48,475 nt of DNA from positions 1-48,475 of the forward strand of contig CAMVNG010000007.1 of assembly GCA_947168815.1 (NCBI GenBank). The letters are read 5' to 3'. This DNA is from an uncultured bacterium. GTDB lineage: Bacteria > Patescibacteriota > Gracilibacteria > Absconditabacterales > Absconditicoccaceae. The position numbers and the translations under genes were made by a program. The notes beneath the pieces were generated by a model. It did not search any database, was not told the origin of the DNA, and worked only from the letters and a program-made list of their open reading frames with translations. Positions 1 through 48,475 of the stretch are shown here, piece by piece; positions within the stretch are counted from its first letter, which is position 1, and each line of letters opens with the position of its first letter.

Positions 1-85
1 TAATTTAAGAGAATGGCTGCTTCCAAGCCAACCCACATTCTGTCATAACCTCTGACAAGAGATATTACTATCTAAACTCCACATC
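1..85 (-). rRNA. 23S rRNA-like fragment (GTPase-associated centre, H42-H44), cut by window edge
   Basis: Read on the minus strand, GTTGGCTTGGAAGCAGCC matches the 23S rRNA helix 43/44 loop (GTTGGCTTAGAAGCAGCC in E. coli) at all but one base. It is flanked by GAATG and CATTC, which can close the helix 43 stem. GATGTGG further upstream resembles the segment 5' of helix 42. Between them sits an extra hairpin, AGATA-gtaa-TATCT. The rRNA that should lie upstream (higher coordinates) is absent and a protein gene sits there instead, so this is a fragment, the 3' exon of an interrupted gene, or an rRNA-like RNA. It continues past base 1. Confidence 0.45.
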
Positions 86-138
86 TGCACGTGCGCCAAG
101 AGTGTTATGAGAAAAGAGTTAATATCTCGTAAATTGAC

Positions 139-169
139 ATTATAATAGTATTCTGAGTTATAATATCAA
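139..169 (-). promoter_or_regulatory. Possible sigma-70 promoter upstream of the rRNA-like fragment
   Basis: Minus strand: perfect TATAAT at 144-139, with TTGATA at 169-164. The spacer is 19 bases, longer than the optimum of 17. It would start transcription near 132, toward the 23S-like fragment. In AT-rich DNA such matches are common, so this is tentative. Confidence 0.3.
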
Positions 170-208
170 GAGCAATCTGATTTTTCTTTTTTTTATTTAT
201 AAATTAAA

Positions 209-922
209 TTAATAATGTGTTCTTAATATTGGACGTTCATGAAATTTTATATATCAAGGTTCATCATTTTTACGATCAGAAGCAAATTTAAGATATGCTA
301 CACCTTGTTGATACGTTGGAGTCACATTTAGAATAATACAATTATTTGGATTTTCTTCTTCTAATAAATCAAAATCTATTTCACTTCGGTATCCCTTTTG
401 TGATAATCGTCTTAATAAATAACAAGATTGATCTCATGTAATAGGAGGGTTACCAATCATCTCAAATTCAGGGATATCATATTCACCATGGTTATCAGTT
501 CATATATTATCAATACCAAACCATAATATATTTCATGAAATACTAATTTCTAAAGCATTATTACCCCAACTATGATTATAACGGAATATTTTCATATAAG
601 AATCATTAAAGGCAAGATCGTATTCTCTATCATTTATAATATTAATTTTATCGAAATTTACATTAGTTCAATATGTTAGATAATTGAAATCAGGACTTAT
701 TCTTGGAGCTAATACGTTAGATAATATAACATCATAGGTATATCATCTTTTCACATTTTGTCGTATCATATCATAATAATTTTGGACTTTAACACTTCAA
801 TAATAAGGAACTAGTGAATATATCGTCCATAAAAAACAACCTAAAACAGAAATCCAGAAAAATCGTTTTCAGATTTTTTTACCTGTCTTCTTTAAATCTT
901 CTTTAGCTAATCACGTTTTCAT
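209..922 (-). CDS. Hypothetical membrane-anchored protein
   Basis: A 237-residue protein (TAA stop at 209-211) that needs code 25: glycines are encoded by TGA at several points. A basic N-terminus (about residues 1-20) is followed by a single hydrophobic helix (about 20-41), then a Tyr/Asn/Asp-rich soluble domain. This fits a type II membrane protein or an uncleaved signal anchor with the bulk outside. I do not recognise a family; no nuclease motif such as LAGLIDADG or HNH is visible, which argues against a homing endonuclease within an rRNA intron. It lies 89 bases downstream of the lipoprotein gene on the same strand and may be co-transcribed with it. It is possible cargo of the element ending at the tmRNA. 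Confidence 0.75.
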
Positions 923-1011
923 AAAGTATTATAAGAGATATAAATTATTAATAACGTATATATATATCGAGATTTTTCAATACCTACCAAATATTGTTGA
1001 GATCCATTTTA

Positions 1012-1842
1012 TTATTCAATAAAATCTCGCTCTCTTATCATTGAACCAAAATAAGATCGTTCTTGAGAACCTCAATCATCTAATACAACTCTAAATGTAT
1101 GAACTTTTCAATCATTTGCTATGTCACGAAGGTTTACACATTCATGATGGTCTGTACATTTATTGTATGAATTGAAACACTCAATATCATCAAATCTTAT
1201 GTTCGGATACATTGCAACAATATGTTCTCATTCAGTATATCATAAAACGAATCATCAATATTTATTTCCATCATCTGGATAAATTCTCCAAACTTCTACT
1301 TTTCAATAGTCTTTAGCTTCTTCCTCATCACAATAAATACAAGCAGGTTCTGAACAATTTTCCAAATATCATGTAATTAAGATATTTCATTCTAAATGGT
1401 CAAGACTTACGGGATTTGTATCTTTATCATTCCAAACACTTTGATATAATTTCCAATCAAAATATAGAGGCTCTTTAGTTGGTTCTTCTTGGATGACCAT
1501 TTTTTCCTCTGATTTATATTTTCATTCATCATCAAGTTGTACTTTATAATATACTGAATTTAAGAAATAATAATCTTTTCAACAATGATTTTCTCTATCA
1601 CTTTTTATATTAGAATCATTATATAATTTTTGAACTGTCATCCATGAATAATCAGGTTCTTGTGGCTTAACTTCTGTTCAAAATGGATAAAGAGCGAGAT
1701 ACTTTCAAGTGTATACTACTTCATTATTGATTCCAGAGTTATCAGCCGTCTCCAAATTATTTGGTAAACAGTCGCTATTATTACATCCTGTAAATAATAA
1801 CCCAGCTACTAATAAAGTAGTTAAAAGTCAGATTTTTTTCAT
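1012..1842 (-). CDS. Putative lipoprotein
   Basis: A 276-residue protein with a classic lipoprotein signal: MKK, a hydrophobic stretch, then the lipobox LFTGC, with the acylated Cys near residue 21. The mature part is acidic and aromatic-rich, with several Cys residues (for example a CSEPACIYC cluster) that may bind metal or form disulfides. No family recognised. An alternative ATG at 1849 is in another frame; the 1842 start gives a proper signal peptide. An extended -10 promoter lies about 27 bases upstream. Many TGA glycines. It is probably displayed on the outer face of the membrane. Confidence 0.8.
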
Positions 1843-1868
1843 TCTTCATATACCAAAAATTAAAGCAT

Positions 1869-1874
1869 ATTATA
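1869..1874 (-). promoter_or_regulatory. Extended -10 promoter for the lipoprotein gene
   Basis: Minus strand reads TGGTATAAT, an extended -10 element (TGn followed by a perfect TATAAT), 27 bases before the ATG at 1842. No good -35 is needed for this promoter class and none is evident. Confidence 0.5.
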
Positions 1875-2088
1875 CCATACTCCGACATAATCGATATTCA
1901 AGGATATTTTTTCTATATTACATTCTGATTTTTCTTTTTTTGGTATCAAATTTTACTAATTCAAAAATGGTAAAAAAATTTCGTTTTGCTTTTTTTGACA
2001 AAATAATTACGGTAGTTAATACCTAATATATTTAATTTTATAAAAAACTAATTTAGACCATATTTTATTCAAATTTACATCAAAAAAT

Positions 2089-3150
2089 ATGAAAAGAGAA
2101 TTAATATTCACCTGAGACAGTGAAATAAAAACTAAAGAACACCTACATTTAGATTTTGATGCTAATGTTTCTTATCTTAATTTTATTGAATGATGTAAGG
2201 ATGAAAAAGAAATATTAGATTTCCCTTTAAGATATAGTACTAAAAATAACGATGATATCGAATTTCTTCATACAATATTTAGTCTATACCCTGCTAATTT
2301 TTGGTTAGAAGATAACATGGAGGTATTTGAGGCTATAGATATAGTAAGAGTTGCTATTCTTAGTTGATTATCCTCTTTCTTTACTGATAAAAGAATATTA
2401 AAAGAGATATTATATCTACTTAGATGAGATTATATAAAGACATACAAAGATATTGGTATTAATGTAGATGATATTAGAGAACTTAGGGGTAATGAGGAGT
2501 ATTTTAATATTATAGATAAATATAATAATTCTGATGAATGAGATTGGTGGCGTTATGAAAACAAAGATATCCTCAATAATGAAGAATACGATGAAGATAT
2601 AAATATTTTTTACACAATGTTAGATAACTTTTGATATGAAGAAGATGTAGAAGAAAACGATAGTTTACTATATGTTATATACTGTATATTATTCCTAAAA
2701 TCAGATTTGTATCTAACTTATATTCCATCAAAATCCTGATTTATGTTATCCGTTGTAGATGAAAAACAATTACATCTATACATGATAAATTGATCTTATG
2801 TATTAAATCTTAGTACTATCATATTAAACATATACAAATGAATCAATATTAAGGGATTAGAGAATTATAGTTCATTATCTAAAATAATAGAAGATCAATC
2901 ATGGAAAAAATTATTTCAGGATCTTAAAAATGATTCACAATATAAAAATAAAGTTACATTTACAATTGATACTAGAGATAATAAGCCATTATTTATGTCG
3001 TCTAAATGGAAAGAAGAAGATATGAACAGATATAAAGAAATTGAAGAAATGATATGAGAGAATTGAAGTATTGAAAAGAAAATGAATCATTGAAAGTGGA
3101 GTTCTATAGCTATAAAAAAACAATATTTATATTGAAATAAAACTAGGTAA
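2089..3150 (+). CDS. Hypothetical protein, 353 aa
   Basis: A code-25 ORF of 353 residues, transcribed divergently from the lipoprotein gene. It is acidic (many Asp/Glu/Asn), with no signal peptide at the N-terminus. A middle stretch at about residues 215-250 is moderately hydrophobic. Glycine is almost always TGA here, with few GGN codons, so the standard code breaks it into short pieces. A TTGACA at 1995-2000 lies upstream. I recognise no domain. Position suggests cargo of the element that carries the downstream serine recombinase. Confidence 0.7.
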
Positions 3151-3213
3151 GAACAGTTATTAAATCAGATTAAAACATTGAATTTGTGATCTTTAATATT
3201 AAAGTTTAAGTAT

Positions 3214-3272
3214 CCTCATAAAACAGTATGAGGGATTTTACAAGGCCTTTCTTTCGACCTTATTGGATAAGG
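3214..3272 (+). other. Two hairpins in the leader of the small ORF/recombinase
   Basis: CCTCAT-ATGAGG (3214-3219 with 3228-3233) and CCTTAT-TGG-ATAAGG (3258-3263 with 3267-3272) are consecutive inverted repeats just before the small ORF at 3295. Neither is followed by a T-run, so they are not terminators. They could be recombinase or repressor binding sites or a structured leader. Confidence 0.3.
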
Positions 3273-3294
3273 AAAAGAACTAACCCAATCATAG

Positions 3295-3432
3295 ATGGAG
3301 TTAGAAAAGGCAAGAGAATTACTTTGACCTAAATACTCTAATCTTACAGATGAGCAAATTCAAGAAATTGAGGTGCTATTTAGAGCTGTATGTAGGTTTA
3401 TGATAAGAAAACACCTCAAAAAGAGTAATTAG
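3295..3432 (+). CDS. Small ORF, 45 aa, upstream of serine recombinase
   Basis: Encodes a 45-residue basic, helical peptide starting MELEKARELLG, with one TGA glycine at residue 11 and a TAG stop. It is followed 12 bases later by an intrinsic terminator, then the recombinase. The amphipathic pattern (LTDEQIQEIEVLFRAV) looks like a real folded small protein and not noise. No family recognised. Small ORFs next to integrases are often directionality factors or regulators, but nothing in the sequence proves that here. Confidence 0.5.
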
Positions 3433-3444
3433 GTTAACAATAGA

Positions 3445-3464
3445 ATGCCCATTATGGGCATTTT
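3445..3464 (+). terminator. Intrinsic terminator after the 45-aa ORF
   Basis: ATGCCCA-tta-TGGGCAT stem (3445-3451 with 3455-3461) followed by a short T-run. Confidence 0.65.
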
Positions 3465-3562
3465 AATATCGTTAAAACTTAATATAAAAGTAAAACTTGT
3501 AATAAAATCACAAAATCCTATATTTAAAACAGCATATTTAATTCTTTTATTGGGTTTTACAA

Positions 3563-5266
3563 ATGACAAAAAGCAAAAAGAATAGTTGATCTAATTTAGA
3601 ATATGATTTTCTAAATAAAAAAATTATTACCACAAAAAAAGTAAAAGAAGAGAATACAAACACACAGAAGAAATGAATTATTTATGCAAGAGTATCAACT
3701 GAAGAACAAAGAGATAAATGAAATGGTATCAATTGACAGATAATTGATTGTGAAAATCGAGCAAAGTATAACAATACAGAAATAGTAAAAATATTTAAAG
3801 ATGAAGCAATCTCATGAACAAACTTAAATAGGAAAGAATTTGTTGAAGCTTTGGAATATGTGGAAGAGGTAAATAAATATAAACACGAAATTGATTTTTT
3901 CATTTGTTCTAGTACTTCAAGATTTTCCAGAAATAAAGATTTATGAAAAAATATGGAATTAATTTGAAGGCTAAATAATGTATGAGTTCAGCTTGTTGCT
4001 GTTTGAAATTGATGAATTCAAGAATTAGAGAGTGAAACATGATATCTACAATTTGGTATGCAATCGATAATGGACGCTTTAGAGGCAATGAGATGAGGAA
4101 CGAGAGTAAGATACTGAATTAAATGAAAATTATCTGAGTGATATCGGCCATTTTCATGAGTTCCAGCATGATACAAAAGAATTGTACAGAGAATTGGTTG
4201 AAGAGAATTAAAATTACTAGTTCCTGATGAAATTATGTTTCCGATTTTAAAAGAATGATTAGAGCAATTTGCATTGTGAAAGCTTACAACAAAAATGGAG
4301 TTGTTTGAGTTCTTAGAAGAAAGATGATTTAGATCAAATAGCAAAGTTAATAAAACCGGTAAATTCTACATTTGAGATATAGATAAGTTGCTTACAATCG
4401 AAAAGCTAATCTTTTACGTTTGAAAGATTTATAGTCCTAAATATTTAGATGAACCTGTTGAATGAAAGCATCAGCCTCTGATAGACTATGACATCTTCGA
4501 TAAATTAATGAGAAAACTTCACAACAAATGAGTTGATTATAAGAAAAGAAAATACGATACTAATTCTGAAGAATACCCACTTACAAGAATATTACTTTGT
4601 CCTGAATGTCATAAATGAATGACTAAATGGAAATCAAAATCACACACATGAGATTATCATCATTACTATTGATGCAATACAAAATGATGTATATCATACA
4701 GGATTTCGTTACCAAGAGAAACTGTACATGAAGCAATAAAAAATAGGCTTAATGAAATTGCTCTAAGCAGTGATTTAAGACCTTATTTTGATGAAATTTT
4801 TAATGATGAAATTAAAGCAAGACAATGAGATGTTAAGAAAATTAATGATACTAAAAAATTAGAGATTCAAGAGTGTGAAAAAGAAATGAGAAAAATAGAG
4901 AAATTATTAGATAAAGTTACGAATGAAGAATTATTTGAAAAGAAGCAAAATCAATGGGCAGAGTTAAATGAAAAAAGAATTCAATTAGAATATTCTATGG
5001 AAGATACGAATTTTGACAATTCAGAATTAATGAAAGCCTATAATGATGCAAAAGTTGCCTTATTTAATCCTGGTTTGTTATGGGAGATTTGAGATGCCGA
5101 GATGAAGCAGTTATTAATTAGGGTTTGTTTTTGAGGTAAAATTTACTATTCGAAAAAACAGGGATGTCAAACCCCTGAAATTTCCAGTATCTACCTATAT
5201 TTTAAAGGGCTAAAAGACCCTAAATTATCCGTACCTGGAGGTGCGGAGAATCGAACTCCGGTCTAA
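3563..5266 (+). CDS. Large serine recombinase (site-specific integrase)
   Basis: A 567-residue serine recombinase. The N-terminal resolvase domain begins at about residue 38 with IIYARVSTEEQ, where Ser45 is the expected nucleophile. DEAISGTNLNR and the catalytic-Arg motif SSTSRFSRN follow. A recombinase domain occupies roughly residues 185-330. The zinc-ribbon shows CPEC ... C-N-T-K-G-C at about 350-376, then a Glu/Lys-rich coiled coil at about 430-490. This order is that of large serine integrases. Many glycines are TGA. The ORF has no stop of its own before the tmRNA: its last residues (PGGAENRTPV) are antisense to the tmRNA T-arm and acceptor, overlapping about 31 bases. This implies that the attachment site is at or near the ssrA 3' end, or that the natural C-terminus was altered on integration. 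Confidence 0.9.
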
Positions 5267-5612
5267 AAGGCACACTCACCACGTTCTACCATTATAGTCT
5301 ATCTTTAACCATATTTTTTAACTTATTTTACCTGGAAACAGAAGAAGGTAGACAAACTCGACTCTATAATTTTGATAAAACAAGCTTTGGGTTTCCTGCT
5401 AAAGTCCGCCTTATTCCTAGCAGGAGTCAGAAATAAGGATAGTTACAGGCTCGAGTTACGACTATGCGTAAGCTTTAACGAGTTCTGCTCTCTTTAAGAG
5501 AGATTTTCATGCGTTAGCATTTTTTTCTTGATCGGTTTTTAACTCAGTCGATCATTGAGTAATGGCTCGCAATGGGCATGGATTCCTCTCATCAAATCCA
5601 AAAGTCACCCCC
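5236..5612 (-). ncRNA. ssrA: tmRNA (ssrA)
   Basis: Transfer-messenger RNA, which rescues stalled ribosomes and tags their products. The 5' end GGGGGTG pairs with CACCTCC at the 3' end, and the T-arm reads GGAGTTCGATTCTCC. After the discriminator A at 5236 the DNA reads GGT, so CCA is not encoded. The tag frame starts at GCT (5518) and ends at TAG (5462-5464). It reads ANAGKSLLKRAELVKAYA if the fourth codon, TGA, is glycine. The 3' end overlaps the last codons of the recombinase on the opposite strand. Confidence 0.93.
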
Positions 5613-5743
5613 ATAACTCGGATTATTTTACAGAATTAATAATCTGATTCAACAGAATTGGTTTTTATTCAAATTTTTTAATCCGTTTTTATTTCTATTG
5701 GTCCTTCATAATTATATTTTCATAAATTAATATTTTTTTCTTT

Positions 5744-5777
5744 AAAAAAAATCCGGCAAGATACAATATCCTGCCGG
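5744..5777 (-). terminator. Intrinsic terminator of the four-helix membrane protein gene
   Basis: Minus strand: CCGGCA ... TGCCGG stem (5777-5753) followed by a run of T (5751-5744), 16 bases after the stop of the gene at 5794. Confidence 0.85.
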
Positions 5778-5793
5778 GAAATTTGTTTGAAGT

Positions 5794-6189
5794 TTACGCT
5801 CTTATAGGATTATTGACTAGAGACCTCCACATCATTGCCAAGAAGGCTCCAAGCAATGGCATGATAAGCGGATAAACCGCCATAATTAAGATCAATACTG
5901 TACTTTGTATTGTCGGAAATATTCCAATAGCAAAAATCATTAATACAATTGCAACACAAGCCGTTGCACCTACTGTTAACCAATAGTTGAACGGATTATG
6001 CTCTTGGAATTCACTTTGGTTCAGAACCTGCATGAACGAAATAATTGCCACAGCTCCTCCAACACCAAGTACAACATATGGTGTAATAACCTGTCCGATT
6101 TCGCTAAAATAGCATAGCAAAAGCGCATTAATTACTCCCACGGCCACTAAGACGGCCGTCAAAATCATGTTAAATTTTTTTATTTCCAT
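5794..6189 (-). CDS. Small four-helix membrane protein, 131 aa
   Basis: Four hydrophobic segments at about residues 8-30, 34-54, 67-91 and 95-119, with a polar loop (NQSEFQEHNPFN) in the middle and a basic C-terminus (NNPIRA). No domain recognised. Unlike most of its neighbours it contains no TGA: every glycine uses GGN, and the codons are richer in G+C. It has its own strong-looking promoter (TTGACA-16-TATAGT) and a good terminator, so it is a single-gene unit. The codon choice fits very high expression or recent arrival; the strong promoter favours the first. It sits between ssrA and rpoD. Confidence 0.8.
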   Translation of the reverse strand: MEIKKFNMILTAVLVAVGVINALLLCYFSEIGQVITPYVVLGVGGAVAIISFMQVLNQSEFQEHNPFNYWLTVGATACVAIVLMIFAIGIFPTIQSTVLILIMAVYPLIMPLLGAFLAMMWRSLVNNPIRA

Positions 6190-6239
6190 AATTCCCTAAT
6201 TTAATTTGTTTTGTATTGTTTTTTTTATTTAACACACAT

Positions 6240-6267
6240 ACTATATATTTTTTCTGCTTGATGTCAA
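6240..6267 (-). promoter_or_regulatory. Sigma-70 promoter of the four-helix membrane protein gene
   Basis: Minus strand: TTGACA (6267-6262), 16-base spacer, TATAGT (6245-6240), giving a leader of roughly 45 bases before the ATG at 6189. Confidence 0.6.
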
Positions 6268-6272
6268 TAGAA

Positions 6273-6300
6273 ATAAAAAAGTAGGAATACGAATTCCTAC
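6273..6300 (-). terminator. Intrinsic terminator of rpoD
   Basis: Minus strand: GTAGGAA-ttcgta-TTCCTAC (6300-6281) followed by TTTTTT, 20 bases past the rpoD stop. Confidence 0.8.
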
Positions 6301-6320
6301 CTTTCATATTTTGAATATTT

Positions 6321-7631
6321 TTATTCATCATCATCTTCTGGTGAAAACTTTACATCCAAATCATCATATTCTTCGTCATCATCACCATATTCTGCAAAGA
6401 AATCATCATCATCGTAATCATCTTTTTCTTTCTCTGCAGGCTTTCTTCATCTCTTTTTCTTTGTATTTCAATCATTATTCATTTTTTCAATATCATCCTC
6501 TATTCAAAGCATTTTTTGCAGTCACTGATGCTCCTTTAATTTTTGGATTACCTTTTGTTCAATTTGTCTAACTCTTTCTCTAGTTACGTCAAATTCTTCT
6601 CATACTTGTTCAAGCGTAAATTTAGGACCATCAATTCCGTATCTCATCTTAACAATTTTTGCTTCTCTATCATCCAACATTCATAAAATTGCATCAAGAT
6701 TATTTCTAAGTGCTGTTCTTTCTGCAATTTGATCTGGTCTTAATGTGTTTCAATCTTCCAAAAGATCAGCTAAAGTATCTCTTCATTCATCTCATACTTC
6801 TCTATCAAGAGAAACATTTCAAAAAATAACTTCTTCTAGTTTTTTAATCTTTTTAATAGGGAAACCTAGTTTTTGACCTATCTCCTTACTTGTAGGCTCA
6901 CGACCTAATTTTTGGAAGAGCAATTGATATGCTTTATTATAAGAGTTCATTTCATCTATCAAATGAACTGGGATTCTAACGTGCTTTGACATATCAGCTA
7001 TAGCCTTAGTAATTGATTGTTTAATCCACCAAGTAGCATAAGTTGAGAATTTGAATTCTTTATCTGGATCAAATTTTTCAATTGCTTTAATAAGTCAGAT
7101 ATTTCACTCCTGAATCAAATCTGAGAATGTTAAACGAGATCCAAAAAATCTTTTTGCTATAGAGATAACCAATCTTAAATTTGATTCAATTAATTTCTTT
7201 TTAGCTTCTTCATCTCATTTCTTTATTTTTCTTGCAATCTCTCTCTCCTCTTCATATGTTAGTAAAGGAATTCTTGAAATATCATTAAAATAAAGTTTAA
7301 TATAATCCTTATATTGATTATCAACTGGGCTATCTGTTTTACCACCGTATAAACTTACTTTTCATAATTTTGTCTCCTTCTTTGTTGTTTCTTGTTCTTG
7401 CTCCAATGCTTCTTCAATAGTTACAACCTTAATTCAAAGCTTTTCAGTTAATGCATAGAATTTTTCAAGAAGCTTAATATTTCAATCCATATCATCAATC
7501 TCAGAGATTATCTCTTCTTCTTGAATACTTCCCTTATTCACTCAAACTTCAAGTAATTTTTGTAATCACTCATTTAGTTCAGCGATATCATCCTGAAGTT
7601 TATCCCATAATTGCTTTTTTACTTCATCCAT
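6321..7631 (-). CDS. rpoD: RNA polymerase primary sigma factor (sigma-70/RpoD)
   Basis: A 436-residue sigma-70. Region 1.2/2 starts with [21 protein letters not shown]. Regions 2.1-2.4 contain the core-binding and -10 recognition signature (SDLIQEGNIGLIKAI then [13 protein letters not shown], about residues 165-208), with both glycines of QEGNIGL encoded by TGA. Region 3 follows, then region 4.2 with the -35 helix-turn-helix ([20 protein letters not shown], about 334-360). After region 4 there is an unusual acidic tail rich in Asp/Glu (about 405-436). The region 1.1 part is short. It directs housekeeping transcription. The upstream leader AAGATAGGATG is a weak ribosome-binding-site candidate. 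Confidence 0.96.
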
Positions 7632-7670
7632 AGTGACATCCTATCTTAGGAATATAAAGCTATCAAATAT

Positions 7671-7698
7671 TTGACAATTTTAATAAAAGATATATAAT
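7671..7698 (+). promoter_or_regulatory. Consensus sigma-70 promoter of a small RNA
   Basis: TTGACA (7671-7676), 16-base spacer, TATAAT (7693-7698): both hexamers are perfect. It points away from rpoD into a region with no plus-strand ORF. Confidence 0.75.
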
Positions 7699-7704
7699 AT
7701 ATTA

Positions 7705-7791
7705 CGTGTAGTAGAACCTTGTAAGTGGATATGAGATAGAAGTATCTCAAATCTGCGAGAAAGCAGGCCCCCTTGAAGGGTCTGTTTTTTT
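7705..7791 (+). ncRNA. Predicted small RNA, about 87 nt
   Basis: Bounded by a perfect promoter and an intrinsic terminator, with no ORF inside. Internal hairpin GAGATA-gaag-TATCTC (about 7733-7748). The terminator stem CAGGCCC/GGGTCTG (7764-7784, one G-T pair) is followed by T7, which overlaps the stop codon region of the convergent rlmE gene. It does not carry the tetraloop motif of SRP RNA and is too short for 6S or RNase P RNA. Function unknown; it could also act on the 3' end of the rlmE transcript. Confidence 0.6.
7764..7791 (+). terminator. Intrinsic terminator of the small RNA
   Basis: CAGGCCC (7764-7770) pairs with GGGTCTG (7778-7784), then T7. Confidence 0.75.
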
Positions 7792-8401
7792 ATTTATTCG
7801 AAGGAAGTTTTATCACGTAAGTTTCTTTAGAATTTTGTCTACAACTCAAAGGCTTAAATACTTTTATATTCTTTCATCAGAATCTTTTCTTCATTTTTGC
7901 AACAAATTCATCAAATCAAGGTCACATAAAAACTTTTATAACAAAAGATCATTCATCTGAAAGCAATTCATCATAAAGCCAATAGGTTTGATCTAATAGA
8001 TCAATAGCTCTCATTGCATCAATATCCTTTAGTCAAATAGTATTTGGTGCCATATCTGATTGAATAAAATCAAATTTATCAATTTTATTCTCTTCTAAGA
8101 TATCTCTCACCTTTTCTTTTTCTGTTACGTCTTGAACGTAGGTCTTTAATCAAGGCAAATGCAAATCGACGCTTTTTAAATCAAAACCAATAACTTGATA
8201 ATTTTTAACTCAATATTTTTTTAATTGTGCAATCGAGAATTGAAGCCAACTTCAAGGTGCACAACCTATATCTAGTATCTTTTTTGTTGTTTTTTTTATT
8301 AAAAAGAATTTTTGCTGGATTTCCTCCAACTTAAAAGCACTTCTAGCTTTATATCATTCTTTTTTAGCTTTTTTAAAATAGAAATCGTAGGGATTATACA
8401 T
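7790..8401 (-). CDS. rlmE: 23S rRNA 2'-O-methyltransferase RlmE (FtsJ/RrmJ family)
   Basis: A 203-residue FtsJ-family methyltransferase, close to the usual length of about 209. It methylates the ribose of a uridine in the 23S rRNA A-loop, using S-adenosylmethionine. The SAM-binding motif DIGCAPGSW is at residues 44-52, with the second glycine from TGA. The expected K-D-K-E tetrad is visible: Lys24 in SAFKLEEIQ, Asp in SDMAPNTIG (about 115), Lys in SFVIKVF, and Glu in NSKETYVI. Its start lies 27 bases from the greA stop, so the two genes probably form an operon. Confidence 0.92.
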
Positions 8402-8428
8402 ACGCTCAAATTAAACAACAAAATGATC

Positions 8429-8911
8429 CTATGCGATTGCAAGGATCTTTATATTTTTTCTTCAACTTTCATGTCTCATTTTAGCTGTTTCTCCAACTTT
8501 TTTACCTCTAATTGCTTGTCATATCGGAGATTCTAGTGAAAATGCTAATTCTCAATCCAATGATACTTCTCAAGTACCTACGATTCTAAATGTATATTCT
8601 TTATCATCATCCTCTATCTTAACAGTTACTTTAGAACCAAAATCTACAATTTTATCTGATTTTTTTGTATCTTTTTCTTTATCTATAATTTCTACATCAC
8701 TTAGAAGATTTTGGATTTCAACGATTCTAGAATTGATAAAATCCTTATCTTCCATTGCAGATTTATATTCGAAGTTTTCTGAAAGATCTCACATTGCTTT
8801 TGCTTCTGATAATCTTTCAAGAACTGCAGGTAATTTTTCCTGTTTTAACTCTTGAAGTTCTGCAATAAGTTTTTCATATCACTCTCTAGTAAGAAAATTT
8901 TTACTTGCCAT
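8429..8911 (-). CDS. greA: Transcription elongation factor GreA
   Basis: A 160-residue GreA, full length for the family. The N-terminal coiled coil carries LSEAKAMGDLSENFEYKSAM, where the acidic tip residues that reach into the polymerase secondary channel lie in GDLSEN. The C-terminal FKBP-like domain ends with SPIGQAIRGKKVGE. It stimulates transcript cleavage in backtracked RNA polymerase. Glycines mix TGA and GGN. It is followed closely by rlmE on the same strand. Confidence 0.94.
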
Positions 8912-8969
8912 ATGTTTTTAGCAAAATAGAATATAAAAAATAACGTTATATATGATAAACAAAAACTTT

Positions 8970-9320
8970 TTATTTAAAGAAACCCCAGAATCCAAGGACC
9001 TTTCTCTTCCATTTACTAAATGCATGAGTAACAAGATCTGTAGCTACTTTAAAACCTTTATGATTTTCAACAACGAATCTTTCACCATCATAAGAGAAAA
9101 TAAAATCTGCTTCATAAAGTCCACTCTTATTCTTTACAATAGTATAATCAATAACAACCTTTGCATCAATATTCTTCGCATAAATTTTTCTAAGAATTGT
9201 TTGTCCTTTATTAGCCAATTGATGTTCAACTGCTTTTTTAATATCAGCTTCCATTACAGGAGTTACATCACCAACAAACTTAAATTTTACATCACTTACT
9301 TGTAAAAGTTCTTGTGTCAT
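8970..9320 (-). CDS. HPF/RaiA-like ribosome-associated protein (tentative)
   Basis: 116 residues. The layout resembles the S30AE/HPF fold: a start near TPVMEADIKKAVEHQL like the first helix, a strand with VVIDYTIVKNKSG, then YEADFIFSYDGERFVVE, and a final helix ATDLVTHAFSKWKRKV like the IDLVIDKLERQL helix of HPF. If correct, it binds the 30S decoding centre and silences ribosomes. There are no TGA codons, as in other probably abundant proteins here. A TATACT lies 8 bases before the ATG, so the mRNA may be leaderless. The family call rests on pattern only. Confidence 0.55.
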   Translation of the reverse strand: MTQELLQVSDVKFKFVGDVTPVMEADIKKAVEHQLANKGQTILRKIYAKNIDAKVVIDYTIVKNKSGLYEADFIFSYDGERFVVENHKGFKVATDLVTHAFSKWKRKVLGFWGFFK

Positions 9321-9402
9321 TATGGTCTAGTATAAAATATAAAGCTTTATCTTTTTAATGAAAAGTAGGATAAATTCAAGCTATGATTTAATGAAAATTT
9401 CG

Positions 9403-9431
9403 AAAAGAAAAACCTAGAGTTTTCACTCTAG
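9403..9431 (-). terminator. Intrinsic terminator of rplI
   Basis: Minus strand: CTAGAGT-gaaa-ACTCTAG (9431-9414) followed by a T-rich run (9413-9403). Confidence 0.8.
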
Positions 9432-9458
9432 ATTTTCTATATAGATAAGTAACTAATT

Positions 9459-10079
9459 CTACTTATATTTTTCCTTTAATTTTGCAATTTTTTCTGCTTT
9501 TTCAGCTGCTTTTTTAGCTTCTCTTTCAGCTTTTAATTCCTCTTTCGTTTTTTCTACAACTACTTCTTCCTTCTTCTCTTCTTTAACTTCAACTTTTTCT
9601 CATGCTTCTGGTTCAACGATTACAGCAACTTCTTTCTTCATATCTTTATAAAGGAAAGGAACTGAATAACTACCAGCTTCATTAATTTTCTTCTTTAATT
9701 TAAGATAATGTGATTCAATTTCTACACCATATGTTTCTTTGATAGCTTCAGCAATATCAGCTTCATTAACCTTGGCATAAAGAACATTATCTTTATTTAC
9801 TTTTCTTACTAATTTAACTCATCCATTTTCAGTCATCTTAGTGAAAAGATCTTCTAATCATGCAGCTTTCTTTGCTCTTGCAGCTACTGCAGCTTGCATC
9901 TTTTGCTCATACTTATTCTTATTAGCTTTATCTGCTAATACAGCAATATTTTTAGGTAAAAGTACATTTCTTGCGAAAATAGGCTTAACACTAACAATTT
10001 CGTATTTTTCTCCGAGGTATTTGTCATCCTGAAGCAAAATTACTTCAATGTTTCTGTTTTTAACAGTTCTTCTTGGCAT
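9459..10079 (-). CDS. rplI: Ribosomal protein bL9
   Basis: 206 residues, against about 150 in most bacteria. The N-terminal domain shows the L9 pattern IEVILLQDDKYLGEKYEIVSV followed by FARNVLLPKNIA (about residues 11-48), then the connecting Ala/Lys-rich helix (about 55-75) and a C-terminal domain (about 80-150). A 50-residue Lys/Glu/Ala-rich tail is extra. The protein binds 23S rRNA domain V and helps keep the reading frame. Only a few of its glycines are TGA. It has its own terminator. Confidence 0.92.
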
Positions 10080-10204
10080 TTTAAAACGCTTCTTTACGGA
10101 AGTAAAATAAAGTTCAGTTGAAGTTTATATAGATTTCAAATCTAAATGCAATCCTAAATTCCACTAAAAAATCCCAAAAGCAAAAATCTTATGACATCAA
10201 TATC

Positions 10205-10696
10205 TTAATAAACACATCAATCATCCAAACTTTCATAATGATTTTTTACTTCTATGAACGAATTACTATTAATAACGTCTTGGCAAACTTCACGAAGTTG
10301 AGGATTTGCCATAATTTTCCAAGATTCAATTGCTTTTTGTAAACTCTCTCTCATTACTGGTTGATTCTCTAATGGAGCTTTAGAAATCACACAGAGATTA
10401 AAATCAATAATTCTATTACATTCTTCAACTCAAAACCACGATTGTTTTGTTACCGTTTGTTCTATAACTTCTCAAACATTTTCTTCTGAAGATCATTGAA
10501 TGTCTCATGTAATTTCATTATTCTCTATTATCTTTTCTTCAGTTACTAGATTCTCTCATGACTGAAGAATATTATCATTTATTATTCAAGTTAATGATTC
10601 TCAACTTCCCTCACTTTCATAATCTTTATTATTGTCATGACAGCCAGTACAAAGCAAACTCAAAATAAGTATTCAGCATAACATATACTTCTTCAT
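10205..10696 (-). CDS. Putative lipoprotein, 163 aa
   Basis: Starts with MKKYM, a hydrophobic stretch and a lipobox LLCTGC (acylated Cys near residue 19). A low-complexity Ser/Gly/Glu/Asn linker (about 20-80) follows. The C-terminal domain (about 88-163) has conserved-looking Cys residues (EECNRII, FNLCVIS, EVCQDV, DDGCVY) likely to form disulfides outside the cell. It starts 18 bases after the cysS stop on the same strand, so the two are probably co-transcribed. Family not recognised. Confidence 0.75.
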
Positions 10697-10714
10697 CTAT
10701 AAGCTACTTAATAA

Positions 10715-12139
10715 TTAAATTTTCTGTAATTCATATCACTCTTTATTATCCTTCACCAACCATCATTTATCTTTAATTTTTTCTCTAATTTCATCAGCTA
10801 AAGCATAATTTTTTTCTGACTTAGCTTTTTTTCTTTCCTCTGCTAAAACTATAATATCTTCTGGTACCTGATTTTCCTCAGATAGTTCTCAAGCAAAAAG
10901 TCCTATTTTCAGAATTTTATCCTCCAATTCTTTGATTGCATCAATCGCATATTTTCATCATTTTGCTAATGCTATATGCAATTCTGAAAGAAGCTTTGGA
11001 GTATTAATATTGTCAGCAAGTGCTTCTTGGAACTTTTCTTTCCAATTTATATTTTCACCTTCTTCATTACTTTCCAATATTGAATTAATTTTTTTAATAA
11101 GACCTTTTCTTTCACTTTTTGCCTGATCTAAAGCCTCCCATGTGAAATTCTGGAAGTTTCAATACTGCGCTTTAAAATAAAAATATCTTAAATCTAATGG
11201 ACTATATCCTCTAGCCTTTATATCTTCCAATGAATAAAAGTTTCATAATGATTTACTCATTTTCCCTCAATCTACTTGAAGAAATTCGTTATGAATCCAA
11301 TATTTAACCCGAGGCTTTTTACCGAATCAACATTCAGCCTGAGCAATTTCATTTGGATGATGGATAGTTATATGATCTGATCCTCAGTGATGAATATCAA
11401 ATTGTTCTCCTAAATACTTACTTGACATTGCACTACACTCAATATGCCATCATGGGAAACCTACTCACCATGGAGAATCTCGCTCCATTTCTCTTTTCCC
11501 CTTAACCATTGAAAACTTCCATAATGCAAAATCAGTTGCATTTTTCTTTCCTTTCATATCAACCCTCTCTCACGCCTTTAATTCTTCAAGACGCTTTTTA
11601 TAATTTGGTCATATTAGTTTTCAATAATCATCGACTTTACTGGTATCCATATATATTCAATCTCATGGAACCTCATAGGTATATCCTTTTTCTTCCAACA
11701 ATTTAACCAATTCAATTTGTTCTTTTATATGTTCTGTTGCTCTTGGCATAACATCAAACTTTTCGATGTTCATATCTTCTAATCCCCTCATGAATATTTC
11801 TTCATACCTCTTTGCTACTTCCCATGCAGAAATACCATCTCTTTTTGCTCATTTCTCAAGTTTATCCTCTCAGTCATCAGCATCAGAAACAAGATGTCAA
11901 ACATCAGTTATATTCATAACAGCTTTTACTGGATATCAAAAGTATTTTAATGTATTTCTAATCAAATCTGCAGAAAAAGAGGCCCTCAAATTTCCTATAT
12001 GAGGTGTATAATAAACAGTAGGTCAACATGAATACATTCAAACAAAATCTTTTTTTTCTCATTTATAATTAGGATCTTCCATCAAAGGGATGAATTCTTC
12101 TTTTTCACGAGTAAGTGTGTTGTATAGTTTTAATTTCAT
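10715..12139 (-). CDS. cysS: Cysteinyl-tRNA synthetase
   Basis: A 474-residue class Ia synthetase that charges tRNA-Cys. Motifs in order: [15 protein letters not shown] (zinc ligand Cys38, HIGH-type motif at 47-50), the zinc ligands around WHIECSAMS and [10 protein letters not shown], and KMSKSLGN near residue 292. The C-terminal part contains the tRNA-binding helical bundle ending in [18 protein letters not shown]. The Gly in CGPT and in the KMSKS-LGN loop are TGA-coded. Length is normal for the family. The upstream sequence shows no clear Shine-Dalgarno. Confidence 0.96.
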
Positions 12140-12172
12140 GAAAGATAAAGAAAAAAATAAATAATGTTTACC

Positions 12173-12200
12173 TTGTATTTCAAGAGCATAAAGATATAAG
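12173..12200 (+). promoter_or_regulatory. Possible promoter of the 90-aa gene
   Basis: TTGTAT (12173-12178), 16-base spacer, TATAAG (12195-12200), 45 bases before the ATG at 12246. Confidence 0.4.
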
Positions 12201-12245
12201 TAGTTAATTCAACTAGAAATAAAAAACAAATACACATTTAAGCTT

Positions 12246-12518
12246 ATGGTAAAAATTATTAAACCGCGCAAAAGCGTCACAGTAGAGAGAATTCAAAAGG
12301 TGTTTCAACATTTAGACGAGCTTGTCCTCAAAGCAATTCAGGACGGCAATATGGCCCTCTTAAAGGTCTACAAGAAGAGACTCCTTTTCTTACTTGGCCT
12401 CAGTGAATCACTTAGACTCCAGTTTGTTTACGGAGCTGCATATATGCTCCCATATACTATTGGAGATGAAGTAAATTCCTGTGATCAGGCCATCAAAGCT
12501 CTTGAGAAACAACATTAA
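12246..12518 (+). CDS. Hypothetical protein, 90 aa, TGA-free
   Basis: A small basic, helical protein: N-terminal KIIKPRKSVTVERIQKVF, then leucine-rich helices and a short hydrophobic segment (about 58-72). No family recognised. All glycines use GGC or GGA, none TGA. Codons such as GCC, CTC, GGC and GTC are frequent, in contrast with the AT-ending codons around it. It is a single-gene unit with a promoter and a strong terminator. The codon profile resembles that of the membrane protein at 5794-6189 and suggests high expression or a different origin. Confidence 0.75.
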   Translation: MVKIIKPRKSVTVERIQKVFQHLDELVLKAIQDGNMALLKVYKKRLLFLLGLSESLRLQFVYGAAYMLPYTIGDEVNSCDQAIKALEKQH

Positions 12519-12533
12519 TCACCTCTCTCTTAA

Positions 12534-12568
12534 TGACTGGATTGAAATTCAATCTCAGTCATTTTTTT
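12534..12568 (+). terminator. Intrinsic terminator of the 90-aa gene
   Basis: TGACTGgATTGA ... TCAATctCAGTCA stem (12534-12561) followed by T7. Confidence 0.85.
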
Positions 12569-12662
12569 AATAAGACTAATTAAAATACTTGTAATTAATA
12601 CTATCTTGAAATTTTTTATATAAATGATAGTATAAGTAAAATTTTATAAAATAAGGAATTTG

Positions 12663-13049
12663 ATGCCTGCAGAATATATTCAACTGATTATCTGATTTAT
12701 TATTTGAGTAGTTATTACTTATCTTATACTTCTTCTTCATTTCAACTCAAAGCTCAACAATGAGAAAAAAAAATCCGTATCTCAATCTCGTAATACCATC
12801 CTTTGAGAAATAAGCGAAAAAGTCCTTCCATTACTTCCTGAATTTCCATACCACACCAAGGACTTAGTGTTTTTATGAAAAGGTGTTGATTATGTGGTTT
12901 TTAATTGACTTTCCCAATGAAAATTAAAAGAAATTGTTTTTATTGAAGTCAAAAGTTGAAACTCCCAACTCAATAGAAATGAAATAATGATCAAAGATTA
13001 TTTACGCCACTGTCCCGTTAGATATGAAGTTATCAGGATAAATTATTAG
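12663..13049 (+). CDS. Membrane-anchored Holliday-junction-resolvase-like endonuclease (PF10107 type)
   Basis: 128 residues. A hydrophobic N-terminal helix (about 6-27) anchors a soluble nuclease-like domain. The domain matches the family annotated as related to archaeal Holliday junction resolvases: LGEISEKVLPLLPEFPY, then KGVDYVVFNGL and IVFIEVKSGNSQL. The Asp in VDYVVF and the E-x-K of FIEVKSG fit a PD-(D/E)XK active site. Substrate unknown. A purine-rich AAGGAA lies upstream of the ATG, one of the few SD-like sequences in the window. The clpC-like gene follows after 66 bases on the same strand. Confidence 0.75.
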
Positions 13050-13115
13050 TTGAAATTATCCACAAAAATCATAAGTTAAGAGAACAAAATTAATCATTTA
13101 TCGAACAATATTTTT

Positions 13116-15695
13116 ATGAAATCTTTCATTAACGATACAGCAACTAATGTCCAAATAATTTTAAGACATGCAGAAAAATTTGCTTACATAGATAACCATA
13201 AAAAAATAACAGCTGATGATATTGTTTTAGCTTTTATTTCTTATTTTTGAGAATCTGATTTTTCAGATAGCTTTTTTTCTGTTATTTGAATAAAAGACCG
13301 TACTCACCTCCTTTCATATATCGAATATTATCTTTTAAAGATGCAAAATATCGATTTCACTTCCTTGTGAGTGGGAGAATGAGAATTACAATTTGATGAG
13401 AAATTAGGAAAAAAGATTCAAAAAACAAAGGATTTCCAATCAATTAGTGAAATTGAGCTTTTTGACATATGCTTTCCGCTCATTTCTCCTGATTTAAAAA
13501 AAATATTCAAACTAGATCATAATAGTTATCAAAATATTAAAACACTAATTCATAATTTGTCAAAGTTTCCAGCACTTCAAGAGGTCTGATTCCTTGCTTT
13601 TCTTGGAATAATCGATAATCTTGTAGAGGAATTCTTTTTAGATCCTAGTGAAATAACAAATATGAAAATAGTAGCAAAATCATGAAAAATTGATGATATT
13701 CTAAACAATCTTGAAAGTGAAATCGTAGAGAAAGAAGATAACGACGATATTTCGCTAGATACAGATTCAAATAAACCAAAAAAGAAAGAAGAAAAAAAAC
13801 TTACAATAGAATATTTTTGAACAGATTTAACTAAAGAAGCTCGTGATGGATATCTTGATCCAATCATTTGAAGAGAAAAAGAAATTGATCAAGTAATCTA
13901 TACTCTTTTAAGAAAAACAAAGAACAATCCACTTCTTATTTGAGAAGCTTGAGTTTGAAAAACTGCTATTGTTGAATGACTTGTCCAAAGAATAAATGCT
14001 AAAGAAGTTCCAGAAAAGCTACAAAATAAAAAAGTATTCCTTCTTGATATGGGTACACTTGTTGCAGGGACAAAGTATAGATGAGAATTTGAATCTAGAA
14101 TGAAATCAATTCTAGAAGAAGCTATGGATCCAACAAATAATATTATTCTTTTCATTGATGAATTACACACTATCATATGAGCATGATGACAAGATCAAAA
14201 TGATGCTGCACAAATGCTAAAACCACTTCTTTCAAGAGGTAAAATTAAACTTATTTGAGCAACAACTTTTGATGAATATCAAAAATACATCGAGAAAGAT
14301 GCTGCGCTTAAAAGAAGATTTCAAGAAGTTGTAGTAAATGAACCTTCTATTGAAATGACAAAAAGCATCATTATGTGATTAAAACCAACATATGAAGATT
14401 TCCATGGAGTTGTTATTTCTGAAGAAGCAATTGATAAAGCAATTTCACTTAGTAAAAGATATATCCTAAATAAGCAACTTCCAGATAAAGCATTAGATAT
14501 CCTTGATGAAGCAAGTGCTAGGAAATCCACAATCCAACATAAATTAGACAATGACGAAAATTATAAAAAACAAGAAGCCAGAATTGAGCAAATTCAAAAA
14601 CAAATTGAAAGTGCCATAGAAAATCAGGATTATTTTTCAGCTGCTGAATTAAAGGAGGAAGAACAAGCACTTAAGAAAGATCTTCAAAAAATTAGATCAA
14701 ATAAAAATATTCCTACGCATTTGAGAAGTGTTATAAATCCTGAGGATATTGGTAATGTACTTGCTGATAAAACATGAATACCAACTAATATTGTAAACGA
14801 AGATGAGATTACAAAATTAAAAAGACTTGATAATGAATTAAAAGAAGAAATTATCTGACAGAATGAAGCTGTTGATACTATAGTCAAAACTCTTATTAGA
14901 AGTAGACTTTCTGTAATTAAAAAAGATAAACCTATTGGTTCTTTTCTCTTTCTTGGACCATCTGGAGTTTGAAAAACTTATCTTGCAAAACTAATAGCAA
15001 AAAATTATTTTGGTGATGAATGAGCAATGATTAGATTTGACATGTCTGAATATATGGAAAAATTTTCTGTCTCTAAACTTATTTGATCACCAGCTGGATA
15101 TGTTTGATATGATGAATGAGGAGGATTAACAGAAGCTGTTAAAAGAAAGCCATACTCTGTTATTCTTTTGGATGAGATTGAAAAAGCTGCACCTGATGTT
15201 TTAAATATACTTCTTCAGATTTTAGACGAATGACAATTAAAAGATTCTAAAGGAAGATGGATTGATTTTAAAAACACCATTGTTGTAATGACTTCTAACA
15301 TCGGTACTGAAGAATTTAGTAAGAAAAAAACAACTATATGATTTGATACTGGTGATAAAAAAGAAACTGATCTTAAACATTTTGATGAAATAAAATCTAG
15401 AGTTCTTGATGAATTAAAGAATCACATAACACCAGAACTTTCAAATAGAATTGATCATAAAATCGTATTTCATCCATTATCTAAGGAAGACTTAACTAAA
15501 ATTTTCAATCATCAAATTAAGAAATTCTTGTCTGCATGGCAAGAAAATCCTGCTGTTAAACTTCCTAAATTTAATAAAGCTGAAGTTAATAAAATCATTG
15601 ATAAGATTTATGATCCAGCATTTTGAGCAAGACCTATTGAGAGATACATTAATGATGAAGTTGAACCAAAAATCATTAATTCTCTATTAAAATAA
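13116..15695 (+). CDS. ClpC/ClpB-type AAA+ unfoldase
   Basis: An 859-residue double-AAA protein. The divergent N-domain (about 1-160) is followed by an acidic Lys/Glu linker. AAA-1 has Walker A GEAGVGKT at about 276-283, with three of its four glycine positions encoded by TGA, and Walker [10 protein letters not shown] near 345-353. The middle region (about 487-528) is short and contains [18 protein letters not shown], a UVR-like motif typical of ClpC and not of the long ClpB propeller. AAA-2 has GPSGVGKT at about 614-621 and [10 protein letters not shown], with sensor/arginine-finger segments after it. It unfolds proteins, probably for ClpP. A P-loop (IGF/LGF type) for ClpP docking is not obvious to me, so the choice of ClpC over ClpB is tentative. 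Confidence 0.9.
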
Positions 15696-15746
15696 TTCCT
15701 AAAAATCATTTATAAAAAGGTATTTTATATCTTCACATTATCAATT

Positions 15747-16484
15747 TTGGATACCTACCTTTATGCTTTCAATGAATATGCATGATTTGATAGGATTTTC
15801 TTATTAAATGATGCTCCAGAAAGTTTTGAAGTTGGAGATTTAGTTTCAGCATGAACAAATACTTATTTAGTTCTCTGACAAGAACTAAGTTTTTCAGAAA
15901 TTTATGATAAAAAATATTCATGAACTATCATGCCTACTCTTTTGTATAAGTCGTTTTGTTCAATACAAACTATACAACTGATTCATTGGATGGTTTACGA
16001 ATGGTATACCACCTATAAAAATGTAGTTAAATTATTTTTTGATCAAGAAATAGATTCTCTACTATGAAAAGAAATAAAACCTAAAAAAGGAAAAGTGTAT
16101 CATTCTTGTAAAATCTGAAATCAAATAATAACATGAGAGAAATACCAAACATTAATTGTTTTCCCCGATATTCGGACATTTTTAAATATTTTTCCAGAGA
16201 ATAAATTTGAAGGGACTTTTCTTTATTCTTTAGATTCACAAGCTAAAAAGAACAAAAATCGATGGAATATAAAAACAGGAAATGAAAATTTAATAGCAAC
16301 AACTAGTTCAGAAATTTTTCAAGATTATAACAATCTTAAAAAAATTTATTTTATCGAGCCTCAAAAGTGGTATTACGCTGCACAACAGGATCCTAGGTAT
16401 AAAGTAGATATGGTAATTAATAAACTTGCAGAATTATATCAAGCCGAATTTTTAACAATTTCTTCTGAAAATCTTTTTAACTAA
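15747..16484 (+). CDS. Truncated, degenerate PriA-like protein
   Basis: 245 residues, against about 700 for PriA. The N-terminus (DTYLYAFNEYAG ... FEVGDLVSAGTNTYLVLGQE) resembles the PriA 3'-DNA-binding domain. The C-terminal half (NLIATTSSEIFQDYNNLKK then IYFIEPQKWYY, QQDPRYKVDMV) aligns in pattern with the PriA helicase stretch GTRSA-F-PF-NL, DEEHD and PRYHARDVA. The Walker A loop, the DEEH acidic residues and all later helicase motifs and zinc ligands are missing, so ATPase activity is not expected. I chose a TTG start because the conserved N-terminal domain begins there and no upstream ATG is in frame; the next ATG is near 15928. It follows the Clp gene by 51 bases. Confidence 0.5.
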
Positions 16485-16682
16485 AAAGGTAAAAAATTGG
16501 ACATTTTTCTAGTATAAAATTTTTATATTTTTGACTTTTTGATGATAATGTCAATAAGACAAATAATAAATATCGAAAATGCATGAGAAACTAGTCTTCA
16601 ATTGAAGTTTTTCTTTATTTTTTAGCAAAATATAGTATTATTTTATAAATTGTGAAAAAAGCATTTATCTTTTCCGCATTAA
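16485..16682. other. Intergenic region before the giant gene
   Basis: 198 bases without a convincing ORF. It contains a short palindrome CTTCAATTGAAG followed by a T-rich run, possibly a weak terminator for the PriA-like gene, and AT-rich stretches that could hold the promoter of the giant gene. No single promoter stands out. Confidence 0.3.
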
Positions 16683-19600
16683 ATGAAAATAAAAAGAATT
16701 CTATGAAGTATCGTGCTAGCCTGATATCTAGCTTCAAACCTACTTTCTTATCTATGATATGTAGATCGATGAAGAGCTGAAGCAGCAAGTAATTGAAGTA
16801 CAAATAGACCTATCGTTGCTGTTTTGGTTGATAATGATACCTACAGTCAAATCTGAAATTCAAGTAATTTCTCATGGTATACAAATGACTATCTTCACAG
16901 TAAATATCCTGATAGTCAAGCTATTGTGTTATCACTTGATACTAATGAATATACTGCTCCTGAAATAGTTAAATTGCTAGAGAATCTTTATTTTGAGGGA
17001 ATTGAAAATGAACCTTCTCGTTTAGTTTGAGTCATTCTCGTATGAAAAATACCTTTCCCTGTAGTAAAATATCAAAATTTTGTATTTCCTTCAATCTATC
17101 CTTACGTAGACTTCATAGAACAAAAATATATTCGAGACGAAGAACAAAAATATTTTGTACAAAACAATGAAAATTGAGAAGCTGAGCTTTGGCACGGTGT
17201 TTTAGATTTCTCAGATGCTAGTAAATATGAAGAATTCTTTGAAAAATTAAAAAAATATCAGGATAATCCAGAAAAATTTATAGATAAAAAGATTTGGTAT
17301 GATGACTTTATTGCACTAAATAAAAATTTTCTTGAAGAAATATATCATCTTTATCAAAATAAACTCATCTTTGCTGAAGATTTAATGTATCACCGCTATA
17401 CAAATTTTTTTGTAAATATTCTTCAACAAGAACAAGAAGATAGTTATTCAGATCTTTTAACAGATTTAGAAACAGCCACACAAATTACTTGAGTACAAAA
17501 TATTCTTTCTTGAACTCAAGAAGCACTTGAAAGTATCTCAGCCGATTGATGAGATACGCCAACTCTTCTTCTTCAAAATAAGATTAATTGATTTTTAAAG
17601 GACTATTACAATGTTCTTAGTACTCCTCTATTAAGAACTATTGATGATAATGTTAAAGCAAGTGATAGATGGGAAGTTAGTGATTCTCATTTTCAAAAGA
17701 TGCAAATAAAAGATCAACTCCTCCTTTGAAATGATGAAACGAATGGTATCATTAAGAGCATCAACGATAAATTAGAAGAATTTGTAGATAAAAAAATTGC
17801 AGATGAAAAATATGCAATGAAAACTACTGTTCCAACTTATTATTCTGAAGAAAAAAAGAGATGGAAGAAAAAATGGCCATTTGGTAGAAAACTTATTCCT
17901 GATAAAAACAGTATATATCAAATGTTTTACTTTGGTCAAAATCCTGAAACGATAACAAATGCCCAGCAATTCAGCATTTATAGATGATCTTATAGAAATC
18001 TTGATAAGTATGTAAAATATTCTTCAATTACTTGAGATGCATTAAATCCTGCACAAACTAGGCAAGATAAAACAGATCTTTCTAAAAAAGGACTTTGATC
18101 TTCATATGACATATTTTCAACACAAATCGAAGCAAATAGAGGATACAACGTTCTTAACATGCAAACTGAATATGAAGAATATAACCAATATAAAATTCAT
18201 GCGAAAAGAAGCAGAGAATGTACTAAATATTGGTTTTGAATAAAATTCTTCTGATGTAAAAGAAAAGAATGGGTAAAGGAATGAAATTGTGATCAAAATG
18301 ATGACTCTTGATGTGAGAACTTCCTACAATATTGAGAAAGAGTTTATTGATGAGGGACTCCTCTTAATCTAAATATGACTAAATATCAAAAACAAATTTA
18401 TGAATTTGATTGACCTTTTCATTACGAAAATGCTGTAAAACCGCTTTATGATATCGCTTGATCAGTAAAAACAAAATCAAATATTAATGATGCTACTAGT
18501 TTTAAAGCATCAAAGACTTTTCTTTCTCCTGTACTTATAAATGATGTATATTGAGAAATTTTAGCAGACAACTGAGAATTAGCTGCTCCATTCCATATTG
18601 GAATCAATAAAGTTCGATTCTTTGGTAATAGCGATTTGAATTTTTCAAAATTTAGATTTACAAAATTCTCTGACGATTTCTTTGAATTAAGAAAGGAAAA
18701 ATCATGAAGAACTGATGAAGAAAGAGTTTATAGATATAAAATTATACCTTCAGTTATAAAACATGATGCGGCACAATCCCTTTTAATTAATGGATATTCT
18801 TGATATAGATATACTTGAGACAAAGAAACTTATATTTATTACACTTCCATTCTTGAAACTCTACAATTAGATCAAGATACATGAGCTACAAAAATTCTTC
18901 AAGATGCTTTTTCAGGATTAAATACTATACTATCTTGACTAGCAACAAAAATTGAGACTACTGACGTACTCTTAAGTTGAGAGATTAAACTTTCTGATTC
19001 TGTTACTCTTTCATGACTTGTTAATTATACAGGAGCTGTAGAATCTTTTGATTTATCTGATCAAACCAATACTAGTTGAGAATATCTTATCAAAGGTCAA
19101 TCATGAGATCAATCAAAGAATTGGGATTTATTTAATGGTGTCTTCCTTGAAAATTATTGAGAAAATGCAATTTCATACATTGAGGGATATCAAAATAGAC
19201 AAATGGATACAAAATCACCAATTGATATCTGGAGTAAATGGTTTAATGAAATTCTTACACAAATGACAACTCTAAGCAATACGCTTAGGGCTATGGAACA
19301 AATAGGTATAAAGTTTTTTGATGATTATAATACTTTTGTTAAAGAACTAGAAGATTCAGAAAAAAAAGTAGATGAAAATATTGAGATTCTAGAAGCTAGG
19401 ATTTTAAGTGGACAACAAGCTATTGAAGAAAACAGCGGAGCAATTGCTAGCTGAAATGAAACTATTCTTGAAAGCAATTGAGAAATTGCGAGACTTAGCT
19501 GAGAAATAGAAAGATTAACACAAGAGATTTCTGATTTAAATACTTTGATTGCATGATATGCAAATGATGAAATCAATAAACAAAACGCATTAGCTGCCGT

Positions 19601-22600
19601 TGAAACGAATAGAACAAATGAATTAAATGTAGTTGAAGAGAAAATAAGAACTTCTCAATGAATTATTGCGCAAAAAAATAGTATTATTACTGCTTATGAA
19701 AACAAAATTAATTATTATAATACGGAAATTGGAAGAAGAAGAGATTTATATAACCAGAACATTACTGCTGCAAATAGGACTATCTCAGATCAAAATGCAA
19801 TTATTGCGACGAATAGTTGAGTAATCGAAAGATATACTAATTTAAAAAATTCTATCACTGCTACATGAGCAGAGAAAGCAAGGTTAGAAAGAGAATATGA
19901 TGGCTATATTTCTGAAGCAATGAGTAAAATTAGTGCAGCTAGAAGCGAAATTAGTAGAGCAGAAAGTATTATCGAAGAAAATACAGCGCTCCTTGAATGA
20001 TTACCTGCTGAAGAAGAAAGACTAAATCAAGAAAAAGAGGATTTTATTTCTGCAAATGAAGAAAATTATAATACAGCAAAAACAGAAAAACAGGCTGAAG
20101 AAGTGAAATTGTCTGGCTATGAAGCAGAGAAAACTTCAATCAACAATAACTATAATAATCAGAGGGATACTATCATTTCGAACTATAACAGAAGGAAACA
20201 GGAAAAAGAGGCATATGAAGCACAAGTGAGAGCCAAAGAATCAGCCATTAGAGATGCCAATTCTGGTATAGATGAAGCTAATGCTGATATTGAAGAAGCA
20301 AATGCTACGATAACACAAGCTCAAAATGATATAAAAAAAGCAGAAGAAGAAATTGAATTAGCATCAGGAGCAAAAGCTAAATGGGAAGAAGTAAAATTAA
20401 AAATTGAAGACATTCTAACAACAGTTAATGATCTCAACATGGCAGATGAATGTACTGCTAATCATGGTGTTCTATGAAATATTCTATGAAAAGATGATGA
20501 AGAAATAAATTATTGAACAGAAAGTGATGATCCAGTTAAATGTGATATAGCTGAATGAGAGAACCCAAATTGATGATGAGATTGATGAGAAAGCTGAGAC
20601 GGAAGTACAACAATTAGTGCACTTCTTGATTCTATAGTTGAAGCTAAAAAATCGTTTCAAGAACATTTCAAATCAGATCCTAATAATCCTGAGGAACATA
20701 TTCCTTGAATGAATATGCTTACCGTCGATAGACCAATTGATTCTCCTAGATATGTAACATTTCAATGAGTATGAGAAAATGTTATAAAACTTATCTATCC
20801 AAATCTTTTTAAAGTTGAGGTTTATAAATCTACTTGAAGCAATATTTTATTGAAAGAAACAAATCCAAATCCAAGCAAAGATGAGATCTATCAAGCACTT
20901 AGATCATATTTTCAAAATAAAGTCTCTGAATATAACCAAATACTTAGTAATGAAAAGAATCATGCAAAATCAATGGATAAATACTATACATTCTTAAGAG
21001 ACAAAATGGATCCATTGGCTACTCCAACGTTAAATCAAAGCGTTCGTCCATATAAACCTTTTACTTATCAGGAAATGATAAAAGTAATTTGATGAGAAGA
21101 AATGCTTTATACTCTTTCTGAACTCCTCTACTATCAAAATGTTTCTAATAGAATGAGAGAGTATCTTGACGATATTGGAGATGATATAGATGAGACAAGA
21201 AGTACCTTTGATATTAATAAGAAAATTTGATATATTGTAAAAAATTATCTTACTGAGGAAAATGATAAATTCTACAAATGAGAATTGAATGCAGGAGATA
21301 AAAAGAGTTATGCTGGACTAATTATTCCTTGATATAGTACATGATGATATGAAGTTTGATATATCAACTCAAATGGTAATGATAATGTAACTCCATGATT
21401 TGATGACACAGAAAATAGGATTAAAGAAGCCTCAACAGGATGAGATGATTGAGATGGATGAGTTTCTGGGTCTCTTTTTGCAGAAGATCCATCTGATACT
21501 GAGGCTACTCAAGAGTTTAAAAAGGAATGTTGATTTGATATTAATCAAGCACTTCTTCTTTATAGTTTTGAAAGCTGAAAATTTGAATGGTTTGAATGAC
21601 TTACATGTTGGCTTAAACAAGTTGCTAAAAAACCATTAACTGTTGAAATCTATTTCCCAACAGCGCCTACTCTTTCTAGCATTACGGAACCTATTGAAGA
21701 AAGTCTAACTGACTTTAAAGATAATATGCAACAATTCTGAAATGAAATGGAAGAATTTTTAGCTCCAGCTTGATCAACAATCGAGACATATAAAAATATG
21801 CCTGTCACTAAGAATATGGATGAAAAGACAAAACAAGCCTTCAACTATACACAAGTTTCATGGAATGATAAAAAAGTTAGCGTTCTCGATTGATCTTGAA
21901 GTATTAATTTCCTTTCTCTTCAAGATGTTTGAAATATAACTGTAAAAATTCAAACAACTTGAGATAACTGTCTAATTGTGAAAGATACAAATACTTGTAA
22001 TTGAACAGAAGCAGTGAAAACATGAAATCCATATAAATCATGATTTTCAATCGATTACACTCTTGCCAAAGAGACAGTCTGAAATATTATAGCATCTGTT
22101 TCTATTTGTACCTCAGCTAGTAGTTGTTGAGTAAAAACAATGTCACTAAGTGTTGTGCCTTGACCAATAGATAAATTAACGGTAACTCCACAATGAGGTA
22201 ACAAAATTCTTGCTTGAGCATATACTCTTCTTTCTCTAAAAGCTACTGATGCTAAAGATAATGCAATTAATAGAACTTTAGAAAATTATATAATTAAAGT
22301 AGATAAATGAAAACTTATAAATTGAGGTGTTGAAGATACCAAACAAGAAGTAAATGATTTTCAAAATACAACACTCCTTTATAGAGCAGAACCTGGGACA
22401 GCATGAACTGTTGAATTCACAGTTGAAGACGAAAAATGAAATGTGCTTACTAGAGAATATGCAACTATATTAAATTGAGAATTAGCTCTTGAATATAATT
22501 GAACTAAAGTTTCTAGTATGAAATATACTATTTCTAATGAAAAATATTTTAATGATGATGGTTCAATAAATACAAAAAAAGTAATTCCTATTAAGGTTTC

Positions 22601-25600
22601 ACTCAAAAATGGATGATCTATAGTTCCAATTACGACAAATGCTGTACTTTGAAGTGAGAAATGACTTATTTCTCCTATGATACTCCAAAAGACAAAAAGA
22701 AATGATGGAACAGAAAAATTATCATTAAGACAAGCTAATTCGATTAATATTCTCTCATGAACATTAACAATATATGTTGTTCCTTGATATAAAGCATGAG
22801 ATGATAACCTTATTGTTTCTATTCCTTGAATGGCTGATAAAAAAATTGCTTTCAAACTTTTACCTTGAGAAATAAGAGATATTGGAATTACTCTTGAAAA
22901 AGACACTATTAATATATGAGAATCTATTAGTGGTACAATAAATCTTGTTGATGCACGAGGAAATAAAATTGATAAAGCAACGAATATTTCTGTCGATGTA
23001 ACAACAGAGAATATGATTGATCCTAATGGAAAGATGTGGAAAGCCGCAGTATCACCTACTCGTTATCCTCAAGTATATTCTTGAGAACAAAGTATCAGTT
23101 TAAAAACAACAGAGAACGATGCAGGTCTACAAAGACTAACTGTTAAAACAAAAAATAAGGACTGAGATGAAATCACTACCACAAAATCTTTTATGGTTAG
23201 AAAATTCTTCCTTGATTGAGCAATAGAATCATGACTTAATATTCTTTATCTAAACTTATTCTGAAGTGATTGGTGAAATCAGTGGTGATATGGTTCTGAT
23301 AATAAAAAATTCTCAGAGCACATTATTGAATCATCTAAAAAGACACTTGCTGTAACAACACAACTCGTTGATCCAAGTAAGATAAAAGAAACAAGTATTG
23401 TATTTTGAAAATCATGACATATTCTAAATAATGATAATTTATCGGTTACCGCTCACCTAAATAATGCGAAATTACAACTCGATATTGATAAGGTTGGTTC
23501 ATTTGAAATAAAAGATCCACTAAAAAATATTAAAGCAATTAAAAATGATGTTGGTAATGAATGGCTGCTTGAACTTGCACAATGAGAAGAAAAATCATTA
23601 CTACTCTATGATATCAGCGAAGATTTCATTTACAACAATGGTATTTTCTATACTCAAAGAGGTTTAGAATTTGCTAATATGAGAACATCTGTTAATTTTA
23701 ACCTTACAACAAATAATATTTGAAATTATCCTGTATGGGAAGCAACAAGTAATGGTCAAATTCTTGGTTTTGTATTAATTACAAATCTCGATTACTCAAC
23801 AATAACATGAGATGCTGAAAATATAGATTATGAACTTTGAGATTTATATGAAAATTGAGGAACAACAGATACAATTAAAGCACTTTATTCATCATTAAAT
23901 ACTCTTGCAGATAGTTATCAAGGATATACGTCAATACAAGACAGTGCAGATTTTAAAAATTATGTTGGATTTAGAGGAGACTTTAAAAACATTACTCTCT
24001 TTGCAGAATGAGAAAGTGTTTGAGAAGCAACGGTGCCTTATTGATCTGAATTCCTTATCAACATTTGAGATCCTTTATTAAAGAATAGAGATGAAGTTGC
24101 ATCTGTAAGGGGGCTTGGACAAGTAAAATTCTCTAATCCATGAAAGACTATTTCTAAAGTTATTGACATTGACTATAACAATGATTGATTAAGAGATTTT
24201 ATTATTATTTATAAAGATTGAAGTATTGTTCTTCAAAAACAATATGAAAACAAAAAATATCAGGATTTAGGAACTCTTATGGTAAGTGCCGAACAAATTA
24301 AAGAGGTTTATGTTTGAGATGTTGATTGAAATAAATATGAAGATATTATTGTCAGAAATACAAACAATCAACTTAGGGTTTACATAAATGATAATTGAGT
24401 GTTTGATGTTGATTGAAATATTGTCTGTCTCAACACAAATGTTCCTACATGAGAAATTAATGAACATCCAGAAGATCTTTCAGGAGTTCTTCAAATTTTT
24501 GTAGATGATATGGATAATGATTGAAGGACTGATATTGTTACTTTAGATAAAAGATGATATGTAAAAATCTTCTATGGTTACTGATCAAAAAATAGGCATA
24601 GCTATCTTAGTAAAGAAATATATAGTTGCGACGAAAATCGATATGAAAGGAATAAATGACAGACTAAAATTATTAAAAAACTCTGATTGAAACTCGATTC
24701 AAAGGGGGTCGCTGATAGCAGCATTCTTCGTTGGGATAACTTAAAATACCCTAGCGATGAAGACCTCGAAAAGACTGTAATCGATGGTAACATGGAAGCT
24801 GAATGAAGTGAAACTGAGCTTGAAAAATTAGGAATTTCAACCGATCCAAACTTCTTAAAACAACTCGAAGAATGATTTACAGCAAGCGATGATATGGATC
24901 AAAATGCAGTTAAAGCAAAAATGAGTACGATTATTGGGGATGTTGTTAACGTATCTTCAGAAATAGACACTACAGCTCAAGCACAAAAAGTAACTCAAGC
25001 TTGAACACTCTATATAAAAAATCCTTTTGTTGGAAAATATGTTTTCAAAGATACACTCAAAGAAGAAGAACAAGCCTTTATTACTATGTCTAACATTGAG
25101 AATTACAGAAAATTAACAAATACTAAAAAGATTAATAAACCAGAAAAAAAATATGTTGATGTAAATTGATGAGAACTTGAAGAATGAGATATTGTAGAAG
25201 TTACTGTTAGTTCAACAGCTCAAGCTTGATTTATTCCAACCTCATTCTTTGATCAAATTACTGGACCTTGGATGATTGATCGTGATCAAACAACAGGAGC
25301 TCCCAAAGATTTAAAATTTACAAGATGAACTTGAGATATTGTTGCAGGAGCTGAATGATATGATTACTGACTTATCAATATCAAACCAAGTGGAAACTGA
25401 TTTCAGGTCAAATATTCATTAACTTATCATATGGAAAAACCTCTTTATACAATTAGAGTAGAAAGGGAAGATCCATTAATATCTCTTCAATCAGTTAAAA
25501 ATATAGAAAAGGATGATATTAGTATTGTAAATTGGAATGGTCTAAAATATGACTCTAAACATCAAGATATTCTTATTAAAAATCCTTTCACAAATAAAAT

Positions 25601-28600
25601 TAAAATTAATGATGATTTAGATCCTGAAGAACAAGCGTATATTAATATCAATAATATTTGAACATATATTGATCGTCTCGATTCAAAGGAAATATATAGC
25701 ATCAATAAAAAATATATCGATATTAATGGTAACAGTCTTGAAAATGGGGATAAAATTGAGGTTACAGTAAAGGTTTCTATGCCAAAAAGCCATATTCATC
25801 TAAATACTTATTTTGAGAAATTAGAAGGTCCTTGGGTTGAAAAGTGAATTCCATCAAATGTTCAATTTACAAAATGAAAATGAGAGACTAGATCAGGAAT
25901 TTGATGATATAATTTTTATCTTACTAATTTTGAGGAAGAAAAAGTTTGAGAAGAAGAATACATAATCGAGTTCAAATATACTTTAACATATAAAGATGAA
26001 AATTGAACTCCAGATACAAAAAATCTTCCATACATCGTTTTACAACCAACAGATGGATGTGTTAAACAAGAAGAACTACTTAAAAATAGTATGTCTAATA
26101 AAAATAGATCTTATAAATCTGAAATTATTGATTTGCAAGAACTAGCGAAGACTTATGCAGAAGAGGTTCAAAAACCAAATGACGAAGCAAATGAGAATAT
26201 CAACAATCAAGTTAATAATGCTCTGAATTTATGAACAGATTCTCCTCTTCTAAACTTAGTACAAGAAACTTTTTGAACTAAAGATATCTTTGATCAAGCC
26301 TCATGGACAAAGATCATAGAAAACAATTGAATTGACTTCTGAAGCATAGACTTAGATATTACAGAGATGCTTGGTGTTGATGTTCAACAACTTCAAAGGA
26401 ATGTTCAAGATTTAGCAAACAAGTTATGTAACTGATTTACATTCTGAAAGAAAGGTAAAAAATCATGTGAAGGACTTCCTGTTCCATTCAATCAAGCATT
26501 TCTTGCACCTTGAAGTTACCATGTCATGTGATGTTTCCCTGTACCACCACTAACAGCTACTCTAGGTAAGTGACTTCCAATTTTCTTTTGGCCATGAAAT
26601 CTTGGTCCAATTCCTTTCGTTTGATTCCTTCCAATTCCTTATATGCCAACAGGACCTGGAGATAATTTTCTCCGATTAAAGTGAGCATGACCTTTTAGTT
26701 CTTTAATTAGAATATATGCCGCTCCTACACTTACGGCACAATTATGACTTGCCATTTGCGTTGGACCATATAATGCTTGAATTAATATGCCTTCACCTGT
26801 AGCAGATATTGCAGGAAACTGTATCGTTACTGCAATGGCACTTCCTTGTTGAAGTTGATGATCAGGAGATGGAGATGATGATTGAAATGACTGAAATTGA
26901 GCATGAGAAGATGACGTATACGAAAATTGGGTATCTGAATATTGAAAAACAAATACTTGTGTTCCATCAAATAATGAATCACCATTCCAAATGGTGGGTA
27001 ATAATTGAGCTCTCAATACCAGTGAAGGATCAAGTATTGGATGAAGTTCAACAACTTATCTCTGAGGTAATGTAAATATTCAGCAGGATACTTTTGATCT
27101 CTTTGGTGAAGAATATGAACGAATTGATCCAGCAAACGATAGTAGTATTTTTGAAAAATGAAAATGATCATGATTGGAAATTAATTGAGTAAGAATACAA
27201 TGAGTAAGTGATATGAAGAATAAATTACTATGAGGTCTTCAACAAGGTATTCAAAAGATTCTCGTTGACTGGTTAGATAGACAAGTACAATATTGGATTA
27301 ACAATCTCTTCAGATTTGAAATAGAATTCACCTTCCCTGATATTTCCTATCTTTCTGATGAAATAAAAAAGATATCAGCCGATAATGTTTCAGACATCAC
27401 GTCACCAGTAACAGACAAAAATGGGAAAGTCGAAGAAGCAAATAAATGAACAAATGATTGATCCGATCAAAAAACACAAAAAGCTGAGAAAATACAAAGT
27501 AGTAATAAAAAAGCCACACTTACCTGAGTTGTCGAAAGTGTAAAGAAATTTAACATCGTAAGTGATAAAATAAAAGAGCTTGACCTTGCTTGATGAGTAA
27601 ATCCGTTTAAGGAGCTTGAAGAACTCTTTAATCAAACAGATTTAATAAATATTACAACACAGAACATTCCTATTAGAGTTCCATGGATTTATAATGAAGA
27701 TATTGAAGCTTATAAGAACTATCTCTTAACACGGTATGATCAAAATTTGACCATCATTAAATGATGGGATGCTGCTATTGAAGCTGCTATAGCTGACTGT
27801 TCATCTAAAGAAGAAGATGATCAATGAAAAATAAGAAGTGCAGCACATTGTAAAGCATTACAAGATGCAAAAGCAAAGCTCATGAGACTTTCTTCTAAGT
27901 TTGATAAAACATGAGATCAGATTTTTGCTAACGTACAAACCTTAGAAGCGTATAAGAGATTTCCATTTCAGATTTATGAACGGCTTCATGTTGTCGATAA
28001 ATATCTTTGAGATGTCTCTGCTTTAATAACAAACTTCTTCTGATATATTAACTATTGGATGGACGTTAATGCAACAAGATTCACCCAATATGTTGATGCT
28101 ATTATCACAATTGTTGCTATTGTGAAAACATATCAAATCATGATAGATCTCTTTACAAGTCGGTGATCTAAATGCTGAAAATGTACGCAAGATACTTATG
28201 ATCAATACTCTTGTAAACTCAGCTTCCTTTGTATGATTAATATACCAACAATTGCAATTCCTGCTGTTAAGATACCGAGTCTTTATATTGACCTCTCGCA
28301 TCTTAATTTACAAATGAACATTACCCTTCCTCGTTTTACTTTTAAACCAGAAGGTATTGAACTTCCTAGATTACCAACACTTCCAGAACCACCACAATTA
28401 GGAATTAATTTTGATATTGACTTTGATATTCCTGATATTCCTCAACTACCACAGCCACCTGAGCTCCCAGAACTACCATCATTTATTCCTCAGGTCAAAA
28501 TGGAATTACCTGTTCTTCCTCCTGCTCCGGCAATTCCAGAAATTCCAAGCGAAATTACCGCAATTCTTAATCTTGCAAAAACTCTTTCTAAAATCTTCTG

Positions 28601-31358
28601 TATTATTAAATCTTGAATCGGTCTTGTTTCTGAAAGTGCCGTAAAAGCAAGAATTGAACAAATGACTCAAAGATCTTATGAAGTGCCTTGGGTTGATAAT
28701 CTTGACTTAACAGCATACTTTAAGCAAACTCCTCTTCAATGAGTAGACATACAAGTAGACAGTTTTGTAAATCTTCAATTCAATTTTGATGCTTTTTATG
28801 CTGTACTTAAAGGAATAGTTGATGAGATTAATGATTTAACGTATAATGTTTCTCAGGTTGCACAAAATGGAGTTAATTATGTAAATCAAACATCAGCAGA
28901 TTGGACACAAGAGATGAATGATGCAACAAATAAGAGTGTTAATTTTGATTTTAGTGTTTCTAAAGCTGAGACGCCATCTAAACTTAAAAAAGAACTCATT
29001 GACCTTCGTAATACTATGACTGATGCTGAAGATAAGAAGATGATTAATGAAGTTATTGCTTATACTTCAACAGATACAACAGTAAAGAAGAATAGCAAAG
29101 GTTTAAAGAAACTTGAAAAACAAGTAAATGAAATAATAGAATCTGAAAAAGAATCTCTTGAATCGTTATGAAAGAGGATAACTTCAGATTATGATGGATT
29201 CCTCGCTTCTTTAAATACACAGCAAAATGAAGAAGCTCCATTACAACTTTCATTCTCAACAAATCTTCTAGAAAAGAACGAAGCTGCGGAAAAAGCTATT
29301 ATGAAAAATGATGCAAAAGATATCCTTATTCGTACTGAAGAAAAAAATGTTGATGGATATATCAATGCATTAAATAATCATAGTCCAAGTGATCTCAATA
29401 TGACAGAAGAGACTTATAATAATTCATTAAAATATCTTGCTTCTATAAAAGGAACTATTGATAAATACTATAGCATCAAGAGGAATGAATATATTTGAGG
29501 AGAAAATCTCACTGATTCTATGTGAAATACTATTAATAAACCTCTCTATGCTCAAGCTGATAATACAATACCTAGTGCCACTGAAATGGCCACTGAAGAC
29601 TATAGCCAATATGTTAAAGGAGTCTTCATTAAGAGTTGAGATAATCTAATCAATGCCGTAAATTCAGAATACAACTATGAGAAGTTCCATAATTATTATG
29701 AAAAAGATTTAGACAAGGATGGTAAAACAGAACTTATCATGTGGGATGATAATAACTTATTTGTGAAATATTTCGACCGTCAAAAGAATGCTAGTTGAAA
29801 GTCATCAATAACTATTAAACCATCACTTAAAGATAAGAAAAAATATAGTTGATGAGGTCTATTCTGATCTGATGTAAAAATTTATGATGAAAATTCAGAA
29901 GTTAAGAACTTTAAACTTAAATGACAAACTTATGAATCTATTTCATTCTCTCGAGATAACGATCATTATGCGAATACTAGTTGATATCTCATGCGTCTTG
30001 TTGAACATGTAGAATGATTCCGAGAGAAAACAGTTGCAGCTAAGAATACTACTAAATATATCCTCTTGCTTCCTAACGAGATGGAATGAGAATTAAAGGG
30101 ATTACAACTTCAAGTTCAATGAAATACGATTCCACTTTCTAGTGATAAACTTTATGCTATCAAATATTATAATTCAGATGATGATAGCTTACAAGTTACA
30201 CTTTGAGAAGTTCCAAGGAAATGGGAATATGCTCAAATAACTACTGTAAAACTCAATAACCGTGTCTTCCAACAAAATGCTCCATGGTCAAATCAACTGG
30301 TATGAGGTAGACAGGTTGTTTGAGATTGAGCTGCTCCAAAAGCAACTGTAGAACTTCTTAGATCTAAAAAATGAGATGAAATCGTTAGCGAAGGTTTTGA
30401 TCTTGAGTGATTTGTATGAACTTACTATACGCTACAAATCACATGGAATGATTCAACAAAAGTACGTAATACAAAACTTGAAGTCTTTGATGAAAAAACA
30501 AATACTGGAAAAATTCTTAATGAAAAAGATTTTGATAGTTTTGTTTGAATTGTTCGTCTAGAGAACCTTTTCTTTACTTGAGCACAGACAAAACAATATA
30601 ATATTTATGCGGTTGATTCTCAAGGTAATGAGACAGAAGAAACAATAAACTTAGAAATTAATATTCCAGATATTACTATTTCAAATATTGAACGTTCTGA
30701 AGGATATAAAGAATGAATTAAGTGACCTGTATCAATCACTTCTGAACTTGAAACAGATATTGATGAATGAACTGTAAGTTTTGAGAGGAATAGGAATAGT
30801 GTTTCAGAACCTATATCTTCTACTTCTAATTGAGCACAAAAGCAAAATTATGATGTAACAACAAATCAAACTACTGTTGTCGGTCAATATTATGACCTAT
30901 GAGACGAAGTTGGGCTTTATTCTGAAGATAATAACCAGATAGCAACAATTGATGCAGCTAACGGGAAAATTGAACTAAAACCAGAATTCGCATCAATGAC
31001 AGAAACTCGTGTAGATTTCTCTCAATGATATCCAATTGTTAAAATTATGCAGGGATCTAAAGTTCTCTTTGAAATTCTTCTTCAACCACAAAGTTTAATT
31101 AGTAAACAAGTTGAAGAATGATATTCTGTCCTTCAACTTCAAGGTAATAATTATGGTCTCTTCAATTGATGAGAGGTAATTATGAAAAATAAAAGTCCTC
31201 TTCTTTATATTGCACCAGATTGAACGTTATTTACGCAATCTCCACTCCAATGAAATTATACTTATAATGCATGAGATGATACTGTAACATATGATGTTTA
31301 TGAAACACTAGGAGATAAGGTCGCAAGTATTACCTTTAAAGTAAAACCTCTTGAATAA
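16683..31358 (+). CDS. Giant secreted surface protein, about 4,891 aa
   Basis: One uninterrupted code-25 frame of 4,892 codons. A signal peptide occupies about residues 1-36. Residues about 870-1260 form a long coiled coil, flanked by Gly/Asp-rich linkers (about 1290 and 1585). Ig-like or invasin-like segments lie near 1825-1930 and 2060-2130. FG-GAP/VCBS-type repeats with DxDxDG calcium-loop patterns (DIDYNNDGLRDF, DVDGNKYEDI, DMDNDGRTDI) sit at about 2490-2640, with one more at about 4340 (DLDKDGKTEL). Two homologous units cover about 2778-2917 and 2965-3110. A hydrophobic Gly/Pro-rich segment occupies about 3270-3390 and a proline-rich segment (repeated LP-LP-PP) about 3850-3965. No LPxTG motif or C-terminal membrane anchor is seen. 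It is probably an adhesin or contact fibre; the family is not recognised as a whole. Confidence 0.88.
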
Positions 31359-31402
31359 GATAAAAATTATTATATACTGCTTTTATTTAACACGCAAAAC
31401 GT

Positions 31403-32362
31403 ATGAAAAGACTAGGTATTCGTATTGCTCTTTCATGACTCTTCTTCATTGGAAGTACATGTTTTGCTTATACCGATAATTGTGATCTTGTTAAAAATTA
31501 TGATGCTAATTGAGATTTGGCAGGTCACTTTGAAACAGCCTATAAATCTACTCAATGAACTGGACTACTAACTGAAGCTACATTAAAAAGAGCTATAGCA
31601 AATCTTAAACACTATTGTTGTTTTGATAAAAAAGATGCCTGTGAAAATACAGGAAATTTAAAAGAGGTAGTTAAAGATTGATATACAAGATCTCCTTATC
31701 TCTATGATCATCTTATTGATGTCATGCTTAGAAATTTAAGTCCTTATCCTTATGAAGGACTTTCTGGTGATGCCAAAGCTGTTGAATGGAATAATATCAT
31801 AAATGCCTATGCTACTCGTACTACATGAGCAGTACCAAATGAAGCTACCACACAGTATAATAAATATTGGAAAGATCAATCGAACTGGAGTAATGAATAT
31901 CCTGTTTATAGAATTTCTCTTTATAATTGAGTAAGTGATAGTGCTTATCAACATGTGATTGAATGAGCGTCTAAAAAATGAACTGAAGTCCAAACCACTA
32001 CTGAAGACGATTCAAAAAAATTTGAAAAATTTGATAAGTGGGATTTAACAACCAAGCATTTAAATGTTTGCCAAATAGCTACTAATTTTTCAACAAAACT
32101 TTGAAACTTTAATTCTGCAGACTTAACGATTGCTGAATCACGCTGTATCGATAGAGTTTATGATGTACTTCTTCGTTATATTTATGTGTACAGTCATTAT
32201 ATTGAAGTTCAGTCAAATCTTTTAGCATATCGTGCAGTTGATAATTATAATAATTATTTCAATACAAGGACACAGTCAATAAATACAACGATTACAAGAG
32301 CTAATACCTATCTTTTTTGAGTTATTAGAGCCGTTTGAAAAATAACATCTATTTGTAATTAA
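31403..32362 (+). CDS. Secreted Cys-containing protein, 319 aa
   Basis: Signal peptide at about residues 1-22 (hydrophobic core, then CFA-Y). The mature protein begins with DNCDLVKNYDANGDL and has paired Cys residues (KHYCCFDKKDAC) suggesting disulfides, then a Tyr/Asn/Ser-rich helical region. No family recognised. It starts 44 bases after the giant gene, on the same strand, with no terminator between them, so it is likely part of the same operon and may act with the giant protein at the surface. Confidence 0.8.
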
Positions 32363-32386
32363 TATTTTATTTGGGAATAAAACAAC

Positions 32387-32890
32387 ATGAAAAAAGGATT
32401 ATTTTGTTTAATTATGAGTATAGCTATTTTAGGTGCTAGTATATTTCCAACCTTTGCTACCAATAAAAATACACCAAACAATCTTCATATTATTCCTACC
32501 GCTGCTGGAGATGAACAACAAAGAGCTGAAGAGTGAGCAAAACAAGTTGGTGAGGTTGGAAAAAAGGCTTGAGAAGTAATTAATGAATACAATAAAAAAG
32601 CTGAAGAAATATCGAAAAAATGAGATTTATGAATGGCATTCCAAACATGAATTATGAATTGGGATACTCTGCTCAATTATGTTGTTTATCTTATGAGATT
32701 TCTCAATCAAATAGGTATTCTTATTGGAGCTGTTATGATTCTTTATGCAGGTTATCTTTATGCAACCAGTGTTTTCAAACTATGAGATGTAAATAAGGCA
32801 AAAAATGCGATAGCAAGTGCCATAAAAGGAGTACTTATTATTGTTTTCTCATATGCAATATGGAGAGCACTTTGAATGTTCTTCCTCTAA
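32387..32890 (+). CDS. VirB2/TrbC-like pilin or two-helix membrane protein
   Basis: 167 residues: signal peptide (about 1-24), a polar Lys/Glu helix (about 40-75), then two hydrophobic helices (about 100-128 and 141-165) separated by a short polar loop (KLGDVNKAKNA). This matches type IV secretion pilin (VirB2/TrbC-like) architecture common in candidate phyla radiation genomes. The second helix ends close to the C-terminus. It lies 24 bases after the previous gene and 21 before the CDF transporter, indicating one operon. No other T4SS component (VirB4, VirB6) is in the window, so a secretion role is unproven. Confidence 0.65.
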
Positions 32891-32911
32891 TATTTCCTAT
32901 CTTTTTGAATA

Positions 32912-33778
32912 ATGAAACTTGAAAAAAAAGCCGTAAAAATAGCAAGTGCTGGAGCTTTTTCTCTAGCAGTATTAAAATTCACCTTTTGAATTATAAGTTG
33001 AAGCATGACACTTCTTGCTTCAGCTGCTGATTCTCTTTTAGACTTAATGGTTTCTATTTTTAATCTTTTCGCTTTAAAAGAATCAGTGAAACCTGCTGAT
33101 AAAGAACATAATTATTGACACTGAAAAATAGAGGGTATAGCTGCAGTAATAGAATGACTTATTATCATTGTTTCTTGAGGTATTATCATATACTCATCCA
33201 TTAAAAAACTTATTCTGTGAACACCTGTCTCATCTATAGAAGAAGGAATTGTTGTTATGTTAATATCAATTGCAGTTACCTGAATCATTGTTTTTTTTCT
33301 TCACTCTACTGCTAAAAAAACGCATAATCTGATTATTAAAGCTGATTTAGTTCATTATACAATGGACTTTCTAACTAATACATGAATTATCATAGCCTTA
33401 ATTCTTGTTAAATTTACGTGATTTCATTTTATTGATCCAGTTATTGCTATTGGTATAGCCATTTATATTATGTTTCCTTCATTAAAAATAATAAAAGATT
33501 GATTTGATGTTTTGATGGATAGAAGTATCAACAAAGATGATGAAATTTGAAAAATAATACTTAAAAATAAAGAAGTTGAAAGCTTTCATAAATTAAAGAC
33601 ACATAAATCTTGATGAAAGATTTTCATAAGTTTTCATATGGTATTTAAAGATGAAAATATTTCTTTAAAAGAGGCAAATGAAATAAGTTGTGAAGTTGAA
33701 AAGAATATAAAAAAACACTTTAAGGATAGAACGAGCATCTTAATTAGATTAGATCCTTATAATGAGTTAGAAAGTTAA
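32912..33778 (+). CDS. Cation diffusion facilitator (CDF/FieF-like) metal transporter
   Basis: 288 residues. TM helices at about 10-30, 38-55, 82-103, 117-135, 150-170 and 178-195. The family motif SAADSLLDLMVSIFNL gives the first metal-site Asp pair, HNYGHGKIEGIAA is the conserved loop after TM2, and DLVHYTMDFLTN supplies the second H/D pair in TM5. A soluble C-terminal domain (about 205-288) follows, as in FieF/YiiP. It exports divalent metals (Zn, Fe, Mn or similar; the exact metal cannot be read). It ends the operon, followed by a terminator. Confidence 0.92.
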
Positions 33779-33799
33779 TATATTTGACCACTTTTTAAA

Positions 33800-33829
33800 A
33801 ATAGGTTATCTTAAAATAACCTATTTTTT
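33800..33829 (+). terminator. Intrinsic terminator after the CDF gene
   Basis: AATAGGTTAT-ctt...-ATAACCTATT stem (33800-33825) ending in T6; closes the unit that begins with the giant gene. Confidence 0.85.
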
Positions 33830-33891
33830 GACTTTTTAAAAAAATGTAAATATAATTCAATTAGGACATATTTATTTCTCATTTTCAAAAC

Positions 33892-36800
33892 ATGAAATTT
33901 CAAACAATTCTCTCATCATCTAGATTTCTAATTTCTTTAACAAGTTTAATATGAGCATTGAGCTGAGTTTGTATGATTTCGGTAAATGCAACATGAATAA
34001 ATTTAAATAATTTTCACGACCTAGATGTTTATATTGTAAATAGTGGTGAAAATATTCATTACACATTGATGGATAGAAATTTATGAGCCTCTGAATATTA
34101 TTGAGAAAGTAATAACGTATGAAATTCTTATGGTGCAAAATACCAATGGGGAAATAACTTCTCATTTTTCATCAATAGTAAAGATTGGACAACAACATCA
34201 TGACAAGTTGATGCAAGTAAATATGGACCATGAAATTATTATAATAAAAATGAATTTGTAAAAGCTCATCCATGGGATTCTTCAAACAATAAAAATCTAC
34301 GATGAGGAGAATGAGATACTTTGAGAGGGAATTGATCTTGAGATTCATTTAATAGGCAAGGACCTTGTCCTGATGGATACTATATTCCTAGTGTATATTC
34401 TCGATGAGAAATATTTCAGCCATTTGGTCATAATGATAATACCGATGAAAATTATCTAAACATAAAATCAATATGACTTGTTCCTAACAACTATCTCCTA
34501 TTACCATTAGCATGAGGAGCGTTTTATGATAAAAAATATTCTATGATTTCAGTATCCAGTGAAGGTTATGACTGAATATACCGAACTTCTTCACCAAATT
34601 CTCGATATACTTGATATGCGTACAATTTCGAAATTGGTTCATATTGAAATTATACAACGAACAGTGAAACAGCTAATGGCCTCTCTGTTCGTTGCGTTAA
34701 AATAGTAGCTAATAATCCAACAATATCAATTGATACTAATTGATGAACACGTGCATTGATTAGCCTTCAAAATGGAAATAAAGTCGTAGCAATTTGAAGT
34801 CCAAAAAAAGAAGGATTTAAGTTTATTTGACGATATACTAATCAGAATTTTATATGAGAAAAAGTAAAATTAAATGATATTCTAAGTAATTGAACAACAC
34901 TTTATGCGAAACGATGAGAATTAACCGTTTCATTTGATACTAATTGAGGAACCATTATTAACGATGTATATATTGAAAAATGATGAATAATAAAGGAACC
35001 TATTCCTATTAAACCATGATATCGCTTTGATGGCCGATTTTTAGATAAAGAGTTTAGTAATAAATTCAATTTTTCAACAACGATTACGAATGATATTACA
35101 CTTTATGCAAAATGGATTTATGAATATGATTATGATGATTTAAATATTTATTTTGTAGATTGAAATTGAAATCTCACGCAACAAACAACAATGGATAGAA
35201 ATCTTGGAGCAAAAGAAATATATAACAAAAAATATAATTCGACAGAAGTTAACTATGAATCATTTTGATACCATTACCAACGATGAAATAATTATTGATT
35301 TAGTGCATGTAACGGACTTAATACTAACTCACATGTATGCTCTGGATTCCCAGGTAACGAAAATACCTATTGAGGTGAAGTACCTATCAAGGAACGGCTT
35401 CCATATATACCGTCAAAATATAGTAACAACATATGGAACACATCCGCACAATGGATGTGAATACTATGAGAATGAAGTGCTCCAATTCATAATTCACAGA
35501 GTAACCTGTGGTGATGATTATGAGATTCATTAACAGGTAATGGTGTATGAACTTCTGAAGATAGACAATGACCTTGTCCAGATGGTTACCATATACCAAG
35601 TATCTTTGAATGGTCAAACCTTACAAAATGATGGGAAAACATTAAATGAACTTGACGTAATATTAATCATGTTAAAGATTTTTCTTATGATTTTCTATTA
35701 CCACCTAATTGATATCGTTGACGAGGTAGCGCATGGGTTTATGATCAATGAGTACAATGAAGATATTGGAATTCATCGTCAAGTAGTTGGCATTTCCGAT
35801 TTAATGTAGATTCCAGACCAAATCAAGAAATTAATAATAAAATTGGTGGATTTCAAGACAATCAAAAACAACAAGCTATTCCATCAGAATGATATGCTGT
35901 CCGTTGTTTTAAAAACGGAATAAATACTGGAAAATTCAACATTGAATCTAATTGATGAAACACCTTTTTAATAACAATTCAATGAAATACTATTAATTCT
36001 TTAACAGACCCAATAAAAAAATGATGTGAGTTTGATTGACGATATATTGATACTAATTATAGTACAAAAATTAAAGAATGAGATAACATTAAAGATTGAG
36101 ATACATTATACGCAAAATGGAATTGAGAAGGATGTGATCCTATCAATACAAAATGGGAAGAAGTAGTTAAAGAAGAATATTGAGAGACTAATTCCAATGT
36201 TTCATGAGTAGTTATCTACAACTGAGTTAAAATGAATACAATTACCGTTTCTTATGGAAATGAAAGCATTACTCTTCTTGATAGAAATCTTGGTGCAACT
36301 AAAGCCTGAACTGGTAAAGATTCTTATTGATACTATTTTCAATGGTGAAATAATCATGGATTTACGGAAAAAGATAATATAACACACACATACAATGATC
36401 ATACTTATAAAGGATATGGTCCTGTAAATCCTCTTGATAGCGATTTGTTTTGATGAACATATTTTGATATATGGGATAACAGTAAACACTTTGATTTTAT
36501 TTGGTGATGAGAAAAGGATAATACATCTAATAATTATAATGCATGAAACGTAAAATTAATAGAGAACCATACATCAAGACAATGACCTTGTCCTGAAGGA
36601 TTTCATATTCCTAGTGCAGGTGAATGGTCAAAGCTTCTAGAATTATGGTGAAAGAATAATGATATTTATAGCTGGAAATCTGGTGAATATAATCTAAAAG
36701 AAACTGGTAATAAAAAGTGAATTTGAAGCAAATTATCTAATGATTTGTTACTTCCACTTGCATGAACTATATCTGTATGAAGTTGGTGAGATGTAAGCAT

Positions 36801-39114
36801 GTCCCATGTTTGAGAGACAGCAAATTTATGGACTTCTTCTGCTCTATGAGTCGAGGATGATACAAGAGAAAATTTATCAAGAACTTTATATGTTCACGAT
36901 AATGAAATAATTCTTGGTATAGACAATCGTTCAGATGCACAGAATATTCGTTGTTTTAAGGATACGAAACTAAAAACAATATTGAATTATTCAGTATTTT
37001 TTGATACGAACTGATGAAAACACATAAACAGCATGACATTTACTCCGTATAGTAATTCGGTAACTATTGGACATCCGATGGAAGAAGCTAATGGTAGATA
37101 TGTTCTTGATTTATACGATATTGAAAAATATCTAGTGCCAATTAGAACTGGATATGAATTTATCGGTTGGTATTCAGATAAGGGATTGACTAAAAAATTT
37201 GATTTTGATACTATTTTAACAGAAAATATCATACTCTATGCTAAACGAAGCAAAAGTATTAGTCACGATACAATCAATTGAATAGACACCATTACTGTTT
37301 ATGATTATTCTTCTGACAAATCTATCACTATAATGGGTAATAATCTCTGAGCCAGCTCCAATCAAGCAAATTGACTTCTATATCAATGGGGTAATAATAA
37401 CTGATTCACTGAAAAACAACTAGAAACAAAGTCAACTACTCCTATAAAATATGAAAATTATGGTCCTCAAAAACCATATAGTAGTAAAAAATATGTAGTT
37501 CCTTATGCAAATAGTAATGATTATTGGGAGAATGATGGTCACTATCCAAATCTTTGGTGAGGACAATGAGATACTAAATCTAATAATTGGGATGATTGAA
37601 ATGATAGATCTCTTAGAAAATGACCTTGTCCTGATTGATTCCATGTACCAAGTAAATGAGAATGGGATGAATTAGTAGATATATGGTCAAAAAATAATGG
37701 AGTTACATGGACAAAGAATGTATATTTAAGGCTAGATGAACCTGCATATAAAAAAATAATAAAGGATTTAAATTTATGGTCCTGATATTATTATAGAACT
37801 TTATGGACCTCTTCACCAGTTAAAAGTGGTCACTCCTACACTTTATGAATAGTTAATGATTATACGGTAGAAACATGGAGTAATCCTAACAGTTTTGTGT
37901 CTCCAATCCGCTGTTTCTTGAACTATTCAATTAAAAACGATAATGAAGGAAATTTATGAGATAATTTAGAAAATTCAAACGATAAGGATAACGAAAATAA
38001 GTCTGTGAAATATACCGTAAAACATCTAACTGAAACCCTTACTTGAGCATATACACTTCTTTCAACCGAAACACCTACAGCTGAAAGCTGATCAAAAGTA
38101 ACACCTCCTGTAAAGAAATTTAAAGGATATAAAAGCCCAAATACAAAGACAATTACTGTAAAGTGAGATTGAACTAGTGTTGTTGAATATAGATATTCAA
38201 GAGAGTTATTCGAAATTACTCTTAATAAATGAGAATGAATACAAACAGTTGCTTGAGGTGGAAGCTATAGATTCTGAACGAAAGTTTCTCTTAGTGCAAC
38301 TCCTGTTCCTGGTTATGAATTTGTTGGCTTTGAAGGAGATCAAACAACTTGAAGTTTTACTATGCCATCAAATAATATTACTATTACTGCAAAAGCTAAA
38401 AAAGGTAATACTAAATATAGTATAAGCTATAATCTAAACAAATGAAAATTAGAACAATGAAAAAACAATCCAACAAGTTATAGCGCTTCAAGTCCCTCTT
38501 TTACAATTAATCCTCCAGTAAGAAATGAATATGTTTTCGCTTGATGGGAAGAAACAGTCAATTGAAAAGTCACATGAATAAAAACTTATGTTTCAATTCC
38601 GCAGTGAAGTACTTGACACAGAAAATATAGCGCAAAATGGGAAAAGGAATGAGAAGTTGAAGAAATGATTTATAACCAACAAGAAGATTTGGAAGGAAAC
38701 TACGTAACAGTTGAAGTAATTGCTTCAGACTGAGATTGAGATTCTGACTCATGAAATTGAAATACAAATTGACCAAGAGAATATGAATGATTCCACCTTG
38801 TTGAAGACTTTTCTAAACAAAACAACATTGATCAATGAGCAATTTGAGAAGTACTAGAATTATGAAGTAATTGACCTGCCACTATTATATATAGATATGC
38901 TAGAAATTCATATACTCTTACTATTGAAAAAGATGCTTGAATCGAATTAGTTCAATGAGCATGAACTTATAAGTATCAAGAACCTGTTTCAATAAAGGTT
39001 AAAGTAAAGGATTGATACCAATTTGCATGATTTGAATGAGAATATAATGTTGCAAATTTTGAGATGCCTGCAAAGAATCTAACTATAAAAGCAATTACCA
39101 CAAAAAGGAAATAA
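33892..39114 (+). CDS. Secreted mosaic protein with four FISUMP domains and InlB-type repeats, 1,740 aa
   Basis: Signal peptide at about 1-37. Four Fibrobacter-type FISUMP domains lie at about 58-270, 432-673, 793-1020 and 1148-1343. Each has (M/L)DRNLGA or MGNNLGA, (Y/F)QWGNN or a variant, GPCP(D/E)G(Y/F)(H/Y)(I/V)PS, LWTSS-type, and RC(F/V)K. Between them are InlB B-type repeats (FDTNGG ... LYAKW) at about 281-343, 344-408, 683-744 and 1033-1118. Divergent InlB/MucBP-like repeats fill about 1375-1740. In the aligned GPCP motif, glycine is GGA in copy 1 and TGA in copies 2-4, direct proof of the code. No membrane anchor at the C-terminus. Probably a surface adhesin; ligand unknown. Confidence 0.9.
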
Positions 39115-39126
39115 TAATATACTTTA

Positions 39127-39153
39127 ACACCTAGTTATTCTAGGTGTTTTTTT
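39127..39153 (+). terminator. Intrinsic terminator after the FISUMP gene
   Basis: ACACCTAG-ttatt-CTAGGTGT (39127-39147) followed by T-run. Confidence 0.9.
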
Positions 39154-39205
39154 ATTAAAAAAAATTCTAACATTTAAGATAGAATTTTTTAAGCACTACC
39201 CCTTT

Positions 39206-39277
39206 TACTCCTGGCCGGAATCGAACCAGCATCTAACCCTTAGGACGGGCCTATTCTATCCATTGAACTACAGGAGC
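39206..39277 (-). tRNA. tRNA-Arg (anticodon CCT)
   Basis: Acceptor GCTCCTG pairs with CAGGAGT, discriminator A. D-stem GTTC/GAAT; anticodon stem GGCCC/GGGTT with loop GTCCTAA, giving anticodon CCT (reads AGG). T-arm GCTGG-TTCGATT-CCGGC. CCA is not encoded. Position 32 is G, which is uncommon. 72 nt. Confidence 0.93.
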
Positions 39278-39351
39278 AGTTCATGGATAATGCTAGTTGT
39301 AATGTTTATTGTTTTACTGTTTGAAATCAATTGAAAATAATAGAAGACCTC

Positions 39352-39942
39352 TTAAACCTCCATTTTTTCAAATAATCAAAACATTTCATTTTCATCTCTT
39401 CATAGTTTTTGTGTATCCCTTAATTTCTTTAATACTTGAACTCATTCTCAATTTAACTGAGCATCATGGCATTGAAGTTCTCTTCGGTTTCAATCCCTTG
39501 TATACCTATAACTTACTCATTTCCAAATTCTCGTTCAAGGAATTTGATCTCCAACAAAAATTGATGATCCTGAAAATCTATATACATGCTTACTATTTTT
39601 CTCAGCATTTCGTTCATAGAATTTTGTTCCTAAGAGTTCTATATACTTTCCATTTTTATCTTCTTTTACTTCTTTTAGACTTGTTACATATGATGAATCA
39701 ATAAACTGAGCAAAATCAGAGAATTTTAAAGCATCCCAATCACTTGGTTCGAATTCTTCCTCTTCATTATTATCATAATTATCTAAGATTTTATTCTCCT
39801 TTTTTGCTTCCCTTTCTTTTTTTCTTCTCTCTTTTTCTTCTTTAGCTTTCAGAATTGCAGCTAATTCCTCTGCTGTCCTTAATTTAGGAGGTCTTCACCT
39901 TCTTTTAGGAAGCTGTTCTTGGTGTTCCATTTTTTCCATCAT
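39352..39942 (-). CDS. Hypothetical protein with AT-hook-like motif, 196 aa
   Basis: The N-terminus has KRRGRPPK, the core of an AT-hook (the Gly is TGA), which binds the minor groove of AT-rich DNA. Then comes a long Lys/Glu/Ala coiled-coil helix (about 22-50), an acidic patch, and a compact C-terminal domain (about 75-196) with no recognised family. Three in-frame ATGs (39942, 39939, 39930) are possible starts; I used the first. It is close to the tRNA-Arg gene on the same strand. A DNA-binding role is inferred from the motif only. Confidence 0.7.
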
Positions 39943-40083
39943 GATGCCACTAAGAGAATAAATCAATTTGATATTTTTACTATAGTAAAAATACGCTCAA
40001 TGTCAAGTATCTCGTTTTTTTTCTCTTTATATTTTTAAGGAAAATCTTATACATAGAAAAATCTTTTTATCTGAGATATAGTC

Positions 40084-41703
40084 ATGTCTTCTTCACATAA
40101 ATTGGTCATTAAAGATGCACTCTGGCAACTGTTTGGAAGAATTGTAAGTGCTCTTTTTTGATTTGTGATTACAAAGATTATCTCTTCTTATTTATGACCT
40201 CTAAGATACTGAGATTATTGAACTATTTTTAGATTTTTTGCTCGATGGACTGCACTAGTAGATTTTTGAATTTATGTTATTGCTGTAAAAAGACTAGGTC
40301 AAATAAAAAATGAGACTTATTGAGATTGAACAGAAATTCCTGCTTTAGATCCAAATTCAGAGTTATCAAAAACTTATTGAAAATTTGTTTGAACAAGAGT
40401 CTTTCTTATTATTGTAATCTATACTATAGCTATTGTAACTGCTTATTTAATACCTGCATATACCTCTAATCCTTATATAATTTGGTGATTACCATTAGCT
40501 ATGTGTTATTCAGCTAGTAATATGTATGCATGAATTCAACAGCTACCTCTCCAAATTTTTTGGAAAATGAAAAGACTTACTTGGTCACTCATTATTGCTA
40601 GACTTTCTCAACTCGTTGTTCTTCTTCCTGTTGTTTTCTACTTCTTTTCAAATGTTGATTTTCAGAATCCATCAGAAAATACACCCGTTATGATATTGGC
40701 TTTTTGTTTAGTAACATTTTCTGTAGTCGCAAGTTCTCTTGGACAGAACGTTGAAATGCATCTTAGAACTAAAGATCTTCTTCCATTAAAAATAAATATT
40801 AATATTCCTTTCATAAAGGCGCTTCTCAAGGAAAATTGGAAATATGGATTCTCATATTTTTTTAGTAGTTTCCATACTCTATTAGTTCTTATGTTTTTGT
40901 GATGGTTTTTCCCAACTGCTGCTGGATTTAAATATGCATGAATATGGGCTCTAGCACTTTCATTAATTGAAATTCTTCTTATTATACCTTCGTCCCTCTG
41001 AAATAGTCTTCTTCACAAAATACCTCATTATACAGACGAGAATAAGAAAAAATCTTTGTGAAATTTAATGCTCTTAGTTGGATGGATTGGTGCGCTTATT
41101 GCTATAAATTTTCGAGTCTTTGCTGAAGATATTATTGTTTTTGTTTCTAGTAGATCATTTCTATGAACTTGGGAAAGTATCAATAATTGGTGATCAAATC
41201 AAGTTCTACCATTCTTATGAATTGTCCTCATCCTCAGTTTCATAAAGCAAGTGTATAATTATCTTTTTGTTGCTCTTGAGAAACAGAATATTCTCTTTGG
41301 CATTAATCTTGTTTGAGTTCTTTTATGAGCTGTTCTTGGAGTTGTTATTATTCCAAAATTTTGATTACTTTGATGAGTGATCACCCAGGTTTTCATTGAA
41401 ATGATGTTTACTTTCTGAGCTGTAAAACTCGCTTATACTAGGAATTTAAATCCTATATTTCAAAAGAAACCACTTATGCAATTAGTTGTAATTCTTCTTA
41501 TTTTTTGTATCTTCTGATACGGAATTCATCTCTATCTTTTAAATGCAAGAGGAGAATGATTAACTATATGATCCCTAGAACTATCTGCATGAGTTCGAGA
41601 AATGATACGTTTCTTCCTCATAGCTCTAGTTTACAATATCGCAATTGCTGGGATTAGTATTCCTGCAATTAAAAAAGTCGCAAAAGGACTTACTAATGAT
41701 TAA
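40084..41703 (+). CDS. Polysaccharide/lipid flippase (MATE/Wzx/MurJ superfamily)
   Basis: 539 residues with about 12-14 hydrophobic helices. It opens with LVIKDALWQLFGRIVSALFGFVITKIISSYLGPLRYGDYG in pattern, the usual start of the polysaccharide transport branch (Wzx-like), where TM1-TM2 and the LG-x-x-x-YG-x-Y loop are conserved. It flips lipid-linked sugars across the membrane, for surface polysaccharide or peptidoglycan; the sequence alone does not decide which. It is followed 23 bases later by another membrane protein gene on the same strand. Confidence 0.85.
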
Positions 41704-41726
41704 AAAACTTTAAGAATCAAAATATT

Positions 41727-42602
41727 ATGTTTAGACAAATCCTACAATCTTCAGTTCGTACCCTCTTAGAACGCCCAAATATTATTAGGCTAGGATTTCT
41801 CACTTTGTTTTGTTTTTCAATTGTTCGTCTTTATTATATTGTCTATTATTTCAACAATATTCTTATTTGGAAATATGAAAGTTGAGTACAAATTTCAGAT
41901 GCACTCATGTATTTCATCTCAACACTAAATAACCATCATGCGATGTGGAGCGTAATTATTGCTGTTATCGTCATCATTGTTTGATATCTTTGGCTTTATC
42001 CTATTGGTCAAGCAGCCGTTGTTAATGCTCTACACTACCCAGAAAAATCAAGTACTACTGTTTTTTTTAAGGGAGTAAATAGATTCTTTCCTATGCTTGA
42101 ATATGGAGGTCTTTCTATTCCATTTTGACTTTTTACATTTTTTACTGTTATCATAAGACTTGATCTTATGGATGTATTAAGTAACGGTTTGGTTGAAGCT
42201 ATGGTATGAATTTGGTGATTAATGGTTATTCTCGCAAGCGTTTTATGGCAATATGTTGTCATTATCATTTCTCTTGAAGGATGTCAGGTTTTTGATGCCA
42301 TTAAAAAAAGTACAAAAATTGCCTTTAGCAATATAACACTTTCAATTCAACTTATGTTGGTTGAGTTAGTTTTACTTCTTAGATTCCTTATCACCTGAGC
42401 AATTATCGTCTGAATTCCTCTATGACTTGTTTATATAGCAATTTGGTTAGATATCATGAATAATAGTTTTGTTGAATGAACCATCTGGGTAATTTGATGA
42501 ATTCTCTTATTCCTTCTTTCTTATATCAATTGTATAATTGAAACATTTTTCTTAACTTATTGGTATAAAGCATATATTGCAATTACAAAAAATGAAGAAT
42601 AA
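41727..42602 (+). CDS. Multi-pass membrane protein, 291 aa
   Basis: About six hydrophobic segments (near residues 18-36, 70-92, 128-147, 162-187, 205-235 and 248-275), separated by short polar loops such as ALHYPEKSSTTVFFKGVNRF and DAIKKSTKIAFSN. No catalytic motif seen. The pattern of regularly spaced helix pairs is that of membrane proteins of unknown function that often accompany envelope genes. It is co-directional with the flippase, 23 bases apart, and likely part of the same operon. Confidence 0.8.
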
Positions 42603-42633
42603 AAAAAGCTAGAAGTAGACTTTCTATTCTAGC
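42601..42633 (-). terminator. Intrinsic terminator between convergent genes
   Basis: GCTAGAA ... TTCTAGC stem (42609-42633). On the minus strand it is followed by T7, serving the 66-aa gene. On the plus strand the following sequence is weaker (ctttc). Confidence 0.75.
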
Positions 42634-42657
42634 CTTTCATAATTCTTACTTAGATTT

Positions 42658-42858
42658 TTAGGCACTAAACCTATTTTTCATCATAAGAAAAGATTCCTTT
42701 GTGACAGGATCTTCCCTGTCTAAATGATACTCTCTCTTACAAAAATCTAAAAAAGGATCTACATAGTCATTAAAGAGCTTCTCCTCTGCATATTCATACA
42801 AAGGCCTCTTTGGTACGAGATGAGTACCTTCTTCTTGATTAACTTTTGGTTGTTTCAT
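42658..42858 (-). CDS. Hypothetical protein, 66 aa
   Basis: A small, charged, soluble protein with many Glu/Lys and aromatic residues (YEYAEEKLFNDYVDPFLDF). It has no TGA and only a single glycine. No family recognised. It sits 110 bases downstream of the pnp stop on the same strand, beyond the pnp terminator, and has its own terminator. Its 5' flank has TACATT seven bases before the ATG, so the mRNA might be leaderless. Confidence 0.6.
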   Translation of the reverse strand: MKQPKVNQEEGTHLVPKRPLYEYAEEKLFNDYVDPFLDFCKREYHLDREDPVTKESFLMMKNRFSA

Positions 42859-42920
42859 ACGCTTTAATGTATTTGTTCACACAATTACTATAGATATTCA
42901 ACGCTCTGATTTCAAGCAAA

Positions 42921-42946
42921 AAGAAAAAGCATCTAAACGATGCTTT
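42921..42946 (-). terminator. Intrinsic terminator of pnp
   Basis: Minus strand: AAAGCATC-gttta-GATGCTTT (42946-42926) followed by TTCTTTTT. Confidence 0.75.
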
Positions 42947-42968
42947 TCTCTATATTTACAATATTCTA

Positions 42969-45104
42969 TTATGCCATTTTTCTTTTTACAGCAATTTTTC
43001 CATCATGTCCAATCTGAGAAATTACAACATTAATCTCATCTCAAACTTTGAAATGTTTTTCTACTCAGTCTGTAAATTTTTGTCCTAGATTTGAAACATG
43101 ACAAAGTCCTTGTTTTCCCTTTGGAAGTTGAACAAATAATCCATAGTTCTCAACTCTTACAACTTTAGCAGTAAAAGATTGTCAAACTTCTAAATCTGTA
43201 GCAATTTCAAGGATAATTTTCTTAGCTTTATCAATAATTTCTTGATTAGGATGAGTTAAGAAACAAGTTCCATCTTCTTCAAAATCAATCTTAATATTAT
43301 CACATTCTTCAATAATCTTATCGATAGTTTCTCCTCCCTTACCAATAACTTCTTTAATCTTATCTTGATCAATCTTAAAGACATGAATTTTTGGAGCATA
43401 TTCTTTAACTCCATTTCTAGGAGCAGGGATAGTTTCTAACATAAAGTCCATTATTTCTTTATATCCTTCAGATGCTCTATCAATAGTTTCATGAACAATA
43501 TTTAATGGCAATCCCTTTAATTTTGTATCTAGTTGAATTGCAGTAATACCGTCTTTACTACCAGCTACTTTAAAGTCCATATCTCCTGTAAAATCTTCTG
43601 TAGCCATCAAATCATTCAATACCAAGTGCTTTGTTATATTTCCATCTTCATCACTTTCTGTCATAAGTCACATTGCAATTCCAGCAATAGGTTTCTTAAT
43701 AGGAACTCATGCATCCATAAGTGCTAATGTTGAACCACAAACAGATCCCATACTTGTTGAACCTCCAGAACCTAAACATTCTGATACAACTCTGATGGAA
43801 TAAGGGAATTCTTCTTTTGAAGGAATCATATTCTCTAATGCTTTTTCTGCCAATCTTCCGTGACCAATTTCTCTTCTTCCTGTTCCTCTTGTAGCTTTAG
43901 CTTCTCAAGTTGAGAATGGAGGGAAATTATAATGGTGGAAATATCTTCTTTGAACATCATTATGTTCCATATCTTCTAACACTAAGTATTCTGTTGGTCC
44001 TCCCAATGTTACAGTTGAAAGAACTTGAGTATCACCTCTCCAGAAAAGTCCAGAACCATGTACTCTAGGTAAATTATTAATTTCACAATAAAGAGGTCTA
44101 ATATCTTTTATATTTCTATCATCAACTCTTTTACCTGTTGAAAGAGTTCTCTCTCTAATAAAATGTTTTACAACGTTAAATACTGCCATCTTAACTTTAC
44201 TTTCTGTAAAGTCTTCTGCTTCTTCAGTTTCAGCCTTTTCTTCAGCAGCCTCTAAACATTCTTTTTCATATTGAGAGAAAAGATCATTGAATGGAACCTT
44301 TGTATGTCCAGCCATAGCATCTAATTTGTCTTGAGTTATGATGCTCTCAACAAAGGCAATAGTTTTATCAGATGGTTTGTTGAATGTTACTTCTTTTTGT
44401 TCAATTTCTAATGTCTTTAAGAATTCTAATTGTAAATCACATGCTTCATTAATTACTTTTTGTCCTAAAGTAAATGCTTCTTTCATCAAATCATCAGGGA
44501 ATTCTAATCCTTCACATTCAATCATATTAATTGAATCTCTTTTACCTGCAACTAGAAGATTTAATTGAGATTTCTCTAATTGTTCGTTACTTGGATTAAT
44601 AACAAATTCTCCATCAATGTAACCGATTTGTGCAGCACCTACTGGTCCATCAAATGGAAGTCCTGCAGCCATAATAGAAACAGATGCTCCAATAATATCC
44701 ATAACTCCTAAACCAATAGTGTGATCCAATGCTAATGGAGTAACACTAATTACTACATCATTAATCATTCCTTTAGGGAACATAGGTCTTAATGCTCTAT
44801 CAGTTAATCTTGCATAAAGAATAGCTTGATCAGAAGGTTTTCCTTCTCTTCTTCTGTATACAGCTCCTCCTATTCTTCCAGCAGCTGAATAACTTTCTCT
44901 CATGTCAATCATAAGAGGGAGAAAGTCAGTTCCTTCTCTAGGATTTTTTTCCATTACTGTAGAATAGAGAATTACATTTTCTCCAAATTGCATTCTAACA
45001 CTTGCATCTGCTTGAACAGCCAATTTACCCATTTCAAAGGAAATATCTCTCCCTTGCCATGATGTTGATAAACGATCTGTTCTAACTTCTCTTTTTACTA
45101 CCAT
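42969..45104 (-). CDS. pnp: Polynucleotide phosphorylase
   Basis: 711 residues, the standard length. It degrades RNA 3' to 5' using phosphate. Two RNase PH domains (about 10-215 and 320-545) flank a helical domain; the second includes [23 protein letters not shown], in which the first Gly is TGA. GIAMGLMTES (Gly TGA) follows. The KH domain (about 565-625) has [12 protein letters not shown] and the S1 domain (about 635-711) ends [12 protein letters not shown] chose ATG 45104 over 45134 because the conserved part begins at VVKREV. TATATT lies seven bases before this ATG, so leaderless translation is possible. TGA is rare here relative to GGN, as expected of a highly expressed gene. Confidence 0.97.
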
Positions 45105-45272
45105 ACCGTTTAATATACAATATAAAAGTGCCATAAGTACTTTTCTTAGAACACTTTTATGAGATAGATTAAATCAAGAAAGAACCTCTGTTATTTTTTG
45201 ATTTAATCCACCTTCTCGTGCTCAATAATACTTATAACGATTAAAGTATATTGTTTTACCTTTCAGTTGCAA

Positions 45273-45305
45273 TAAAAAAGACTTAGTAAAAATATACTAA
45301 GTCTT
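45273..45305 (-). terminator. Intrinsic terminator of the DUF5663-like gene
   Basis: Minus strand: AAGACTTAGTA-tatttt-TACTAAGTCTT (45305-45278) followed by T-run. Confidence 0.85.
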
Positions 45306-45326
45306 GTGTTTATTATTGGTGTTATT

Positions 45327-45635
45327 CTATTTTACACTTTTTAAATATTCTTCTTCAAATTCTTGAAAAATATCTGCTAAGAAATTATCATAGTCAGGAA
45401 TCATTTTTTCAATTTTCGCCAATGCTTCAGCCTCTTTCCCATTATCAAAGAGGCTCATAATTTCTTCTCTTTGTTTAACTGATAAAGCTTCAAACACTTT
45501 TTCTAGAATCTTATCCATTAAAAGAGGTTCCAAGTCCTCTCTTAATTCCTCAAAATTATCTTCTTCTGGACTAAATCCAGCTTCAACAAGAAGATTTGTA
45601 ATAAAATCTTCATCAAATTGTTCAGTATTTTTCAT
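45327..45635 (-). CDS. DUF5663-like acidic protein, 102 aa
   Basis: A strongly acidic all-helical protein. The pattern of a Glu-rich start, LLVEAGFSPEEDN, then LMDKILEKVFEALSVKQREEIMSLFDNGKEAEAL resembles the DUF5663 family found widely in candidate phyla radiation bacteria. Function unknown. All glycines are GGN and no TGA occurs, consistent with abundance. It is a single-gene unit with its own terminator. Confidence 0.65.
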   Translation of the reverse strand: MKNTEQFDEDFITNLLVEAGFSPEEDNFEELREDLEPLLMDKILEKVFEALSVKQREEIMSLFDNGKEAEALAKIEKMIPDYDNFLADIFQEFEEEYLKSVK

Positions 45636-45746
45636 TTTTTAGATATTTTAAGTTAAAATCTACCTTCACTCTATATAGTCTACTTTGAATATCAAGTGCT
45701 TTTTCTATTTTACGAGCGCTAATCCTTAAAGTTTTTAGTGCTATAT

Positions 45747-46718
45747 CTAAGCAGCTAATGAATATCAATTTGAATGATAAAAATGGGCTTTAATTATTTT
45801 TCTTCACTTTTTCATATACACCCCTAATTTAATTGGTTTCATTGATGTTTTCCCATTAATTTTAATATATGGATCTAATACATACCATTCTCCTCTCAAA
45901 TCTCTAATTGCAATAGCTCTATGACCATAAGGAGTTGATGATTCTGCATAAAAATCAGCAAAATTAGCAGATCTACTTACTAAATCAAATTCTCACTCAT
46001 TAAGGGCACTCCAAGAAGCGCTAGGTTTCTTCCATGATTTTTCTTTAGGTAATGTTTCAATAACTCCTCTTGTGGGCGTAATTCAAGCAGTATAAGCATC
46101 TCCTCTAGGCAAAGTAATTCAAAACTTTTCTGCATTTAAACGTGCTGTTTTTGAACAACAATAACTTTGAGTCTCTTCACTTTTTACTCTTGGGCAAGAA
46201 ACAATATCTTTTGTAGGTACCATTCAGAACATAGAAACTACACTTGCTCTTTCTCTTCAAGATGTATCTTTTCTATTATTTTCAACTGCAGTTTCTTGTA
46301 TTCACTGATAATCTTCCTCTTTTGATTTTGATCTTCAAAATTTAAAAAGATTTCAAATATATTTTACTGTTTCTCAAACTATAGAATCTCTAGATTCCTC
46401 GAATCATACAATATATCTTGTTAAATAATTCAACGCTGTTTCTCAAAGCATACCATCACACTCTCTTTCAGCTATTCCTATTTTCCTCTGAAATTCTTGA
46501 TATTCTCAATTTCTAATAAGCTGTGAAAGATTCCTTTTTACCACTTTTACTCAAAAAGAATCCCATTCTGTAACTTCAAGAATTTTTTTTATTTCTCAAA
46601 GCTTACTCATTGGTGAATTTATATTCCAAGAAGCTTCTTTTGAATTTGTTTCTGATGGGCAATTTCTCATTAGAGTTTTATTATAAATAAAATCTATTTC
46701 CAATATTCGTAATATCAT
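45747..46718 (-). CDS. Secreted-type cysteine peptidase/amidase-like protein
   Basis: About 323 residues if the ATG at 46718 is used; ATG 46670 and 46787 are alternatives in the same frame. The C-terminal part shows a Cys-His pattern of papain-like amidases: SYCCSKTARLNAEKFGI with a catalytic-type Cys, then LPRGDAYTAG, PYGHRAIAIRD with the His, and GEWYVLDPYI with the third residue, as in NlpC/CHAP-like folds. The N-terminal half is helical without known motifs. It has no signal peptide of its own and begins just before the end of the preceding gene, which encodes peptidoglycan-binding domains. The pair may be one enzyme split by a frameshift, or two coupled genes. Confidence 0.6.
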
Positions 46719-48475
46719 TCTGCTATTTTTCTTCTTTGTGTTTCTTGCACTTTTTGGACAGCCGAATCGCGTATGGTTATCCTTCAAATTCCTTCATCGT
46801 CAAGATAAAGTATATAATCATTTTCAGCTAATCACGTAAGCTCTCTATCTGCAAGAACTTCTTTTATAATAGGATCTACGACCTCCTTTTTTATAAAAAT
46901 TCTTCTTTCATGTTCATTTGCATTTTTTCACTCGTTCTTCAAATATTTATCATATTTTAGGCTTCAAGTTTTTCCTCTAAAAATTGAATTTATTTTAAAA
47001 TTATAATATGCTCCAATGTTTTTCTCTAAATTATCTCTTGTTAACTCCAAGTATTCCGTTTGCGGCTTCCCTTGATTTTCTAATGCCCATGTATTCCATT
47101 CTCTTGATTTTATTTCATTTTCTTCTGCATTATCATAATTCCTATCACAATAAGCTTTACCTTTATACATTGAAAAAATTCCTCTATCTGTAGAATTATC
47201 AACCGCACCTACAAAATCTTCATCATTATACATGCACACATCCGGTCTTCTCGCAACAAAATCTTTTCTTATTCTACTAATCAAATCTTTATCTTCTTGC
47301 GATGGTAAAGTTCTATTAAATCATCATGTTAATGCGTATCACCGTGCTTTATAACTTCAGATTCCTATATTTCTGTTCAAAGGACCTCATGCATAGATAT
47401 TATCAAATTTTCTTTGCAAAAATTCTGCAATTTCAACAAGAGGAAGTCTCATTGCAACTTCTTTAGGTATTCTACTATCTCCTATCAGTCTTACTAATTC
47501 TCTTTCGTCATATTGTTTTTGATATTTTTCTAATTGATTCTTAATATATTGAGGATTTTTATCTGTAGAATCTGCTCATCCTGTTTTCATAATCAAATTT
47601 CTAATTTTCTTCAAATCCATTCATGGAATATTTCTTCTCATAACATTACGTTTAACTATAAGATCTCATAACAACTTATAAATTGTTCATCTTAATACCT
47701 TAGGATGTCATTCTTCATCAAGATCGAAATCAAATGAATGTTCAAAAACTTGAATATTATATTCAGGATGTGAATATTTAAAATTATAGATTTTATCCCT
47801 TGTTTCATCAAAAAGAGATTCTTTCCTTGGCTTATTTAACAAAATAACAATTTCATATTTTGAAGGATCTACCCCAATCTGGTTTGTTGTTAATGAGGTT
47901 AACGTCTTATCAATCTCTTGGTATTTATATACAGGAAATCCAAAAGATAATTCTATGCTCTCTTTCATTGGCTTATCCCTTGCATAGTCTTCTAGTAATT
48001 GCTTATATCAACGGATTTCTTTTCAGGTCTTTTTAAGATAGTTCTCTTGTAAATCGATTTTTTCCTTTGTATCATCGACTCTTTCTGAAACGGATAATGG
48101 TCAATGGATAAATAATTTCTCTCATCATTCAAAAACATAATCTTCTCCAATTTCTTCTCATTTAACATTCATAACCTTAAGTGCATTTGGAGAAAGTCAA
48201 AACTGCTTTCTAAAATTATTTTTTATTTGTGCTACTGTTCAACCCGTTCTCACCATATAGGTATAGGTTCACCAGTTTCCATCTGTTTGCACTAATTTCA
48301 TTTTTCATGGAATCCAATCCATGTATTTTTCTAAATAACGTTCAGTTGCATCTAATGAAGAACGACCTAATTTTCCATCAACCTTTTTTCCTGTAAGCCC
48401 TACCATTGTCTGAAAAAGCTTATATTCTCTCCTTTTTAGTAAATCTCTTAATTTTTTCTTCTCACTTTTTAGTTC
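46694..48475 (-). CDS. Peptidoglycan-binding and LysM-like protein (5' end outside window)
   Basis: 594 codons visible (593 residues plus stop), open to the window edge, so the N-terminus is missing. First comes a PG_binding_1-like segment (FQTMVGLTGKKVDGKLGRSS). Next is a LysM-like unit (YTYMVRTGGTVAQIKNNFRK, then FGLSPNALKVMN and GGEKLFI), both near the visible N-terminus. A long mixed region with Tyr/Asn-rich sequence follows. Both domains bind peptidoglycan, so the protein probably works in the cell wall, either its own or that of a partner. It ends in TAG at 46694, and the peptidase-like gene continues in another frame. Glycines mix TGA and GGN. Confidence 0.7.

Follow-up and report, generated by a model that had tools for sequence, protein, structure and literature searches.

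The window analysed here, a stretch of 48,475 nucleotides from an uncultured bacterium, carries the tmRNA gene (ssrA) of an Absconditabacteria-type bacterium that uses genetic code 25. We are highly confident that this is an ordinary tmRNA, in which the UGA at codon 4 of the tag is read as glycine by tRNA-Gly(UCA) and arose by codon drift. The UGA is expected as an outcome of the known code of the lineage, with no new mechanism, and the stop-to-glycine reassignment extends with it to the message segment of the RNA that rescues ribosomes. The gene has the following features:

5235 to 5612, minus strand: tmRNA gene (ssrA), full-length match to Rfam RF00023
5462 to 5518, minus strand: tag reading frame, ANAGKSLLKRAELVKAYA, with stop TAG, from the table 25 translation
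5516 to 5518, minus strand: resume codon GCT (Ala), aligned to the resume position of the tmRNA model
5507 to 5509, minus strand: in-frame TGA, tag codon 4, very probably read as glycine (table 25 translation; tRNA-Gly(UCA); no RF2)
5488 to 5502, minus strand: candidate small hairpin within the tag frame, CTCTC-TTAAA-GAGAG, from pairing in relatives

The tmRNA was matched by cmscan from 5612 to 5235 with 81.9 bits (RF00023 gathering score, 47; E 2.5e-30), spanning positions 1-374 of the model. In the sequence, the acceptor stem GGGGGUG / CACCUCC provides a G3.U70 pair, the element recognised by alanyl-tRNA synthetase, together with discriminator A; no CCA tail is encoded. The alignment also spans the ring-of-pseudoknots region with low posterior values, pseudoknots being outside the models of the tools. 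Translated with table 25, the tag codons GCT-AAC-GCA-TGA-AAA-TCT-CTC-TTA-AAG-AGA-GCA-GAA-CTC-GTT-AAA-GCT-TAC-GCA-TAG give ANAGKSLLKRAELVKAYA, and both the coordinates and the peptide agree exactly with those proposed in the initial annotation. Tables 25 and 11 differ at a single codon of the frame, the TGA at codon 4. Under code 25 the frame has its Ala start and an in-frame stop, and under table 11 it halts after ANA, as that annotation had also stated. The resume codon lies at the matching site, in an AAAAAT/AAAAGT context, in the relatives of the same family (f1) that were called by ARAGORN. Within the tag frame, all five pairs of the hairpin can form in 11 of 11 relatives of the window's group; its inner pair is C-G in five and U-A in six of them, and both sides of this pair are third codon positions. 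This pattern gives moderate support to the hairpin as a small RNA constraint on the tag codons.

The decoding apparatus was assessed in the genome of the window and in its class, with f1, f14, f18, and f19 taken as the UGA-recoding families. The search of the window's own genome gave one tRNA(UCA), at G000:C1:457234-457307, a 74-base type I tRNA (GCGGATA...TATCCGCT). It carries G1:C72, C2:G71, G3:C70, and U73, which are the glycine identity criteria used in PMC8629427. ARAGORN labels it SeC because the program applies the standard code. RF2 was not found in this genome, where the best prfB score was an RF1-level match (3.4e-75) and a single protein with an RF-1 domain is present. Across f1, f14, f18, and f19, nothing scored above the RF1 level for prfB except in G128, an oversized bin of 2.7 Mb that is far larger than its relatives; most genomes in the other families of the class possess prfB. 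The SmpB gene is located at G000:C9:30386-30823 and covers positions 1-143 of the 144 in the profile (E 5.3e-34), with a score of 117.0 bits that is slightly below the curated cut-off of 119.1. In-frame TGAs number six in SmpB, seven in L2, and three in the RF1 domain. The ORFs of the window contain 637 TGA and 383 GGN codons, so that TGA makes up 62% of the glycine codons, and in the ribosomal-protein region, 94 conserved Gly columns compared over 11 f1 genomes have TGA at about 20% of their codons. Collectively, the tRNA(UCA), the lack of RF2, the TGAs within SmpB, RF1, and L2, and the Gly, Ser, and Ala found at this site in relatives lead to the conclusion that the tag UGA very probably encodes glycine, as the initial annotation had read it. 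The meaning of UGA in Absconditabacteria-type lineages has already been reported (PMC8629427, PMC10746230), and peptide evidence for UGA as glycine exists for a BD1-5/SN-2 population (PMC4032931). Two other tRNAs of the genome, at G000:C10:38532-38602 and G000:C1:121316-121386, have the anticodons CCG and UCG, respectively. PMC8629427 reports that CGA and CGG are read as Trp in Absconditabacteria and takes G as the Trp discriminator, the base at which the UCG tRNA ends. Neither CGA nor CGG occurs in any f1 tag.

The tag comparison drew on 37 f1, 40 f14, and 21 f19 tmRNAs, plus 17 from families taken as standard-code. Sequence records were scanned with the pattern GCWAWCGCATSAAAATCTCT, and a separate tag-pattern scan of viral contigs gave no match. 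TGA occurs in 8 of the 37 f1 tags. It stands at codon 4 (genera g1, g4, and g15), at codon 9 (g15), and at the Ser-equivalent site (G009 and G032), and has therefore entered f1 tags at no fewer than three sites. Within the group nearest the window, G002, G023, G069, and G025 have TGA at codon 4, and G031 and G033 have TCA there; after a 3-nt insertion, the codon is GGA in G005 and GCA in G070, G071, and G067. Codon 9 is TGA in G025 and G033, and Ala or Lys in the others. Beyond the TGA, KSLL..RA..LV..AYA is kept in G002 and G025, KSLLARA with an AYC end is found in G023 and G069, and all four run to an in-frame TAG or TAA stop. G031 and G033, with TCA at codon 4, have the same downstream frame as the TGA relatives, and this conservation with and without TGA argues for its translation. 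Tyr-Cys tag ends (AYC or AYAYC), which are not small hydrophobic, are seen in L031, L035, L161, L163, L164, and L169, all of f1 genus g4.

The initial annotation had proposed comparing the codon after GCA (TGA or GGN) and the -AYA end across relatives. Some relatives do have TGA or GGN and others have TCA or GCA; the -AYA end is retained in G002 and G025 but is AYC in G023 and G069. The tag UGA itself, judged from these alignments, is not a conserved feature. A non-glycine codon at this position, which the annotation had named as evidence against its reading, does occur in relatives; it bears on the conservation of UGA and leaves the glycine reading untouched, since Ser and Ala, found there instead, are small residues as well, and every residue exchanging with UGA at codon 4 is small (Gly, Ser, or Ala). 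The tag body had also been described as basic, unlike the common type. Mean net tag charges of +2.4, +3.7, and +3.4 in f1, f14, and f19 make a basic body ordinary in the class.

Considering that TGA makes up 62% of the glycine codons of the window, its presence in an 18-codon tag is expected: at the window rate of 4.6% of codons, the chance of at least one TGA in 18 codons is about 0.57. The f1 tags behave alike: of their 16 Gly codons, 9 are TGA, compared with 54% of those in the flanking ORFs. The TGA in the tag is thus what codon usage predicts, and it is the tmRNA itself that is beyond chance. It had further been proposed that ribosome rescue in this lineage depends on tRNA-Gly(UCA). This holds for completion of the tag, which needs the tRNA, but not for transfer of the stalled ribosome to tmRNA, which can proceed without it because UGA is only codon 4. 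Nor is the dependence special, since it is common to most genes: SmpB, RF1, and the ribosomal proteins also need tRNA-Gly(UCA), and therefore no particular link to rescue is shown. Searches of the own genome for another RF-1-domain protein, for example ArfB, and for NFACT/RqcH found neither, and tmRNA-SmpB is therefore the only rescue route identified there.

From these components, the tmRNA would be expressed and act in the usual way. Alanyl-tmRNA and SmpB would enter a stalled ribosome whose mRNA is truncated, and translation would restart at GCT and run along the tag frame to TAG. The UGA at codon 4 would be decoded as glycine by tRNA-Gly(UCA), RF2 being absent, and RF1 would free the tagged protein at TAG, presumably for proteolysis. 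The UGA would have arisen by ordinary codon drift in a lineage where it is the commonest glycine codon, at a position that seems to accept Gly, Ser, and Ala.

Other explanations of the frame were weighed against this one. A standard-code reading would have UGA end the tag, leaving a three-residue ANA and an untranslated remainder, and predicts no tagged peptide with GKSLLKRAELVKAYA. However, the genome possesses tRNA-Gly(UCA), UGA is frequent within the SmpB, RF1, and L2 genes, and the frame beyond the codon is conserved as protein up to a TAG or TAA end, with or without the TGA. The absence of RF2 and this downstream conservation effectively rule out UGA as the stop of the tag, and we consider such a truncation exceedingly improbable. 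Accidental frames can occur in RNAs, and the tmRNA of the window drew no call from ARAGORN; the gene could then be real, with its resume codon elsewhere and the 18-codon frame accidental. Against this, the resume context and Ala start are common to 37 f1 tags, the frame, AYA-type end, and stop are conserved, and, for the f1 relatives it detects, ARAGORN independently puts the start of the tag at the corresponding resume codon. There is only the slightest probability that the frame is fortuitous.

It is also conceivable that the tag UGA is a regulatory sensor, in which scarcity of tRNA-Gly(UCA) makes tagging fail after ANA, so that rescue and the recoding tRNA are linked by selection. The presence of UGA in more than a single f1 tag (8/37) and the lack of an alternative rescue factor in the own genome, with its one RF-1-domain protein and no NFACT/RqcH, would fit such a role, but the codon varies among close relatives (TCA and GCA), its use in f1 tags matches that of the genome (9/16 vs 54%), and SmpB itself needs tRNA-Gly(UCA) six times. 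A codon that is not conserved and whose usage is simply genomic is unlikely to be regulatory, and we hold the sensor role to be very improbable. Codon drift under code 25 accordingly stays the preferred account of the UGA.

The tags of f14 and f19 contrast with those of f1 in that UGA is rare. In f14, TGA represents 2 of 66 tag Gly codons (40 tags; the other 64 are GGN) vs about 65% in flanking ORFs, and in f19 it represents 0 of 19 vs 27%. Ribosomal-protein operons provided a partial test of whether the codon bias of highly expressed genes explains the f14 pattern. This bias reduces the number expected, yet the deficit remains: the 16 f14 genomes with such operons have no TGA among 28 tag Gly codons, where 9.7 were expected. 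Conserved ribosomal-protein Gly columns of the same genomes, with relatedness kept, served as the null. Columns with zero TGA across the 12 relevant genomes number 2 of 72, which gives an empirical P of about 0.03 for the conserved G-L site; all tag sites jointly give P of about 0.002-0.003 if they are independent. The strength of the result depends on the filter, as a looser column filter gives 14/96 for the G-L site (P about 0.15), and the test was made post hoc, after the data had been seen. The UGA deficit in f14 tags is therefore suggestive. RNAalifold predicted no consensus pairs on the f14 tags. A weak helix drawn by hand sets the Gly codon's GG against CC, unvaried in the 21 of 23 sequences that retain it, and RNA pairing of the Gly codon may be the reason why TGA is rare in f14. 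A tentative and rather doubtful explanation is that f14 tags, and perhaps those of f19, avoid UGA since rescue would stall when tRNA-Gly(UCA) is short, and that Absconditabacteria may have lost this constraint. The contrast, with UGA used freely in f1 tags and rarely in those of f14, offers a way to test whether a recoded codon is kept out of rescue tags. Eight f14 tmRNAs (L038, L057, L059, L060, L072, L083, L124, and L125) have GGA (Gly) and not Ala as the resume codon; TGA was found as resume codon in none of the f14 members.

Three other frames of the window were characterised:

3563 to 5266, plus strand: serine recombinase (Resolvase, Zn ribbon; Pfam Resolvase E 1.1e-21)
16683 to 31358, plus strand: 4891-codon open frame, 236 of its codons TGA, matching FG-GAP repeats only
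33892 to 39114, plus strand: 1740-codon open frame, 127 of its codons TGA, with Listeria-Bacteroides repeats and a Fib_succ_major domain

The recombinase frame converges on the 3' end of the tmRNA from the opposite strand with a 32-nt overlap and is not part of the tmRNA. G002 has a recombinase gene at the same place with 99.5% protein identity, the tmRNA bins being 88-94% identical (DNA). The recombinase could belong to a mobile element that targets ssrA; a search of the window for a further copy of the tmRNA 3' end found none. The product of the 33892-39114 frame is probably a surface protein.

ARAGORN, a gene finder in wide use, misses the tmRNA of the window and detects 26 of the 98 tmRNAs of f1, f14, and f19. 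The tmRNAs with a TGA in the tag were all missed (0/10), with or without the -gc25 option. Within f1, detection was 0/8 with TGA vs 17/29 without it (Fisher P 0.004, relatedness ignored). When the TGA was presented as GGA, 2 of the 10 were recovered; TGA is thus not the sole cause of the misses, and other divergence matters too. Tag collections built with ARAGORN would under-report recoded tags.

In the literature open to searching, which did not extend to the tmRNA Website or to many subscription journals, no description of a tmRNA tag with UGA as glycine was found. The tmRNAs of Hodgkinia and Mycoplasma, discussed in PMC4131195, are similar in that a tmRNA is kept or traced despite a reassigned stop codon; the reassignment there is to tryptophan, and the passages of that paper on the code and UGA mention no recoded codon in a tag. 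The gene resembles the tmRNAs of RF00023 in its full-length match, G3.U70 pair, Ala resume codon, small hydrophobic tag end, and one stop, and differs in the UGA sense codon of the tag, the lack of an encoded CCA, and the putative hairpin within the tag frame. With the code 25 lineages (2013 work cited in PMC8629427), it shares tRNA-Gly(UCA), the absence of RF2, and UGA as the commonest Gly codon of the window, but here it is the message segment of a tmRNA, and not a protein gene, that carries the recoded codon. Codon usage predicts that tmRNA and code 25, each well known, would meet in a gene such as this.
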